NCBI GenBank assembly: GCA_001464385.1
Contig: LNFB01000318.1
Span: 1-64,000 of the forward strand
Source: Deltaproteobacteria bacterium Ga0077550
GTDB lineage: Bacteria; Myxococcota_A; Polyangia; Nannocystales; Nannocystaceae
Direction of reading: 5' to 3'
DNA length: 64,000 nucleotides
The notes beneath the pieces were generated by a model, which had not been told where the DNA came from, searched no databases, and saw nothing but the letters and a program-made list of their open reading frames with translations. Both the position numbers and the translations under genes were made by a program. How positions within the stretch are numbered: position 1 is the stretch's first letter; each line of letters begins with the position of its first letter. Below, piece by piece: positions 1 through 64,000 of this stretch.

Positions 1-1
1 G

Positions 2-496
2 CGCGTACGCAGCACGCTCGACGATCTCGCCAAGGAGTACGGCGACGACCTGCGGATCGTGTTCAAGAACAACCCGCTGCCGATGCACATTCGGGCCGCC
101 GCGGCCGCGGCTGCAGCCGAGGCCGCCGGCAAGCAGGGGAAGTTCTGGGCGATGCACGATCGGCTGTTCGAGAACGCCCGGGAGCTCACCGACGAGAACT
201 TCGCCCGCTGGGCGGGCGAGCTGGGGCTCGAGGCCGCCCGATTCGAGCGTGACCGCAACGATCCCAAGACCATCGAGCGCATCTCGGCGCAGAGCCAGCA
301 ATGCACCTCGCTGGGCGCCCGCGGCACGCCTGCGTTCTTCATCAACGGCCGCTACCTGAGCGGCGCCCAGCCGATCGAGTCCTTCCGCACGCTCATCGAC
401 GAGGAGGCCAAGAAGGCCGACGCGATGCTGCGCAAGGGCGTGAAGCCGAAGAAGCTGTACGACGCGATCATCAAGGGTGGCAAGACGGCGCCGTAG
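2..496 (+). CDS. DsbA-like thioredoxin-fold protein, C-terminal part
   Basis: The frame is open from the left edge, so the N-terminus, including any CxxC active site, lies outside the window. What remains is the helical insertion and the second half of a DsbA/Thioredoxin_4 fold. It contains the NNPLPMH stretch typical after the first strand and the cis-proline segment GTPAFFINGR followed by LSGAQP. It closely resembles the second thioredoxin unit of the protein at 5838-7262, including the ending with a charged helix and a KLYDAI segment. It is probably a periplasmic disulfide oxidoreductase or isomerase; partner unknown. It ends 12 bases from the convergent lipoprotein gene that follows. Confidence 0.85.
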   Translation, partial: RVRSTLDDLAKEYGDDLRIVFKNNPLPMHIRAAAAAAAAEAAGKQGKFWAMHDRLFENARELTDENFARWAGELGLEAARFERDRNDPKTIERISAQSQQCTSLGARGTPAFFINGRYLSGAQPIESFRTLIDEEAKKADAMLRKGVKPKKLYDAIIKGGKTAP

Positions 497-508
497 TGTC
501 GCTGCGCA

Positions 509-1078
509 TCAGGGGCACGCTGTGGTCTCGACGCAGTCGTCCTCGAACCACTCGTAGGGATCCATGCACTCGGCGTGCTGCGCCGCGCCGCCGTCGTCGG
601 CGAGGCACGCCTCGAAGAACGCCGCGGGCCGCAGCGTGCAGACCTGCGGGTCGTTGTAGTACACGCCCGTGCCATCGGCGTTGTCGATCCCGTACTGCCG
701 CACCGCGGGCGCTCCGCCGCCCGGCGACGCGATGTCCAACCACTCGTCTTCGCCGTCCTTCAGGCCGTTGAAGTTGATGTTGAGCTGCGCCTCGTCACCC
801 GCGGCCAGCGCCGCCAGCATGCAGACCAGCGCGTCGCCGTACGCCACGTCCTCGCAGGTGTCCGGATCCCACGCCGAGCACTGCCAGCGGAAGCCTTCGC
901 ACGGCGCCGCGAGCCCGCATGCCGCGATGGGATCCATGGTCGCGCCCGTCGACCCCGTCTCGGTCGTGCCCACCGACTCCGTGGTGGACGACTCCGAACC
1001 GATCGAGTCGGTCCCACCCCCCGCATCGGCGGCGCATCCACAGACAAACGCGACGATCATCATCCACTTCGAGTCCAT
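509..1078 (-). CDS. Secreted Cys-containing lipoprotein, function unknown
   Basis: A 189-residue protein. I place the start at the ATG giving MDSKWMM, because a hydrophobic signal segment and a plausible lipobox (VCGC, Cys at about residue 15) follow at once. The open frame upstream of it is Arg-rich and does not look coding. After the Cys comes a Thr/Ser/Gly/Glu linker typical of myxobacterial surface lipoproteins. Then follows a compact domain with several Cys pairs (CGLAAPC, CSAWDPDTC, CMDPYEWFEDDC). No family was recognised. It lies 112 bases downstream of the VWA-like lipoprotein on the same strand and may be co-transcribed with it. Confidence 0.75.
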   Translation of the reverse strand: MDSKWMMIVAFVCGCAADAGGGTDSIGSESSTTESVGTTETGSTGATMDPIAACGLAAPCEGFRWQCSAWDPDTCEDVAYGDALVCMLAALAAGDEAQLNINFNGLKDGEDEWLDIASPGGGAPAVRQYGIDNADGTGVYYNDPQVCTLRPAAFFEACLADDGGAAQHAECMDPYEWFEDDCVETTACP

Positions 1079-1190
1079 CCGAACCGACCTCCCGTCCAAC
1101 CCACCGACCAACGCGCCCCAGGCGAACGCACGATCAGCATGCAACGTGGGAACCGCGTCCGCAACCGCGGCGCGCCCGCAGTCCCGTCGT

Positions 1191-2741
1191 TCACGGCAAT
1201 CCCGGGCAGTCGACCGTCCGATCCCGCGACGCCGTGCACGCGGCGACCAGATCCGCCCCCGCGGGGATCGGGCCCGGCCAGTGCACGTCGATCTCGAGGT
1301 TCCACCCCGCGTCGCTGCACTCCGCCGACCTCGCCGCGCCCGCGCGCGGCAGCCAGCACGCGGATGCACCCTCCGGCACGATCGCGGCGTCGAGCGAACC
1401 ATCGCACCGCGGTACCGCCTCGGTCACGAGCTCGTTGTCGACCGGCATCGTCAGGCTCACCGCGCAGTCGTGCTGCAGCCCGTCCGCTGCGTCGAGATCC
1501 GCCACGCACAGCGAAACGCACGACGGCTGGACCATCGAGCGGGCGCGCGCGGCGATGGCCCGCATCGCGGGCGCCCAGTCCTCGGCGCAGATCGACCACA
1601 GCGCGGCGTCGCCGTCGGACGCGACGGGATTCGCCTCGACGAACGCGCGCACGCGGACCGGCGGCAACCCGAACGATCCGTCCGCGGCGACGCAGCCGGG
1701 CCCGATCCCGTACTCGCGCTGGATCGCGGGATCCTCCGCGTCGGCGAACGGGATCGCGTCGCCGCGCTGCCAGCCCTCGGGCACGCCGACGATCCCGACG
1801 AACTCGACCGGTGCCGCGGCCGAGAGCACCGCCTCGGCGTGGGTGAGCACGCGCGCCATCCAGCCCGCCGGCTCGCCCGCGAAGTCCTTGTCCGCAGGCA
1901 CGCACGCGTCGTAGCCGTCCGCCGGTCCCTCGCAGGTGACGCCCGCGTTCCAGCAGATCGCCGGCATGGGCGCGTCCGCGTCGGGGTCGGTCCAGAACGT
2001 CTGGTTGCTGTCGGGATCGAAGACGAGATCGCCGTCGTCGTCCATCAGCGTGCAATCGGCGGCGTCGCTGACGAGGACGGCCACCATCGGTCGGTACGGG
2101 GTCGAGAGCTGCTCGATCGCGCGGATGCTCGCGCCGATCGGCGCCGGGAACCCGCAGCCCGCGATGCCCTGCGGCGTCGCGCAGGCGAGCGCCGCCGCGA
2201 CGTCGACCCCGCCGAGGTTGCTGCCGTGTCGATCCCACTCGATCCACGGGCCGTCGCCGTCCGGCCGCCCGTGGGGCACGGTCGCGATCGCCTCGAGCGC
2301 GCAGACGTCGGTGCACGCGGTGGCCGACGCGTCGTCCCCGTCGACGATCGAGAAGTCCTGGAGGTGCTCGCGGCAGCTCACGAGCAACAGCTCGGCCGGC
2401 CCGACCTCGGGGCACGGCGGCACCGGATCCTCCGCGGCCGTGAAAGCGACGCGCACGCCGACGTCCTCGGGCAGTGCACCGAGCGCCTCGACGAGCGCCG
2501 GCATCGCCCGGGCGAGCTTCGCCTGCGCCGGGCCCATGCGCGCCGATCGATCGATGACGAACAGAAGGTCGACGCCGCGCGCCGGCAAGATCGACACGCA
2601 CGCGATGCCCTCGTCGTAGTCGTCGGCTCCACACGGTCCACGGTCGCCGGTCGCGTCCGTGCCGGGGATCGCTGCGTCATCGCCGTGGCCGCACGCGATG
2701 GCGAGCGCGAAGACGACGACGTCGCAGCGGTGGCTTCGCAC
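1191..2741 (-). CDS. VWA-like secreted lipoprotein with a degenerate metal site
   Basis: A 516-residue protein starting with GTG. It has a short signal peptide with lipobox-like ALAIAC (Cys about 17). Residues 57-70 read GVDLLFVIDRSARM, the beta-1 strand and metal-site loop of a von Willebrand factor A domain. The usual DxSxS is D-R-S-A-R here, so the second Ser is an Arg. Further VWA-like strands follow (VRVAFTAA, MVAVLVSDAADC). Many Cys suggest an extracytoplasmic, disulfide-rich protein. Related myxobacterial proteins carry VWA domains on the cell surface, presumably for adhesion. Substrate and partner are unknown. The call rests on the strand/metal-loop motif and overall pattern. Confidence 0.75.
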   Translation of the reverse strand: MRSHRCDVVVFALAIACGHGDDAAIPGTDATGDRGPCGADDYDEGIACVSILPARGVDLLFVIDRSARMGPAQAKLARAMPALVEALGALPEDVGVRVAFTAAEDPVPPCPEVGPAELLLVSCREHLQDFSIVDGDDASATACTDVCALEAIATVPHGRPDGDGPWIEWDRHGSNLGGVDVAAALACATPQGIAGCGFPAPIGASIRAIEQLSTPYRPMVAVLVSDAADCTLMDDDGDLVFDPDSNQTFWTDPDADAPMPAICWNAGVTCEGPADGYDACVPADKDFAGEPAGWMARVLTHAEAVLSAAAPVEFVGIVGVPEGWQRGDAIPFADAEDPAIQREYGIGPGCVAADGSFGLPPVRVRAFVEANPVASDGDAALWSICAEDWAPAMRAIAARARSMVQPSCVSLCVADLDAADGLQHDCAVSLTMPVDNELVTEAVPRCDGSLDAAIVPEGASACWLPRAGAARSAECSDAGWNLEIDVHWPGPIPAGADLVAACTASRDRTVDCPGLP

Positions 2742-2809
2742 GGCGTCATCTCACCGCACGCGACGAGCGCGGTCCAGCGAAAGCCACCGCCAACCGAGTT
2801 GGCGCGTGA

Positions 2810-3964
2810 TCACGGGTCCCCACGCCCGAGCACACGCAGCCCCGCGAGGTGGTCGATCCCCACGAAGCGCACCGACAGGCCGCCGAAGCGTCGAACGTGC
2901 GCACGGCCGACGTCGTGGGCGACGACGAGGTTGTCGCCCTCGGGATAGAGCGCGCGGAAGGCCACGAGCGCCTTCGGGTCGAAGGCCTCCTCCGACCACT
3001 TCGCTTCGATCGCGATCGGGCGCTCGGGATCCCGGGCCACCACGAAGTCGAGCTCGTGGCGAGCCTTGTCGCGCCAGTAGTGGATCTCGCGCCCCTGCAG
3101 CACCGAGCGCAGCTCGTTCAGCACATAGTGCTCCCAGAGCAGACCGACGTCATCGTCTCGCAGCCGAAGCCACCCGCGGTGAAAGCACACGAAGCCTGTG
3201 TCGAAGCCGTACACCTTGGGCGCGCGCACGAGTTCCTGGCTGCGGCCGCTGTGAAAGGGTCGCAGCACCTCGACGATCAGGGTCTGCTCCATCGCAGCGA
3301 GGTAGGTCTGGACCGTGGGACGCGAGATGCCCGCGGGTGCGGCGAGCTGAGCGGCCTCGAAGATCCCGCCGCTCTGGCGAAACGTGAGCTCGAGCAGCTT
3401 CTGGAAGCTCGCGCGGCGCTCGAGCCGGAAGAGCTCCTGCAGGTCCTTCGCCCAGTAGCTGTCGAACCACTCCTCGAAGTCGGCCTCGGGGAAACGCGCC
3501 GCGAGGAACATCGGCGGCAATCCACCACGATGGAGTCGACGGCGGACGTCGGTGCTCTCGAAGGCCGCGAGGTCGCGATGATCCATCGGGGTCAGTCGCA
3601 CGGTCCGCTTGCGACCCGTCAGCGTGTCGCGGAACTTGTCGGAGGCCAACAGCGTGCTCGACCCGGTCGCGAGCACGCGCACCCCCGGGAAGTGATCGGC
3701 GGCGAGCTTGAGGAGCTCGGCGGGCGCGTCGAGGCGATGGACCTCGTCGAGCACGATGCGTCCGCGCCCGACCTCGCGCAGGAACGACTCGGGGTCCGCC
3801 ACCGCCCGCCGCACACTCGGCAGTTCGCAGTCGAGGACCTCGGCGTCCGGCAGCGCCCGCGCCAGGGTGGACTTGCCGGTGCGGCGCACGCCGGCGAGCC
3901 ACACGATCGGCCGTTCGCGCCAGGCCTCCTCGATCCGAGCGAGCCAGTGTGACCTCGGGAACAC
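2810..3964 (-). CDS. AAA ATPase of the AAA_14/DUF4143 family
   Basis: About 384 residues, the usual size of the family. The N-terminal AAA_14 domain shows a P-loop (AGVRRTGKST), a Walker B-like IVLDEVHRL and a sensor ATGSS. The C-terminal part fits DUF4143, with an ELDFVV strand and a nuclease-like IAIEAKW segment (PD-(D/E)xK-like E and K). Family members are orphan cytoplasmic ATPases of unclear function, often in accessory regions. I prefer the GTG at 3964 (protein begins VFPRSHW, like family N-termini). A TTG start at 3994 would add ten residues and run into the inverted repeat. No antitoxin or partner gene is adjacent, so it appears monocistronic. Confidence 0.85.
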   Translation of the reverse strand: MFPRSHWLARIEEAWRERPIVWLAGVRRTGKSTLARALPDAEVLDCELPSVRRAVADPESFLREVGRGRIVLDEVHRLDAPAELLKLAADHFPGVRVLATGSSTLLASDKFRDTLTGRKRTVRLTPMDHRDLAAFESTDVRRRLHRGGLPPMFLAARFPEADFEEWFDSYWAKDLQELFRLERRASFQKLLELTFRQSGGIFEAAQLAAPAGISRPTVQTYLAAMEQTLIVEVLRPFHSGRSQELVRAPKVYGFDTGFVCFHRGWLRLRDDDVGLLWEHYVLNELRSVLQGREIHYWRDKARHELDFVVARDPERPIAIEAKWSEEAFDPKALVAFRALYPEGDNLVVAHDVGRAHVRRFGGLSVRFVGIDHLAGLRVLGRGDP

Positions 3965-3990
3965 CTCACGGAGCGTCGCACGAGCGGCAA

Positions 3991-4043
3991 CCAAACGAAA
4001 ACAGATTTTCGTTTGGCGACGACAGACGAAAATCTGTTTTCCG
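3991..4043. promoter_or_regulatory. AT-rich nested inverted repeats upstream of the DUF4143 ATPase
   Basis: Positions 3991-4016 form a perfect 11-bp inverted repeat (CCAAACGAAAA / TTTTCGTTTGG) around a 4-base centre. Its core CGAAAA-N4-TTTTCG recurs, with one inserted base in the right arm, at 4027-4043. Between the two cores, 16 bases (3997-4012 and 4026-4041) are exact reverse complements separated by 13 bases. The core centres are 31 bp apart, about three helical turns. This suggests paired operator sites for a dimeric regulator at the ATPase promoter. Alternatively, the 16-bp stem could be a terminator for the universal stress gene ending at 4106, since TGTTTTCGTTT follows it leftward. 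The AT-richness contrasts sharply with the surroundings. Confidence 0.6.
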
Positions 4044-4105
4044 TTGGCGACTCCGGGCGCGGACGGCCGCGGCGTCCGCGACCTCCGCGCCGCGCGATGA
4101 CGCCG

Positions 4106-4627
4106 TCACTTCGCCGGGATCACCAGCACCGGGCACGTCGACTGCCGGATGATCCGATCCGCCGTGCTGCCCACGAAGAACCGCGCGACCCGGCTGCGGC
4201 CGCTCGCGGCCATCACGATCAGATCCGCGCCGACGCGGGCCGCCTCCTGCAGGACCGAGTCCGCGGGCTGACCGGGGCCGACCGCGTGCTCGACCTCGAG
4301 GCCGCTGCACACCGTCGACGTGACGTGCTGCAGCGCCGACAACGAGGTGCTGCGGGCCTTGCTCTCGATCTCCTCGATGATGCCGGCGGGCAGCGACACC
4401 GGGCCCGTGTACATCGCGGTCGAGTGCATCGGCGGGGTCACGTGCACGAGCACGAGCTTGCCGCCCGAGCCCCGCGCGATGGCGGCCGCGTGCGACAGGG
4501 CGCGCATGGACGCCGGCGAGAACTCGACGAAGTGCTCGCCCGCCTTCACCGCACGCCCCTGCTCGATCGCCTCGTCGTCGGCGGGCTCGAAGTCGATGGG
4601 CACGAGGATCGTCTGGAAGGTTTCCAT
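4106..4627 (-). CDS. Universal stress protein (UspA family)
   Basis: 173 residues. The start at METFQTILVP is chosen because TILVPIDF is the typical first strand of the Usp fold. The C-terminal nucleotide-binding segment is SGRSRVARFFVGSTADRI, followed by the last strand CPVLVIP. The first part of the usual G-2X-G-9X-G(S/T) ATP motif is altered (GRSR), so ATP binding is uncertain although the final GST is kept. These small cytoplasmic proteins form dimers and accumulate under stress or growth arrest. It is transcribed leftward; its 3' side runs into the AT-rich inverted-repeat block. Confidence 0.9.
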   Translation of the reverse strand: METFQTILVPIDFEPADDEAIEQGRAVKAGEHFVEFSPASMRALSHAAAIARGSGGKLVLVHVTPPMHSTAMYTGPVSLPAGIIEEIESKARSTSLSALQHVTSTVCSGLEVEHAVGPGQPADSVLQEAARVGADLIVMAASGRSRVARFFVGSTADRIIRQSTCPVLVIPAK

Positions 4628-4687
4628 GCGCGCCAAGCCTACCAGGCCCGGCGCGGCCACGGAACCAAGACCCCCCCGCCGGCGACC

Positions 4688-5668
4688 TCAGCTCACCTCG
4701 TCGCGGCCCATGCTCTGGTAGACGTCCTCGAGGTCGCTGCGGACCTTGGCCAGCGCGATGACCTCGACGTCGGCGAGCACGAGCTGCTTGAGCAGGTGGG
4801 CCGCACGCTCCTCGGTGCCGTGGATCCGGACCTTGAGCAGCCCGCGGTCGGCGGTCGCCGGATCGGGCAGGGGCTCGCCCTTGTGCAGCGGTTCGACGCG
4901 TTCGACGAGGCCCTCGTGCTGACGCAGGATCTCGATCGCGCGCTGCAGCCCGCGGGTGATGTGGACCTCGTGCAGGCGCCGCCCGACCTCGTACTTGGCG
5001 ATGACCTCCTCGACGTTGCCGTGGACCTCGAGCTTGCCCTTCTGGATGAGCGCAACCGTGTCCACGAAGCCGTCGAGCTCGCGCAGGATGTGCGAGCTGA
5101 CGACGATGCCGACGCCGCGCTCGGCGACGCTCCGCAGGATGTCGCGCAGCTGGCGACGCGCGAGCGGATCCAACCCGTCCGCGGGCTCGTCGAGCAGCAG
5201 CAGCTCGGGGTCGTGGATCATCGCGCGGGCGATCGCGAGGCGCTGACGCATGCCCTTGCTCATCTCGCCGATGAACGCCGAGGCCTTGCTCGACAGGTCG
5301 AACATCGACAGCAGCTCGTCGACGCGCTTGCGCGCGGTGGCGTCGTCCTGGCCGTAGCACTCGGCGAAGAACCGCAGGTAGCCCGCGGCGGTCATCGTCG
5401 GATACAGCGCGGTGCCGTCACCGAGGAAGCCGATGCGGCGCCGGATCTCGAACCGATCCTCCCACGCGTCCTTGCCGTCCCACGCGACGTTGCCCGCGTC
5501 GGGCCGCTGCAGCGTGGCGAGGATCCGCAGCGTCGTGCTCTTGCCCGCGCCGTTGGGGCCGATGAGCGCGAGGACCTCGCCGCGGCGGATGGTGAGGTTC
5601 AGCTCGGTGACGGCGTCGCGAACGCCGTCGTACGAGTGGCGGATCTGTCGGCATTCGACCTGTTGCAT
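4688..5668 (-). CDS. ABC transporter ATP-binding protein
   Basis: 326 residues, starting at MQQVECRQI. The nucleotide-binding domain fills roughly residues 1-235: Walker A GPNGAGKST (37-45), signature MSKGMRQR (about 136-143), Walker B LLLLDEP (156-162) and switch His in SSHIL (about 193). The Q-loop position reads FLGDGTALYP, lacking the usual Gln. A C-terminal extension of about 90 residues resembles the regulatory tails of drug/lipid-exporter ATPases (CcmA/NatA type). It would power export through a membrane permease, but none is next to it in the window. The gene stands alone between the stress protein and a divergent thioredoxin gene. Confidence 0.93.
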   Translation of the reverse strand: MQQVECRQIRHSYDGVRDAVTELNLTIRRGEVLALIGPNGAGKSTTLRILATLQRPDAGNVAWDGKDAWEDRFEIRRRIGFLGDGTALYPTMTAAGYLRFFAECYGQDDATARKRVDELLSMFDLSSKASAFIGEMSKGMRQRLAIARAMIHDPELLLLDEPADGLDPLARRQLRDILRSVAERGVGIVVSSHILRELDGFVDTVALIQKGKLEVHGNVEEVIAKYEVGRRLHEVHITRGLQRAIEILRQHEGLVERVEPLHKGEPLPDPATADRGLLKVRIHGTEERAAHLLKQLVLADVEVIALAKVRSDLEDVYQSMGRDEVS

Positions 5669-5837
5669 GGCGGCTTGGAACCGGAGGGGGCGACGGCAAG
5701 GGCGCCCGCGGCGTGGGGGTGGTGACGCACGGACCCCCCGGAAGGTTCCACGCGCGCGGGAGACGGGCACCCCTTCGGGGCGGGACGGGGCCGCCGTCGG
5801 CTAGCGGAGCGCCCCCGCCCAGCGTACAACGACCCCG

Positions 5838-7262
5838 ATGCCCGCGTCGTTCGCCCGAGGCCTCCATACCCCCGCGCTGGCGGCCCTGCTCTCGATCCCC
5901 GTGGGCGCGCCGCTCGGCTGCCACGGCCCCGGCCGCGCCGGCCTGCAGGCGCCCGACGCCGCCGCGCCCGAGGGCGCCCGCGGCGAGGATGCGGCCGGCC
6001 TGCCGCGCTTCGCCTCCGGCGGCGCCGAGGCCTCGACCGAGATCGAGCGTTACAAGGTCGAGCTCGGCGACGCGCCGGTCCGCGGCAACGCGAACGCCCC
6101 CGTGACGGTGGTGATGTTCAGCGACTTCGAGTGCCCGTACTGCCGCGAGGGCTACCTCAACCTCCGCGAGCTCGAGCGCCGCTACGAGGGCCGCGTCCGC
6201 ATCGCGTACAAGGCGTTCCCGCTCGACTTCCACTCCGGCGCGCTGCCGGCCGCGATCGCGGCCCGCACCGCCCAGGCCGCGGGGCGGTTCTGGGAATTCC
6301 ACGACCGCGTGTACGCGCAGCGCGAGGTCGATCTCGATCGCCTCTTCGACTACGCCGCCGACGCGGGCATCGATCCCAAGCTGCTCGCGCGCGACCTCGA
6401 CTCCCTCGACTTCGGGCCCGAGGTCCGTCGCGACATGCGACAGGCGCGGCGGCTCGGCGTGAGCAGCACGCCGACGTTCTTCATCAACGGCCGGCAGCTC
6501 TCGGGCGCCCAACCGGTGGACGAGATGTCCGCGGTCGTCGAGGAGGAGCTCGCGCTGGCCAAGGGCTGGGCGGCCGACGGCGTCGCCCCGGCAGACATCT
6601 ACGCCCACGCGATCAAGGACGGCTTCTCGGCGATCGAGTACAGCGGCCGCCGTCGCGGGCTCGATCCCGACTCCGTCACCGTGGTGCCGATCGGCAAGTC
6701 GCCCGTGCTCGGGCCCGCCGACGCGCCGGTCACCATCGTCGCGTTCAACGACTTCGAGTGCCCGTTCTGCGCCCGCGGCAACGCGGTCGTCTCGCGCCTG
6801 CGCGCCCGCTACGGCGACAAGATCCGGCTGGTCTACAAGAGCAACCCGCTGCCCTTCCACAGCCACGCCTTCATCGCCGCACGGGCGGCCATGTCGGCGG
6901 CGGCCCAGGGCAAGTTCTGGCCGTACCACGACGCCCTGTACGCCACCGGGGCGAAGTTCGACGAGGACAAGCTCATCGCGATCGCCAAGCAGGTCGGCCT
7001 CGACGTCAAGCGCTTCAAGGACGACATCCAGGGCGGGACGTTCGACGCCGCGATCGACGACGACCTCGCGCTGGGCGCGATGCTCGGGGTCTCGGGCACG
7101 CCGGCGTACTTCGTGAATGGTCGCCCCGTCGAGGGCGCCCTGCCCGATCTGCACTTCCGGCTGATCATCGAAGAGGAGCTCGAGCGGGCCGCCGCGGCGG
7201 TGGCCCGCGGCGTGGCCAAGGCCGAGGTCTACGACGCGCTCATGCGCACGCCTCTCGAGTGA
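5838..7262 (+). CDS. Tandem DsbA-like thioredoxin lipoprotein (two CxxC domains)
   Basis: 474 residues. A signal peptide ends in a lipobox-like APLGC (Cys about 29), so it is probably a periplasm-facing lipoprotein. Two complete DsbA/Thioredoxin_4 units follow. The first has CPYC (99-102) and cis-Pro segment STPTFFINGR; the second has CPFC (308-311) and GTPAYFVNGR. Each is embedded in the SDFECPYC / NDFECPFC context. Two active sites on one chain suggest relay or broad-specificity disulfide exchange in envelope assembly. The truncated gene at the left edge of the window is a close paralogue of the second unit. No DsbB-type partner is visible. Confidence 0.93.
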   Translation: MPASFARGLHTPALAALLSIPVGAPLGCHGPGRAGLQAPDAAAPEGARGEDAAGLPRFASGGAEASTEIERYKVELGDAPVRGNANAPVTVVMFSDFECPYCREGYLNLRELERRYEGRVRIAYKAFPLDFHSGALPAAIAARTAQAAGRFWEFHDRVYAQREVDLDRLFDYAADAGIDPKLLARDLDSLDFGPEVRRDMRQARRLGVSSTPTFFINGRQLSGAQPVDEMSAVVEEELALAKGWAADGVAPADIYAHAIKDGFSAIEYSGRRRGLDPDSVTVVPIGKSPVLGPADAPVTIVAFNDFECPFCARGNAVVSRLRARYGDKIRLVYKSNPLPFHSHAFIAARAAMSAAAQGKFWPYHDALYATGAKFDEDKLIAIAKQVGLDVKRFKDDIQGGTFDAAIDDDLALGAMLGVSGTPAYFVNGRPVEGALPDLHFRLIIEEELERAAAAVARGVAKAEVYDALMRTPLE

Positions 7263-7368
7263 GCGCGCCCCGATCGACGCGGGAGCGAGCGGGGAGCGAG
7301 ATCAGTGCGGGCGGTTACACCCGGGGCCGCACGCTCGCCCGCGGACGACCCGACGACGCCTCGGCTTT

Positions 7369-7398
7369 TTGACGGTCGCCCGGGCGCTGACGTACGCT
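7369..7398 (+). promoter_or_regulatory. Candidate sigma-70-type promoter
   Basis: TTGACG (7369-7374) and TACGCT (7393-7398) are 18 bp apart, directly upstream of the OmpA-family gene at 7415. The -35 box is near consensus; the -10 box keeps only T, A and the final T. Transcription would start about ten bases before the ATG. In this GC-rich background the T-run before the -35 stands out. No other signal was seen in the 152-base gap 7263-7414. Confidence 0.4.
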
Positions 7399-7414
7399 CG
7401 CGGTCGCTCGCACC

Positions 7415-8917
7415 ATGTTTTCTTCTCACGCTCGTCTCTCGTTGGGTGCGTTCCTCGTCGCGGGGGGTGTGAGCGCGCCCGCGGCCGCCGCCCTCGACCA
7501 GCGCAGCGCCGAGCCGGACGAGGTCGCCGAGACCGACGACGAATCCGCCCCGGGCGGCGACGAGGTCGAGCGTCCGACGCCCACGGCCGACGACGAACCC
7601 GCCGAGGACGACGACGGGGGATCGAAGGACGACAAGCCGGCGAAGGCCAAGCGGGGCAAGGCGGCCAAGGCCGACGAGCCGTGGCTTCCCCCGGAGCGCA
7701 CCTCGGGCAAGCGCGCGAGGGCCCTCGAGCTGAAGAAGCCGTGGATCAAGCGCTGGGCGCCCGAGCGCGACATGCTCGACATCGGGCTGTACTTGGGCGC
7801 GCTGTTCCTGCCCAAGAACCACGGCCTGTTCGACGCCGGCGATGGCCCGCGGCCCTCGCTGCCGCGCAGCGTGTTCGACGTCGGCGGCCGCCTGGCGTAC
7901 ATGCCGCTGTCGTTCCTCGGCCTCGGCCTCGAGGTCGGCGCGATGCCGGGCGGACGCAGCACCAGCGCCCACGCCGACGTGACGATGTCCGCGTTCCGCA
8001 TGCACGTGATCGGGCAGCTCCCCTACCGCGTGACGCCGACGCTGGTCATCGGCGGTGGTTTCCTCGCCATCAAGTCGGCCGAGGGGATCCTCAACGAGCT
8101 CGACAGCGCGTTCCACTGGGGCGCGGGCCTCAAGATCCACGCCAACCAGTGGATCGCGGTGCGCATGGACGGCCGACACATCGTCACGCCGGGCGGCTCC
8201 GAGGGCGGCGGGGCCAACTACGGCGAGCTGTTGTTCGGCGTCGACGTCACCCTGCGCATGCGGAGGCTGGTGAAGCCGCGCAAGGTCGACCGCGACGACG
8301 ACGGCCTGTACGACCGCGACGACGCGTGCCCGACCGAGCCCGCGGACACCGACGACGGCTGCCCCGCCAACCGCGACCGCGACGGCGACGGCGTCCGCGA
8401 CAAGGTCGATCTGTGCCCCGAGGAGTACGGCGACGATCCCAAGGGCTGTCCGATCCCCGACAAGGACGGCGACGGCATCCTCGATTCCAAGGACAACTGC
8501 GAGGATCAGCCCGAGACGGTCAACGGCTTCGACGACGGGGACGGCTGCCCCGACGAGGCGCCCGACAAGGTCAAGAAGCTCACCGGCGTCATCGCGGGCA
8601 TCACCTTCGACAGCTCGAAGGCGACGATCCGCAAGAGCTCGCGCCCGGTGCTCGACGGCGTGGCCGCGACGCTGAAGGAGTTCCCCTCGGTGCGCATCGA
8701 GATCACCGGCCACACCGACGATCAGGGCAGCCGCGAAGGCAACGTCGCGCTGTCGGCCAAGCGCGCCGAGGCGGTGAAGGCGTACCTCGTCGGCGCCGGC
8801 GTCGACGCGGCCCGCATCACCACCGCGGGTGTCGGGCCGGACACGCCGATCGCCGACAACAAGACCAAGGCCGGTCGGGCGCAGAACCGCCGGATCGAGT
8901 TCAAGGTCCTGAACTGA
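7415..8917 (+). CDS. OmpA-family outer membrane protein with calcium-type repeats
   Basis: 500 residues. A signal peptide (cleavage near AAAAL, about 26) is followed by an acidic/Lys-rich linker (about 30-95) and a beta-barrel-like domain beginning at WAPERDM (about 110-285). Thrombospondin type 3-like Asp-rich repeats come next (DRDDDGLYDRDDACP, DRDGDGVRDKVDLCP; about 290-385). The C-terminal OmpA domain (about 388-498) has the peptidoglycan-binding signature around GHTDDQGS and NRRIEF. Such proteins tether the outer membrane to the cell wall. A longer paralogue at 17241-20057 shares barrel start, repeats and OmpA domain. The 3' end overlaps the convergent Hpt gene by 17 bases. Confidence 0.93.
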   Translation: MFSSHARLSLGAFLVAGGVSAPAAAALDQRSAEPDEVAETDDESAPGGDEVERPTPTADDEPAEDDDGGSKDDKPAKAKRGKAAKADEPWLPPERTSGKRARALELKKPWIKRWAPERDMLDIGLYLGALFLPKNHGLFDAGDGPRPSLPRSVFDVGGRLAYMPLSFLGLGLEVGAMPGGRSTSAHADVTMSAFRMHVIGQLPYRVTPTLVIGGGFLAIKSAEGILNELDSAFHWGAGLKIHANQWIAVRMDGRHIVTPGGSEGGGANYGELLFGVDVTLRMRRLVKPRKVDRDDDGLYDRDDACPTEPADTDDGCPANRDRDGDGVRDKVDLCPEEYGDDPKGCPIPDKDGDGILDSKDNCEDQPETVNGFDDGDGCPDEAPDKVKKLTGVIAGITFDSSKATIRKSSRPVLDGVAATLKEFPSVRIEITGHTDDQGSREGNVALSAKRAEAVKAYLVGAGVDAARITTAGVGPDTPIADNKTKAGRAQNRRIEFKVLN

Positions 8918-9221
8918 TCCGCGCGGCGTCGAGCGCCGCGAAGATCCCCGACCACGCGGCGTCCCCCACGGCGTCGTCGCCGTCGAGGGCCTGCTCGATC
9001 ACCGTGGCGTGGCGGCCCGCCCCGGCGTAGCCGTATGACCCGGCCGTTCCGGCGAGGCGGTGGGCGAGCATCCGCGCCTCGGCCCGCGCGATCCCGTCGC
9101 CCGCCCGCGCCCGCGTCAGGGCGGCGGCGAGCTCGTCGAGGCGCGCGACGAGCTTCTCGCCGAAGCCCGCGCGGAGCTCGGCGAGGCGCAGGGCCGCGAC
9201 GACGCGGGCCTCGTCAGACAA
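8901..9221 (-). CDS. Histidine phosphotransfer (Hpt) domain protein
   Basis: 106 residues, mostly helical. It carries the Hpt signature AHRLAGTAGSYGY, where the His before RLAG is the expected phospho-acceptor (consensus HxLKGxxxxxG). Hpt proteins relay phosphate between hybrid kinases and response regulators in the cytoplasm. The start is a TTG inside the end of the receiver gene (8-base overlap), so the two are likely translationally coupled. Together with the next two leftward genes it forms a phosphorelay cassette. The cognate kinase could be the histidine kinase at 12250, which lacks its own receiver; this pairing is inference. Confidence 0.85.
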   Translation of the reverse strand: MSDEARVVAALRLAELRAGFGEKLVARLDELAAALTRARAGDGIARAEARMLAHRLAGTAGSYGYAGAGRHATVIEQALDGDDAVGDAAWSGIFAALDAARISSGP

Positions 9222-9639
9222 CGAGGCCCGCCCGCGCCGCGTGGTACTGGCGCACGATCTCGCGGACCTGCGCCGCGAGCGTCATCGGATCGAAGGGCTT
9301 CGTGATGACCCCCGCCGCGCCCACGGCGAGGAATCGCTCGGTCTCGCTGGGCCGCGCCTTCGCGGTCATGAAGATGACCGGGATGGTCGCGGTGACCGGG
9401 TCCATCCGCATCTGTCGCAGGACGCTGGGGCCGTCGAGGTCCGGCATCATGACGTCGAGCAGGACCACATCGGGCCGCTCGGTGGGCGCCAACGCGACGG
9501 CCAGTCGGCCGCTCGAGACCGCGATCGTGGGCCAGCCGCCGACATCACGCAGGGCCATCTGGGCGATGAGCCGGACGTCGTCGTCGTCGTCGACCAACAT
9601 CACCTTCTTCACCGGGTCGATTTCGCGGGATCCAGGCAT
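9214..9639 (-). CDS. Single-domain response regulator receiver
   Basis: 141 residues, a lone CheY-like receiver: acidic cluster VDDDDD near the N-terminus, phospho-acceptor Asp62 in LLDVMMPDLDG, the Thr/Ser switch in MTAKA, and Lys114 in ITKPFDP. There is no output domain, so it probably passes phosphate to the overlapping Hpt protein or acts by protein contact. The start giving MPGSREIDP is chosen over the internal Met at MLVDD because it keeps the first beta strand complete. It lies 50 bases downstream of the NtrC-type regulator on the same strand. Confidence 0.92.
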   Translation of the reverse strand: MPGSREIDPVKKVMLVDDDDDVRLIAQMALRDVGGWPTIAVSSGRLAVALAPTERPDVVLLDVMMPDLDGPSVLRQMRMDPVTATIPVIFMTAKARPSETERFLAVGAAGVITKPFDPMTLAAQVREIVRQYHAARAGLVV

Positions 9640-9689
9640 CGCAGTGCCTCGTCCTGGTGCAGGTTGCGGGCCACCACGCGGGCCATCGC

Positions 9690-11096
<1,407 letters not shown>

Positions 11097-11275
11097 ATAC
11101 TACTCATCCCCCATGACGGGGATCTCCCGATGACCGGGGCGGGTCCTCGCCCGAGGGCGGGTCGATTCGGGAACGCCGTGGATGCGCCCGTGTCGTCCGG
11201 GCCCTGTCCCGGGGACGGCTGCCCCACCGTCCTGTCCCGCCCCACAACCTCGGCCGCGGCGGACGTGTCGTCCGT

Positions 11276-11290
11276 TGGCCCGCGTCGTGC
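11276..11290 (+). promoter_or_regulatory. Possible sigma-54 promoter (GG-N10-GC)
   Basis: TGGCCCG-N4-GTGC fits the -24/-12 consensus TGGCACG-N4-TTGC, with the invariant GG and GC exactly ten bases apart and two mismatches elsewhere. It would start transcription about 15 bases before the DUF481-type gene (ATG 11317, AGGA ribosome site at 11307-11310). GG-N10-GC is common by chance in GC-rich DNA. The divergent sigma-54 activator gene next door is what makes it worth noting. Confidence 0.35.
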
Positions 11291-11316
11291 ACGAACGCGC
11301 CCCTCCAGGAGCCCCC

Positions 11317-12228
11317 ATGTCTAGCCTCATTGCCGCAGCTGCCCTCGCCGCCTCCCTCGCCCAGTCCGTCGCCATCGAAGACCCAGCCGTCCCCGCCGGC
11401 ACCGTGAAGAAGGACCCGGCGACCACCGGCAGCACGGACCTCGGGGGGTCGGGCCAGTTCGCGTCGGCCGCGGCCAAGGAGACGACGGACATCACCAGCT
11501 TGAACCTGTCGTTCGGCGGCATCTTCAACACCGGCAACGCGCGGTCGCTCGCGGTCACCGGCCTGACCAAGTTCATCCTGCGCCGGAAGATCCACCAGTT
11601 CACCGCGGCGGCCGCGGGCAACTACGGCCGCGCCGCGCTCGCGGTCCGCGACGACGAGACCACCGCAGACGTGAACGAGGGGCGGATCGCGGACACGACG
11701 GCCAACATGCAGGGCCAGCTCCGCTACGACGTGTTCTTCCACCCGCGGTTCTCGGCATTCCTCATGTCGACGGCCCGCTACGACAAGTTCCAGGGCCTCG
11801 ACCTGCGCCTCAACGTCGACCCGGGCATCGCGATGTACGCCCTAGCGGAGGCGACCCACAAGCTGTGGTTCGAGGTCGGTTACGACTTCCAGTTCGATCT
11901 CCGCAGCGACCGCGGCCTCGATGCCGCCGAGGCGACCGGCGAGGGGCGGCCGCCCAAGACCCTCGTCAACCACGCCGCGCGTCTGTTCGCCGGCTACACC
12001 AACAACCTCAGCAAGTACGTCACCTTCGACACCGGCTTCGAGTACCTGCAGAGCTTCATCGTCGGCAAGCGCTTCCGCATGAACTGGGTGAACGCCCTCA
12101 ACGTGCAGCTGACGGATCGCTTCACGATGGGAACGACGTTCACCCTGCGGTACGAGAACCAGCCGCTGCCCGGCGTGGTGAAGCTCGACACGATCACGTC
12201 GCTGCTCATCGGTGTACGCTTGATCTGA
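11317..12228 (+). CDS. DUF481-type outer membrane beta-barrel protein
   Basis: 303 residues. The chosen ATG gives MSSLIAAAALAAS, a short signal peptide, with AGGA seven bases upstream. The mature part is rich in alternating aromatic/polar strands. Features such as LNLSFGGIFNTGNARS near the N-terminus and a C-terminal strand TSLLIGVRLI resemble the DUF481 (YdiY) salt-induced outer membrane family. Function is unknown; a pore or structural barrel is likely. It lies between the divergent NtrC-type regulator and the histidine kinase 21 bases downstream, and a GC hairpin sits in that short gap. Confidence 0.75.
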   Translation: MSSLIAAAALAASLAQSVAIEDPAVPAGTVKKDPATTGSTDLGGSGQFASAAAKETTDITSLNLSFGGIFNTGNARSLAVTGLTKFILRRKIHQFTAAAAGNYGRAALAVRDDETTADVNEGRIADTTANMQGQLRYDVFFHPRFSAFLMSTARYDKFQGLDLRLNVDPGIAMYALAEATHKLWFEVGYDFQFDLRSDRGLDAAEATGEGRPPKTLVNHAARLFAGYTNNLSKYVTFDTGFEYLQSFIVGKRFRMNWVNALNVQLTDRFTMGTTFTLRYENQPLPGVVKLDTITSLLIGVRLI

Positions 12229-12249
12229 CCCCCGGTCGCGGGGGCCCCC

Positions 12250-14079
12250 ATGGACGCAACCTTCGCCCTGCTCGAGGCCACGCTCGACGGCCTCGCCGCC
12301 CTCGTCGCCGTCGTCGATGGCGACGGGCGGGTCGCGCACGCGAACAAGGCGTGGGAGCACGCGGCGGTCCACCCGTGGGCGGGGCCCAACGCGCCGCGCG
12401 GGTCCGAGTACGCCGTCGCGCTGCGACAGCGCGCCTCGTCCACACGCGACGACGCGCAGGCGCTCGTCGACGCCATCGCGGCCGCGCACGCCGGCGCGAC
12501 GCCGGGCACCGTGGTCATCCGCGAGTACGCCATGGGCGACCCGCGGGCGCCCACGCACTGGCGGACCACGATGCGGGTGCTGCCCGAGCGGCACGTGCTC
12601 GTCCAGCACGAGGACGTGACGAGCCCGCGCAACACGGAGGCCGCGCTCAAGCGCAGCCAAGCCCGGCTGCGCACGATCCTGACGGGCGCGCCCCTGGTGC
12701 TGTTCTCGCTCGACGGCCACGGCGTGTTCACGCTGGTCGAGGGCATGGGCGCGGGCGATGGCGGCTTCGCGGGCCCCGAGCAGGTCGGCTCATCGGTGTT
12801 CGCGGCGTACGCCCACATGCCCGTGCTGCTCGACGTCGTCCGCGGCGCGCTGGCGGGCGCGGTCGGGGTCACCACCGTCCACGTCGGCCGGCTCGCCTTC
12901 GAGGTCCGCTGCTCACCGCTGGTCGGCATCGATCACGGCATCGACGGCGTGGTCGGCGTCGCCACCGACGTCAGCGAGCGGGTCCGCCTGCAGCGCATGA
13001 AGGACGAGCTGATCTCGATCGTCAGCCACGAGCTGCGCACGCCCTTGACCTCGATCCGCGGATCCCTGGGCCTGCTCGAGGGCGGCGTCACCGGCCCGCT
13101 GTCGGCCAAGGCGCTCGAGCTGGTCCGCATCGCCCGGCTCAACACCGATCGCCTGGTGCGGCTCATCAGCGACATGCTCGACCTCGACAAGATGGAGGCC
13201 GGCCTGCTCGAGCTGCAGCCGACCGAGATGTCGCTGGCCGAGGTCGTCGACGCGTCGATCCGCGAGATGTCCGGGCTCGCCGCGCACGTCGGCGTGACGC
13301 TGCGCCGCGACGCCGCCATCGACGGCGAACCCGAGCTACCGCCGCTGCACGCAGATCGCGATCGCATCATGCAGGTCCTCGTCAACCTGCTGTCCAACGC
13401 GATCAAGTTCTCGCCGGCCGACGCGAGCGTACGCGTTGCGCTGGCGCACCGCGGCGCGGTGGCCCGCGTCGAGGTCCACGACGACGGCCCCGGAATCGCC
13501 CGCGAGGATCTCGGGCGGCTGTTCCAGAAGTTCTCGCAGCTCGACGCCTCCGACTCGCGGGCCCGCGGCGGCTCGGGCCTGGGCCTGGTGATCTGCAAGC
13601 GCATCATCGAGGCCTCGGGCGGCCGCATCGGCGTGCGCAGCGAACCCGGCGTCGGCTCGGTGTTCTGGCTCGAGCTGCCCCTGCCCGCGCAGCCGAGCTC
13701 GGAGCCCGCCCCGGCGTCCATGATGGCGCGCCGCGTCGTGATCGAGCACGCCGAGACGCCCGAGGTCCGCCCGATCATCCGCCTGCCGCGGCCCGAGTTC
13801 CGCGGCTCGCGGATCGACGAGCTGCTCGCGCGACTCCGCGAGGCCGCCGACACCGAGTCGAACGAGCCGCTCGCCGACGCCCACGGCGCCGCGATGATCC
13901 TCGCCGCCGCAATGCCCGAGGGCAGCGACGCCCAGGTCCGGCTGCGCGCGTGCGGGCAGGCGATCGACGCCGCGCTCGCGGCCCCGGCCCACGAGCGCAT
14001 CGGCCACGTCCGCAAGCTGCTCAGGGAGATCGAGCCGCTCGCCCGACGCCTCCACGATCTGGGGCAGCCGATCCCATGA
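12250..14079 (+). CDS. PAS-type sensor histidine kinase, soluble
   Basis: 609 residues without an obvious membrane segment. Two PAS-like sensor regions (about 1-125 and 135-250) precede a HisKA domain with His260 in IVSHELRTP. The ATPase domain has an N box NLLSNAIKFS (379-388), G1 DDGPGI (411-416) and G2 GSGLGL (441-446). A tail of about 130 residues is helical and could be an Hpt-like or regulatory extension, but no clear phospho-His motif was seen. It autophosphorylates and probably feeds the Hpt/receiver genes upstream. Its stop codon overlaps the cyclase start (ATGA), so both proteins are made together. Confidence 0.94.
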   Translation: MDATFALLEATLDGLAALVAVVDGDGRVAHANKAWEHAAVHPWAGPNAPRGSEYAVALRQRASSTRDDAQALVDAIAAAHAGATPGTVVIREYAMGDPRAPTHWRTTMRVLPERHVLVQHEDVTSPRNTEAALKRSQARLRTILTGAPLVLFSLDGHGVFTLVEGMGAGDGGFAGPEQVGSSVFAAYAHMPVLLDVVRGALAGAVGVTTVHVGRLAFEVRCSPLVGIDHGIDGVVGVATDVSERVRLQRMKDELISIVSHELRTPLTSIRGSLGLLEGGVTGPLSAKALELVRIARLNTDRLVRLISDMLDLDKMEAGLLELQPTEMSLAEVVDASIREMSGLAAHVGVTLRRDAAIDGEPELPPLHADRDRIMQVLVNLLSNAIKFSPADASVRVALAHRGAVARVEVHDDGPGIAREDLGRLFQKFSQLDASDSRARGGSGLGLVICKRIIEASGGRIGVRSEPGVGSVFWLELPLPAQPSSEPAPASMMARRVVIEHAETPEVRPIIRLPRPEFRGSRIDELLARLREAADTESNEPLADAHGAAMILAAAMPEGSDAQVRLRACGQAIDAALAAPAHERIGHVRKLLREIEPLARRLHDLGQPIP

Positions 14080-15893
14080 GCGCCCCCCTCGGACGCCGCG
14101 TCGATCGACGCGATGAAGCGGACTCGCAGCGGCGCACCGCCCCCGACGTGCGGGTTCGGTTCCCGCTCAGCCTCAAGCTCACGCTGTTCGCCGCGGCCCT
14201 GCTCGTCGCCAGCATCGTCGGCGTCGGCTTCGGGGCGATGGCGCTGACGACGGACACGGTGCAGACCTCGCAGCGCGAGCTGCAGATCGCGATCCTCGAG
14301 GACGTCGCGCACGGCATCACCGCCGAGTTCGCCCACGCCCAGGACGACCTCGACGCGATCGGGCGCACGCTCACCGACGCAGGCATCGACGAGGACGCCC
14401 GCATCGACATGGCGGTCACGACGATCGAGGCCAGCGAGGCGATCGATCACGCGGTGATCTACGCGGCCGACGGCGCGATCATCACGCCGATCACCGAGAC
14501 CGCCGCGGCCGCCCTCGTCCACGCGCCGACCCTCGACGCGGCGCTGCGCGAACGGGCCGCCGCCGAGAACCTCGCGGTCGGCGAGACCGAGCTCACCGCG
14601 ATGGGCCCGCGCGTCCCGATGGTCGTGCCGCTGCGCGCCGCCGGCCGGGTGACCGGCTTCGCGGCGACGATGCTGGCCACGACCGCGATCGCGGCCCGCG
14701 TCGAGGCCCTGGCCGACACCCACTTCACCGACGTGCCCGGCGGCCTCTTCGTCGTCGACGCGCAGCGCCGCGTGCTCGCCCACCCCGATCGCGAGTTCGT
14801 CGACACGCTCACGCAGCTCCCGGCCACCGGCATCCTCGACGGCTTCGAGCGCATCGCCCTGCCCTCGCGCTTCATGCAGGCCCGCGAGTTCACCGACGAC
14901 CGCGGTGTCGCGATGGTCGGCACCATCGTCACCCTCGAGGATCGCCCGTGGGCCGTGGTCGCGCAGACCACCCGCGCGCTCGCATACGCCCCGGTCGAGC
15001 GCATGCGCAACATCGTGCTGATGACGATCGGCGGCGCAATCGTGCTCGCGATCGGAGCCAGCCTCGTGCTGGCCCGTCGGGTGACCTCGCCGCTCGAGCA
15101 GCTGTCGGCGTACGCCGGTGCGATCGCCCGCCGCGAGTTCGACAGCCGCATCGACATCCGCACCGGCGACGAGCTGTCGGTGCTCGCGGACGCGATGACC
15201 CGCGCCGCCGACGACCTGCGCATCGGCGAACAGCGCCTCGCCCGCGAGCACGCGATCCGCTCGGACCTCGGCCGCTACCTCCCCGCCGAGCTCGTCGACC
15301 TCGTGGTCCGCCGCGAGCAGGACATGGCGCTCGGCGGGGCCAAGCGCGAGCTGACGGTGATGTTCGCCGACGTGGTCTCGTTCACGCCGCTCACCGAGAA
15401 GCTGTCGCCGACCGAGGTCGTGGCCCTGCTCAACGAGCTGTTCACGATCGTCACCGAGATCGTGTTCCGCCACGGCGGCACGATCGACAAGTTCGTCGGC
15501 GACTGCGTGATGGCGCTGTGGGGCGTGCCCACGGCACAGCCCGATCACGCCGCGCGGGCGCTCGCGGCCGCCGAGGAGATCCTGTCCTGGCTCGAGGCCG
15601 GCAACCTGACGTGGCAGCGCAAGTACGGGGTCCGCGTGCAGCTCGCGATCGGGATCAACTCCGGCGAGGCGGTCGTCGGCAACATCGGATCGGAGCGTCG
15701 CATGGAGTACACGGCGATCGGCGACGTGGTGAACGTCGCGGCCCGACTCGAGGCGATCGCACGGCCGCAGCAGGTCCTACTGACCGAGGCGACGCGGGCG
15801 ATGGCGGGGTCCGGGTTCCGCTACGCCGAGCTCGGCACGCGCACGGTCGCGGGCCGCGCCGAACCCCTGGTACTCTTCGAGTTGGTCCCTTGA
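14076..15893 (+). CDS. Membrane class III adenylate cyclase with HAMP domain
   Basis: 605 residues: transmembrane helix (about 33-57), periplasmic Cache-like sensor (about 58-308), second helix (about 312-333), HAMP linker (to about 387) and catalytic domain. Metal-binding Asp432 (FADVVSFT) and Asp476 (VGDCVM) are present. So are the purine-specifying pair Lys472 (TIDKFVG) and Asp550 (GDVVN), and the transition-state residues Asn553 and Arg557. Lys/Asp indicates ATP rather than GTP, so cAMP is the expected product. The ATGA overlap with the histidine kinase gene suggests that both sense related envelope signals. Confidence 0.93.
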   Translation: MSAPLGRRVDRRDEADSQRRTAPDVRVRFPLSLKLTLFAAALLVASIVGVGFGAMALTTDTVQTSQRELQIAILEDVAHGITAEFAHAQDDLDAIGRTLTDAGIDEDARIDMAVTTIEASEAIDHAVIYAADGAIITPITETAAAALVHAPTLDAALRERAAAENLAVGETELTAMGPRVPMVVPLRAAGRVTGFAATMLATTAIAARVEALADTHFTDVPGGLFVVDAQRRVLAHPDREFVDTLTQLPATGILDGFERIALPSRFMQAREFTDDRGVAMVGTIVTLEDRPWAVVAQTTRALAYAPVERMRNIVLMTIGGAIVLAIGASLVLARRVTSPLEQLSAYAGAIARREFDSRIDIRTGDELSVLADAMTRAADDLRIGEQRLAREHAIRSDLGRYLPAELVDLVVRREQDMALGGAKRELTVMFADVVSFTPLTEKLSPTEVVALLNELFTIVTEIVFRHGGTIDKFVGDCVMALWGVPTAQPDHAARALAAAEEILSWLEAGNLTWQRKYGVRVQLAIGINSGEAVVGNIGSERRMEYTAIGDVVNVAARLEAIARPQQVLLTEATRAMAGSGFRYAELGTRTVAGRAEPLVLFELVP

Positions 15894-15921
15894 GGCTCCC
15901 GAGAGGGAAACCGCGCCGCCG

Positions 15922-17244
15922 ATGACCAATCACGCCGAGATCCTGCGCGCCCACGACATCGTATCGGGGCGCTATCGCATCGAGGAGCTGATCGGCGAGG
16001 GCGGCATGGGCCGGGTGTATCGCGCCACGCAGCTCAACCTCGGCCGCGCCGTCGCGCTCAAGGTCCTCATCCCCGGCGCGCTCGACAACACCGGCGTCGA
16101 GCGATTCATGCGCGAGGCCAAGGTCGCCGCGGCGCTGCGCCACCCGTGCGCCGTCGAGGTCTACGACATGGGCCAGGACGACGACCTCGTGTTCATCGCG
16201 ATGGAGTTGCTGGGCGGCCAAGTCCTGCGCAACCTGATGACCGACGGCGTGCCGTACAATTTGCCCGAGGCCGCCGAGATCGCCTGGCAGCTCGCGGACC
16301 TGCTGGTCACCGCCCACGGCATCTCGCTGGTCCACCGCGACCTCAAGCCCGAGAACGTCTTCGTCGAGACCCCGCTGCGCACGCGCGTCGTCGACTTCGG
16401 CCTGGCGTTCATCGAGGGTGGGCTCGAGCTCGGTCGGCTCACCCGCGAGGGGCTCGTCGTCGGGACCCCGGCCTACCTCGCGCCCGAGCAGGCCCAGGGG
16501 CTGCACGTCGGCACGTCCGCGGACATCTACTCCTTCGGGTGCGTGCTCTACGAGCTCGTCACCGGGGTGCCCCCGTTCCGCGGCAGCCAGATGAACGTGC
16601 TGACGCAGCACCTGTACGTCGCCCCGGTCAGCCCGCGCGACCGGGCCCCCGACGCGGCGATCCCTGGCGATCTGGATCAACTCATCGTCGACATGATGGG
16701 CAAGCGCGCGGAGGACCGCCCCACTGCGGCAGAAGTTCGCGAACGCCTCGAGCTGGTGCGACGGACGATCTCGGGCGAGCGCAACCGCGGCCGCGATCGA
16801 CTGCCGCTGCAGGGCCGCGCCGCCCGCATGGTCTCGGTCGTGCCCAACCGCATGTCGACGCTCACCGACGGCGAGGTGCCGATGGTCGTCGAGCTGTCGC
16901 AGCCGGGGATCCGATTGGCCGTCTACGGCCAGCTGACGCAGGAGGAGACCCTGTCGCTGGCGAGCAACGGCATCGAACCGCTGCACCTGGCCCCCGAGGG
17001 CGACCCGCGCGGGGCGCTCGCGGACGTCGTCCTGGCCCTCGGCCAGTCGCCCGCGCGCCTGCAGGAACTCACGGCGACCGGGGTCCCGGTCATCGCCACC
17101 AGCCTCGTCGAGGATGTGGAACAACTCTCGCATCTGCTGCGCCTCGGAGTCCGTGAAGTGCTAGTGCTACCCATTCGAATCGACGAGCTGGCGCGCAAGG
17201 TCCGACGGTTGTTCGAGCGGCAGCACCGCGGGGGGACGCCATGA
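15922..17244 (+). CDS. Ser/Thr protein kinase with C-terminal pseudo-receiver
   Basis: 440 residues. The kinase domain (about 18-285) has the glycine loop GEGGMGRVY, Lys47 in VALKVL, catalytic HRDLKPEN (Asp140), DFG (158-160) and APEQ. No transmembrane helix follows. Residues about 328-435 fold like a response-regulator receiver (strand IRLAVYG, later LADVVLALG, GVPVIATS, VREVLVLPI) but lack the acidic cluster and a phospho-acceptor Asp in the expected place. The tail may therefore be a protein-docking module. The gene starts 28 bases after the cyclase and its stop overlaps the next start (ATGA). Confidence 0.92.
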   Translation: MTNHAEILRAHDIVSGRYRIEELIGEGGMGRVYRATQLNLGRAVALKVLIPGALDNTGVERFMREAKVAAALRHPCAVEVYDMGQDDDLVFIAMELLGGQVLRNLMTDGVPYNLPEAAEIAWQLADLLVTAHGISLVHRDLKPENVFVETPLRTRVVDFGLAFIEGGLELGRLTREGLVVGTPAYLAPEQAQGLHVGTSADIYSFGCVLYELVTGVPPFRGSQMNVLTQHLYVAPVSPRDRAPDAAIPGDLDQLIVDMMGKRAEDRPTAAEVRERLELVRRTISGERNRGRDRLPLQGRAARMVSVVPNRMSTLTDGEVPMVVELSQPGIRLAVYGQLTQEETLSLASNGIEPLHLAPEGDPRGALADVVLALGQSPARLQELTATGVPVIATSLVEDVEQLSHLLRLGVREVLVLPIRIDELARKVRRLFERQHRGGTP

Positions 17245-20057
17245 GTGCCGTCGCCCTGGCGCTGTGGCTGCGGGCCGCCGCCGCCGATACCGACACGGCC
17301 GCGCCGGCGCCCGCCGCCGGCACGGTCGAGACGTTCGAGTACACGGTACGCGACGGCGACACGTGTGCAGCGATCGCGAAGCGCTTCTTCGGCGACGCGA
17401 AACGCTACGACATCATCCACCAGTACAACCCGGGGATGGGCCCGACCCCGCACGACCTGAAGGCGGGGCGGATCCTGATCCTGCCCAAGGTCGCGACCGC
17501 GAAGAACTCGGGGCCCGATGCCGAGGTCACCGCGTCCAGACGACGCGTCGAGGCGCGCGCGGCCAACGAGGACGCGTGGCGCCTCGCGGCGATCGGGCTC
17601 GATCTGTTCCGCGGCTGGCGGGTGAACACGCTGCCCAAGGCCTCGGCCGAGCTGACGTTCCGCGACACATCCGTGCTCGAGCTGCGCGAGAACACCCTGG
17701 TCATCATCTTCGGATCGACGCAGACCTCCGCGCGGCGCACGACGACGGAGGCCTCGCTCGATCGCGGGGCGCTGCGCTCGCGCCTCGGCGAGCTGTCGGG
17801 CGGCGCGAGCCTGAAGGTCGAGATGCCGGCGGCGTCGGCCGAGCTCGAGGGCGGCCGCGCGCTCGTCACCGTCGACGACGCGGGCACCTCGCGGCTGGCC
17901 AACCACGGCAAGGGCAAGGCGAGCGTCGCCGACCGACCCAAGGTCAAGAAGAAGAAACCCAAGGCGGTGAAGGTCGCCGGCGGCATGGGCTCGAAGGTCG
18001 AGGCCGGCAAGACGCCGACGCCACCGCACCGGCTCCCGCCCGCGCCTGCGTGGGCGCCCGAGCAGCGCACGCGCTTCGTGTCGATCCCCGCCGCGGGCGC
18101 GAGCGTGGCGGCGTCGTGGGTGGCCGAGCCCAAGGCCGCGTCGTACCGAATCGAGGTGGCGCGCAAGCCCGATGGTCGCGACGTCGTGGCGGACGCGGTC
18201 GCGCCGGGCACCGTGACCGCGGTCGAGCTGCACGGGCTGCCGCCGGGCGAGTACTGGATGAGCGTCGCGTCGATCGACCGCGACAAGTTCGAGGGCATCC
18301 CGAACGACGCGCTCGCGCTGCGGGTGGTCGAGGGCGCGATGGTGCTGCCCGACGGCACCGCGTTCGCGCTGCCGGCCCCGGACGCCGACACCGACGCGAC
18401 CGCAGCGGCGCTCGACGTGCCGCGCGGCACGATCCTGCGCGCGCCCGCGGGCCTGACGTGTCGGCTCGGCGACGCGACGCCTGCCGCGGAGGTCACGCTC
18501 GTCGATCCCGGCACCGCGTCGGTGTCGTGCACCGAGTCCGAGGGCGGCGCGATCGCCAAGCTCGACGTCGACGTGCTGCCGTGGACGCTCGCGCTGCCCG
18601 AGGGCGCACCCGCCGTCGTGCCGCTCGTGGTCGCCGAGCCCCGCGACGTCGAGTTCTCCCTGGCGTCGGCGAGCTACTCGATCGCAGCGCTGCAGGTCGA
18701 CGCGCCCGCGGGGATCCGCGTCGGCGCGCCGGTGAGCCTCGGCGACGGCCGCTGGCGGGTGCAGCTCACCGCGGACGCTGCGACGCCGCCGGGCGAGCTC
18801 GTGCTGCGCACGCCGGCCGGCGTCGAGCTGCAGCGCATCGCGTACACCGTCGAGGCGCCCGTGGTCACGGCCCCGGTCGCGACGCCGAAGCGCGAGGGCC
18901 TCCGGTGGATCGAGCGCTGGACCCCCGAGCGCAACATGTGGGAGCTCGGGGTGTACGGCGGCGTGATGGTGCCGTCGCGGAACCTCGAGCTGTTCGAGGC
19001 CGATCCGATGCTGGTCGATCAGGGCTTCCAGCACCTGCGCCGCGTGGCCCCGGACTTCGGCGCGCGCGTCGGCTACTTCCCGCTGCGGGTGCTCGGCGTC
19101 GAGGTCGAGGGCGGCGCGATGCCGACGCGCACCGCGTCGGACGATCGCGCGACGCTGTTCACCGCGCGCGCGCACGTGATCGGCCGGCTCGGGCTGTCGA
19201 GCATCACGCCGTTCCTCCTCGCGGGTCTGGGCGTGGTCGGGGTGGACGGCGATCGTGCTGCGCTCGGCCGCGACGTCGACGCGGCGATGCACTTCGGCGG
19301 CGGACTCGAGATCTTCACCCACCGCCGCGTCGCGGTGCGCTTCGATGTGCGCGACGTGGTGACCGCGAAGCGTGGCGTGCGGGCGGGGCTGAGCAGTTCG
19401 TTCGAGGCGCTGCTGGGGTTGTCCGTGACGCTCGGTCGCAAGCACGGCGAGGGGCGATTGCCGGCGGGTCGACCGGTCGCGGCGACGCCGGTGGCCACGC
19501 CGATCGTCGAGGCGCCCGGGCCAGTGTCCGCGCCACAGCCGACGCCGACGCCCGAGCCCGCGCCGGTCGTGACGCCCCCGGCCGACCCGAACGCCGATCG
19601 CGACGGCGACGGGATCGTCGACGCGAGCGACGCGTGCGTCGACGCCCCCGAGACCGCCAACGGCTTCGACGACGCCGACGGCTGCCCCGACGAGCTGCCC
19701 AAGGCGCTCGCGGACTTCGCCGGCGTCATCGAGGGCATCGCCTTCGCCACCGCCAGCGACGTGATCACGCCCGGCTCCAAGCCGACGCTCGACCACGCGT
19801 TCGCGGTACTGAAGGAGTTCCCCACGGTGCGCGTGCGGATCGCCGGCCACACCGACAACGTCGGCAAGCGGGCCGCGAACGTCGACCTCTCGCAGCGCCG
19901 CGCTGCCGCGGTGCGCAAGTACCTGGTCGACGCCGGCATCGACGCCGCGCGCCTCGAGACCCGCGGCGCGGGGCCCGACGAGCCGGTGGCGTCGAACAAG
20001 ACGAAGGACGGGCGCGCGAAGAACCGGCGCATCGAGTTCGAGTTGATCGGCGGGTGA
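17241..20057 (+). CDS. LysM-FecR-OmpA envelope protein
   Basis: 938 residues. An N-terminal signal sequence is followed by a LysM domain (about 32-83; YTVRDGDT ... LILPK), which binds peptidoglycan. A FecR-like beta domain (about 110-205) comes next, then a basic linker (VKKKKPK) and fibronectin-like strands (about 265-345). Beyond these lies a barrel-like domain starting WTPERNMWELG (about 553-740). One thrombospondin-3/calcium repeat (about 782-818) and a C-terminal OmpA domain (about 828-936, GHTDNVGK, NRRIEFEL) end the protein. It shares its second half with the protein at 7415. Overlap with the kinase gene implies it is the envelope end of the same signalling unit. It ends one base from the convergent lipoprotein gene. 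Confidence 0.92.
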   Translation: MSAVALALWLRAAAADTDTAAPAPAAGTVETFEYTVRDGDTCAAIAKRFFGDAKRYDIIHQYNPGMGPTPHDLKAGRILILPKVATAKNSGPDAEVTASRRRVEARAANEDAWRLAAIGLDLFRGWRVNTLPKASAELTFRDTSVLELRENTLVIIFGSTQTSARRTTTEASLDRGALRSRLGELSGGASLKVEMPAASAELEGGRALVTVDDAGTSRLANHGKGKASVADRPKVKKKKPKAVKVAGGMGSKVEAGKTPTPPHRLPPAPAWAPEQRTRFVSIPAAGASVAASWVAEPKAASYRIEVARKPDGRDVVADAVAPGTVTAVELHGLPPGEYWMSVASIDRDKFEGIPNDALALRVVEGAMVLPDGTAFALPAPDADTDATAAALDVPRGTILRAPAGLTCRLGDATPAAEVTLVDPGTASVSCTESEGGAIAKLDVDVLPWTLALPEGAPAVVPLVVAEPRDVEFSLASASYSIAALQVDAPAGIRVGAPVSLGDGRWRVQLTADAATPPGELVLRTPAGVELQRIAYTVEAPVVTAPVATPKREGLRWIERWTPERNMWELGVYGGVMVPSRNLELFEADPMLVDQGFQHLRRVAPDFGARVGYFPLRVLGVEVEGGAMPTRTASDDRATLFTARAHVIGRLGLSSITPFLLAGLGVVGVDGDRAALGRDVDAAMHFGGGLEIFTHRRVAVRFDVRDVVTAKRGVRAGLSSSFEALLGLSVTLGRKHGEGRLPAGRPVAATPVATPIVEAPGPVSAPQPTPTPEPAPVVTPPADPNADRDGDGIVDASDACVDAPETANGFDDADGCPDELPKALADFAGVIEGIAFATASDVITPGSKPTLDHAFAVLKEFPTVRVRIAGHTDNVGKRAANVDLSQRRAAAVRKYLVDAGIDAARLETRGAGPDEPVASNKTKDGRAKNRRIEFELIGG

Positions 20058-20058
20058 A

Positions 20059-21582
20059 TCACCCGTCGGTCGCCAACTCGAGCACCGGCGCATCGTCCAA
20101 CTGCGCGTAGTTCCCGAGCTGGTAGAACGCGTCCCCCTCTGCGTCCTGCAACTCGCAGGTCCCGTCCTCTCCCAGCCTGTACACCGACCCGTCCCACGGG
20201 CCAACGACGTTCTGCAGGCTCTCGACCCGGATCCCACCGCAGTCCTCGCGCTCCATCCGCGTGATGCGGGTGAAGCCCGGGTCCGATGCGCTGCCCTCCA
20301 AGAGCGGCGTCTCCGAGCACTCGGCGTCGCCCCAAAACCGGAGTTCCTCCGTGGGGCTCACGAATGGCGCCGGGAAGCAGCGCAGCGTGCCGTCGTCGTC
20401 CGTCGCCGGCTCACAGCCCTGGTCGAGGACCGCATCGAACCAACGATTGCCCGACCGCGTCGTGCCGGGGAGGACGAGGACCTCGCCATCGCCGGTGATG
20501 CCCCGTCGCCGCACGCGCCCCGGATCGTCGGCGACGACCCGCTCGAAGCGCGGGCCCTCGATCGGCGTGATCTCTTCGCCGATCGGGTGATACGAGTAGG
20601 TGTCGAAGGTGAACGGCACGAACGGTTCGCACGTGTCGCCGGTTCCGCGCTCGAACATCGGCCCCTCCCACGCGTCTCCCACCGCTCGCCAGGTCTCCCC
20701 GCCCGAAAAGGCCTGCAGGGTCGGCTGCTCGCAAGTGCCGTCGTCCGGGATCGCGAGCAGGCTGTTCGAGCACGCGTCGTCGGCGAAGCCGCGCGGCATC
20801 ATCGACGGCAGCTGGCAGGTCAACGCGTCGTCGCCGACGACGTAGGACGACCCGAGCACGCAGACCGTCGCAGTGCGCGGATCCATGAGCCGCTCCCGGA
20901 CGAACGCGCCGTCCTCGGCGACGAGCGCCCGCACCTGCACGCTGCCACGGGTCTCGACGACGACGGCCGCGGCGACGAACTCGTCGTCGTCGATCGGGGT
21001 CAACGCATGGCGCTCCGGATATGCGTCCCCATTGCACTGCCCCCGGAACGCACTGAACTCCCCCACGTCGCCGCTGCCGATCGGCGCGCCGCGCAGGTAC
21101 GCCTGATATCGGGGCCCCTCCGTGCAGTCGGCGGCGCCGGGCACCAGCCCACGCACGCGCGTCGGCGCGGCCGCGCAAGCCTCGAACCCCAGCGCGGGCT
21201 CGGTGCAATCCTCGCCGGTGAAGCCCACCGTGACGCCGTCGACGTCCAGCGGCAGGCACCGCGGCGTGCCCACCGAGTCGCGCACGAACTCGCAGTCGAT
21301 CCCCAGCTCGCCGTCGTACCAGTGCACGAGCTGCGTCACGCCGTCCTCGGTGCGCTCGATCACCGGCTTCAGACGCGTCCCGGCGCCGTACGGGCCCTCG
21401 CCCGGGATCGTCGGCGGCGGCGCGTCGCCGGTCGACGTGTCCGCGTTGGTGGTGCCACCGTCGTCGGTGCCGGCCGGATCGCCGCTGGTGTCGGAAGCCT
21501 CGCCGTCGCCGTGGGAGATCCGCTCCGGCCCGCAGGCGATCAGCAGCAACAGTCCGGTCCCCATCGTTCGTCGCGTCATCAT
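20059..21582 (-). CDS. Surface lipoprotein 1 of a twin pair (ECF regulon)
   Basis: 507 residues. A short signal peptide ends in LLLIACGPERIS, a clear lipobox, followed by a Gly/Asp/Thr linker. The rest is a repetitive extracytoplasmic domain with paired Cys and recurring FVRDSVG, VRGLVPGAADC and GNYAQLDDAP segments. No known family was recognised. It is about the same length as, and clearly paralogous to, the upstream lipoprotein at 21652, from N-terminal CGP-RISHGDGE to the C-terminal LDDAP-LEL. It has its own upstream GGAAAC-N16-GGCT element exactly eight bases before the ATG, so it can be transcribed separately from the operon. Confidence 0.85.
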   Translation of the reverse strand: MMTRRTMGTGLLLLIACGPERISHGDGEASDTSGDPAGTDDGGTTNADTSTGDAPPPTIPGEGPYGAGTRLKPVIERTEDGVTQLVHWYDGELGIDCEFVRDSVGTPRCLPLDVDGVTVGFTGEDCTEPALGFEACAAAPTRVRGLVPGAADCTEGPRYQAYLRGAPIGSGDVGEFSAFRGQCNGDAYPERHALTPIDDDEFVAAAVVVETRGSVQVRALVAEDGAFVRERLMDPRTATVCVLGSSYVVGDDALTCQLPSMMPRGFADDACSNSLLAIPDDGTCEQPTLQAFSGGETWRAVGDAWEGPMFERGTGDTCEPFVPFTFDTYSYHPIGEEITPIEGPRFERVVADDPGRVRRRGITGDGEVLVLPGTTRSGNRWFDAVLDQGCEPATDDDGTLRCFPAPFVSPTEELRFWGDAECSETPLLEGSASDPGFTRITRMEREDCGGIRVESLQNVVGPWDGSVYRLGEDGTCELQDAEGDAFYQLGNYAQLDDAPVLELATDG

Positions 21583-21590
21583 GATCGTCC

Positions 21591-21616
21591 AGCCGAGATC
21601 GGGGCCACGGGTTTCC
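21591..21616 (-). promoter_or_regulatory. ECF-type promoter of lipoprotein 1
   Basis: On the minus strand GGAAAC (21616-21611), 16 bases, then GGCT (21594-21591), followed by eight bases and the ATG at 21582. Hexamer, spacer and tetramer match the elements before the ECF sigma gene (26113-26138) and lipoprotein 2 (23205-23230). GGAA(A)C is a typical -35 for ECF sigma factors. The short -10 to ATG distance suggests a leaderless or almost leaderless mRNA. Confidence 0.65.
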
Positions 21617-21651
21617 TGCGTCGCGCGGCGTTCATCCCAGACTTCGTCCGC

Positions 21652-23192
21652 TCAAGCGTCGGCGACGAGCTCGAGCAACGGCGCGTCGTCGAGCTGCGCG
21701 TAGTTGCCGAGCTGGTAGACCGAGACGAAGTCAGGGATATCGTCGAGCTCGCACGCCCCGTCGTCGGTCAAGCGATACGCCGGGGCGTCCCACGGGCCGA
21801 CGACGTTCTGCAGGCTCTCGACCTGGGCGACGCCACAGTCGTCGAACGTGACGCGCGTCATGCGAGTGAATGCGTTCGTGGGCTGCTCCGCCATCTCGAA
21901 CAACGGCGTCGTCGAGCACTCGGGATCCCCCCAGGCATCGACCTGGTTCGGCCCCGCGAATGGCAGCGGGAAGCACCGCTGCGTCCCCTGGTCGTCGTCG
22001 GCCGGCCTGCAGGCCTGGTCCAGCAGCGAATCGTGCCAGCGAGCCATGTCGTCGTACGGCGACGACGAGAAGGCGCCTGGCAGCACGAGGGTCTCACCAT
22101 CGCCGACCAGACCGACGCGTCGCAGACGGCCGGGATCCTCCGCGACGGGCTCCGCCACGAGCATGATCGGCTCGACCGGATCGATCGGCGCGCTGAGCTG
22201 GTGATACGTGAACGGATCGAAGAGCGGCGCCTCGGCGGGCATGCACGCCCCCTCGACGCCGACCTCGTACTTCGGCCCCTCCCACAGCTCCCCGGGGCCA
22301 TACCACGCGTCCTCGATGCGGATGACTCTCGACTCCGGCGACGCACAGGTGCCGTCGTCCGCGAGGGCATAGACGGCGCTCGTGCATGCCGGGTCGGAGA
22401 AGCCGCGGCTCCCTGCGGCCGGCGGATAGCAGCGCAGCCCGTCGGCATCGACGTCCATGGTCTGCCACACCGGGCACACCGTCCCGAACCGGGGATGAAC
22501 CACGCGATCGCGGACGAACGCGCCGTCCTCGGCGACGATCGCCCGCACCTGCATGCTCCCCCGCGCCTCGATCACGGGGACACCGGCGACGAACATCTCG
22601 TCAGGCACCGGCTCCAAGGCGTAGCGCTCGGTGAAGTCGGTGGCGAACGAACCGCACGACCCGGAGGACGCATCGAAGCGCCCCACTTCGCCGGCCCCGA
22701 TCGGTCCGCCGCGGAGGTACGCTTGATGGCGCGGTCCGTCGCTGCAGTCGGCGGCGCCCGGCACGACACCGCGCACGTGGCTCCCGACGCTCCCGCACGA
22801 CGGGACCCCGACGACGGGCCCCGTGCACGCCTCGTCGCCGAACCCGACCACACCGGTGGGCGACTCGACCGGCAGACACCGCTGCGCCCCGACCGAGTCG
22901 CGCACGAACTCGCAGTCGATGCCGAGGTCATTGTCGTGCCAGTACCGGAACTGCGTGATGCCGTCCTCGGTGCGCTCGACCACCGGCACCAACCGCGTGC
23001 CGGCGCCGTAGGGGCCGTCGCCAGGGATCATGGGTGGTGGCGGCTCGCCGGTCGACGTGTCCGCGTTCCCGGTGCCACCGTCGGTGGTCGTCGAATCACC
23101 GGCGCTGCCCGTGCCTTCACCATCGCCGTGCGAGATCCGATCCGGCCCGCACGCCGCCACCATCGCCACCATCGCCACTGCTCGTCGCATCA

Positions 23193-23196
<4 letters not shown>
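21652..23196 (-). CDS. Surface lipoprotein 2 of a twin pair (ECF regulon)
   Basis: 514 residues from the first of three consecutive ATG codons; the second and third are also possible starts. The lipobox VAACGPDRIS is followed by a Gly/Thr/Asp linker and a Cys-rich extracytoplasmic domain. That domain is paralogous over its whole length to the lipoprotein at 20059 (shared FVRDSVGAQRCLP, GPYGAGTRL, ESLQNVVGPWD). This is a tandem duplication whose copies have diverged considerably. Its start overlaps the stop of the predicted barrel gene, and an ECF-type element lies inside the 3' end of that gene. Function unknown; likely surface exposed. Confidence 0.85.
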
Positions 23197-24422
<1,226 letters not shown>

Positions 24423-24444
24423 GCGTTCGTGCCTGCGCGCGCGC

Positions 24445-25491
24445 CTACGGCTCCGTGCAGCGGGCGCTCGCCATGTGCTCGCCGATCGACGCGGCGTGGT
24501 CGCCCGCGCCGAACCGCGCGAGGTGGCCGCGCCAGTACGCGCACACCTCGTCGGGTCGATCCGCCCGCGTCCGCAGCGTGCCCTCCTCGAACGAGAGCAC
24601 CTCGGCGACGGCGGGATCGTCGACCGATCGACGCACGCGCACGAGCTCGGCGATCGCGTCGTCGTAGCGGCCCGCGCGACGCAGCCCGGCCACGCGCTCG
24701 AGGGCGGCGTCGACGTCGACGGGCGCGCGGGTGGGCTTCGCCGCGGGTCGCGTGGGGCCCGGCGTCGCGGCCGGCGTCGACGCGGGCAGTGCCGCGGCCT
24801 CGGCGAGCACCCGCGTCGCGTCCCAGCCCAGCCGCTGACCCGGCGCCACGCGGTGCTCGGCCCCGTCGCGATCGACGAACGCGATCGCCCCCTCGAGCAG
24901 GTCGACGTGGCCGCCGTCGCCGCGCTGCGTCACCACGAAGCGGGTGCCGATCACCTCGATCGCGCCCGCGGCGACCTCGACCCGCACGCGCGGCTGGCCC
25001 TGCGCCACCCGATCGACGAGGAACAGCGCGACGCCGTCGACGACCCGCACGCCGCGGTCCGCCGACACCAGCGTCGCGGCGCCCCACACGTCGATCGACA
25101 GCGACGGCGCGCGCAGGCGCAGCCGACAGTCACCGCGCACCGACAGCGTCGCGTCGCCCTCGAGCGCGCACGCGGGCTCCGCCTCGAGTCGGCCGTCCCA
25201 GCGCGTCGCGATCGCGGGCGCGACGATCGGAGGCTCCGTGACGATCGCCGGCACGACGGCGATCACCGGCGCCGTGTCCCCGTCGATCGTCGCCCCCGAT
25301 GACCAACGCCGCCCGAGCGCGAACGCCAGGACCACCGCCGCGGTCGCGACCACCAGCGCGATCCCGAGGTGCCGCCGCCCCGCGCGGGCCTCGGCGCTGG
25401 CGACGATGCGCGCGTGCAGCCCCGTCGGCAGCGGCACGGCGGCGAGGGCCGCGTCGAGCTCGCGCAGCTGGGCCTCGTCGCGGTCATCCAT
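24445..25491 (-). CDS. FecR-type anti-sigma / signal transducer
   Basis: 348 residues. A short cytoplasmic helical part (about 1-38) would bind the sigma factor. One transmembrane helix follows (about 42-60, LGIALVVATAAVVLAFAL). The periplasmic FecR domain (about 105-225) contains GAIEVIGTRFVV, VDLLEGAIAF and VAPGQRL. The last about 100 residues are helical and may hold a tetratricopeptide-like motif (GRYDDAIAEL). Such proteins hold ECF sigma factors inactive until an outer-membrane signal arrives. The start overlaps the end of the sigma gene by eight bases, so the two are translationally coupled. Confidence 0.9.
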   Translation of the reverse strand: MDDRDEAQLRELDAALAAVPLPTGLHARIVASAEARAGRRHLGIALVVATAAVVLAFALGRRWSSGATIDGDTAPVIAVVPAIVTEPPIVAPAIATRWDGRLEAEPACALEGDATLSVRGDCRLRLRAPSLSIDVWGAATLVSADRGVRVVDGVALFLVDRVAQGQPRVRVEVAAGAIEVIGTRFVVTQRGDGGHVDLLEGAIAFVDRDGAEHRVAPGQRLGWDATRVLAEAAALPASTPAATPGPTRPAAKPTRAPVDVDAALERVAGLRRAGRYDDAIAELVRVRRSVDDPAVAEVLSFEEGTLRTRADRPDEVCAYWRGHLARFGAGDHAASIGEHMASARCTEP

Positions 25492-26086
25492 GATCGCGCT
25501 CCCGGTCGGGGTCGGTCTCCCGGTGGGTGTCGGACTCGGCGCGCGCCCGGGCGACCGCGTCGTCGGCCCGCTGCAGCAGCTTGCACACGTAGCTCTTGCC
25601 GAAGCCGAGGGCCTCGGCGATCTCGGGCTGCGACATCCCGTCGACGTGGCGCATCCAGAAGCACACGCGCTGCGCGTCGGGCAGTCGGCTCACAACCTCG
25701 AAGATCGCACCGAGCTCGCCGTGGACCACCCGCGCCCGCTCGGGGTCGTCCGCCGTTCGCTCCGGCGTCGCGAGCAGCCACCGCACGACGGGCAGGCCGA
25801 GCCACCGCTCGCGCCGCAGCCGGTTGAGGCTCCGGCTCGTCGTCGCGCGGTAGATCCAGCCCGCCGGGTTGTCCATGCCCGCCAGCCGCTCGGCGTGCCG
25901 ATGCACCTCGAGGTAGACGTCGTGCACGAGGTCCTCGGCCCACTGCCGGTCGCCCCGGCCGTACCGCAACGCGAGCTTGAACGCCATCGGTGCGTGCTCG
26001 CGGTACAGCCGCGCGACGATCTGCTCGCGCGTGGCGGCCACGGGTGCGGCCTCGATCCCTCGGGGGGTGGAGCTCACGGCATGCAC
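25484..26086 (-). CDS. ECF RNA polymerase sigma factor, autoregulated
   Basis: About 200 residues. Region 2 (LYREHAPMAFKLALRYG ... WAEDLVHDVYLEV ... GWIYRATTSRSLN) and region 4 (LPDAQRVCFWMRHVDGM, SQPEIAEALGFGKSYVCKLL) are complete. No ATG is suitably placed. I favour the GTG at 26086, which lies about 18 bases after the predicted transcription start; GTG 26077 is an alternative. A longer open frame to 26224 would cross the promoter and is not favoured. It directs RNA polymerase, most likely to its own promoter and to the two lipoprotein genes. It is the first gene of a five-gene leftward operon. Confidence 0.9.
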   Translation of the reverse strand: MHAVSSTPRGIEAAPVAATREQIVARLYREHAPMAFKLALRYGRGDRQWAEDLVHDVYLEVHRHAERLAGMDNPAGWIYRATTSRSLNRLRRERWLGLPVVRWLLATPERTADDPERARVVHGELGAIFEVVSRLPDAQRVCFWMRHVDGMSQPEIAEALGFGKSYVCKLLQRADDAVARARAESDTHRETDPDRERDHG

Positions 26087-26112
26087 GGCGGATCCGACGG
26101 GGACCGCGGGAT

Positions 26113-26138
26113 AGCCAACGGACGGGCCCGGAGTTTCC
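26113..26138 (-). promoter_or_regulatory. ECF-type autoregulatory promoter of the sigma gene
   Basis: Minus strand GGAAAC (26138-26133), 16 bases, GGCT (26116-26113), in the otherwise gene-free region upstream of the sigma start. It is the same bipartite element, with equal spacing, as the ones before lipoproteins 1 and 2, which implies positive autoregulation of the ECF sigma factor. Confidence 0.65.
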
Positions 26139-26230
26139 TGCACCCCCGAAGGTTTTTCCTCCCCCACCGCGGGGTCACCGCGAAGCGGCCCGCAGGCTCG
26201 TTGCGGGCCCGTGCGGTCGAGCACGCGTCG

Positions 26231-26815
26231 CTACTCGGGTGGGTCGTCGCCGAAGAGCGCGCCGACGGGGAGCTCGATCGCGTCGAACGGCTCGGGGCGG
26301 ACGGTCTCGCCCCGCTCGGCTCGCAGCACCGTGATGTAGCCCGCCTCGCTCCAACGCATCACCGTCAGCGTCGCGTCGCGCGGATCGACGAGCCAGTAGT
26401 GAGGCACGTTCGCGCGGTGATACAGGCGCAGCTTCTTCACCGTGTCGTTGTTCGCGTTGCGCGGCGAGACCACCTCGCAGATCCAGTCGGGTCGATCGGT
26501 CACCGGAGACCCCGTCGGGCGCACGGGCACGCGCTCGCGTCGCCATCCGAGGACGTCCGGGCGGACGACCTCGAGGGAGAGCGCCACCTCCACCTCGGTC
26601 GCGATCCACCAGCCGCCCGGACCACCGCCGCCGCCGCCGCGACGTTGGTACGCCGGCAGGATCGCGCTCGCGACCCCCGCCTGCGCCGCCCCGTGCTCGC
26701 CGGTCGGCGTGGCCTTCTCGACGATCTCGCCGCCGAGCAGCTCGTGGAACCGCCGCTCGGCGGGGATCGCCAAGAACTCCGCGAGGGTGGCGCTTCGCGT
26801 CGCCTTCGAGGTCAC
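26231..26815 (-). CDS. Uma2/DUF820 family putative endonuclease
   Basis: 194 residues from GTG 26815, which has GGGGATC upstream and gives the family-typical N-terminus SATLAEFLAIPAERRFHEL. The restriction-endonuclease-like core shows Asp in PDVLGW, Glu in PDWICEVVSP, and the following YHRANVPHYWLVDP segment with the usual KLRLY. Uma2 proteins are widespread in cyanobacteria and myxobacteria, but their function is not established. A GTG at 26866 would overlap the stop of the dehalogenase-like fragment (GTGA) and add 17 residues. It is the last gene of the leftward group 26231-27306. Confidence 0.85.
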   Translation of the reverse strand: MTSKATRSATLAEFLAIPAERRFHELLGGEIVEKATPTGEHGAAQAGVASAILPAYQRRGGGGGGPGGWWIATEVEVALSLEVVRPDVLGWRRERVPVRPTGSPVTDRPDWICEVVSPRNANNDTVKKLRLYHRANVPHYWLVDPRDATLTVMRWSEAGYITVLRAERGETVRPEPFDAIELPVGALFGDDPPE

Positions 26816-26862
26816 GTCGACAGGATCCCCGGGCTCGACGCCCCGTGCAAGCTCCCGAGGGG

Positions 26863-27306
26863 TCACCGCGTCCGGGCGTGGGATGCGGCGAAGGTCGCGA
26901 TCGCCCGGCCGATCGCCGCGGGTTGGTCCTCGGCGAGGAAGTGCCGCCCCCGGCCCACGTCGACCAGCGTCGTGTTCGCGAACTCCCGCCCGATCCGCCG
27001 CGCCGTCGCCGGACCGATCAGCATGCCGGGTCGCGCGTGGAGCAGCAGCTTGGGCACCTTCGACGCCGCGAGCCACGTGGCGTAGCCGTCCATGATCCCC
27101 GGCGGATCCCAGGGGTCTCGGCTGCGCCCCTTCGCGGGCATCGCTGCGGGTCCGAAGGGCAGGAGCACGCGTCGCCGCGTGTCCTCGTCGGCGAGCGCTG
27201 CGCGATACTCCGCGAGCGCAGCGTCGTCGAGCCGACGCACGGTCCCCATCTTCGCGAGCATCATCTCGACCATGATGTTGCGGCGCACGACGTACTTCTC
27301 CGCGTC
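26863..27306 (-). pseudogene. Haloalkane dehalogenase-like alpha/beta hydrolase, C-terminal half only
   Basis: About 148 residues align by eye with the last half of haloalkane dehalogenases: the cap segment EKYVVRRNIMVE, then LAEYRAAL, then WLAASKVPKLLLHARPG. The catalytic His sits in GRGRHFLAEDQPAAIG, the counterpart of the family's HFIQEDSPDEIG. The first half, with the nucleophile Asp and acid residue, is absent. Immediately upstream (about 27303-27310) the sequence turns into a LysR gene on the other strand. The fragment cannot form an active site and is probably dead, although the frame remains open upstream. Confidence 0.75.
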
Positions 27307-27309
27307 GTC

Positions 27310-28074
27310 CAACGCAGCACCCGGAGACTCGCGCCCACGGACGACGGCCTGTGCCTGTACCGCGACGGCGTCGCGATCCTCCGCGCCGCGGACGAGGCCC
27401 AGGATCGGATCGACCGGCGCGCTGCGGGGCTCCGCGGCGTCGTGAAGCTCGCGACGCCCGAGTACTTCGCCCGGCTGCTCACGCGGCACCTGTACGGGTT
27501 GCTCGACGACCACCCCGGGCTCTCCGTGCAGATCGTCGTCGACGATCACCCGGTGTCGCTCGTGGGCGACGCGCTCGACATCGCGGTGACGGTCGGACCG
27601 CTGCCGGACAGTGCCCTCGTGGCGCGGCGCATCGGCGTGGTGCCGGCGGTGATGGCCGCGAGCACCGCGTACCTGCGCCGCCGCGGCGCGCCGTCGCGCC
27701 CCGAGGACCTCGCGTCGCACGAGTGCCTGTGCTTCGTCGGCGGACTGCCCCAGACGCGGTGGCGGCTGGTCGCCGCCGGGGGCCGCCATCGCGACGTCGC
27801 CGTGTCCGGCCGGCTCGCGAGCACCAGCAGCGAGCTGCTGCGCCTCGCGCTCGAGGCGGGCTACGGCATCGGGCTCGTGCATCCGGCGGAGCTCACGGGA
27901 CGCGACGATCTGCAGCGGGTGCTGCCGGCCTACGAGGTCGCGCCGTTCGAGGTGTTCGCCGTGTTCGCCGCGAAGCAGCGCCGGTCGCCGAGGATCCGCG
28001 CCGTGCTCGCGCTGCTCGAGCGCGTGCTGCCCGAGGACGTGACGGGCTCGACGAGCGCACCCGCGGCGCGGTGA
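27310..28074 (+). pseudogene. LysR-family regulator lacking its DNA-binding domain
   Basis: The readable part begins at QRSTRRLAPTDDG, the end of the LysR helix-turn-helix domain (family motif L-x-R-[ST]-T-R-R-L-x-x-T-x-x-G). It continues through the whole substrate-binding domain (GVVKLATPEYFARLL, IAVTVGPLPDSALVARRI, GYGIGLVHPAEL) to the stop. The first roughly 50 residues, including the recognition helix, are missing. In their place lies the antisense of the dehalogenase-like fragment. A divergent regulator/hydrolase pair that lost both 5' halves in one deletion explains this best. A GTG at 28071 overlaps the stop. Confidence 0.75.
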
Positions 28075-28253
28075 TCGGCGAATCGCTCGCCCTTCCCCCG
28101 TTCCGCGCGCTCGTCGAGAACCGGCCCGAGGTGATGTGGGCGGGGATCGACAGCCTGCGTCGCGAGGCCCGACGCACCGCGGATCCACAGATCGTCGCGC
28201 TCCTCGAGCGCGCAGAGCACCACGCCCGCGCCTGCCCGCGAGCGCCGCCCGAG
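28071..28253 (+). other. Short coding-like fragment after the LysR remnant
   Basis: From a GTG overlapping the LysR stop (GTGA), about 60 codons have strongly GC-biased third positions and sensible composition (PPFRALVENRPEV, DPQIVALLERAEHHA). The frame has no stop before it runs deep into the antisense of the sigma gene ending at 28254. Either this is the head of a gene whose 3' end was lost, or a chance frame. No family was recognised. Confidence 0.3.
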
Positions 28254-29060
28254 TCACTTCTGCACGGCGAGCGCCGTCGCCACCCGTCGTGCGAAGTCGA
28301 TGCCCGCGTCCGCGGGCTGACTACTGCGGTGTACCGCGAGGGCGACGCGTCCCGCCTCGGCCCGCCGCACCACGGCTCGCACCTCCGCGAACGACACCGG
28401 CGCCCGCGCGAACTGCAGCGCCTGTGGATCGACTCGGCCACAGCGACGCGCCGCGTCGACCCGACGATTGCATCGACACGCGGCCGCGTCGTCGACGAGG
28501 CCGCAGTTCGCCCGGGTGAACGCCTCGACCTGCTCCCGCGCCCGCTGCAGCCGCTTGCGCAGCGCAGCGGGCTCGATGGCCAGGGCCAACGCGGCCTCCG
28601 ACGGGGCGAGCTCGAGGATCTCGGCGAGCACGTACGCCAGGCGGTGGGGCCGATCGAGGCACTGGAGCATCGCCAGCGTGCAGCCGATCTTGACCTCCTC
28701 GACCAGCAACGACCGCTCGGCCTCGGCGGGTCCTGCATCGGACCCACCAGTGGCGAGGTCCTCCGCGAACGCGACGAAGTCGAGCCGACGTCGCTCGACC
28801 GGGCTCTTCTTCACATCGAGCAGGTAGTTGCTCGCCACGCGCCAGACCCACGTCGTCAGGCGACTGCGTCCGTCGAACTTCGAGAGCCGGGTGACGACGC
28901 GGACCAGGATCTCCTGCGTCGCATCCTCGGCGTCTTCGCGTTGCCATAGCATGCGCACCGCGAGCTGGTAGATCCCCGGCTGCAACGCGGTGACGAGCTC
29001 GTGGACCGCGTCGCGTTCACCGGCCACGGCACGCGCCGCGAGTGCCTCCAGCGTCGGCAT
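28254..29060 (-). CDS. ECF sigma factor with Cys-containing C-terminal extension
   Basis: 268 residues. Region 2 (YQLAVRMLWQREDAEDATQEI, then LTTWVWRVASNYLLD) and region 4 (HRLAYVLAEILELAPSEAALAL, RKRLQRAREQVEAF) are present. A tail of about 90 residues holds CGLVDDAAACRCNRRVDAARRC and a helix pair. Such Cys-rich tails occur in ECF groups that are regulated without a classic anti-sigma protein; metal or redox sensing is possible, but that is inference. The ATG overlaps the stop of the SRPBCC gene (ATGA), so the pair is co-expressed. It differs from the ECF factor at 25484, and no FecR partner is adjacent. Confidence 0.88.
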   Translation of the reverse strand: MPTLEALAARAVAGERDAVHELVTALQPGIYQLAVRMLWQREDAEDATQEILVRVVTRLSKFDGRSRLTTWVWRVASNYLLDVKKSPVERRRLDFVAFAEDLATGGSDAGPAEAERSLLVEEVKIGCTLAMLQCLDRPHRLAYVLAEILELAPSEAALALAIEPAALRKRLQRAREQVEAFTRANCGLVDDAAACRCNRRVDAARRCGRVDPQALQFARAPVSFAEVRAVVRRAEAGRVALAVHRSSQPADAGIDFARRVATALAVQK

Positions 29061-29461
29061 CACGTCTCCAACAGCGCCCGCAGAGCCCGCAGCTCGCCGC
29101 GCAGCGTCTCGCGCTGCACCGCGAGCGCGCCCTCGAGCTGCTCGAGCGGCACGGGCGGCGCATGCAAGACGAACGCGTAGATGCTCGTGTCGCGGCTGGT
29201 CTCGGTCACGCGCGACTGCGCGAGCGCGACGTTGCCGTCGGGGAACACCATGCGCCAATCGATGGTCCCCGAGTCCGCGTCGGCAACCGTACGCAGCTCG
29301 ATCTCGACGGATCCCGCGGGCGTACGCAGCAGCGCGCGGGTGTCGTCGGCGTTCGCAAAGGCCTCGGCCCAACGCGGCAGGTTCTGCGGACGGCGGATGA
29401 AGTCGAACACGCTCGCGCGCGGCGCTCGGATCTCGATGGCTTGAACGTCGAACATCTCCAT
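29060..29461 (-). CDS. SRPBCC (START-like) ligand-binding protein
   Basis: 133 residues from the ATG giving MEMFDVQAIEI, preceded by a strong GAGGAGAG ribosome site. The fold pattern matches the SRPBCC/polyketide-cyclase superfamily: first strand AIEIRAPRASVFDFI, helix with PQNLPRWAEAF, strands VEIELRTV and IDWRMVFPDG, and a long C-terminal helix. These proteins hold hydrophobic ligands in a cavity. Translational coupling to an ECF sigma factor suggests it senses or handles a small molecule for that regulator. Confidence 0.85.
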   Translation of the reverse strand: MEMFDVQAIEIRAPRASVFDFIRRPQNLPRWAEAFANADDTRALLRTPAGSVEIELRTVADADSGTIDWRMVFPDGNVALAQSRVTETSRDTSIYAFVLHAPPVPLEQLEGALAVQRETLRGELRALRALLET

Positions 29462-29561
29462 GGTCGGTCTCTCCTCGGGCGTCGGCCCTGCAGCATTCGA
29501 CGAGCGTCCCCATCCCGCCGTGACCGACGATCGCCGGGTCGGAGCCGAGGAGACAGCAGCC

Positions 29562-29600
29562 CGACAGACTAACATAGTTGGCATATCCGACAAAACATGT
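29562..29600. promoter_or_regulatory. AT-rich divergent promoter/operator region
   Basis: Between the leftward SRPBCC-sigma pair and the rightward Cys-rich lipoprotein, this block is unusually AT-rich. It contains an imperfect dyad, TTGGCATATCCGACAA (29578-29593), and outer GACA/TGTC ends (29562 and 29597-29600). No clean -35/-10 pair could be assigned, so it is called as a likely control region by position and composition only. Confidence 0.35.
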
Positions 29601-29612
29601 CAGGCTCCCTGG

Positions 29613-30586
29613 ATGCCGTCGCACGGGAGACCTCGTGGGTGGACATGGCGACTCGCGCTCGGGGCGGCCGCCTGCGGCCCGATCGTCGGATCCGACGACA
29701 CGGGCAGGGGCCCGCCACCACCGCAGCCACGCTCGAGCCCCCGAGCCCGTCCACCGATCCGGGCACCGATCCGGGCACCGCGACCGTGGCGACGACGATC
29801 GATCCCGATCCCAGCGCCACGGGGATCGACTCGGGCGGCGACGACGGAGTCGACACGTGCGGCGAGGATTGCTGCCTGTTCCTGTGCCCGCCGGATCCCG
29901 ACGGCAGCGGCGACGGTGGCGACTGCGACGTGTGGAGTCAGGACTGCCCCGACGGCGAGAAGTGCATGCCTTGGGCGAACGATGGCGGCAACCGCTGGAA
30001 CGCAACGCGGTGCTCCCCGCTCGCCGACCCCGATCACGAGCTCGGCGACGCGTGTGCGGTCGAGGGCTCGGCCGTCAGTGGCATCGACGACTGCGGCCCC
30101 GGGATGATGTGTCTGTTCGTCGATCCAGCGACGCTGCTCGGCACGTGCATCGCCGACTGCGGCGGCAGCGAGGCGAACCCGCAGTGCGACGATCCATCGA
30201 CCCTGTGCGTCATCGAGTTCGAAGGCACGCTCCACCAGTGCCTGCCGGCCTGCGATCCGCTTGGCCAGGACTGCCTCCAAGGGGGCTGCTATGCGTTCGG
30301 GCACCCCAACGTCGGTGGCTTCGCCTGTGGCGTCCCGATCCTGCCGAGCATCGCCGACTCCGAGCCGTGCATGTTCGACTGGGAGTGCACGCCAGGCTCG
30401 ATGTGCTCGCGGCCCGAACGTCCCGCGGCGTGCGAGTTCGGCGAGTGCTGCACGCCATTTTGCGATCTGAGCGTCCCCGAGGCATGCGGCCCCGACCGCG
30501 TGTGCACCTCGGTCGTCCCCGAGGGGCTGGGACCGCCGGAGTACGACACGTGGGGCTACTGCGCGCTCCCTTGGACCGGCGAGTAA
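29613..30586 (+). pseudogene. Cys-rich secreted lipoprotein with a frameshift after the signal peptide
   Basis: From ATG 29613, one frame encodes a good lipoprotein signal (MPSHGRPRG, hydrophobic stretch, lipobox AAAC, then GPIVGSDDTG). The long coding body is in another frame. From about 29705 it reads PATTAATLEPPSPST and then a Cys-rich domain ending in WGYCALPWTGE at 30586. The two frames meet near the G-run GGCAGGGGCCC (29702-29712). Loss of a single base there explains the break. Either the gene is inactive or the base is a sequence error. An alternative start at 29597 stays in the body frame but gives a basic N-terminus with no signal. No domain family was recognised; the Cys pairs suggest extracellular use. 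Confidence 0.7.
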
Positions 30587-30616
30587 CCTCCCCCGCCTCC
30601 CCGGCGTCCGACGGCC

Positions 30617-31243
30617 ATGACCGCCCTGACGATCGAGATGTTCGGCGACCTCGTGTGCCCGTGGTGCTACCTCGGCGCGCACCGCCTCGAGCGCGTGCTC
30701 ACCGAGCTCGGCGTCGGCGACCGCGTCGAGGTCAAGCATCGCCCGTTCCTCCTGCGCCCCGCGACACCGCCCGGCGGGCTCGACATCCACGCCGAGCTGC
30801 GCAAACGCTTCGGCGATCTCGAGCCGGTGTTCGCCCGCCTCGTGACCGAGGCGAACAAGAGCGGGCTCGATCTCGATCCGCGCCGACAGCCCTTCGCCTA
30901 CCCCACCCTCGCCGCGCACACGCTGCTGCGCCACGCCGCTTCGCGTGGGACCCAGCGGGCGCTCGCGACCGCGCTGTACCGGGCCCACTTCGACGAGGCC
31001 CGCAACATCTCGGATCCCGACGTGCTCGCCGAGATCGCCGCGGCCCACGGCTTCACCGCCGAGGAGGTCGACGCGCTCGTCACCGATCCCGGCGAGCTCG
31101 CGCGCACGCGCACCGAGACCCAGCACGCCTCCGCGGCGGGGATCACCGCGGTGCCCGTGTTCCGGATCGGCGCGCAGGCCCTCGCGGGCGCGCAGCCCGA
31201 GGCGGTGCTGCGCGCCGCGATCACGGCGGCGATGCCGGCGTGA
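30617..31243 (+). CDS. FrnE-like DsbA family oxidoreductase
   Basis: 208 residues, no signal peptide. CPWC (14-17) sits in the segment FGDLVCPWCYLGAHRLE. The insertion domain is helical and the cis-Pro region reads ITAVPVFRIG followed by ALAGAQP, all typical of the cytoplasmic FrnE/2-hydroxychromene-2-carboxylate isomerase-like DsbA branch. It probably acts as a thiol oxidoreductase or isomerase in stress responses. It is 30 bases downstream of the frameshifted lipoprotein, and its stop directly abuts the stop of the convergent glyoxalase fragment. Confidence 0.92.
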   Translation: MTALTIEMFGDLVCPWCYLGAHRLERVLTELGVGDRVEVKHRPFLLRPATPPGGLDIHAELRKRFGDLEPVFARLVTEANKSGLDLDPRRQPFAYPTLAAHTLLRHAASRGTQRALATALYRAHFDEARNISDPDVLAEIAAAHGFTAEEVDALVTDPGELARTRTETQHASAAGITAVPVFRIGAQALAGAQPEAVLRAAITAAMPA

Positions 31244-31459
31244 TCACACCACCGGCTGATACAGCTGGATCAGGTTCCCGCACGTGTCCGAGAACACCGC
31301 GATGCGCACCGGCCCCATCGTCGTGGGCTCGCGGACGAACGCGACGCCCTTCGCCGACAACCGGCGGTGCTCGGCGTCGAGATCGCGCTCCGTGGTCGGA
31401 TCCACGAGCAGGTCGCGGGCGCGGCACACCCGGCGGAAGGCTTCGCGCGCGGCGAACAT
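31244..31459 (-). pseudogene. Truncated glyoxalase/VOC domain protein
   Basis: About 71 residues. The C-terminal betaalphabetabetabeta unit of a VOC domain is clear (DLDAEHRRLSAKGVAFVREP, then GPVRIAVFSDTCGNLIQLYQP). VOC proteins are normally about 120-140 residues with two such units, and the first is missing. The open frame extends to 31528 without adding a recognisable first half, and the next gene begins at 31512. It is probably an inactive remnant; half-domain proteins that dimerise are a less likely alternative. Confidence 0.7.
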
Positions 31460-31511
31460 CGGGCCCGCGAGCCTACCACCGCCGCGATCGACTGATACGC
31501 TCGCAGGCGTC

Positions 31512-31766
31512 ATGCGGCGGCGTCCCAACCAGCACGCGCCCTACGTCCGCGAGACCGCGGTCCGCCCCGAGGATCTCCTCCCGGACGCGCGCGACGGCCT
31601 CACGCGCATCGAGCGGGTCGTGCTGTACACGCTGCACGAGGCCCAGCGCGAGCTCGGCGATCGCAACGTGCCGACGGCGATGCTCTACGGCCGCGTCGTC
31701 GAGCGCGTCGACATCTCGGTGGACGAGCTCCAGCGCGTCCTGCAACGGCTGATCGGCGTGCGCTAG
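31512..31766 (+). CDS. Small hypothetical protein
   Basis: 84 residues beginning MRRRPNQHAPYVRETAVRP. It is charged, with helices around LTRIERVVLYTLHEAQREL and VDELQRVLQRLIGV. It resembles a small winged-helix or tetramerisation module, but no family was recognised. The codon pattern supports coding. It is divergent from the truncated glyoxalase and 201 bases upstream of the phosphoketolase operon. That gap shows only GC-rich inverted segments and no further gene. Confidence 0.6.
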   Translation: MRRRPNQHAPYVRETAVRPEDLLPDARDGLTRIERVVLYTLHEAQRELGDRNVPTAMLYGRVVERVDISVDELQRVLQRLIGVR

Positions 31767-31967
31767 CGCTACGCGCGAGTCGGGCGATGGCGCTCGATCG
31801 CCGCGCGTGGTCATGTGCGCCACAGCCCACGGCTCGGCGCGCGTGGCCGCGACAGCGCCGCCGCGGGCGGCCCCCGTATTGCAGCGCCGTCGCCACGTGG
31901 CCGCGTCCCTGCCCAGCGAGGCGCGGAAGGGCCGCGTGTGGCGGCCCCACGACCTCGGAGCGCCCCC

Positions 31968-34367
31968 ATGACCGCACCTCGACCGCCCATCGTCCCCGCG
32001 AGCGACGCGCTCCTCGATGATCTCGACGCGTACTGGCGCGCCGCGAACTTCCTGTCGGTCGGACAGATCTACCTCTACGACAACCCGCTGCTGCTCGAGC
32101 CCCTGCGGCCCGAGCACATCAAGCCGCGGTTGCTCGGCCACTTCGGGACGACACCAGGGCTCAACTTCGTCTACGCGCACCTCAATCGACTCATCGTCGA
32201 GCACGACCTCGACATGATCTACGTCGCGGGTCCGGGCCACGGCGGCCCCGGCATGGTCGCGAACGCGTACCTCGAGGGGACCTACAGCGAGGTCTATCCC
32301 CGCATCAGCGAGGACGAGGCCGGCTTGCGGTCGCTCTTCACGCAGTTCTCGTTCCCCGGCGGCATCCCCAGCCACCACGCCCCGCAGATCCCGGGCTCGA
32401 TCCACGAGGGCGGCGAGCTCGGCTACTCGCTGTCGCATGCGTTCGGCGCCGCGTTCGACAACCCATCGCTCGTCGTCGCGTGTGTCATCGGCGACGGCGA
32501 GGCCGAGACCGGACCGCTGGCCACCAGCTGGCACTCGAACAAGTTCCTCGACCCCGAGAAGGACGGCGCGGTCCTGCCGATCCTCCACCTCAACGGGTAC
32601 AAGATCGCCGGGCCGACCGTGCTCGCGCGCATCGACCGAGCCGAGCTCGAGTCGCTGCTGCGCGGCCTCGGCTGGGCGCCGCACTTCGTCGCCGGGCACG
32701 ACCCGAAGCGGATGCACCGCGCGATGGCGGACACGCTCGACGCGGTCCTCGCGGAGATCCGCGCGATCCAGGTCGACGCGCGCACCCACGGGTTCACGCG
32801 CCGCCCGACGTGGCCGATGATCGTCCTCGACTCGCCCAAGGGCTGGACCGGCCCCGCCTTCGTCGACGGCAAGGCCGTCGAGGGGACGTTCCGCTCGCAC
32901 CAGGTGCCGCTGCCGAACGCGCGCACCGATCCCGAGCAGCTCGCCCAGCTGCAGGCCTGGATGCTGAGCTACGGGCCGCGCGCGCTGTTCGACGACCGTG
33001 GACGCCTGCACCACCGACTGGCCGCCCTCCATCCCCGCGGCCCGCGGCGCATGAGCGCCAATCCCCACGCCAACGGCGGCATGCTGCTGCGCGACCTCGA
33101 CCTGCCGGCGTTCCGCGAGTACGCCGTCGACATCGCACGACCGGGCAGCGTCGTCGTGGAGTCGACGCGCATCCAGGGCCGCTACCTCCGCGACGTCCTG
33201 CGCCGCAACGAGGCCGCCGCGAACTTCCGCCTCTTCAGCCCCGACGAGACCGTCTCCAACCGCTGGACCGCGGTGTTCGAGGCCACCTCGCGCACGTCCA
33301 CCGCGACCATCTTGCCCACCGATGATCACGTCGCACCGACGGGCCGCGTGATGGAGATGCTGAGCGAGCACCAGTGCGAGGGCTGGCTCGAGGGCTACCT
33401 CCTGACCGGACGGCACGGGCTGCACGTCAGCTACGAGGGCTTCATCCGCATCATCGACTCCATGGTGAGCCAGCACGCCAAGTGGCTCAAGGTCACCCGC
33501 GAGCTGCCATGGCGCCGTCCGATCGCTTCGCTCGACATCATGCTGTCTTCGCACGTCTGGGAGCAGGATCACAACGGGTTCACCCACCAGGATCCGGGGT
33601 TCCTCGATCACGTCGTCGACAAGGCGCCCGACGTCGTTCGTGTCTACCTGCCCCCGGACGCGAACTGCCTGTTGAGCGTGACGGATCACTGCCTGCGCAG
33701 CCGCGACTACGTCAACGTCATCGTCGCCGGGAAGGCGCCATCGCTCGTGTGGCTCGACATGGCGGCCGCGGCCGAGCACTGCGCGGCCGGCCTCGGGGTC
33801 TGGCAGTGGGCGAGCAACGACGCCGACGGCGTGGATGTGGTGATGGCCTGCTGCGGCGACGTCCCCACCCGCGAGACGCTCGCTGCGGTCGCGATCCTGC
33901 GCGAGCGCTTCGCCGATCTCCGCATCCGCGTCGTGAACGTCGTCGACCTGATGCGCCTGCGATCGTCGCGCGAGCACCCCCACGGCCTGGACGACGCCGC
34001 ATTCGACCGGATCTTCTCCGTCGACAAGCCCATCATCTTCGCCTTCCACGGCTACCCCACGCTCATCCATCGGCTCACCTACCGCCGCACCAACCACGCC
34101 AACCTCCACGTCCGCGGCTACAAGGAGGAGGGCACGACGACCACGCCGTTCGACATGACCGTGCTCAACGACCTCGATCGGTTCCGGCTGGCCGCGGACG
34201 TCGTCCGCCGCGTGCCGCGACTCGAAGCGCACGCCGGCGCGGCGCGGCGGTGGTTCGAGTCCAAGCGCGCGGAGCACACGGCGTACATCCGCGTCCACGG
34301 CGAGGACATGCCGGAGATCCGGAACTGGCGCTGGCCCGCGCACACAACCACGAATCGAAGCCACTGA
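31968..34367 (+). CDS. xfp: Xylulose-5-P/fructose-6-P phosphoketolase
   Basis: 799 residues, the usual length. It cleaves xylulose-5-phosphate or fructose-6-phosphate with phosphate to acetyl phosphate and a shorter sugar phosphate, using thiamine diphosphate. Family landmarks: [17 protein letters not shown] near the N-terminus, AGPGHGGPG, the cofactor segment [26 protein letters not shown], and the C-terminal [14 protein letters not shown]. The start ATG follows GGAG. No acetate kinase or phosphotransacetylase gene is adjacent. Instead the stop overlaps the next start (TGATG), coupling it to a GT8 transferase and then a GH13 glucosidase. Confidence 0.96.
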
Positions 34368-35179
34368 TGTCAGCCACATCCGCCCGCCACGCCTACGTCT
34401 CCATGATCTTCGGCAACGACGACTACGTCCCGGGGCTCGAGGTCCTCGGTCGCTCGCTGTCGGAGACCGGCACGACGATCCCCCGCGTCGCAATGGTCAC
34501 CGCCGACGTCTCCCCCGAGGCGCGCGCCCGATTGGTCGCCCAGGGCTGGGAGATCCACGGGGTCGATCCGGTCGCCAACCCTGCCACGGCCCTCTTGATG
34601 CCACGGTTCGGCAACGTCTTCACCAAGCTGCGGGCCTGGGGCCTGACCGACTACGCCAAGGTCGTCGTCCTCGACGCCGACACCCTGGTGCTGCGGAACA
34701 TCGACGAACTGTTCGACCGACCGTCGCTGTCGGCCGCGCCCGACTTCCTGCTCCCGGACCACTTCAACTCCGGGGTGATGGTGCTCGAGCCGTCGCAGGA
34801 CTCGCTCGCTCACCTGCTCGCTCAGCTGCCCGTGCTCGGGAGCTACGACGGCGGCGACCAGGGGTTCTTGAACGAGTTGTTCGACTGGTACGCGATGCCG
34901 CCCGCGCACCGCCTGCCGTCCGCGTACAACACTCCGCAGTTCATCTACCAGTACATCAGCGCCCACGGCGTCCTACGCGACCGACTGATCGGCGGCATCA
35001 AGGTCGTGCACTACACCGTGCAGAAGCCATGGCTCGACACGGACATCACCGGCGGTTCGGCGCTCTGGTGGGCCGTCTACGACCGCATCCACCCCGACCA
35101 GGCCAGCCCCTGGCGGCGACGCATCCATCAACTCGCGGACTGGTCGTTCCGCCGCGGCGTCGCGATGCTCGCAGGTTGA
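34367..35179 (+). CDS. Glycogenin-like glycosyltransferase family 8
   Basis: 270 residues. GT8 hallmarks are all present: the N-terminal strand AYVSMIFGNDDYVPG, a DxD metal site in VVVLDADTLVL (103-105), NSGVMVLEPS, the DGGDQGFLNE segment, and the His motif KVVHYTVQKPW. The overall pattern is closest to glycogenin/PGSIP-type enzymes that add glucose from UDP-glucose. Soluble and without a signal peptide, it should act in the cytoplasm. Its placement between phosphoketolase and an alpha-glucosidase, three bases apart, suggests a role in alpha-glucan or glucosyl-metabolite turnover. The natural acceptor cannot be told from sequence. Confidence 0.88.
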   Translation: MSATSARHAYVSMIFGNDDYVPGLEVLGRSLSETGTTIPRVAMVTADVSPEARARLVAQGWEIHGVDPVANPATALLMPRFGNVFTKLRAWGLTDYAKVVVLDADTLVLRNIDELFDRPSLSAAPDFLLPDHFNSGVMVLEPSQDSLAHLLAQLPVLGSYDGGDQGFLNELFDWYAMPPAHRLPSAYNTPQFIYQYISAHGVLRDRLIGGIKVVHYTVQKPWLDTDITGGSALWWAVYDRIHPDQASPWRRRIHQLADWSFRRGVAMLAG

Positions 35180-35182
35180 TCC

Positions 35183-36934
35183 GTGAGCACCAACATGGAC
35201 GAGCCCGCTGGAACTGCTCCGCCGCCCCTCCCCGCGCTGCGCGGGCCGTGGTGGCGCGATACCACCGTCTACCACGTCTACCCGAGATCGTTCGCCGACG
35301 GCAACGGCGACGGCGTCGGCGATCTCCCCGGCGTGATCGCCCACCTCGACTACCTCGAGCACCTCGGCGTCGAGACGCTGTGGTTGTCGCCCTTCTTCCG
35401 CAGCCCCCAGGCCGACTTCGGGTACGACATCACCGACCACACCGACGTCGATCCGAGCCACGGCTCGCTCGCCGACTTCGTGCACTTGATCGACGAGGTC
35501 CATCGCCGGGGCATGAAGCTGGTCCTGGACACCGTGCTCAACCACACGTCGATCGAGCACCCGTGGTTCACTGCCTCTCGCAGCGGTCGCGACGACCCCA
35601 AGCGCGACTGGTACATCTGGCGCGACGGACAGCGCGCGGACGGGCGAGGTCGGCCGAACAACTGGCGCAACATGCTCGGCGGCCGCGGCTGGCACCACGA
35701 CGCCGGCACCGACCAGTGGTACTGGGCCAGCTTCCTGCCGTTCCAGCCCGACCTCAACTGGCGCAACCCGGACGTGAAGGCCGCGATGCTCGGCGTCGTT
35801 CGACACTGGCTCGACCTCGGCGTCGATGGGCTCCGGCTCGACGTGTTCAACGCCATCTTCAAGGACGCATCGTTCGCCGACAACCCGCGGTCGCTGCGGC
35901 CGCTGCCCACGGGATCGAACCCCGAGGGGTTCTTCCAACGGCCGTTGCACACGCTCGACCACCGAGACACGTTCGCGCTCGCCCGCGAGCTGCGCGGGAT
36001 CGTCGACGCCTATGATCCGCCGCGCTTCGTGGTCGGCGAGGTGATGGGCGCCTCGGGCGTCCTGCGTGAGTACGTCGGCGCGGCAGGCGAGGGCCTGCAC
36101 CTCGTCTTCATGTTCGACACGATGGGGACGCGGTTCTCGGCCGACGGATTCCGCCGGTTGCTCGCCGACGCGGAGTCCGCCTTCCCAGCGCCGCTGCAGC
36201 CGACGTGGGTATTCAGCAACCACGACCGTCCGCGCGCGATGCTCCGGCTCGGGGATGACCCGCGCAAGGCCAAGCTGCTGGCAATGCTCCAGCTCACCGT
36301 GCGCGGCGTGCCCTTCATCTACTACGGCGAGGAGATCGGTCTGTCGCACGTCGAGATCCCCGCCGAGCTCGGGCTCGATCCGATCGCGGCCCGCTTCCGC
36401 TGGGTCCCGCGCTGGCTCGCCCGCCGCCTGCGCGGTCGCGGCATTCTCCTCAACCGGGACGAGTGCCGCCTGCCGATGCCGTGGACGGCGGCGAAACACG
36501 CCGGCTTCAGCCGCGACGATGTCGTGCCCTGGCTGCCGTTGGACCCCCGCAGCGGCACGATCAACGTCGCAGCTCAGGACGCCGACCCTGCTTCGCTGCT
36601 CGCGACGTACCGCCGACTCCTCCGGCTGCGCCGCGCCCACCCCGCCTTGCACCGAGGCGCCATGGAGCTGTCGAGCACCGGTCAGAGCGCAGCCGTGCTC
36701 GCCTATCGACGGGTCGACGACAGCGAGAGCGCCCACGTGATGCTCAACATGAGCGACGCCACCGTCGACGTCGAACTCCCCGTGGGTGTGCACGCGCTGC
36801 ACAGCACCATCGGACCCTGCGTCGAAGTGACCACGGGTCGACGACGGCTGGCGCCGTACGAGGGGATCATCTCGCTGTCGACGGACGCCGGTCCGCGCCC
36901 CGCTGCGGCAGCAGGAACGCGACCCCTACGGTGA
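35183..36934 (+). CDS. GH13 alpha-glucosidase
   Basis: 583 residues, GTG start. The alpha-amylase-family barrel starts at VYHVYPRSFADGNGDGVGDL. Catalytic residues are nucleophile Asp220 (GLRLDVFN), acid/base Glu286 (VVGEVMG) and transition-state Asp348 (FSNHDRPR). The QPDLNW signature and the overall layout fit oligo-1,6-glucosidase / alpha-glucosidase subfamilies that act on short alpha-glucans or sucrose-like substrates. No signal peptide, so it is cytoplasmic. A C-terminal beta domain (about 500-570) is present. It is the third gene of the phosphoketolase operon. The 3' end overlaps the convergent barrel gene by 68 bases. Confidence 0.93.
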   Translation: MSTNMDEPAGTAPPPLPALRGPWWRDTTVYHVYPRSFADGNGDGVGDLPGVIAHLDYLEHLGVETLWLSPFFRSPQADFGYDITDHTDVDPSHGSLADFVHLIDEVHRRGMKLVLDTVLNHTSIEHPWFTASRSGRDDPKRDWYIWRDGQRADGRGRPNNWRNMLGGRGWHHDAGTDQWYWASFLPFQPDLNWRNPDVKAAMLGVVRHWLDLGVDGLRLDVFNAIFKDASFADNPRSLRPLPTGSNPEGFFQRPLHTLDHRDTFALARELRGIVDAYDPPRFVVGEVMGASGVLREYVGAAGEGLHLVFMFDTMGTRFSADGFRRLLADAESAFPAPLQPTWVFSNHDRPRAMLRLGDDPRKAKLLAMLQLTVRGVPFIYYGEEIGLSHVEIPAELGLDPIAARFRWVPRWLARRLRGRGILLNRDECRLPMPWTAAKHAGFSRDDVVPWLPLDPRSGTINVAAQDADPASLLATYRRLLRLRRAHPALHRGAMELSSTGQSAAVLAYRRVDDSESAHVMLNMSDATVDVELPVGVHALHSTIGPCVEVTTGRRRLAPYEGIISLSTDAGPRPAAAAGTRPLR

Positions 36935-37463
36935 ACGCGATGTCGGTGTCGAATGCCGCGTCGGCCCCTTGCCGCGCCGTGTTGTGGAGGTAGGTCAGGG
37001 CATCGATGCGGATCGAGATCCACGGGACTCTCGGGTAGATGCGGACCCCGCCACCGATCACACCGAGTACGCGCCACTCATCCGCGATGTAGATCGCGCC
37101 GGCGCCCAGTTCACCGAAGAGATCCATCTCGAGCGCGTCGCCCTTGCCCATCCGCAGGCCCGCGACCAGCGGCAGCTCGAATCGACCGTGCAGGAGGTGC
37201 ACGAACCGACCGCGCACGGTGTCGAGGCCCCCGATCCCCCGCGAGAAGCCATAGGCGGCCCCGAGGCCGAGCCTCGCCAGCGGGTAGTAGGTCACCCGGC
37301 CGGCGACGATGAACGACTGCCCGATCGCGCGTCCGGTGATACTGCCGCCTTCGACGTCGAGCGCGACCTGGTTGCCGCGCAGTCGACGTCGCGCCGGATC
37401 GAACACGGCCGGCTGCGTCGGCGCGGCGACCAGCACCAACAGCATCGCGATGGTGGTGAGCAT
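36867..37463 (-). CDS. Small outer-membrane beta-barrel protein
   Basis: 198 residues. Signal peptide MLTTIAMLLVLVAAPTQ, then an all-strand pattern (QSFIVAGRVTYYPLARLGLGAAYGF region, FELPLVAGLRMG, WISIRIDALTYLH, IAFTVGVAFLLP) typical of 8-10 stranded outer-membrane barrels. No specific family was recognised. It lies 24 bases downstream of the lipoprotein at 37488 on the same strand and may form a two-gene envelope operon with it. The overlap with the glucosidase gene end shows tight packing. Confidence 0.7.
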   Translation of the reverse strand: MLTTIAMLLVLVAAPTQPAVFDPARRRLRGNQVALDVEGGSITGRAIGQSFIVAGRVTYYPLARLGLGAAYGFSRGIGGLDTVRGRFVHLLHGRFELPLVAGLRMGKGDALEMDLFGELGAGAIYIADEWRVLGVIGGGVRIYPRVPWISIRIDALTYLHNTARQGADAAFDTDIAFTVGVAFLLPQRGADRRPSTAR

Positions 37464-37487
37464 GGTCGGGCCTCTGGACGCGGTGGG

Positions 37488-38102
37488 CTAGTCCCTAGCG
37501 GTCGCGCCGCGGCGATAGCTCATCGTGAACTCGAGCGTCTTGGGTAGGCGGTCGGCCGCGATGGTCGTGGTGACGGTCAGCTGCTCGCCGTCGGCATTCA
37601 AGACGAAGGCGTTGTCGCTCACGCTCTGCTCGCCGACGAAGTGCTGGCGGATCTCGTGGTCGCCGACGAGGCGATGCTGGACCTGGAACTCGTCGCCGCC
37701 CGGATCCTTCCACGTGGTGGTCGAGCCGTCGCGAGGTGCCGAGACGGTCGGCCGCCCCGGCCGACGCACGGTGATCTCGTCGTCGGTCACCTGTAGCTCG
37801 AGCGCCGCGCTGGGCTGATTGGACTCGCGAAGGCGCTTGCGCGCGATCGGTCGCGCGATGAAGTTCATGTCCGCGACCACGACCTCGATCGCGGCGTCCA
37901 GCGCGTCGCGCTGCGCCGCACCACCGACGTATCGGTAGTGACCGGCGATCGCGGGCTTCGGCTGGACGTCGTCGCCGGCGGCGTTCGTCGCGTTCGCGCC
38001 CGCGAGCGCGACCCCCTGCGCCTCGGCGGTCTCGATCGCGCACGCGGTGGCACCCATCAGCAGGAGCGAGAGCGAGGAGCTGCGCGGTGCGATCGTCGTC
38101 AT
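37488..38102 (-). CDS. Lipoprotein, function unknown
   Basis: 204 residues from the ATG giving MTTIAPRSSS. The signal region LSLLLMGATAC ends in a lipobox Cys at about 21. The mature part holds HYRYVGG, a helix, then five or six strands (ITVRRPGRPTVSA, FQVQHRLVGDHEI, LTVTTTIAADRLP, LEFTMSYRR), resembling a small periplasmic beta-sandwich. No family was recognised. It is divergent from the giant glucan synthase gene (122-base gap), so a shared control region is possible. Confidence 0.7.
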   Translation of the reverse strand: MTTIAPRSSSLSLLLMGATACAIETAEAQGVALAGANATNAAGDDVQPKPAIAGHYRYVGGAAQRDALDAAIEVVVADMNFIARPIARKRLRESNQPSAALELQVTDDEITVRRPGRPTVSAPRDGSTTTWKDPGGDEFQVQHRLVGDHEIRQHFVGEQSVSDNAFVLNADGEQLTVTTTIAADRLPKTLEFTMSYRRGATARD

Positions 38103-38224
38103 GGTGATCGAGGAATGCGCCCGATGTCCGCGAGGACAAGCCCCGCCTGACTCGGCCGCAGGATTGGCGCGACGCGAAGCCCATCGAGCAGCGGGGCAGC
38201 TCGCGCAGCCGTGCGCTGGCGCCC

Positions 38225-41200
38225 ATGCGAGCGGACTTGGGACAACCACCGCGCACATTTGCAGCGCCCCATCGCGACCTCTACACTGCGGCGTTGGCAA
38301 CGGCGGTCAGGTCGGGCGCCGCGGCGTCGACACGCGCCCCGGGCGAAGACGTCGACGGGTCTCGTGCGGCCGAAGAGCCGCCGCTGCGCGCAGAGCTCTT
38401 CAGTATCACGCAGCTCGAGGAGCACGCCGCCACCCTCGCGCGCTGGCACGAGCCCGCCGCCCCGCGCCGCGCGGGGAGCAACCACCTGCTCGAGCGGCTC
38501 GACGACAACGAGGCGTCGCTGCGGTCGGCCCACGCCCTCGTGGCCGAGGCGCTCGAGCGCGGCCGCAAGATCACACCGGCGGCCGAGTGGTTCATCGACA
38601 ACTACCACCTGATCGAGGCCCAGGTCCGCACGGCGCGGCTCCACCTGCCGCGGGGCTACAACCGCGAGCTGCCGCGGCTGGCCAACAGCCACGCCTCGGG
38701 CTCGCCGCGGGTCTACGACATCGCGGAGCAGCTCATCTCGCACTCGCACGGCCGCGTCGATCTGCACCGGCTGCGCGCGTTCGTCGACGCCTATCAGCGG
38801 GTCGTGCCGCTGAAGATCGGCGAGCTCTGGGCGATCCCCATCATGCTGCGGCTCGCGCTCCTCGAGAACCTGCGCCGCGTGGTCGCGCGCGTGGTCGCCG
38901 GGCGGCGCGAACGCGAGCAGGGGCAGCTGTGGGCCGAACGGCTGCTCGAGGTCGCCAGCGACGATCCGCCGAGCGTCGTGCTCGTGCTCGCCGATCTCGT
39001 CCACGCGAAGCTCGCCCTCACCGATCCCTTCGTCACCGAGCTCGCCAGCCGCCTCCAGGGTCACGGCTCGGCGCTCGCGTTCCCGATGAGCTGGCTCGAG
39101 CAGCGGCTCGCCGAGCAGGGCCAGACCACCGAGCACGTGTTCGTCCGCATGAGCCAGGACGAAGCCGCCGCGCAGGTCGCCGTCAGCAACAGCATCGGTA
39201 GCCTGCGATCGCTGGCCGCGATCGACTGGCGCGACTTCGTCGAGGCGGTCAGCGTGGTCGAGCGCGTGCTCGAGCGCGATCCGGTCGGGGTGTACCCGTC
39301 GATGGACTTCGGCACGCGGGATCGCTACCGCCACGTGATCGAGGAGGTCGCGCGACGGTGCCGACGCCCGGAGCCCGACGTCGCCGAGGTCGCGGTGGAG
39401 CTCGCGCGCGGCGGCGAGGGTCGCACCGGTCACCTCGGGTGGTTCCTCGTCGGGGGCGGACGCGCGGTGTTCGAGCGTCGGGCCGGCGTACGCCGCGGGC
39501 TCCGCAGCGTCGCGGTCCGCATCGCGACGCGCCTGGGACCGGTCGCGTACCTCGGCGCCATCGCCCTGCTCACGGGCCTGCTGACCGCGTGGTGCTGGTC
39601 CGCCTTGCCCCCGCTCGGCCCCGCCGCCACCGCGGCCGCGATGCTCGTGCTCGCGCTCTGCACCAGCCAGCTGGCGATCGCCATCGTGCACTGGGCCGTG
39701 TGCGCGTGGGTGAAGCCTGCGCTGCTGCCCCGCCTCGACTTCTCGCGGGGGATCCCGAGCGAGCACCGCACGCTGGTCGCGATCCCGATCCTGCTGAGCA
39801 ACGCCGACGAGATCGACGAGCAGCTCGAGCTGCTCGAGGTCCGCTTCCTCGCCAACCGCGACGACAACCTCCACTTCGCCCTCGTCAGCGACTTCCGCGA
39901 CGCGCCGACCGAGCACCGCGACGGCGACGAGGCGCTGCTCGAGCGCGCGGTGGCGGGCATCGCCGCGCTCAACCGCCGCCACCCCGGCGACGGCGAGGGC
40001 TCCTTCTTGTTGCTCCACCGCCCGCGCCGGCACAACCCGCGCGAGAAGGTGTGGATGGGCTGGGAGCGCAAGCGCGGCAAGCTCGAGGAGCTGAACGCCG
40101 CGCTGCGCGGCGACAGCCGCGGCTTCTCGACCATCGAGGGGCCGCTCCCACGCGTGCAGGGCGTGCGCTACGTGATCGCCCTCGACGCAGACACCGAGTT
40201 GCCCCGCGACACCGCGCGCATGCTGGCCGCGACGCTCGCCCACCCGCTGAACCGGCCGGTGTACGACGCCCGCGTCGGCCGGGTGACCGCGGGCTACTCG
40301 ATCCTGCAGCCGCGCGTCGGCGTGACGATGGCGAGCTCCGCAGCGTCGCGCTTCGCCGCGCTCTTCGGCGGCGAGCCCGGCATCGATCCGTACACCCGCG
40401 CGGTGTCGGACGTGTACCAGGACCTCTTCGGCGAGGGCTCGTTCGTCGGCAAGGGCATCTACGACGTCGACGCGGTGATCGCCGCGCTGGCCGGGCGGCT
40501 GCCCGAGAACCGCGTGCTCAGCCACGACCTGCTCGAGGGCGCGTACAGCCGCTCGGGGCTGGTGAGCGACGTGATGCTCTTCGAGCACCACCCAACCGCG
40601 CACGCGGTCGACGTGAGCCGGCGACACCGGTGGATGCGGGGCGACTGGCAGCTCACGCCGTGGCTCGGCTGGCGCGTCCCCGCGGGCGTGGGCGCGCCGA
40701 CCACCGAGCGCGCGCCGGCGCGGCGCCGCGTCGCCAACCCGATCACGCTCCTGTCGCGGTGGAAGATCCTCGACAACCTCCGCCGCAGCCTGCTGGCGCC
40801 CGCCTCCGTCGCCCTGCTCATCGGCGGCTGGCTGGTGCCCGGCCTCGCATTGCCGGCGACGCTGGTGGTCATCGCGATCGTGCTCGTGCCGGGGCTGCTC
40901 GCCGCGCTCTCCGGCCTGCTGCGCCGACCGGACGATCTGCCGTGGCGCGGGCACCTCGTCGGCATCGCCCGCAGCCTCGGTCGCTCGCTCGCGCGTGAGG
41001 GTATCGCCCTGGCGTCGCTGCCGTTCGAGGCGTGGCTCGGGCTCGACGCGATCACCCGCACGCTCGTGCGCGTCGGCCTCACACGCCGCCGGCTGCTCGA
41101 GTGGCGCACCGCCGCCGATGCCCAGCGCAGCGCGGGCAACCACCTGTGGGGGTCGTATCGCTCGGGCTGGGCGTCGCCGGTCGTGGCGATCGCGACCTTC

Positions 41201-44200
41201 GCAGGGCTCCTCGCCGTGCGCCCTGCGGCGCTGTTCGTGGCGACCCCGCTCCTGCTGGCGTGGTTCGCGATGCCCCTGGTCACGTGGTGGATCAGCCGGC
41301 CCTCACACCGCGCGGCACCGCGGCTCGTCGATGACGAGCGCGTCTTCCTCGGGGCGCTCGCGCGCCGCACGTGGCGCTTCTTCGAGAGGTTCGTCGCCGC
41401 GGCCGATCATGATCTCCCGCCCGACAACTTCCAGGAGGATCCGCCGCGGGGCATCGCCCACCGCACTTCGCCGACCAACATCGGGCTGGCCCTGACGGCG
41501 AACCTCGCGGCATACGACTTCGGCTTCGTCGAGACCGCGGCCGTCGTCGATCGGACGCGCCGCACACTGTCGACCCTCGCGGGCCTCGAGCGCCACCGCG
41601 GGCACTTCTACAACTGGTACGACACGACGACCCTGCAGCCACTGCCGCCGCTGTACGTGTCGACCGTCGACAGCGGCAACCTGAGCGGTCACCTCCTCAC
41701 GCTGGCCGGTGGCCTCGACGCCCTCGAGCGCGATCCCCTGGTGCGCGCGGCCACGTTCGCGGGGCTCGTGGCGACGCTCGACGCCATGCTCGCGGTGGTG
41801 CGCGAGCGTGACGACCCATCCGGCGTCGCCGCACACGGCCCCGCCGTCGCCGCGCTCGTCGGCCCGCTCCGCGAGGCGGCGGCCCGCGCCGAGGCCCAGC
41901 CCCTGACGTTGACGCGCGCGCGCGATGCCCTGCTCGAGCTCCGCGACGGCGCCGCGGCCCTGCAGCGCCTGCTCCACGACACCGGTCAGGACGAGCTGCG
42001 CTGGTGGGGCGACGCGTTCGCCCATCAACGCGCCGCGGCCCTCACCGCGCTCGAGTACGCCGCGCCGTGGGTGAGCCTCATCGCGGGGCACCGCGCCGCG
42101 CTGGGTCACGATTTCGCGGCGCTCGACGCGGTGCCCAGCCTCGCGACGCTGCTCCAGTCCGCCTCGACGCGCGGGGACACGCTGCCGCTCGAGGCGGTGC
42201 GGGACGCCGTGCAACTCGGCGCGGCGCGGGCCCGCGCGACGCTCGACGACCTCCACGGCCTCGCCGCGGCCGCCCGCAGCCTCGCCGACGCCGAGTACGA
42301 CTTCCTGTACGACCGCGATCGGCACCTCCTGGCGATCGGCTACAACGTCACCGAGCACCGGCTCGACGCCAGCTTCTACGACCTGCTGGCGTCCGAGGCC
42401 CGGCTGGCGAGCTTCGTCGCGATCGCCTACGGCAAGCTCCCGCAGGAGCACTGGTTCAGCCTCGGCCGCGTGCTCACGAGCTCGGCCGGCCGCGCAGCGC
42501 TGCTGTCGTGGAGCGGCTCGATGTTCGAGTACCTGATGCCGGCGCTGATCATGCCGACGTTCCCTGGCACGCTCCTCGACGAGACATGTCGCGTCGTCGT
42601 CGCCCGGCAGATCGAGTATGGCCGCGCCCTCGCGGTGCCGTGGGGCATCTCCGAGTCCGGCTACCACAAGACCGACGCGCTGCTGAACTACCAGTACCAG
42701 GCGTTCGGCGTGCCGGGCCTCGGCTTCAAGCGGGGTCTGGGCGACGAGCTGGTGATCGCGCCTTACGCCACGGTGATGGCGCTGATGGTCGACGCGCACG
42801 CGGCATGCAGCAACCTGCGACGCCTGGCCCGCGATCGCCAGCTCGGGACCTACGGCTTCTACGAGGCGATCGACTACACCGACGCGCGCCTGCCCCCGCG
42901 CACGTCGAGCGCCACCGTGCGCTCGTACATGGCCCACCACCAGGGCATGTCGTTGCTCTCGCTCGCCTACGTGCTGTGCGATCGCCCGATGCAGCGCCGC
43001 TTCAACGCGGACCTCGCCCTGCGCTCGACCGAGCTGCTCCTGCAGGAGCGCGTGCCCCGGGTGCCCGCGGTCTTCCCCCACCCCGCCGAGATCTCGCCCA
43101 CGCGCGAGGGCCCGGCCGACGTCGGCAACGAGCTGCGCTGCTTCAGCTCCCCGAGCACCCCGGTGCCCGAGGTCCACCTGCTCTCGAACGGCCGCTACCA
43201 CGTGATGCTCACCAACGCCGGCGGCGGCTACAGCCGGTGGGGCGAGCTCGCGGTCACGCGCTGGCGCGAGGACCCCACGCGCGACGCGTGGGGCACGTTC
43301 CTCTACCTGCGCGACGTCGATTCGGGCGAGGTGTGGTCCGCCGCGCACCAGCCCACGCTGCAGCGCGCCGACCACTACGAGGCGATCTACTCGCACGGCC
43401 GCGCCGAGTTCCGGCGCCGCGACGGCGACATCGAGACCCACGTCGAGATCAGCGTGTCGCCCGAGGACGACGCCGAGCTACGGCGCGTCGCGATCACCAA
43501 CCTCGGCGATCTACCCAGGACGATCGAGCTGACCAGCTACGCCGAGGTCGTGATCGCGACGCCGGCGGCCGACGCGGCCCACCCCGCGTTCAGCAACCTC
43601 TTCGTACAGACCGAGCTGATCCCGGCGCAGCAGGCGATCCTGTGCACCCGACGGCCGCGCTCGGCGGGCGAGCAGCCCCCCTGGATGCTGCACCTGATGA
43701 CGCGCTCGCCGGCCGCGACCACGAGCGCATCGTACGAGTCGAGCCGCGCGGCGTTCATCGGGCGCTGTCGCTCGGTCGCCGATCCGATCGCGATGCATGC
43801 AGCGCGGCTCACCGACAGCGCCGGCGCGGTGCTGGACCCGATCGTCGCGATCCGCAGCGCGGTCGTGATCGGGCCCGGCCAGACGGTGCGCCTGCAGGTG
43901 GTGACGGGCGTCGCGTCCTCCCGCGACGCCGCGCTGTCGCTCGTCGATCGCTACGCCGACGGTGGCGCGGCCGATCGTCTGTTCGAGCTGTCGTTCACGC
44001 ACAGCCAGGTCGAGCAGCGCCGCCTCGGCGTCGACGACGAGCAGAGCCAGGCCTTCGAGCGCCTCGCCAGCCACATCCTCTACAGCAACCACCTGCTGCG
44101 GGCGCCACGGGGCGTGGTCGCGCGCAACCTCAAGGGCCAGGCCGCCCTGTGGGCGTACGGCATCTCCGGCGACCTGCCGATCGTACTCGTGCGCATCGGC

Positions 44201-47026
44201 GATCTCGAGCACATCGCCCTCGTGTGGCAGATCGTCAAGGCCCACGCCTTCTGGCGCGCCAAAGGGCTGGTCGTCGACGTCGTGATCTGGAACGAAGATC
44301 CGAGCGGCTACCGCCAGGAGCTGCAGCAGCAGATCATGTCCGCGGTCGGATCGCTCGGCGAGACCAACCTGCTCGATCGCCCCGGCGGGATCTTCGTGCG
44401 CCGCAGCGATCAGCTGTCCGAGCTCGACGGCGTGCTGATCCAGAGCTTGGCCCGGGCGATCCTCCACGCCGATGCGGGCGGCATCGCCGAGCAGGTCGAC
44501 CGCCGCACCATCCGCGCCGAGCTGCCCCGGCAGCTGATCTCCGGCGCCGATCGCCGCACGCTCGCCCCCATCGCGCGGCCACAACCCTCGGCGACGCCAC
44601 CGGGGTTCCGCCGCCCCGATCTCACGGCGTTCAACGGAATCGGCGGCTTCACCACCGACGGTCGCGAGTACGTGATCACCACGCAGCGGGGCGCGCCCAC
44701 GCCGGCGCCGTGGTCCAACGTGCTGGCCAACCCATGGTTCGGCACCGTCGTCGGCGACAGCGGGAGCGCCTATACCTGGTGCGAGAACGCCCACAGCCAT
44801 CGGCTCACGCCGTGGCACGACGATCCGGTGACCGACGCCAGCGGCGAGGCGCTGTACCTGCGCGACGAGCAGGACGGCCGCTTGTGGTCGCCGACGCTGC
44901 TGCCCGCCGGTGACGACGCCCCGTATGTCACCCGCCACGGCTTCGGCTACACGGTCTTCGAGCACACCACGCCCGACGGCATCACGACCGAGCTCACGAC
45001 GTTCGTCGCCATGGACGCGCCGATCAAGTTCCTGTGCATCAAGCTGCGCAACGCGTCGGGGCGCACGCGGCGGCTGTCGCTCACCGCAGCCTACGAGCTC
45101 GTGCTCGGGGTCCAGCGCGCCGCGAGCCTGCCCCACGTCGTCACCGAGGTCGACCCGCGGACCGGCGCCGTGCTGGCGCGCAACGGCTACGACGCCGAGT
45201 TCGCGGACCGCGTCGCGTTCCTCGACGCCAGCGTCGATGCGCGCTCGGTCACCGGCGATCGCGGTGAGCTGCTGGGCCGCAACAACGGCGCCGCGAACCC
45301 GGCGGCGATGGGGCGCGCTCGACTCTCGGGGCGCGTCGGCGCCGGCTACGACCCATGCATGGCGATGCAGATCGCGGTCGATCTGGCGGACGGACAGGAG
45401 CGCGAGGTCGCGTTCACGTTCGGATCGGGCCGCGATCGCGACGACGCGCTGGCCCTCGTCTCGCGCTTCCGCGGCATCGGGCCTGCCCGCGCGGCGCTGA
45501 CGCAGGTATGGGACCACTGGGGTCGCACGCTCGGGCGCGTGCACGTGCAGACGCCCGATCCGAAGCTCGACTTCCTCGCCAACGGGTGGCTGCTCTACCA
45601 GGTGTTGGCCGCGCGACTGTGGGCCCGCAGCGGCTTCTACCAGTCCGGCGGTGCGTTCGGGTTCCGCGACCAGCTGCAGGACGCGATGGCGCTCGTCCAC
45701 GCCGAGCCCGCGCTGCTGCGCGAGCAGATCCTCCGCTGCGCCGGCCGGCAGTTCCGCGAGGGCGACGTGCAGCACTGGTGGCACCCGCCGCTCGGCCGCG
45801 GCGTCCGGACCCGCATCTCCGACGACTACCTGTGGCTGCCGTACGCGACGTGCCGCTACATCGCGGCCATCGGCGACACGGGCGTGCTCGACGACCGCGC
45901 GCCGTTCCTCGAGGGCCGTGCCGTCAACGCCGACGAGGACAGCTACTACGACCTCCCACTGCAGTCCGAGGAGTCGGCCACGGTGTACGAACACTGCGTC
46001 CGCGCGATCGAGCACGGCCTCCGCATCGGCGCCCACGGCCTACCGTTGATGGGCACCGGCGATTGGAACGACGGTATGAACCTCGTCGGCGAGGCCGGCC
46101 GCGGCGAGAGCGTGTGGCTGGCGTTCTTCCTCCACGACGTGCTCGTCCGCTTCGTGGCGATCGCGACGGCGCGCGGCGACGATTACTTCGCCGCGCGCTG
46201 CACCACGCATGCCGCCGGGCTGGCGGCCGCGATCCAGGCGCACGGCTGGGACGGCGCATGGTACCGCCGCGCCTACGACGACGACGGTGTGCCGCTGGGC
46301 TCGGCGAGCAACGCCGAGTGCCAGATCGACTCTCTCCCCCAGAGCTGGGCGGCGCTCACAGGCGTCGGCGATCCAGCGCGCACCCAGACCGCGCTCGACT
46401 CGCTCGACGCGCGACTGGTCCGACGCGACCTCGGGATCATCGCGCTGCTCGATCCGCCGTTCGACGCCGCGCCGACCAACCCCGGCTACATCAAGGGCTA
46501 CGTGCCGGGCGTGCGCGAGAACGGCGGCCAGTACACCCACGCGGCGGTGTGGGCCGCGATGGCCTTCGCCGCCGTCGGCGACGCGACACGGGCGTGGGAG
46601 TTGTTCGATCTCGTCAACCCGGTGCGCCATGGCGACACCGGGGAGCGCATCGCCGTCTACAAGGTCGAGCCCTACGTCGCCGCCGCCGACGTGTACTCGA
46701 ATCCCCAGCACGCCGGGCGGGGCGGCTGGACCTGGTACACCGGCTCGGCGGGATGGATGTACCGCCTCATCACCGAGTCCCTGCTCGGCATCCACCTCGA
46801 GGTCGACAGCCTGCGCATCGCGCCCGTGCTCGCGCCCGGCTGGGCCGGCTACGTCGTGCACTACCGCCACCATCGCAGCACCTATCACATCCACGTCCAC
46901 GCCCGCGGCAGCGGCCGCGCGGTGACCCGGGTGATCTGCGACGGCGAGGTGCAGGCCGATCTGCGGATCCCGCTGCGCGACGACGATCGCGAGCACGAGG
47001 TCGACGTCGACGTGGGCGCGGAGTAG
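38225..47026 (+). CDS. ndvB: Cyclic beta-1,2-glucan synthase
   Basis: 2933 residues, close to rhizobial NdvB. After a helical N-terminal part come membrane helices (about 437-500) and a GT84 transferase domain (about 510-810). The latter has ALDADTEL (Asp654/Asp656) and the processivity motif HRWMRGDWQ (801-809). More membrane helices follow (about 855-900 and 980-1025), then a glycoamylase-like region (about 1350-1565) and tandem GH94-type phosphorylase modules. The last of these has GDWNDGMN, with Asp2616 as the likely general acid. It should polymerise UDP-glucose into beta-1,2-glucan, trim and cyclise it, and export it for osmotic adaptation. No ndvA-type exporter is adjacent. Confidence 0.94.
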   Translation: MRADLGQPPRTFAAPHRDLYTAALATAVRSGAAASTRAPGEDVDGSRAAEEPPLRAELFSITQLEEHAATLARWHEPAAPRRAGSNHLLERLDDNEASLRSAHALVAEALERGRKITPAAEWFIDNYHLIEAQVRTARLHLPRGYNRELPRLANSHASGSPRVYDIAEQLISHSHGRVDLHRLRAFVDAYQRVVPLKIGELWAIPIMLRLALLENLRRVVARVVAGRREREQGQLWAERLLEVASDDPPSVVLVLADLVHAKLALTDPFVTELASRLQGHGSALAFPMSWLEQRLAEQGQTTEHVFVRMSQDEAAAQVAVSNSIGSLRSLAAIDWRDFVEAVSVVERVLERDPVGVYPSMDFGTRDRYRHVIEEVARRCRRPEPDVAEVAVELARGGEGRTGHLGWFLVGGGRAVFERRAGVRRGLRSVAVRIATRLGPVAYLGAIALLTGLLTAWCWSALPPLGPAATAAAMLVLALCTSQLAIAIVHWAVCAWVKPALLPRLDFSRGIPSEHRTLVAIPILLSNADEIDEQLELLEVRFLANRDDNLHFALVSDFRDAPTEHRDGDEALLERAVAGIAALNRRHPGDGEGSFLLLHRPRRHNPREKVWMGWERKRGKLEELNAALRGDSRGFSTIEGPLPRVQGVRYVIALDADTELPRDTARMLAATLAHPLNRPVYDARVGRVTAGYSILQPRVGVTMASSAASRFAALFGGEPGIDPYTRAVSDVYQDLFGEGSFVGKGIYDVDAVIAALAGRLPENRVLSHDLLEGAYSRSGLVSDVMLFEHHPTAHAVDVSRRHRWMRGDWQLTPWLGWRVPAGVGAPTTERAPARRRVANPITLLSRWKILDNLRRSLLAPASVALLIGGWLVPGLALPATLVVIAIVLVPGLLAALSGLLRRPDDLPWRGHLVGIARSLGRSLAREGIALASLPFEAWLGLDAITRTLVRVGLTRRRLLEWRTAADAQRSAGNHLWGSYRSGWASPVVAIATFAGLLAVRPAALFVATPLLLAWFAMPLVTWWISRPSHRAAPRLVDDERVFLGALARRTWRFFERFVAAADHDLPPDNFQEDPPRGIAHRTSPTNIGLALTANLAAYDFGFVETAAVVDRTRRTLSTLAGLERHRGHFYNWYDTTTLQPLPPLYVSTVDSGNLSGHLLTLAGGLDALERDPLVRAATFAGLVATLDAMLAVVRERDDPSGVAAHGPAVAALVGPLREAAARAEAQPLTLTRARDALLELRDGAAALQRLLHDTGQDELRWWGDAFAHQRAAALTALEYAAPWVSLIAGHRAALGHDFAALDAVPSLATLLQSASTRGDTLPLEAVRDAVQLGAARARATLDDLHGLAAAARSLADAEYDFLYDRDRHLLAIGYNVTEHRLDASFYDLLASEARLASFVAIAYGKLPQEHWFSLGRVLTSSAGRAALLSWSGSMFEYLMPALIMPTFPGTLLDETCRVVVARQIEYGRALAVPWGISESGYHKTDALLNYQYQAFGVPGLGFKRGLGDELVIAPYATVMALMVDAHAACSNLRRLARDRQLGTYGFYEAIDYTDARLPPRTSSATVRSYMAHHQGMSLLSLAYVLCDRPMQRRFNADLALRSTELLLQERVPRVPAVFPHPAEISPTREGPADVGNELRCFSSPSTPVPEVHLLSNGRYHVMLTNAGGGYSRWGELAVTRWREDPTRDAWGTFLYLRDVDSGEVWSAAHQPTLQRADHYEAIYSHGRAEFRRRDGDIETHVEISVSPEDDAELRRVAITNLGDLPRTIELTSYAEVVIATPAADAAHPAFSNLFVQTELIPAQQAILCTRRPRSAGEQPPWMLHLMTRSPAATTSASYESSRAAFIGRCRSVADPIAMHAARLTDSAGAVLDPIVAIRSAVVIGPGQTVRLQVVTGVASSRDAALSLVDRYADGGAADRLFELSFTHSQVEQRRLGVDDEQSQAFERLASHILYSNHLLRAPRGVVARNLKGQAALWAYGISGDLPIVLVRIGDLEHIALVWQIVKAHAFWRAKGLVVDVVIWNEDPSGYRQELQQQIMSAVGSLGETNLLDRPGGIFVRRSDQLSELDGVLIQSLARAILHADAGGIAEQVDRRTIRAELPRQLISGADRRTLAPIARPQPSATPPGFRRPDLTAFNGIGGFTTDGREYVITTQRGAPTPAPWSNVLANPWFGTVVGDSGSAYTWCENAHSHRLTPWHDDPVTDASGEALYLRDEQDGRLWSPTLLPAGDDAPYVTRHGFGYTVFEHTTPDGITTELTTFVAMDAPIKFLCIKLRNASGRTRRLSLTAAYELVLGVQRAASLPHVVTEVDPRTGAVLARNGYDAEFADRVAFLDASVDARSVTGDRGELLGRNNGAANPAAMGRARLSGRVGAGYDPCMAMQIAVDLADGQEREVAFTFGSGRDRDDALALVSRFRGIGPARAALTQVWDHWGRTLGRVHVQTPDPKLDFLANGWLLYQVLAARLWARSGFYQSGGAFGFRDQLQDAMALVHAEPALLREQILRCAGRQFREGDVQHWWHPPLGRGVRTRISDDYLWLPYATCRYIAAIGDTGVLDDRAPFLEGRAVNADEDSYYDLPLQSEESATVYEHCVRAIEHGLRIGAHGLPLMGTGDWNDGMNLVGEAGRGESVWLAFFLHDVLVRFVAIATARGDDYFAARCTTHAAGLAAAIQAHGWDGAWYRRAYDDDGVPLGSASNAECQIDSLPQSWAALTGVGDPARTQTALDSLDARLVRRDLGIIALLDPPFDAAPTNPGYIKGYVPGVRENGGQYTHAAVWAAMAFAAVGDATRAWELFDLVNPVRHGDTGERIAVYKVEPYVAAADVYSNPQHAGRGGWTWYTGSAGWMYRLITESLLGIHLEVDSLRIAPVLAPGWAGYVVHYRHHRSTYHIHVHARGSGRAVTRVICDGEVQADLRIPLRDDDREHEVDVDVGAE

Positions 47027-47126
47027 CGGACGACGCGCGACGATCCCCGACCGAGAGCTTCGTCACGGGCCGGGTTCGGATCATCGCGGGGGCTCGCGCG
47101 CCTCGGGGGGTGGAACGGAACCACCC

Positions 47127-47990
47127 ATGACCCTGCGCTTCATCTCCACCTTCTCCCTCGTCTCCCTCCTCGCCGCTTGCAGCACGGACGGTGACGGAGA
47201 CGACACCCTCGGCAGCACGAGCGACGCGAGCACGGGCAGCGCGTCCGAGAGCGCGACGGCCACCGCCACCGCCACCGCCACCGCCACCGCGACGGCCACC
47301 GCCACCGCCACCGAGGGCACCGACGAAAGCACCACCGACGCGACCGACACCGCCGAGGACACCAGCACCGCCGGCGAGACCGACCCCAGCGACACCACCA
47401 GCGCCGACGACAGCACGAGCACCGGCGGCGGCGAGGTCGTCGAGGTCCGCAACACGCCCGAGGTCTGCAAGGCGGGCGAGGTCGTCGCGCCGATCCTCCC
47501 CGACGAGGCGGGCCACCTCGCGGCCACCACCCTGACGCCGCCGTCGTATCCCTTCGAGGTGACGCAGGTCGCCTATGATCTGCTCGGCACCGACGCGCCC
47601 GGCGCGTGCGACAGCACGTTGGCCCACCGCGTCGAGCTCTACGTGATCGAGGGCGCCGCGCCGCCGGCGGATCCGGCCGACGCGGTGTCGAGCCTGACGA
47701 TCGACGTCGACGCCGACGAGGCCGCCGTCGAGGAGCGCATCGTGACGCTCGACCTCGAGGCGCCGATCGTCCTCGCCGAGGGCCAGGTCCTCGTGGTCGC
47801 CGTCGAGATGGTGGGCAACGACGAACTGTCGGCGAGCGCGTGCGTCCGCGCGTGCCGGGACACCGGCGGCATCGCCGAGCTCGACTGGTGGAGCAACGCC
47901 GCGGCGGTCCCCTACGCGTGGGCCGACATGGTCGGCGACTTCGGCTTCATCTCGAACTTCAACCACCGCATGACGGGGCACACGCCGTGA
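47127..47990 (+). CDS. Surface lipoprotein with Ala-Thr repeat stalk
   Basis: 287 residues. Lipobox SLLAAC (Cys about 18), then an Asp/Ser stretch, an Ala-Thr repeat encoded by hexamers (about 44-62), and a Thr/Asp/Glu linker to about 100. The globular part (about 105-287) has strands and Cys such as CKAGEVVAPILPDEAG, LYVIEGAAPP, LVVAVEMVGN and CVRACRDTGG, and resembles a beta-sandwich. No family was recognised. The stop overlaps the GTG start of the protease gene (GTGA), so the two envelope proteins are made together and may act together. Confidence 0.8.
   Translation: MTLRFISTFSLVSLLAACSTDGDGDDTLGSTSDASTGSASESATATATATATATATATATATEGTDESTTDATDTAEDTSTAGETDPSDTTSADDSTSTGGGEVVEVRNTPEVCKAGEVVAPILPDEAGHLAATTLTPPSYPFEVTQVAYDLLGTDAPGACDSTLAHRVELYVIEGAAPPADPADAVSSLTIDVDADEAAVEERIVTLDLEAPIVLAEGQVLVVAVEMVGNDELSASACVRACRDTGGIAELDWWSNAAAVPYAWADMVGDFGFISNFNHRMTGHTP
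47259..47312. repeat. Hexanucleotide repeat GCCACC (nine units)
   Basis: Eight exact GCCACC units and one variant (GCGACG at 47289-47294) lie in frame in the lipoprotein gene and encode alternating Ala-Thr. Slippage would change stalk length in steps of two residues without breaking the frame. Confidence 0.9.
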
Positions 47991-49342
47991 GCCGCGCTGC
48001 GTGGCCGCACCTGGCCGCGACCGTCGCCGTCGTCGCGCTCGCGGGCAGCTTGCCCGCGAGCGCGGCGATCTACGGCACCGACGATCGCGTGCAGCTGTAC
48101 GAGGAGAGTGACGAGGACTGGCGCACGCTCGGCGAGCAGTCGATCGTGATGAAGTTGCGCGCCGGCTGGGGCATCTGCGACGGCGCGACGGTGTCGCCCT
48201 CGATGACGCTGGGCGAGTACCAGAACCTCTGCGAGGGCGAGGCCTTCATCGACGACCCGGTCCTCGCCAGCTGCTCGGCGACGCTGGTCGACAGCGACCT
48301 CGTCGTGATCGCCCGCCACTGCGTGCTCGAGGACGACGAGTGCGCGACCGCCAGCTTCGTGCCCGGTCCACGGCGCGCCTCCGCCGACGAGCTCGTGATG
48401 CCGGGGCCGGAGGACATCTACGCGTGCCGCCGGATCGTCGCGCAGCTGGATGGCGTCGACATCGCGTTCGTGCAGCTCGATCGCCCGGTCGAGGGCATGA
48501 CGCCGGCGACGCTCGGACCGACCCCGGAGCTCGACGCGCCGCTGGGCGTCGTCGGCTTCCCGACCGGCACACCGATGAAGGTCGCGCGGGCCTGCAACGT
48601 GCGCGGCATGAACAACGCCGGGCTCGTGCAGCACGACTGCGACACGTTCATGGGCAACTCCGGCTCGGGGGTGTTCGACGCAGAGCGGCGACTGTGGGGC
48701 GTGCACGTCAACGGACCTGGCGGCGACTACGACGACGAGGGCGAGTGCAGCATCGCCAAGCTCTACACGCAAGACGGCCAGCTGCCGGGGATCCCATCGG
48801 CGCCGCAGTTCGGCGCGGCGGCGCAGATCTCCGAGGTGTTGCCCGTGCTGTGCGACAGCGGCTGGCCGACGCCGCTGTGCGGCACCGAGGCGGCGTGCGG
48901 CGACGGCACGTGCTCGGGCACCGAGACCGCGTCGACCTGCGCCGACGACTGCGCCGCGGCGGTCTGCGGCGACGGCGTGTGCGAGGTACTGACCGAGCTC
49001 GAGTGCGCCGAGGACTGCGGTCACCTCGTCGAGGTGTGCGGCGGCGACGAGACCACCGGCGGTGACGGGGACACCTCGGGCGGTGCGGACGACACCAGCA
49101 CCGGCGGTGGATCGACCGACGGCGGCCCCACGGACGGCGGCGCGTCCACGACGTCGGCCGGCGACACGTCGACGGGCACCGCCGCGGGCGAGAGCTCCGG
49201 CGGCGCAGGGGCCGACGGCGGCACCGCGGGCGACGACGGCTGCGGCTGCACGGCGTCGGACCACGGTGGCACCGCGGCGGCGCCGATGCTCGCGCTCGTG
49301 GCCCTCGCGTCGCGGCGTCGCCGTCGGGCCGGCGCACGCTGA
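47987..49342 (+). CDS. Trypsin-like serine protease with MYXO-CTERM-type tail
   Basis: 451 residues. Signal peptide to about 27 (SLPASAA). The chymotrypsin-fold triad is complete: His111 (VIARHCV), Asp158 (GVDIAFVQLD) and Ser225 (MGNSGSGVF). Two short Cys repeats follow (CGDGTC ... CADDC and CGDGVC ... CAEDC, about 304-345). A Gly/Ser/Thr/Asp linker comes next, and a terminal sorting signal with GCGC, a short hydrophobic helix (APMLALVALA) and an Arg run. This tail matches the MYXO-CTERM plan, which anchors or sorts proteins to the myxobacterial surface. The GTG start overlaps the upstream lipoprotein stop, so its substrate may be local. Confidence 0.9.
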   Translation: MSRAAWPHLAATVAVVALAGSLPASAAIYGTDDRVQLYEESDEDWRTLGEQSIVMKLRAGWGICDGATVSPSMTLGEYQNLCEGEAFIDDPVLASCSATLVDSDLVVIARHCVLEDDECATASFVPGPRRASADELVMPGPEDIYACRRIVAQLDGVDIAFVQLDRPVEGMTPATLGPTPELDAPLGVVGFPTGTPMKVARACNVRGMNNAGLVQHDCDTFMGNSGSGVFDAERRLWGVHVNGPGGDYDDEGECSIAKLYTQDGQLPGIPSAPQFGAAAQISEVLPVLCDSGWPTPLCGTEAACGDGTCSGTETASTCADDCAAAVCGDGVCEVLTELECAEDCGHLVEVCGGDETTGGDGDTSGGADDTSTGGGSTDGGPTDGGASTTSAGDTSTGTAAGESSGGAGADGGTAGDDGCGCTASDHGGTAAAPMLALVALASRRRRRAGAR

Positions 49343-49345
49343 GCG

Positions 49346-49387
49346 GATCGCGTCGGGCGAGCGGGGACACCATCGCCCGGCGCGATC
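49346..49387. terminator. Bidirectional hairpin between convergent genes
   Basis: GATCGCGTCGGGCGA (49346-49360) pairs with TCGCCCGGCGCGATC (49373-49387) over 15 bp, with a single G-T wobble and a 12-base loop. It fills the gap between the protease stop (49342) and the stop of the bestrophin gene (49386). There is no T-run, so it would act as a stem-only or Rho-assisted terminator for both genes. Confidence 0.55.
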
Positions 49388-50297
49388 ACATCAGCACGCC
49401 ATCGTCGTCGGGGGTCGGCGGCTCCGGGGGCTCGGGCTCCCCGAGCCGCTTGCACGCCTCGATCTCGATGTTCGTCGCGATCGCGTTCAGCGGTAGGGCC
49501 GCGGGCGCCATCGAGAACGGATCCTCGAGCATCGTCCCGACCTGGTCGATCACGCGGAACGCGAAGCACACCAGCACCGTGATCGGGATCGCGAACCACC
49601 CGGTGTTCTCGACGATGCCGAGCGGGAGCAGCACGGCGTACGCGGCGATGAGCAGTGTCGCCACGAACTCATAGGTCTGGGGGAACGGCGTCTTCTTGAT
49701 CCGCTCGCAGCCGCCTTGCACGTCGAGCAGGGTCGCGATCGAACGGTCGAGGAGCTGCAGGGCGCGCGCGTCGAGGTGGCGCGCCCGCGCCAGCCTCGCG
49801 AGCTCCCGGAGCTGATGGTGCAGGAGCGCCGCGTTGAGATTGGGCTCGTCGGCATCGCGCGCGAGCTCGTCGACCTCGAGGTACCGGATGACCTCGGCGT
49901 CGCGCGTCGGGTCCTGCTCGCGCAGCGAGCTGCGCAGCGCGTGCACGTAGGCGATGTGTCGCCGGACGATCCGCTGCTGGATCGGGCGCAGCTCGTCCCG
50001 CGGTCCGGCCGGGTACGAGAGCACCTGCATCGCGAACAGCCGCGAGGTGTTCACGAGCTGGCCCCACAGCTTGCGGGCCTCCCACCACCGGTCGTAGCAG
50101 GAGTTGGTGCGGAAGCTGACGAAGATGCCGATCGCCGCGCCGATCACCGTCAGCGGCACCGGCGAGAGATCGACCGCGTCGGTCGCGAGGACCTTCTCGA
50201 TCAGCACGATGAAGCTGGCGGCCGCGGCATAGCCGACCAGCGAACGCCACTGCCACGCCGCGAGCGTGGTGACCGATCGGTGGTAGTCGACGAACAT
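49386..50297 (-). CDS. Bestrophin-like chloride channel family protein
   Basis: 303 residues. The RFP-TM/UPF0187 pattern is clear: N-terminal FVDYHRSVTTLAAWQWRS region, a helix AAASFIVLIEKVLA, RTNSCYDRWWEARKLWGQL, the signature GCERIKKTPFPQTYE, and membrane segments around VATLLIAAYAVLLPLG and FAIPITVLVCFAF. Bacterial members form pentameric anion-selective or cation channels in the inner membrane. The C-terminus is Pro/Glu-rich. It lies 150 bases downstream of a TetR gene on the same strand; that gap holds an 18-bp dyad. Confidence 0.9.
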   Translation of the reverse strand: MFVDYHRSVTTLAAWQWRSLVGYAAAASFIVLIEKVLATDAVDLSPVPLTVIGAAIGIFVSFRTNSCYDRWWEARKLWGQLVNTSRLFAMQVLSYPAGPRDELRPIQQRIVRRHIAYVHALRSSLREQDPTRDAEVIRYLEVDELARDADEPNLNAALLHHQLRELARLARARHLDARALQLLDRSIATLLDVQGGCERIKKTPFPQTYEFVATLLIAAYAVLLPLGIVENTGWFAIPITVLVCFAFRVIDQVGTMLEDPFSMAPAALPLNAIATNIEIEACKRLGEPEPPEPPTPDDDGVLM

Positions 50298-50361
50298 CCC
50301 TGCGCGATCCCGAGGCTCCGAGTGCAGGCGCGATGCCAGCGTCGGCGCGTCGATCGCCTCG

Positions 50362-50379
50362 GGTTCCTCCCGGGGAACC
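50362..50379. promoter_or_regulatory. Possible operator dyad upstream of the bestrophin gene
   Basis: GGTTCC and GGAACC are perfect 6-bp arms around a 6-base centre, within the 150 bases between the TetR gene and the bestrophin gene. TetR-family dimers bind such palindromes, so local control is possible. Nothing else was seen in this gap. Confidence 0.3.
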
Positions 50380-50447
50380 GTGCGGATCAGCCACGATCGT
50401 GCGTCCGCGCCACGGGCGTCCGGTCGGAGTGGGCAGCCGAGCGACGA

Positions 50448-51080
50448 TCAGGCCGCGTCGCCGCGCGGCTGCGTCAGGTACCCCATCACCAGCGCGACCA
50501 GCTCGCGGGTGAACTCCGGCTCCGCGAGCCACTGCGGCCGGTCCACGGCCGCGTCCTCGATGATCGCCTCGACCGCGGTGAGGATGAAGCGGGCCGTCCG
50601 CTCGGGCTCGAGGACGCCCGTGTCGCCGATGCGCCCGCGGATCTCCGCGGCGAGCAGCCCCGCGACCATCGGCACCAGATCCTCCAGCCCGTCGGGGCCG
50701 AGCATCGGCACGACCTCTCGCGCGACCAACCGCGTCAGCACATGGTGATCCGCCGCCCACCCGACGAGCATCCCGATCACGCGCTCGACCATCACGCGCA
50801 GCGGTGCGTCGCGCAGCGGCGGCACCAACGCGACGATCTCGGCGAGCTCGTCCTCACAGATCTGGTGCATCAGCTCGCACAGCAGCGACGGCCGATTGGG
50901 GAAGTACTCGTACACCGTGCCGATCCCGTAGCCCGAGATCTCCGCGATGCGGGTCATGCTGACCTCGGCCCCCTGCTCCTTCAGGGCCTTGGCCGCCGCC
51001 GCGAGGATGTTCCGGCGCGTGACGAGGGCCCGGTCCTGTCGCGGCTCCCGTCGCGTCGGCAAGCGAGGTCGTTTCAGCAT
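50448..51080 (-). CDS. TetR-family transcriptional regulator
   Basis: 210 residues. The N-terminal helix-turn-helix domain (about 15-65) reads RRNILAAAAKALKEQG, then VSMTRIAEISGYGIGTVYEYFPNR, typical of TetR proteins. The C-terminal ligand/dimer domain (about 80-200) is all helical and includes LTRLVAREVVPML and RFILTAVEAIIED. It should repress a nearby gene until a small hydrophobic ligand binds. The bestrophin gene downstream is the most likely target by position. The ligand cannot be inferred. Confidence 0.93.
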   Translation of the reverse strand: MLKRPRLPTRREPRQDRALVTRRNILAAAAKALKEQGAEVSMTRIAEISGYGIGTVYEYFPNRPSLLCELMHQICEDELAEIVALVPPLRDAPLRVMVERVIGMLVGWAADHHVLTRLVAREVVPMLGPDGLEDLVPMVAGLLAAEIRGRIGDTGVLEPERTARFILTAVEAIIEDAAVDRPQWLAEPEFTRELVALVMGYLTQPRGDAA

Positions 51081-51126
51081 CGCGGATCGATGGTGCCCGA
51101 TCGCGGTGGCCGACGCATCGGCGCCC

Positions 51127-52401
51127 TCACCCCCCCGGCAACAGCTCGTCGCAGCGCGTGCCCGCCAGGCACCCCTCGCAGATCTCGATCGCCCCGCGCA
51201 GCGTCGGCTCCGGATCGTCCACCTCCGGATCCCAGTCCGCCGGCGACTCGACCGCGCCGACCGCCTCGCAACCGCTCGACTTCAGATCGATCCGATATCC
51301 ACCGGCGGGCGCCGCGGCCGGCTGATTTGCGATGCCACCGCGCAGCCACGGCTTGTTCGGATCCGACATGCCTGGCGAGAACTCGACCGCCGCCAGGCCC
51401 TCGATCGTCGCGGCGCAGTGCTTGCCCTGCAGCGTGTTCTCGCCTGCGTTCTCGGCGTAGAAGCTCGTCCACAACCCGCTCGGTACATCGACGGTGATGT
51501 CGGCCGACGACGGCTCCAGTGACTCGACCTTCACCAGCCCGGGGTTGTAGCCGAGGTTGATGCACGGGCAGTCCGCCGCCCACGCGTCGGGCCCGTCGGT
51601 GCTCGGATCGTCGTACGCCTCGCACTCGGCGACGAGCTCCGCCGGGCACGAGGGGTATGGGCTGTCGGCGGCGATCGAGACCATCGCGAGGCCGTTCTGC
51701 AGCTCGATGTCCACCGCGCCACCGAGGCGATCGACGCAGACGTTCCCGCGGTTGCGATACGAGTCCTCGGCGACGTCGTCCGAGGTCGCCAACGCCAGCG
51801 CACCGCGGTACTCGGGTGGCAGCGTGACGCGGATGTCGGCGCCCGCGCGCACGAGCTGCGCCTGGCCGTCGTAGTACAGATACACGGCGCAGCCCTCTTT
51901 CCACGGCCGCGGCGCGCCGCCGGCGTCGACGCCATCGCAACGATCCTCCTCGTCCATGTCGACGGGCCGCTTCGGGCTGCCAGTGGAGCTGTTGTAGGCC
52001 CAGAGCGAGATGCGATCGTAGACCGCCTCGGCGTCGGCCTGCGACGACGCGAAGGTGAAGCGGCGGAACTCGACGCGGATCGTGCCCGGCTCCCCGTCGA
52101 ACTCCACGATCACGTCGCCCCGGTTCACGAAGTTGTCGTTGTAGCCGAGCGTGTTTCCGACGATGAGGTTGCGGATCAGCGGCTCGCCCGCCTCGTCGAG
52201 CTCGACGAAGGGCCCCTCGTGGACGACCCGCCACTGGTCGCGGAACGGCGCCGGGCCGTCGTGGTCGCCGGGCCCCCCATCGTCGGTGCCGCCCGTGTCC
52301 GCGCCATCGTCGGACGCCGAGCCACCGCCGCCAGGACAGCCGGCGAGGGCGGGCAACGCAGCGAACGCGGACACGGCGAGTCGTCGACGGATCGTAGGCA
52401 C
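51127..52401 (-). CDS. Large Cys-containing lipoprotein, function unknown
   Basis: 424 residues from a GTG with a strong GGAGGA ribosome site. The signal region ends ALPALAGC (lipobox, Cys about 22) and is followed by a Gly/Ser/Asp linker. The mature domain is strand-rich with conserved-looking pieces: RNLIVGNTLGYNDNFVNRGD, EFRRFTFASSQADAEAVYDR, CAVYLYYDGQAQLV. It ends with a Cys-rich GCLAGTRCDELLP. It looks like a myxobacterial secreted lipoprotein of unknown role. It is 46 bases upstream of the TetR gene on the same strand. Confidence 0.8.
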   Translation of the reverse strand: MPTIRRRLAVSAFAALPALAGCPGGGGSASDDGADTGGTDDGGPGDHDGPAPFRDQWRVVHEGPFVELDEAGEPLIRNLIVGNTLGYNDNFVNRGDVIVEFDGEPGTIRVEFRRFTFASSQADAEAVYDRISLWAYNSSTGSPKRPVDMDEEDRCDGVDAGGAPRPWKEGCAVYLYYDGQAQLVRAGADIRVTLPPEYRGALALATSDDVAEDSYRNRGNVCVDRLGGAVDIELQNGLAMVSIAADSPYPSCPAELVAECEAYDDPSTDGPDAWAADCPCINLGYNPGLVKVESLEPSSADITVDVPSGLWTSFYAENAGENTLQGKHCAATIEGLAAVEFSPGMSDPNKPWLRGGIANQPAAAPAGGYRIDLKSSGCEAVGAVESPADWDPEVDDPEPTLRGAIEICEGCLAGTRCDELLPGG

Positions 52402-52480
52402 AGTCCTCCGCCAACGCCGCGGGCCCCGCCGACTTACGGCGTCGGTCCCCGCCCTGGGATGGTTTGCGCGCCGCGTCCCG

Positions 52481-53170
52481 CTACACCCAGTCGTGCTCGA
52501 CCAGGCGGCGCTCGCTCGGGCCCGCGCGCGCCTTCTGCCAGAAGCGCAGGGTGCCCCCGGCGAACGACCACGATCGGCGCAGGGCGAAGGTGTCGGGGAG
52601 CTCGCCGCCGAAGCCGTGGAAGGTGACGACCTGCACGCCGACGCGCATGGCGTCGAGGGCCGCCTCGACGCGGGCGACGTCCTCTCGCGCCCCCTCGGGC
52701 GTGAGCTCGAGCGACTCGTCCATCCACTGCCGACGATCGTAGCCGCCCTCGCAGAACGGGTTGTAGAGGTACAGCGCGTCGTAGTCCGCGAGCATCGCGA
52801 CGTCGAGCTCGGCGTGCATGAACGACGTGCGATCGGCGACGCCGAGCGCGGCCGCGAGGCTCCGGGCCTGCTCGACGAGGTGCCCGCGGCGTTCGATGCC
52901 GTCGAGCACCAGCCCAGTCGCCAGCGCCGCGATCGTGCAGAACTTCCCGCTACCCGCACCGACGTCGAGCACCCGCCGCGCCCCGTAGAGCTCGAGCCAC
53001 CGCGCGGCGACGACCGCCACCATCACCGGCGACCAGAACCGCAGCGACGCCGTGCGGGAGTCGTTGGGCAGCAGCGCATCGAAGGCGTGGTCGCTGACGT
53101 GCCGACCGTCGCGCAGCGCCGCGGCGATGTCGTCGGCGCTCATGCGGGATCGGAGGAAGTCGCTGGCCAT
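52481..53170 (-). CDS. Class I SAM-dependent methyltransferase
   Basis: 229 residues from the ATG giving MASDFLRSRM (a second Met nine codons on is also possible). Motif I RVLDVGAGSGKFCTIAAL is the SAM-binding loop. The following acidic LDGIERRGHLVEQARSLA and the later YDALYLYNPFCEGG fit the Rossmann-type methyltransferase core. The substrate is not evident. It is divergent from a small membrane protein, with a 110-base gap. The open frame upstream of the chosen start is Arg-rich and unlikely to be translated. Confidence 0.85.
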   Translation of the reverse strand: MASDFLRSRMSADDIAAALRDGRHVSDHAFDALLPNDSRTASLRFWSPVMVAVVAARWLELYGARRVLDVGAGSGKFCTIAALATGLVLDGIERRGHLVEQARSLAAALGVADRTSFMHAELDVAMLADYDALYLYNPFCEGGYDRRQWMDESLELTPEGAREDVARVEAALDAMRVGVQVVTFHGFGGELPDTFALRRSWSFAGGTLRFWQKARAGPSERRLVEHDWV

Positions 53171-53280
53171 GCGAGGCGCCCGCGGGGCGCCGGCTCCGAC
53201 GGTACCCCCGAACGCCGCGCCTTGGGTGCATCGGGCCGCGTCGGTGGCCACCGACGCGATGCACGGCGATACTCTGGGTC

Positions 53281-53748
53281 GTGGGAGCGCCCCCGACCCG
53301 CGCGAAGTTCTACGGCGTCCTCGCGATCGTCGCCGCCTCGACACCGCTGGCGATGCTCGTCGAGACGGGCCTGCGCCAGGTGATGTTCCCCCCGGAGTTC
53401 GACGAGGTGCGCATGTGGCTGCGGCCCACGATCACCCCGTGGGTCTGGCTCGCCCCGGTCGCGAGCATCCTGGCGGTGCCGCTGGGCGACCGCCTCCAGC
53501 GCGCCCTCGTGCGACGCGAGCTGCTGCGCCTGCCGCCCGAGCGCCGCACCGAGGCCGAGCGCGTCGCGTGCGAGTTCGACGCGCTGCTGCTGTCGACCTC
53601 GGCGCCGCAGATCCCCGCGGTGATCGCGACGCTCGCGTTCATGTGCGGCGCTGGGCTTGCGCCCGTCATCGCGGCGATGATCGTCGCGACGGCGGGCGTG
53701 CTCGCCCTCGGGGCCTCGGTGACCCGGCGCATCCACCCGCCGCCATGA
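53281..53748 (+). CDS. Small multi-pass membrane protein
   Basis: 155 residues, GTG start. Hydrophobic helices at about 11-26 (YGVLAIVAASTPLAML), 50-68 (ITPWVWLAPVASILAVPLG) and 108-147 (PQIPAVIATLAFMCGAGL and PVIAAMIVATAGVLALGA) flank a basic cytoplasmic loop (RLPPERRTEAERVACE). No family was recognised. The stop codon lies inside a 52-bp near-perfect palindrome that continues into the intergenic region. Confidence 0.65.
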   Translation: MGAPPTRAKFYGVLAIVAASTPLAMLVETGLRQVMFPPEFDEVRMWLRPTITPWVWLAPVASILAVPLGDRLQRALVRRELLRLPPERRTEAERVACEFDALLLSTSAPQIPAVIATLAFMCGAGLAPVIAAMIVATAGVLALGASVTRRIHPPP

Positions 53749-53787
53749 CGTCCCCGGGGACGTCCCCGGGGACGTCACGGTGGCGGG
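53736..53787. repeat. 52-bp near-perfect palindrome built on a 12-bp unit
   Basis: The centre (53746-53777, 32 bp) is an exact palindrome made of GACGTCCCCGGG repeated twice plus a third GACGTC, within TGA...TCA. The arms extend ten more bases each side (CCCGCCGCCA against CGGTGGCGGG) with one G-T wobble and one mismatch. It straddles the stop codon of the small membrane protein and lies about 130 bases upstream of the ADYC lipoprotein gene. It could extrude a cruciform, end transcription, or serve as multiple binding sites. Confidence 0.85.
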
Positions 53788-53919
53788 CGCCCCACGAAGC
53801 GCCGCCTCGCGACCACCGACGGCCGAGCCCTAGCGGACACTCGGGAATTCGCGACCCCGACGATGGGAACGCCGCTGGCAAAGCTGCCGCCGCGCGGAGC
53901 CGAGTCGGAGATGAATCGC

Positions 53920-54888
53920 ATGAAGCATGTCTGGTGGATCGTGTTGGGTTCGATGTTGGGTTGTGACCTCGAGGACACCGGGGTCGAGGACGAGCTCGTC
54001 GAGGAGGACGACGCGCCGCGTTCGGGAGGCGGCGGCGGGAGCGGCACCGGATGGGGTTGCCGCACCTGCGGCTTCTCCAACTCGCCGATGCTGGGCGGCT
54101 TCGCCCTGGACCAGTTCGTCGTCGGCGCGGCCCCCGTGCCGCAAGGCGGCCTAAGGCTGGCGGGGATCGTCGACCCGTACGGCACGCCGGTGGACGTGGC
54201 GGTGGTCAACAACGCCTTCGTCGCCGACAAGAGCGGTGTCCAGGTCTCCGGCGCGGCGCTCCAGGGCTGGGCGTTGCGGTTCGAGGACGAGAACGCCCAG
54301 ACCCTCGACGTGGAGATCTTCGACTACTCCGAGCAGCCGAGCTGGGTCGATGACAGCCCTGTCGCGACCTACACCCTGACGTATCGCGACGCCGGAGGCG
54401 ACGTCGACCTCAACGTGTGTCCGGGGATGGACCCCGACCTCACCTCGATCACGGTGCTGTCCGGCGAACGCTACGACGGCACGACCAAGACCGTCGTGCC
54501 CAACTCCAGCGAGTGGGTCACGCTGGCCTGTCGCGGCCACGCGCTCGCCAAGATGCGCATGCTCGGCTACGCGCCGAAGGACCAGTTCGGCTCGACGCCG
54601 AAGCAGCGCCAGGCGACCCTCAAGATGCTGACCGCGGACTACTGCGGCACCGGGCACAGCTTCACGGCGATCGGTCAGCCCATCGACTGGGCAGACGTGC
54701 GCGGGAGGTTCCCGCTGGTGACGAACGATCCCTCCCGTCTCGAGGCGCGTTGGACCGAGAAGGGCGCGACCTGCCTGGACACCCCGCGGCTCGTCAGCCG
54801 CAACGAGGTGAAGGCCCTGTGCGCCCTGCCGAAGTGCTACGGCGACTTCTCCATGGCCGGCGTCACCTGGATCACGACGCTGCAGTGA
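53920..54888 (+). CDS. ADYC-domain lipoprotein
   Basis: 322 residues from ATG 53920, nine bases after GGAG; ATG 53911 is an alternative. The signal HVWWIVLGSMLGC ends in a lipobox, followed by an acidic stretch and a Gly/Ser linker. Cys pairs occur (CRTCGF). The C-terminal part carries the ADYC domain seen in myxobacterial secreted proteins: LACRGHALAKMRMLGYAP, LKMLTADYCGTGHSFTAIG, WTEKGATCLDTPRLV and CALPKCYGDF. The function of this domain is not known. It precedes a membrane Ser/Thr kinase by 13 bases, so the two are probably co-transcribed. Confidence 0.85.
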   Translation: MKHVWWIVLGSMLGCDLEDTGVEDELVEEDDAPRSGGGGGSGTGWGCRTCGFSNSPMLGGFALDQFVVGAAPVPQGGLRLAGIVDPYGTPVDVAVVNNAFVADKSGVQVSGAALQGWALRFEDENAQTLDVEIFDYSEQPSWVDDSPVATYTLTYRDAGGDVDLNVCPGMDPDLTSITVLSGERYDGTTKTVVPNSSEWVTLACRGHALAKMRMLGYAPKDQFGSTPKQRQATLKMLTADYCGTGHSFTAIGQPIDWADVRGRFPLVTNDPSRLEARWTEKGATCLDTPRLVSRNEVKALCALPKCYGDFSMAGVTWITTLQ

Positions 54889-54901
54889 GGGCGGTCCGAC
54901 C

Positions 54902-57514
54902 GTGAGCGCCTCGGGACCCGCCCTCGAACCGGGGTCGACGCGCCGCCGCGAGCAGGACGACGCGGCCACGGTCGACGGCGTCGGCCGCTCACGCCCGAGC
55001 TCGCCCACGCCCGAGCGGGTCGGTCGCTACGTGATCCTCTCGATGCTCGGTGAGGGCGGGATGGGGGTCGTCCTCGAGGCGTTCGACCCCGAGCTCGACC
55101 GGCGCGTCGCGATCAAGCTGCTCCATCCCCTGCGCGGCAGCGTCAATGCGAGCCGCCGACTGCTCCGCGAGGCGCAGGTGATGGCGCGACTCTCCCACCC
55201 CAACGTCGTGCAGGTGCACGACGCCGGTGAGCTCGGCACGAGCGTGTTCGTGGCGATGGAGCTCGTCCGGGGCCAGACGATGCGCGCGTGGATGCGCGCG
55301 ACCAAGCCGCACTGGCGCGAGGTCGTCGCCAAGTTCATCGAGGCCGGACGCGGGCTGGCGGCCGCGCACGACGCTGGCATCGTGCACCGCGACTTCAAGC
55401 CGGACAACATGCTGATCGGCGCCGACGGGCGCGTGCGCGTCGCCGACTTCGGCCTCGCGAACGTCGCGTTCTCGCGCGACCCCGAGGCGGCCGACCCGGC
55501 CCCGCGCGCCGAGGGTCTGCTCCCCATCACGGCGACCGGCGCGGTGATGGGGACGCCGATGTACATGGCGCCCGAGCAGCACGCCGGCCTCCCCGTCGGC
55601 CCCGCGGCCGATCAGTTCGGCTTCTGCGTCGCGCTGCACGAGGCGGTGTTCGGGCGCCGACCGTTCGCGGGCCACCGAAGCCACGAGATCGCCCAGAGCG
55701 TGCTCGCCGGGGAGTTCACCGCGCCGCCGATGGTGCCGGCCGAACAACGGTGGGTGCTCGAGGTCGTGCGGCGCGGCGTCGCGGTCGATCCGGAGCGACG
55801 GTTCGCGTCGTTCCGCGAGCTGCTCGCCGCGCTCGATCGCGATCCGAGCGCGCGACGTCGCCTGTGGCGCAACCGCCTCGCGGCCGCTGGCCTCGTCGCC
55901 GCCTCGGGTGTCGCCGCCCTGCGAGCGTCGACCGAGCCGTGCACGGGCGGTCGGGCCTCGATCGAGCAGGTGTGGAGCTCGGAGGCGCGGGCCGACCTCG
56001 TGCGCTCCGTCGACGCCGAGGCGCAGGGACGAGCCTCGGCGCTGGTGAGCACGCTCGATCGCTACGCCGAGCGCTGGGGCGCCGCGCACCGCGACACGTG
56101 CCTCGCGCATCGCCGCGACGAACTCTCGTCCGATCTCCTCGACCGTTCGATGGCGTGCCTGCTGCGGCGACGCGCCGCGATCGCGAAGATCCTCGACCTC
56201 GTGCACGACGGGGGCCCCGCGGTGAGGGCCGGTGCGACCGCGGCAGCGGCCGCCCTCCCTGCGATCTCGGAGTGCTCGGATCCGGAGTCGGTCGACCTCC
56301 GGATCCCCCGACCGGCCGATCCGAGCGAGGCCGCCGCGATCGAAGCCGGTCGCGTCCGCCTCGTCGAGGCCGAGGTCCTGCACCACGCCGGCGACGTCGA
56401 CGTCGCGCTGCCCGAGCTCGCCGAGGTGGCGTCGCAGGCCGAGGCGCTCGGGGCGACGCCGCTGTCCGCCGAGGTCGCGTTGAGCCGTGGGCGACTCGCC
56501 CTCGATCGCATGGATCAGGGCGAAGCCGCCGACGCGTTCGCCGAGGCGGCGATCCTCGGCGTCGAGGCCGGGCTCGATCGCATCGCGGCCGAGGCCCTGA
56601 TCCGCAAGCTCTACGTCGACGCGTCGCGCTCGACGGAGCCGGCGCGCGTGCTCGAGGACGCCCCGATGGCGCGGGCCCAGCTGCGGCGCGCGGGGGAGCC
56701 CGCCGCGCTCGCCGCCCTGCTCGCCAACAACCTCGGGGTGATCCACGGCCTCGTGGGGGACCGCGCCCTCGCCCGCGCGGCCTTCACCGAGGCGCTCGAG
56801 CTCGGCGATCACGACGACGCCAATCCCGGCGACGTCGCCGGCATCGCGCTGAACCTCGCCCTGCTGACCCCCGACGCGGACCGCCGCGAGGCGCTGTTCG
56901 ATCGCGCGGCCGCCCTGCTGCGCGATCGACTCGGACCCGATCACCTGATGCTGCTCGAGATCGAGGCGCGCCGCGCCGAGACCACCGCCGCGCTCGACCT
57001 GGCCACCCTGCGCACACGTGCGGTGTGCGACGCCTTCGACGCGCGTGTCCCGGACGACCTCGCCCAGCGCCACCAGTGCCGGTGGCGCCTCGCCGCGCTG
57101 CTCGACGAGGGTGAGGCCGTCACCGCGGCGATCGCCGAGCTCGACCGCGGCCTCGCCGACCTCGACGCCCCGGTCGCCGAGATCGACGCGGAGTACGTCG
57201 CCGCGCAGCGGTCCAAGACCCGCGGCCATCGAGCCGTCCTCGCCGGCGATCCGGACGCCGCGATCGCCGAGCTCGATCGGGCCCGGGCCGCCCTCGCGCC
57301 CCACGCCAGCGCGCCGTGGATCGCCCTCGAGCTCGCCGACGTCGACAGGCTCACCGGCCGGGCCCTGCTCGCCCTCGGCCGCGACGCCCAGGCCCGCGCA
57401 CGGCTCGAGGCCGCGCTCGCGGTCTACGTCGCCGAGCGCGGGCGAACCGAGGATCGCGCCGTGCGGGCCCACGCCGACGAGGCGCGGGCCCTGCTCACAA
57501 CGCTCGCCCCGTGA
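54902..57514 (+). CDS. Membrane Ser/Thr protein kinase with helical-repeat sensor
   Basis: 870 residues, GTG start. The N-terminal kinase domain (about 43-310) has GEGGMGVVLEA, Lys72 (VAIKLL), catalytic HRDFKPDN (Asp164), DFG (182-184) and MAPEQ. One transmembrane helix (about 325-342) is followed by about 520 residues of mostly helical, tetratricopeptide-like repeats outside (for example LAEVASQAEALG, NNLGVIHGLVGDRALARAAF). This is the common myxobacterial Pkn layout with a large sensor part. The upstream ADYC lipoprotein may be its extracytoplasmic partner. It ends three bases from the convergent gene. Confidence 0.94.
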   Translation: MSASGPALEPGSTRRREQDDAATVDGVGRSRPSSPTPERVGRYVILSMLGEGGMGVVLEAFDPELDRRVAIKLLHPLRGSVNASRRLLREAQVMARLSHPNVVQVHDAGELGTSVFVAMELVRGQTMRAWMRATKPHWREVVAKFIEAGRGLAAAHDAGIVHRDFKPDNMLIGADGRVRVADFGLANVAFSRDPEAADPAPRAEGLLPITATGAVMGTPMYMAPEQHAGLPVGPAADQFGFCVALHEAVFGRRPFAGHRSHEIAQSVLAGEFTAPPMVPAEQRWVLEVVRRGVAVDPERRFASFRELLAALDRDPSARRRLWRNRLAAAGLVAASGVAALRASTEPCTGGRASIEQVWSSEARADLVRSVDAEAQGRASALVSTLDRYAERWGAAHRDTCLAHRRDELSSDLLDRSMACLLRRRAAIAKILDLVHDGGPAVRAGATAAAAALPAISECSDPESVDLRIPRPADPSEAAAIEAGRVRLVEAEVLHHAGDVDVALPELAEVASQAEALGATPLSAEVALSRGRLALDRMDQGEAADAFAEAAILGVEAGLDRIAAEALIRKLYVDASRSTEPARVLEDAPMARAQLRRAGEPAALAALLANNLGVIHGLVGDRALARAAFTEALELGDHDDANPGDVAGIALNLALLTPDADRREALFDRAAALLRDRLGPDHLMLLEIEARRAETTAALDLATLRTRAVCDAFDARVPDDLAQRHQCRWRLAALLDEGEAVTAAIAELDRGLADLDAPVAEIDAEYVAAQRSKTRGHRAVLAGDPDAAIAELDRARAALAPHASAPWIALELADVDRLTGRALLALGRDAQARARLEAALAVYVAERGRTEDRAVRAHADEARALLTTLAP

Positions 57515-57517
57515 CGG

Positions 57518-60500
57518 CTAATCGCGGGCCGCGTACGACCGGATCACGCGGTAGGCGACGTCCTCGTTGTCGTTGCCGGGGTGCAGCGCCATCATGTTGC
57601 GATCGACGAACGCGCGACGCTCGTCGGCGCTCGCCATGCGCAGCTCGAGCGCGACCACGCCCGCCACCGTCATCAGGCTCTTCGGGATCGCGAAGTTCTC
57701 GTCGTCCATGTGCCGATCGAGGATCGCCAGGATCGCGTCGGCGTCCCGGGCGAGCATCCCGTCGAGCAGGCCGATCGCGTCCTTGACCCGCGCGGGCGCC
57801 TCGGACTTCTCGGCGACCTCCAGGACGTGCTTCCAGAACGGCATGTCGCGCATCTCCATGTGCGGCGCGACCTCGCGGTAGACCTCGTACGTCGCGCGCA
57901 CCCACTCGTCCCAGTCGGGCTTCGCGACCAGGCGCAGGTTGTTGTCGGCGTCGCGCCAGGTACTCATCGCCCCGGCCGACAGCTCCTTGGCCACGCGCGC
58001 GCTCGGATCCTCGTAGCGCCGCATCAGCAGCGCCGCCTGCTCGGTCTCGTAGAGGATGTGCGGGTCGCGGTAATCCCCGATGCCGCCCAGCGGGTACGGG
58101 CGGCGCTGGATCCCGCCCAAGACCTCGAGCACCGGCGCGGGCGACCACCGCACCTCGTGCAGGAACTCGGCCCGCTTCTTCAGGAACCGGGCCTTCTCGG
58201 CGCCGGTGTCGAGGATCGGGTGGCTGTCGCGGTTGGGGACCTTGTCGACGAGGAACGGGTGCAGCATCCGCTTGTTCGCGGTGATGAGCCCGTCGATCTG
58301 GCCGATGTCGTGGATGCCGAGCAGCTCGAACGCCTCCTGGGCATCGGGCCACGACAGCGGCTCGGGGTCGAGCTGGCCGATGGGACCGTCGGCGGACGAG
58401 ATGATCACCCAGTCCGACGAGCCGATGCGCACGATGAGGTAGTCCTCGAACTCGCGATCGAGCGCCGCGAGCACGCTGATCATCAGGTCGTCGGAGAGCT
58501 CGTAGCCCTGGATCCACTGCGCGAGCAGGCCGCCCGGCTTCAGGTAGCGCTTGGCCTCCTGGTAGAACTCGGTGGTGAACAGGCTCGACACGCCCGAGAC
58601 CCACGGGTTGGTCGGCTCGGAGATGATGAAGTCGTACTTGTCACCGGCCCACGCGAAGTACGCCTTGGCGTCGTCGAAGTGGATGTGGCTGCGCTTGTCG
58701 TTGTACGCGCGGTAGTTGACCGGCATGAAGTACTTCGAGCCCTCGACCATCTCGGGCTCGATCTCGACGGTGTCGAGGCGGTCGAGGTGCGGCGAGGCGA
58801 GCACCGTGTGGCAGGTGACGCCCGAGCCGAAGCCGATGAGCGCGCCGTGGGTGCTGTTGGGCCGGGCCATCAGCGGGATGAGGCCGACCAGGAACTGGTT
58901 GGGCTCGTCGCCGGCGATCTCGGGGCCGTCGAGCTTGTCGCGATCGGCCGGCCAACGGTCGAGCACGACCGAGGCGTCGGGCTTGCCGTTGGTGTAGATG
59001 ACGTGGTGACCGCTCTTCACGTCGGTCTTCACCACCGTGACGCTCGCGGTGCGACCGTCGACGTACGACAGGATGTCGTAGTCCTCCGGCAGGTGCGTGC
59101 GGCCGTTGCGGAACACCGTCGACGTCAGCACCGTGGGATCGACGCGGACGAGGAGCCCGGCGCAGACCGCCAGCACCGTGCCGATGGCGGCGTTGCGCAG
59201 GGTCTTGCTCGCCCCCGTCGGCGCGCGTCCCGTGACGATCTCGCCGCGGATGAGCAGCAGGCCCAGCAGCATGTCGACCAGCGCGCCGATCACCAGCACG
59301 CCCTTCAGGCCCACGATCGGCATCAGGACCAGGCCGGCCAGCGTCGCTCCCGTGATCGCCCCCAGCGTGTTGAACCCGTAGACCTTGCCGACCACGCCCT
59401 CGGCCTGGCCGCGCTTGAGCATCACGTGGGTGAGCAGCGGCAGCGTCATGCCGGCGCAGAAGGCCGCGGGCAGCATCATCATCGCGCAGATGAGGAACTT
59501 CAGCGTGTTGAACTGAAGCCACATACCCTCGGTGCGCGAGCCGTCGTCACCGAACCACCCGAGCCACTGGTCCGACAGCAGGCCGCCCATCGCGAGCACG
59601 CCGAGCCGATACGCCGGCAGGGTCGCGATCGCGGCGAAGCCCATCACGAGCTGCACGACGGCGAGCGTCATCTCGGGCCGCTTGAACTTGTCCATCCGCT
59701 TCTTCACCCAGAACCCGCCCAGCGCGAGCCCGAGGATGAAGACCGACAGCATGATCTCGAAGGAGTGGGTCGCCGCGCCGAGGATCGTCGACAGCAGGCG
59801 GATCCAGCCGATCTCGTACATGAACGACGACAGGCCGGTCCCCATCGCCACCGCGAGGTACAGCCACACCTTGCTCGAGTTCGCGGTGCTCTGATCACCG
59901 AGCTCCCGCTTCTCGATCGCGTCCGTGGGCGCCCGGTCGCGCATCGCGACCAGCATGATGATGATGTTGAGCGCGGCGGCGACCATCAGCGCGCCGGGCA
60001 GACCGACCTTCGCCACCAGCACGAAGCCGGAGAAGATGGCGCCGAACGACGCGCCCAGGCTGTTGGTGAAGTACAGCATGCTCAGGATCTCGCCCGAGCG
60101 GCCGAGATCGCGGCGCAGGATGCCGACGCTCATCAGCGGGAACGTGGTGCCGAGCATCACGCACGGCGGCAGGATCAACAGGCCGGCCAGGGACCACTTC
60201 GCGAACTCGACGGCGTCGCCGCCACCGAGCATCGGGAACAGCGTGTCGTAGGCGAACCGCGCCGCGAACTCCTGCAGGTACGGGAACGCCAGCGCGTAGA
60301 CGCCGATGAGCCCCTCGATGATGCCGTACACGACCACCGGCGACCGCGTGCGGGCGACGAAGCGCCCCGACAGCAGCGCGCCGAGCGACATGCCGCCCAT
60401 GAACAGGCTGAGCACGAGGATCTGTGCGGTCGCGGCGCTGCCGACGAACTGCTTGATGTAGCGCGACCAGATCGACTCGTAGATGAGCCCGCTGATCCCG

Positions 60501-60604
60501 GACAAGAAGAACAAGAGGAAGAGGACGCGGAAGCGCCCGGTCCCGGCCGAGGTTCCCCTGGAATTCGTGGCTGCCGTCGGCATGTCCATGGCGCGGCGGA
60601 CCAT
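57518..60604 (-). CDS. Fused multi-pass membrane / spermidine synthase-like protein
   Basis: 1028 residues. The first about 500 form ten or more membrane helices in two MFS-like halves (FLSGISGLIYESIWSRY at about 33-49, repeated as MYEIGWIRLLS later). The soluble domain from about 590 matches spermidine-synthase-like methyltransferase folds: GALIGFGSGVTCHTVL (nucleotide loop), VEIEPEMVEGSKYF, DFIISEPTNPWVSGVSSLF. A helical tail (about 830-1028) is extra. The fusion is widespread in environmental bacteria, but its product is not established. Polyamine or related aminopropyl transfer linked to transport is a guess. It is divergent from the granule-type protein gene. Confidence 0.9.
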   Translation of the reverse strand: MVRRAMDMPTAATNSRGTSAGTGRFRVLFLLFFLSGISGLIYESIWSRYIKQFVGSAATAQILVLSLFMGGMSLGALLSGRFVARTRSPVVVYGIIEGLIGVYALAFPYLQEFAARFAYDTLFPMLGGGDAVEFAKWSLAGLLILPPCVMLGTTFPLMSVGILRRDLGRSGEILSMLYFTNSLGASFGAIFSGFVLVAKVGLPGALMVAAALNIIIMLVAMRDRAPTDAIEKRELGDQSTANSSKVWLYLAVAMGTGLSSFMYEIGWIRLLSTILGAATHSFEIMLSVFILGLALGGFWVKKRMDKFKRPEMTLAVVQLVMGFAAIATLPAYRLGVLAMGGLLSDQWLGWFGDDGSRTEGMWLQFNTLKFLICAMMMLPAAFCAGMTLPLLTHVMLKRGQAEGVVGKVYGFNTLGAITGATLAGLVLMPIVGLKGVLVIGALVDMLLGLLLIRGEIVTGRAPTGASKTLRNAAIGTVLAVCAGLLVRVDPTVLTSTVFRNGRTHLPEDYDILSYVDGRTASVTVVKTDVKSGHHVIYTNGKPDASVVLDRWPADRDKLDGPEIAGDEPNQFLVGLIPLMARPNSTHGALIGFGSGVTCHTVLASPHLDRLDTVEIEPEMVEGSKYFMPVNYRAYNDKRSHIHFDDAKAYFAWAGDKYDFIISEPTNPWVSGVSSLFTTEFYQEAKRYLKPGGLLAQWIQGYELSDDLMISVLAALDREFEDYLIVRIGSSDWVIISSADGPIGQLDPEPLSWPDAQEAFELLGIHDIGQIDGLITANKRMLHPFLVDKVPNRDSHPILDTGAEKARFLKKRAEFLHEVRWSPAPVLEVLGGIQRRPYPLGGIGDYRDPHILYETEQAALLMRRYEDPSARVAKELSAGAMSTWRDADNNLRLVAKPDWDEWVRATYEVYREVAPHMEMRDMPFWKHVLEVAEKSEAPARVKDAIGLLDGMLARDADAILAILDRHMDDENFAIPKSLMTVAGVVALELRMASADERRAFVDRNMMALHPGNDNEDVAYRVIRSYAARD

Positions 60605-60645
60605 AGCCGAGCCCGCCGGGCGCTGCTATAGTCCCCCGTAAACGC

Positions 60646-60960
60646 ATGAAGTACGTCGCCAAGCACGGTTTGCCCGATCGCTCCCGCGCCCGAGTCGTGG
60701 TCGAGAAGGCCTACGAGGCCTACAAGGTCAAGCTCGCCGACCACAAGCCGACGCTCGCGTGGAGCACGGAGAGCGAGGGCGAGCTGTCCTTCTCGGTGCT
60801 GGGCAAGACCCTCAGCGTGCAGATCCACGTCACCGACGTCGAGGTCAAGATCGAGGGCGACATGCCGTGGATGTTCAAGCCGTTCCAGGGCAAGGTCGAG
60901 CGCGTGCTCGGGGATGAGATCGAGAAGTGGGCCGCGAAGGCCCGCGCCGGCGAGGTTTAA
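60646..60960 (+). CDS. Polyhydroxyalkanoic acid system family protein
   Basis: 104 residues. The sequence KYVAKHGLPDRSRARVVVEKA, the strand pair LAWSTESEGELSFSVLG and LSVQIHVTDVEVKIEG, and the ending PFQGKVERVLGDEIEKW match the small PHA-granule-associated family (PHA_gran_rgn). Members are found with polyester-storage genes and are thought to be structural. No synthase or phasin is nearby. TATAGT at 60627-60632 could be its -10 box. It reads toward the GC hairpins and the tandem repeat. Confidence 0.8.
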   Translation: MKYVAKHGLPDRSRARVVVEKAYEAYKVKLADHKPTLAWSTESEGELSFSVLGKTLSVQIHVTDVEVKIEGDMPWMFKPFQGKVERVLGDEIEKWAAKARAGEV

Positions 60961-60985
60961 CCTTTTCCCCCCGCGACCGGCTTGG

Positions 60986-61032
60986 GCGCCGCGGGGGCGC
61001 TTCGCGCGGATTGCCCCCCGCAAGCGGGGGGC
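60986..61032. terminator. GC hairpins after the PHA-type gene
   Basis: Two adjacent stems: GCGCC/GGCGC (60986-60990 and 60996-61000), and GCCCCCCGC/GCGGGGGGC (61013-61021 and 61024-61032, with the closing pairs open to make a loop). They lie just downstream of the stop at 60960 and before the convergent lipoprotein gene. No T-run follows. Confidence 0.45.
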
Positions 61033-61085
61033 GATCGGGTGCGTGGTCGGGGGTGGTGCGTGTGATCGCGGTGCGCGATCGGGGG

Positions 61086-61185
61086 GCGTGTCGCGCCGCT
61101 CGATCGCGGGGCGTGTCGCGCCGCTCGATCGCGGGGCTTTCGCGCCGCTCGATCGGTCGGTGGTCGCGCCGTTCGATCGGGGTGG
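61086..61185. repeat. 25-bp tandem repeat, four units
   Basis: Units at 61086-61110 and 61111-61135 are identical; 61136-61160 and 61161-61185 are diverged copies. All share a core TCGCGCCG(C/T)TCGATCG. A fifth, degenerate copy (16 of 25 bases matching) lies at 61061-61085. The array fills the region between the granule-type gene and the stop of the AgmX-like lipoprotein. Its unit length is not a multiple of three, consistent with non-coding DNA. Confidence 0.85.
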
Positions 61186-61188
61186 GCG

Positions 61189-61812
61189 TCAGCCGACGTC
61201 GAAGGTGTAGTCGACGCCCATCGGGGGGCCGTCGTAGGTGGGGAAGCGGTGGTCGTAGATGACCTTGCGTAGGCAGCCGAGGATGCCGGTGTCGCGCAGG
61301 GCCGCGGGGGCCTTGGCGGTCACGCCGGTGACCTTGCCCTTGGCGGAGAGGCCGAAGACGAAGTCGACGCGGCCCGCGGCGATCGTCACGCCGCCCGCGA
61401 CCGCATCGGCGATGCAGCGATCGAACGCGGGCTCGAGGCCGCGCAGCTCGGCGCGCACGGTGTGGTCGCCCAGGCGCTCGCTGCCGGCGTCGGGATCGAG
61501 CACCGTCGTCGCGGTCGCGTCGTACCGCGGGATGTGGCCGTCGGCCACGGGCTGGTAGGTCGCACCATCGGCGCGGGCGTCGACGGCATCACCGCTCGCC
61601 GCCCCGCGCTTGCGCCCGCGCTTGCCGGCCTTCGCCTCGGGGACCCCGGGCTTCGCCTCCTCGGGCGCCGCCGCGATCGCGATGCACCGACCCGACTCGC
61701 AGCGCGTGCCCTCGCCGCACACGCCGTAGCACGCGGCCGCGTCGGCCCCGGGGCCACAGCCGAGCAGGGACGAGGACAGCGCGACGCGGGCGAGGGTCAG
61801 CGGCCGGAGCAC
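61189..61812 (-). CDS. AgmX/PglI-like C-terminal domain lipoprotein
   Basis: 207 residues, GTG start. Lipobox SSSLLGC (Cys about 19), then a Cys-rich knot (CYGVCGEGTRCESGRC), a charged linker, and a TonB-like/AgmX-PglI C-terminal module. In that module ELRGLEPAFDRCIADAVAGG, GRVDFVFGLSAKGKVTGV and TGILGCLRKVIYDHRFP are the usual blocks. In Myxococcus, AgmX/PglI proteins are linked to gliding motility; here the domain may have a more general envelope role. The stop lies three bases from the 25-bp repeat array. It is divergent from the peptidoglycan hydrolase gene. Confidence 0.75.
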   Translation of the reverse strand: MLRPLTLARVALSSSLLGCGPGADAAACYGVCGEGTRCESGRCIAIAAAPEEAKPGVPEAKAGKRGRKRGAASGDAVDARADGATYQPVADGHIPRYDATATTVLDPDAGSERLGDHTVRAELRGLEPAFDRCIADAVAGGVTIAAGRVDFVFGLSAKGKVTGVTAKAPAALRDTGILGCLRKVIYDHRFPTYDGPPMGVDYTFDVG

Positions 61813-61989
61813 GGCCGGAGTGTACGGCGCCCGGGAACCTCGGGCAGCCGCGGGTCAACTCCTGGCAAAGCTGTCGGTGCACGGCCGCCGCTGCGTCGTT
61901 CTACGTAGGCCGCCCAACGCGGGCGTCGCCGCGGGGAACCTCGCACACCCCGCCTCGAACACCCTCCATGGGACGCAACGGGTGAACGC

Positions 61990-63495
61990 ATGCTGAAGTA
62001 CCGAACGATGTGGACCGCGAGCCTGATGTCGATGGCCCTGGCCTGCGCGGCCGAGGGCGAGGGCCGAGGGGCCGGCGATCCCGTCGGCGAGGACCGGGGC
62101 GCGGGCGCAAGCCTGGGCACCTTCGAGTTCACCTACTACTGGGTCGCCCTCGAGGCGAGCTACAACGGCGCCAAGAACACCAGCGTCTACGACTCGCAGT
62201 GCACCAAGCTCGCGACGGTGCCGCGCAAGTTCTGGGACGCGCTCAAGCTCGAGGGCACCGGCAAGCTGAACGACGGCCGCATGCTCAACTACGCCGGGGC
62301 CTGCGGCTGCGCGCGCTCGCCCTGCTTCAAGGCGCTCGGCGCCGACAAGCCGTGGGGCGAGGGCGTCCAGAGCCGCGCGCTCGAGCCCTACCGATCGATC
62401 GCCGTCGACAAGACCAAGATCCCCTACGGCAGCTGGATGTACATCCCCGAGCTCGACGGCCAGGTGATGCCCGGCGACGCGCCGTGGGGCGGCTGGACCC
62501 ACGACGGCTGCGTGCTCGCGGCCGACACCGGCAGCGCGATCATCGGCAAGCACATCGACTTCTTCGTCGGCATGAAGAGCAGCTACACGTCGCTCATCAA
62601 CGAGCTCGGCCTCGAGTCGGTGACGGTGCACCAGGGCGGCACGCTGTGCACGGGCGCCCCACCGGTCCAACCCGACGATGGTGGTGGCAGCGGTGACGAC
62701 GGTGACGGCGGTGAGGTCGACACCAACTCGGTGTGCTTCCCCGGCGCGGACGGCTCGGGCAACACCTGCCTGCCGCTGGCGTTCCCGGGCACGCCGACCG
62801 GCTACTCGTACCCCTCGCCGCTCAACGCGAATTACCGCGCGCCGGTGGCCTACCTCGATCTCGACGCGGTCGACGTGAACACCAAGCTCTCGCCCAACTT
62901 CACGCTGGGCGAGTTCGCGTCGCGCAGCAAGGGGCGCTACGCGGTGGTCCAGCCCCACGCGATCGTGCGGATGCAGGAGCTCCGCGACCAGCTCGGATCG
63001 ATCCGCGTGAACTCGGGCTACCGATCGCCGAACTACAACAGCTCGGTCGGCGGCGCCTCGAGCTCGCGGCACATGTTCGGCGACGGCTTCGACTTCGTCG
63101 GCAACAACGTGTCGCTCACCACCGCAGAGAACGCGTGTGGCAGCCACGGCGGCTTCCTGGTCGAGTACAGCAGCCACGTGCACTGCGACTGGCGCGGCGA
63201 CGATCTCGACGCCTCGTTCTTCGGCGCGGTTGCGGTGGCCCACGACGACGCGCTGGATCTCGCGGCGTTCACCGCCCACCTGCACGAGGACGGCGGCGTG
63301 TGGACGGCCCCGGCCCAGGGCTTCGACGAGGGCGAGCCCATGCGGCGCTGGCGGGCGCTCGACGCCGCCGGCGACGTGATCGTCGAGACCACCGGCGAGT
63401 CGTTCGCGCCGCCCACCGATGCGGCGCGCCTCGAGGTGACCGTCGGCGCCGTGGTCGAGCTCGCCGCCGAACTCGACCCAGGCATGCGCGAGTAA
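61990..63495 (+). CDS. 3D-domain plus M15 peptidase lipoprotein (bifunctional murein hydrolase)
   Basis: 501 residues. Lipobox MALAC (Cys about 19). The 3D domain (about 120-200) shows the three conserved Asp: Asp140 (AVDKTKIPYG), Asp179 (LAADTGSA) and Asp190 (KHIDFFVG). These are the catalytic features of RlpA/MltA-type lytic transglycosylases. After an Asp/Gly linker, the M15 peptidase domain (about 300-405) has LGEFASR, VNSGYRSPNYN and zinc ligands His361 and Asp368 in SSRHMFGDGFD, plus His398 in HVHCD. It should cut both glycan strands and D-Ala-containing peptides in the cell wall. A C-terminal beta domain of about 90 residues is unassigned. Confidence 0.9.
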   Translation: MLKYRTMWTASLMSMALACAAEGEGRGAGDPVGEDRGAGASLGTFEFTYYWVALEASYNGAKNTSVYDSQCTKLATVPRKFWDALKLEGTGKLNDGRMLNYAGACGCARSPCFKALGADKPWGEGVQSRALEPYRSIAVDKTKIPYGSWMYIPELDGQVMPGDAPWGGWTHDGCVLAADTGSAIIGKHIDFFVGMKSSYTSLINELGLESVTVHQGGTLCTGAPPVQPDDGGGSGDDGDGGEVDTNSVCFPGADGSGNTCLPLAFPGTPTGYSYPSPLNANYRAPVAYLDLDAVDVNTKLSPNFTLGEFASRSKGRYAVVQPHAIVRMQELRDQLGSIRVNSGYRSPNYNSSVGGASSSRHMFGDGFDFVGNNVSLTTAENACGSHGGFLVEYSSHVHCDWRGDDLDASFFGAVAVAHDDALDLAAFTAHLHEDGGVWTAPAQGFDEGEPMRRWRALDAAGDVIVETTGESFAPPTDAARLEVTVGAVVELAAELDPGMRE

Positions 63496-63590
63496 GCGCT
63501 CCCACGTCGCGAACACGGGGAACCCAACGCGGCCCGCGGCCCGGCGAACGCCTGGTTTCGGGCCGCGTCGCTTTGGTGTATGGGGGGCCC

Positions 63591-64000
63591 ATGCGAACCC
63601 CACGACTGCTCGCGACGGCCCTGACCCTCGCGCTTGGCTGCACCGTCTCCGCATCCAGCTCGACGAGCCCACCCGATTCCGGCGCCGCCGGCGACCCCGC
63701 GGCGGGCAAGCCCGTCGAGAAGGCAGAGCCCGCCGAGAAGCCGCTGCCGGAGCAGAAGCCCGATCCCAAGGTCGAGGCGCAGAAGCGCTTCGACGCGGCG
63801 ATGGCCGAGCTGCAGGCCGAGTACAAGACCGAGGCCGCGCGCTGGACCCCGGAGCTGAAGGCCAAGGTCGCCAAGCTCACCGCCACCAAGTGGCGCGCGA
63901 CGTCGGTCGCGATGAAGGCCGCGCTCGCCAGCGAGCACCGCCGCCCGGGTCACGCGTCGCGTGACGCGTTCCGCCACCCCAACGAGACGCTCGCGTTCTT
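63591..64000 (+). CDS. Lipoprotein, N-terminal part, resembling secreted SAM-methyltransferase family
   Basis: Cut by the right edge after about 136 codons. The signal peptide ends in LTLALGC (lipobox, Cys 17). A Pro/Lys/Glu-rich linker (about 35-65) and a helical stretch follow. The last visible segment, RRPGHASRDAFRHPNETLAFF, matches the start of a lipoprotein methyltransferase family in which the SAM loop comes shortly after. That loop lies outside the window, so the assignment is tentative. GGGGGG precedes the ATG as ribosome site. Confidence 0.6.
   Translation, partial: MRTPRLLATALTLALGCTVSASSSTSPPDSGAAGDPAAGKPVEKAEPAEKPLPEQKPDPKVEAQKRFDAAMAELQAEYKTEAARWTPELKAKVAKLTATKWRATSVAMKAALASEHRRPGHASRDAFRHPNETLAF

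What the first reader, a model, noticed from the sequence alone, without database searches (positions are those of the whole stretch)
20059..26138. Autoregulated ECF sigma regulon defined by a shared GGAAAC-N16-GGCT element
Three promoter-like elements in this operon have identical boxes and spacing: 26138-26113 before the ECF sigma gene, 23230-23205 before lipoprotein 2, and 21616-21591 before lipoprotein 1. GGAAAC is the classic ECF -35 type and GGCT would be the -10. The genes between are a FecR anti-sigma, a predicted outer-membrane barrel and two paralogous surface lipoproteins. This looks like a complete sense-and-respond module: barrel receptor, FecR, sigma, surface effectors. I know of no description of it. 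Caveat: the two lipoprotein promoters may be alike partly because the genes are duplicates. The sigma promoter is independent of that duplication.
Basis: partly seen in the sequence, partly recalled or inferred. Interest (0 to 1): 0.82.

Follow-up and report, generated by a model that had tools for sequence, protein, structure and literature searches.

The report
Self-switching surface-lipoprotein sigma operon
A myxobacterium carries a small self-amplifying genetic switch, made of a sigma factor, its probable membrane-bound restrainer, an OmpA-like outer-membrane barrel and two lipoproteins; relatives keep the same switch sequence but swap in different lipoproteins, which points to a form of outer-surface sensing that needs no TonB receptor.

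Summary
GGAAAC-N16-GGCT occurs exactly three times in the window (0.02 expected), before the ECF sigma gene and both lipoprotein genes. Genome-wide it occurs only six times, so this is a private, operon-local regulon and not a scattered one.

Orthologous sigma genes in Nannocystaceae, Polyangiaceae and Archangiaceae (about 35-46% identity) carry GGAAAC-N18-TG(A) before their operon: 20 of 31 loci against 0.05 expected. Eleven further copies in relatives each precede a secreted lipoprotein gene, but the lipoprotein family differs by lineage. The second box is better read as TGA at N18; the window's GGCT is a local variant. The duplication caveat fails: the two lipoprotein promoters share little beyond the boxes, and other DUF7481 genes lack the element.

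The barrel is predicted to be an eight-stranded OmpA/NspA-type barrel with two periplasmic alpha/beta domains. It co-occurs with the FecR gene. It is not a TonB receptor, and the operon carries its own sigma-type promoter, unlike fecIR.

Best reading: a TonB-independent cell-surface-signalling module with positive feedback and exchangeable lipoprotein output. Signal, anti-sigma activity and lipoprotein function are inferred.

The parts
26113..26138 (-). ECF-type promoter element of the sigma operon, GGAAAC-N16-GGCT(AT)
   Evidence: exact match; GGAAAC-N18-TG before orthologous operons in 20 of 31 loci
25484..26086 (-). ECF sigma factor; likely GTG start at 26086 or 26077, 26-35 nt after the element
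   Evidence: Pfam Sigma70_r2/r4_2; orthologues at 40-46% identity in Nannocystaceae and Polyangiaceae
24445..25491 (-). FecR-domain membrane protein, putative anti-sigma: about 41-residue N-terminal (cytosolic) part, hydrophobic segment 42-60, FecR domain 144-203, C-terminal region; overlaps the sigma gene end
   Evidence: Pfam FecR 1.3e-6; hydropathy; conserved next to sigma
23193..24422 (-). outer-membrane barrel protein: two N-terminal beta-alpha-beta-beta-beta-alpha domains (15-102, 120-200), 8-stranded OmpA/NspA-type barrel (241-396)
   Evidence: AlphaFold2 mean pLDDT 81.6, barrel mostly above 90; Foldseek OmpA, NspA, OmpX
23205..23230 (-). promoter element of lipoprotein 2, inside the 3' end of the barrel gene, 8 nt before the ATG
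   Evidence: exact match; distance
21652..23196 (-). lipoprotein 2, DUF7481, post-lipobox motif CGPDRISHGDGE
   Evidence: Pfam PF24297; motif scan
21591..21616 (-). promoter element of lipoprotein 1, intergenic, 8 nt before the ATG
   Evidence: exact match; distance
20059..21582 (-). lipoprotein 1, DUF7481, 55% identical to lipoprotein 2, motif CGPERISHGDGE
   Evidence: Pfam PF24297; alignment; motif scan

Best explanation
A TonB-independent, positively autoregulated cell-surface-signalling module. At rest, the FecR-domain inner-membrane protein holds the ECF sigma factor. A change at the outer membrane, relayed by the OmpA-type barrel through its two periplasmic domains, makes FecR release sigma. 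Sigma-RNA polymerase then fires the GGAAAC-N16-GGCT promoters before its own gene (amplifying sigma, FecR and barrel) and before each lipoprotein gene, so the output is a burst of lipoprotein from near-leaderless transcripts. Shown by sequence: the three elements, their conservation with this sigma lineage, the linkage of sigma, FecR and barrel, the lipoprotein targets, and the absence of an evident wider regulon. Inferred: direct recognition by this sigma, FecR as anti-sigma, barrel as signal relay, and a surface role of the lipoproteins.
For: Three exact elements against 0.02 expected. GGAAAC-N18-TG upstream of orthologous operons in 20 of 31 loci against 0.05 expected, with presence clustered on the sigma tree (6 changes, shuffled mean 13.3, 0 of 500 as low). 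Eleven further elements in relatives precede lipoprotein genes: divergent in four Nannocystis, L050 and L041, downstream in four Polyangium and in Archangium L079. In Nannocystis G015, G016 and G020 the motif GGAAACNYYN15TGAT occurs once per 12-13-Mb genome, at that lipoprotein, with control 0. Boxes conserved 10/10 while upstream flanks are at random identity. DUF7481 homologues elsewhere have no element. Barrel and FecR are both present at 23 distinct loci and both absent in the seven Polyangiaceae loci. The barrel fold is OmpA/NspA-type.
Against: No expression data. The exact-pattern genome total equals the control, so unlinked targets cannot be recognised by pattern. The window's -10 differs from the relatives' TGA and its spacing is ambiguous by 1 nt. 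The window sigma is a long branch (0.77) with no close orthologue in its own genus. Polyangiaceae versions keep sigma, promoter and lipoprotein without FecR or barrel, and two G003 loci have FecR without a detectable barrel, so neither is universally required. FecR in FecI systems can also act as an activator.
Confidence: 0.7

Rival explanations
1. The promoters are real but the sensing order is different: the lipoprotein is the sensor (RcsF-like, possibly held in the barrel lumen) and the barrel is its holder, or the barrel is only an output gene.
For: Elements sit in front of lipoproteins in all lineages, while barrel and FecR are missing in Polyangiaceae. RcsF forms lipoprotein/OMP complexes, including with OmpA (PMC4942254, PMC7553776). 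A shared post-lipobox motif occurs in window and Archangium lipoproteins.
Against: Barrel and FecR co-occur, suggesting that those two communicate. The lipoprotein family changes between lineages while the barrel stays, which fits exchangeable output better than a conserved sensor.
Confidence: 0.18
2. The GGAAAC elements are read by a different ECF sigma of the genome, and this sigma gene is only one of their targets.
For: GGAAC-like -35 boxes are common among ECF sigmas (PMC8103513), and this genome has other ECF sigma genes (two further matches at E <= 1e-10).
Against: The element tracks this sigma lineage across families and sits at its own operon. The genome has almost no other exact copies.
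Confidence: 0.08
3. The two lipoprotein promoters look alike only because the genes are duplicates; only the sigma promoter is functional.
For: Lipo1 and lipo2 are paralogues, coding sequences 69% identical at the nucleotide level.
Against: The 60 nt upstream are at random identity (0.33) and the spacer is 7 of 16, yet the boxes are 10 of 10. DUF7481 homologues elsewhere lack the element. Lipoprotein genes of other families in relatives have it.
Confidence: 0.03
4. A chance cluster of a post hoc pattern.
For: The pattern was chosen after looking, and its genome-wide total equals the control.
Against: Three hits in 4.5 kb on one strand, each just before a gene start; independent conservation in 20 of 31 loci.
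Confidence: 0.01

Closest known systems
FecI-FecR-FecA cell-surface signalling (E. coli and Pseudomonas relatives)
   Same: ECF sigma, FecR-domain inner-membrane regulator and outer-membrane barrel with an N-terminal periplasmic part, genes linked; sigma drives genes for outer-membrane proteins
   Different: Barrel is 8-stranded OmpA/NspA-type, not a TonB-dependent receptor; the operon carries its own sigma-type promoter, whereas fecIR is transcribed by sigma70 and not autoregulated (PMC9249621); output includes lipoproteins
Leptospira LIC_12757/LIC_12756, autoregulated ECF with FecR-like regulator (PMC12155086)
   Same: Autoregulated ECF sigma beside a FecR-like regulator, no TonB transducer with a signalling extension identified
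   Different: The passages read name no barrel partner or lipoprotein target; sequence relationship not tested here
E. coli RcsF-OmpA/OMP complex (PMC4942254, PMC7553776)
   Same: Lipoprotein paired with an OmpA-type barrel at the outer membrane, signal across the envelope
   Different: Rcs is a phosphorelay; here control is by an ECF sigma; no physical pairing shown
Bacteroidetes SusC/SusD loci under ECF/FecR-type control (own knowledge, not tested)
   Same: ECF/anti-sigma pair linked to an outer-membrane barrel and a surface lipoprotein
   Different: SusC is a TonB-dependent transporter; no relationship tested

Membership tests
ECF sigma factor (group IV sigma70) | only sigma2 and sigma4 domains | tested here: met
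   Sigma70_r2 3e-13, Sigma70_r4_2 1.3e-9, about 200 aa; TIGR02937 sigma70-ECF over cut-off
ECF sigma factor (group IV sigma70) | own promoter with AAC-type -35 box (autoregulation) | tested here: met
   GGAAAC element before the sigma gene or operon, conserved; regulation itself not measured
ECF sigma factor (group IV sigma70) | CGT-type -10 box | tested here: inconclusive
   -10 is TGA in relatives, GGCT(GG/AT) in the window, with CGT or TCT just before GGCT; CGT belonged to the early ECF definition and is no longer required (PMC8103513)
FecI/FecR/FecA cell-surface signalling | FecR-domain inner-membrane regulator linked to sigma | tested here: met
   PF04773 1.3e-6, one hydrophobic segment at 42-60
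FecI/FecR/FecA cell-surface signalling | TonB-dependent receptor with plug and N-terminal signalling domain | tested here: not met
   no Pfam receptor or plug match; 8-stranded barrel, Foldseek OmpA/NspA/OmpX
FecI/FecR/FecA cell-surface signalling | sigma gene transcribed by sigma70 and not autoregulated | tested here: not met
   same element before the sigma gene and the targets; no sigma70-like promoter found in the region
FecI/FecR/FecA cell-surface signalling | FecR binds sigma in the cytosol and the barrel's domain in the periplasm | not testable with these tools
   needs interaction assays
DUF7481 (PF24297) | match over curated cut-off | tested here: met
   63.8 and 37.9 bits against 26.1
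RcsF-type lipoprotein/OMP complex | lipoprotein threaded through a barrel | not tested
   only a shared post-lipobox motif was seen; the lipoprotein model failed, pLDDT 28

The most novel reading that the evidence does not exclude
The operon is one member of a Myxococcota-wide signalling system in which an OmpA-type barrel and an exchangeable lipoprotein form the outer-membrane unit. The residues just after the lipidated cysteine (CGx[DE]R[IL]xH, seen only in sigma-linked lipoproteins of otherwise unrelated families) dock the lipoprotein to the barrel, and loss of docking is signalled through the barrel's periplasmic domains to FecR, releasing the sigma factor, which makes more lipoprotein. 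It would be a homeostatic sensor of lipoprotein occupancy at the cell surface.
Probability: 0.15. Interest if true: 0.85.

Novelty: new variant of a known kind. Interest (0 to 1): 0.62.

Why it matters
Cell-surface signalling through FecR-like proteins is known mainly with TonB-dependent iron and sugar receptors. Here a small OmpA-type barrel takes the receptor's place, the loop appears autoregulated, and the output is a lipoprotein whose family changes between lineages while sigma, promoter and (outside Polyangiaceae) barrel stay. This gives a promoter consensus (GGAAAC-N18-TGA) that can predict targets, a natural set of swapped outputs, and a testable case of signal transfer across the outer membrane without TonB. 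Leptospira has an autoregulated FecR-type system with no known receptor, where an OmpA-type barrel could also be sought.

Tried and rejected
Genome-wide regulon in the window's genome: the exact pattern finds only background outside the locus, so rejected. Relaxed pattern with 2 mismatches in the window: at chance. Element as a property of DUF7481 genes: rejected. Sigma70 promoters or intrinsic terminators in the region: none found. Solved-structure sequence search for FecR and barrel: nothing significant. AlphaFold of the lipoproteins: failed, pLDDT 28, only two sequences in the alignment. Assignment to one of the 157 published ECF groups: the classification paper is not held, so no group name is claimed. 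Literature search for this module in myxobacteria: no description found, but most subscription papers are not covered.
Full report
What was claimed and what is there. All three are exact and at the stated places; they are the only exact matches in 64 kb (0.02 expected, 0 of 100 shuffles reach 3). Over the whole draft genome (10.2 Mb, 92% complete) there are six matches against five for the reversed control, and the other three lie inside or beside long reading frames. So the total is background and the excess is this operon: if it is a regulon, it is a private one.

Gene content. Minus strand, in order: ECF sigma (25484-26086), FecR-domain protein (24445-25491), barrel (23193-24422), DUF7481 lipoproteins 2 (21652-23196) and 1 (20059-21582). 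Neighbouring genes overlap by a few bases at the sigma/FecR and barrel/lipo2 joints. The FecR-domain protein has one strong hydrophobic segment at residues 42-60, as expected for a membrane-anchored anti-sigma. AlphaFold2 of the barrel, with 13 homologues, gives an eight-stranded barrel at 241-396 (pLDDT mostly above 90) and two N-terminal alpha/beta domains; Foldseek finds OmpA, NspA, Ail and OmpX.

Test by orthologues. Sigma relatives at about 40-46% identity occur in the same family (Nannocystaceae) and in Polyangiaceae (Sorangium, Polyangium, Minicystis), more weakly in Archangiaceae. They are rare: 8 of 379 sampled genomes of the phylum at E <= 1e-25. At nearly all the Nannocystaceae loci the barrel and FecR genes flank the sigma gene, usually as barrel-sigma-FecR. 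GGAAAC recurs immediately before the first gene of the operon, and aligning those sites shows a fixed second part: GGAAAC-N18-TG, mostly TGA(T). Within 200 nt upstream of the first gene (approximate starts) it is found at 20 of 31 loci, 0.05 expected. Near-identical species (Nannocystis, Polyangium) count separately in that figure; on the sigma tree the element is clustered, 6 changes against 13.3 in shuffles (some outgroup rows of that tree are poor). The N18 spacing was read off some of the same loci, so the strongest independent part is Polyangiaceae and Archangiaceae, where the same spacing appears.

What the element drives. Apart from the operon itself, element copies within about 4.7 kb of the sigma gene precede a lipoprotein gene: two in the window, the divergent lipoprotein in four Nannocystis, in L050 and in L041, and the downstream lipoprotein in four Polyangium and in Archangium L079. 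One further hit (L058, antisense inside the sigma gene) precedes nothing. The lipoproteins belong to different families: DUF7481 in the window, a 175-205 residue family in Nannocystis and kin, a repeat-rich protein that looks like a beta-propeller in L041 (by eye), cysteine-bearing proteins in Polyangium, and short Asp/Ala-rich proteins in Archangium. In the three Nannocystis genomes G015, G016 and G020 the lipoprotein-type motif GGAAACNYYN15TGAT occurs once per genome, with zero control hits.

The duplication caveat. Lipo1 and lipo2 coding sequences are 69% identical, but the 60 nt upstream are 33% identical (random about 30%), the spacers 7 of 16, and the boxes 10 of 10. The genome's only two DUF7481 genes are these. 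DUF7481 genes elsewhere in the family, including the closest one in the same genus (L158), have no such element near their start. The likeness is therefore not explained by duplication.

The -10 box. GGCT is common to the three window sites, but relatives have TGA at N18. In the window the matching position reads CTG, CTG and CTA, or, with one extra spacer base, TGG, TGG and TAT. GGCTGA in L045 is intermediate. GGCT is thus likely a local form, and its exact limits need experiment. The lipoprotein ATGs lie 8 nt after the element in the window and about 7-9 nt after it in Nannocystis, so these transcripts should be nearly leaderless.

Barrel with FecR. A profile search finds barrel and FecR together at 23 distinct loci, FecR alone at two (both in G003), and neither at nine, seven of them Polyangiaceae and two others (some contigs are short, and Nannocystaceae rows helped build the profiles). 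This supports, without proving, that the barrel works through FecR.

A lead. Both window lipoproteins begin, after the lipid-bearing cysteine, with CGP[DE]RISHGDGE; the sigma-linked lipoproteins of L076 and L079, otherwise unlike them, begin CGVDR[IL]QH. The pattern CG.[DE][RK][ILV].[HN] occurs in no other frame of 1.54 Mb of fetched loci, and DUF7481 proteins not linked to this sigma lack it. The pattern was chosen after seeing the sequences, and other sigma-linked lipoproteins (Nannocystis, Polyangium) lack it, so it is a lead only.

Mechanism and confidence. Shown by sequence: the elements, their conservation with this sigma lineage, the linked genes and the lipoprotein targets. Inferred: that this sigma reads them (high), positive feedback (high), FecR as anti-sigma (probable), barrel as outer-membrane relay (probable), lipoproteins at the surface (possible).

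Against known systems. FecI/FecR/FecA shares the FecR logic but uses a TonB-dependent receptor, and fecIR is not autoregulated (PMC9249621); two of its defining features are not met here, so this is not filed as a Fec system, though it may work like one. Autoregulation is ordinary for ECFs (about 55%, PMC8103513). Leptospira LIC_12757/12756 is an autoregulated FecR-type pair without a known receptor (PMC12155086). The combination with an OmpA-type barrel and exchangeable lipoproteins was not found described in the held literature, which does not include the main ECF classification paper.

Noticed in passing
17241-20057 (+), convergent with lipoprotein 1: A 938-residue protein joins LysM, FecR, an OMP barrel-like domain and an OmpA domain in one chain; FecR and barrel occur fused right beside an operon that has them as separate genes.
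   Followed up: no
26231-26980 (-): Uma2-family (PF05685) putative nuclease directly upstream of the sigma operon; no match to it was found at the relatives' loci.
   Followed up: partly
L060, L061, L062, L064, about +1762 to +1823 from the sigma match: The second promoter of Polyangium holds an inverted repeat between the boxes (GCGAGG...CCTCGC), which may be an operator.
   Followed up: no
L058-L064, L073 (Polyangiaceae): Sigma, promoter and (in Polyangium and Sorangium) a lipoprotein gene are kept, but FecR domain and barrel are both missing; in Sorangium the second gene is a proline-rich protein.
   Followed up: partly
L037 and L038, divergent lipoprotein side: Promoter variant with AAAAC in place of GGAAAC: G(G/C)AAAACGC-N2-GCGATCTCGGGAATNTGA, conserved between two genomes.
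   Followed up: partly
window 21534 and 23151; L076 8585; L079 4865: Post-lipobox motif CGx[DE]R[IL]xH shared by sigma-linked lipoproteins of otherwise unlike families.
   Followed up: partly
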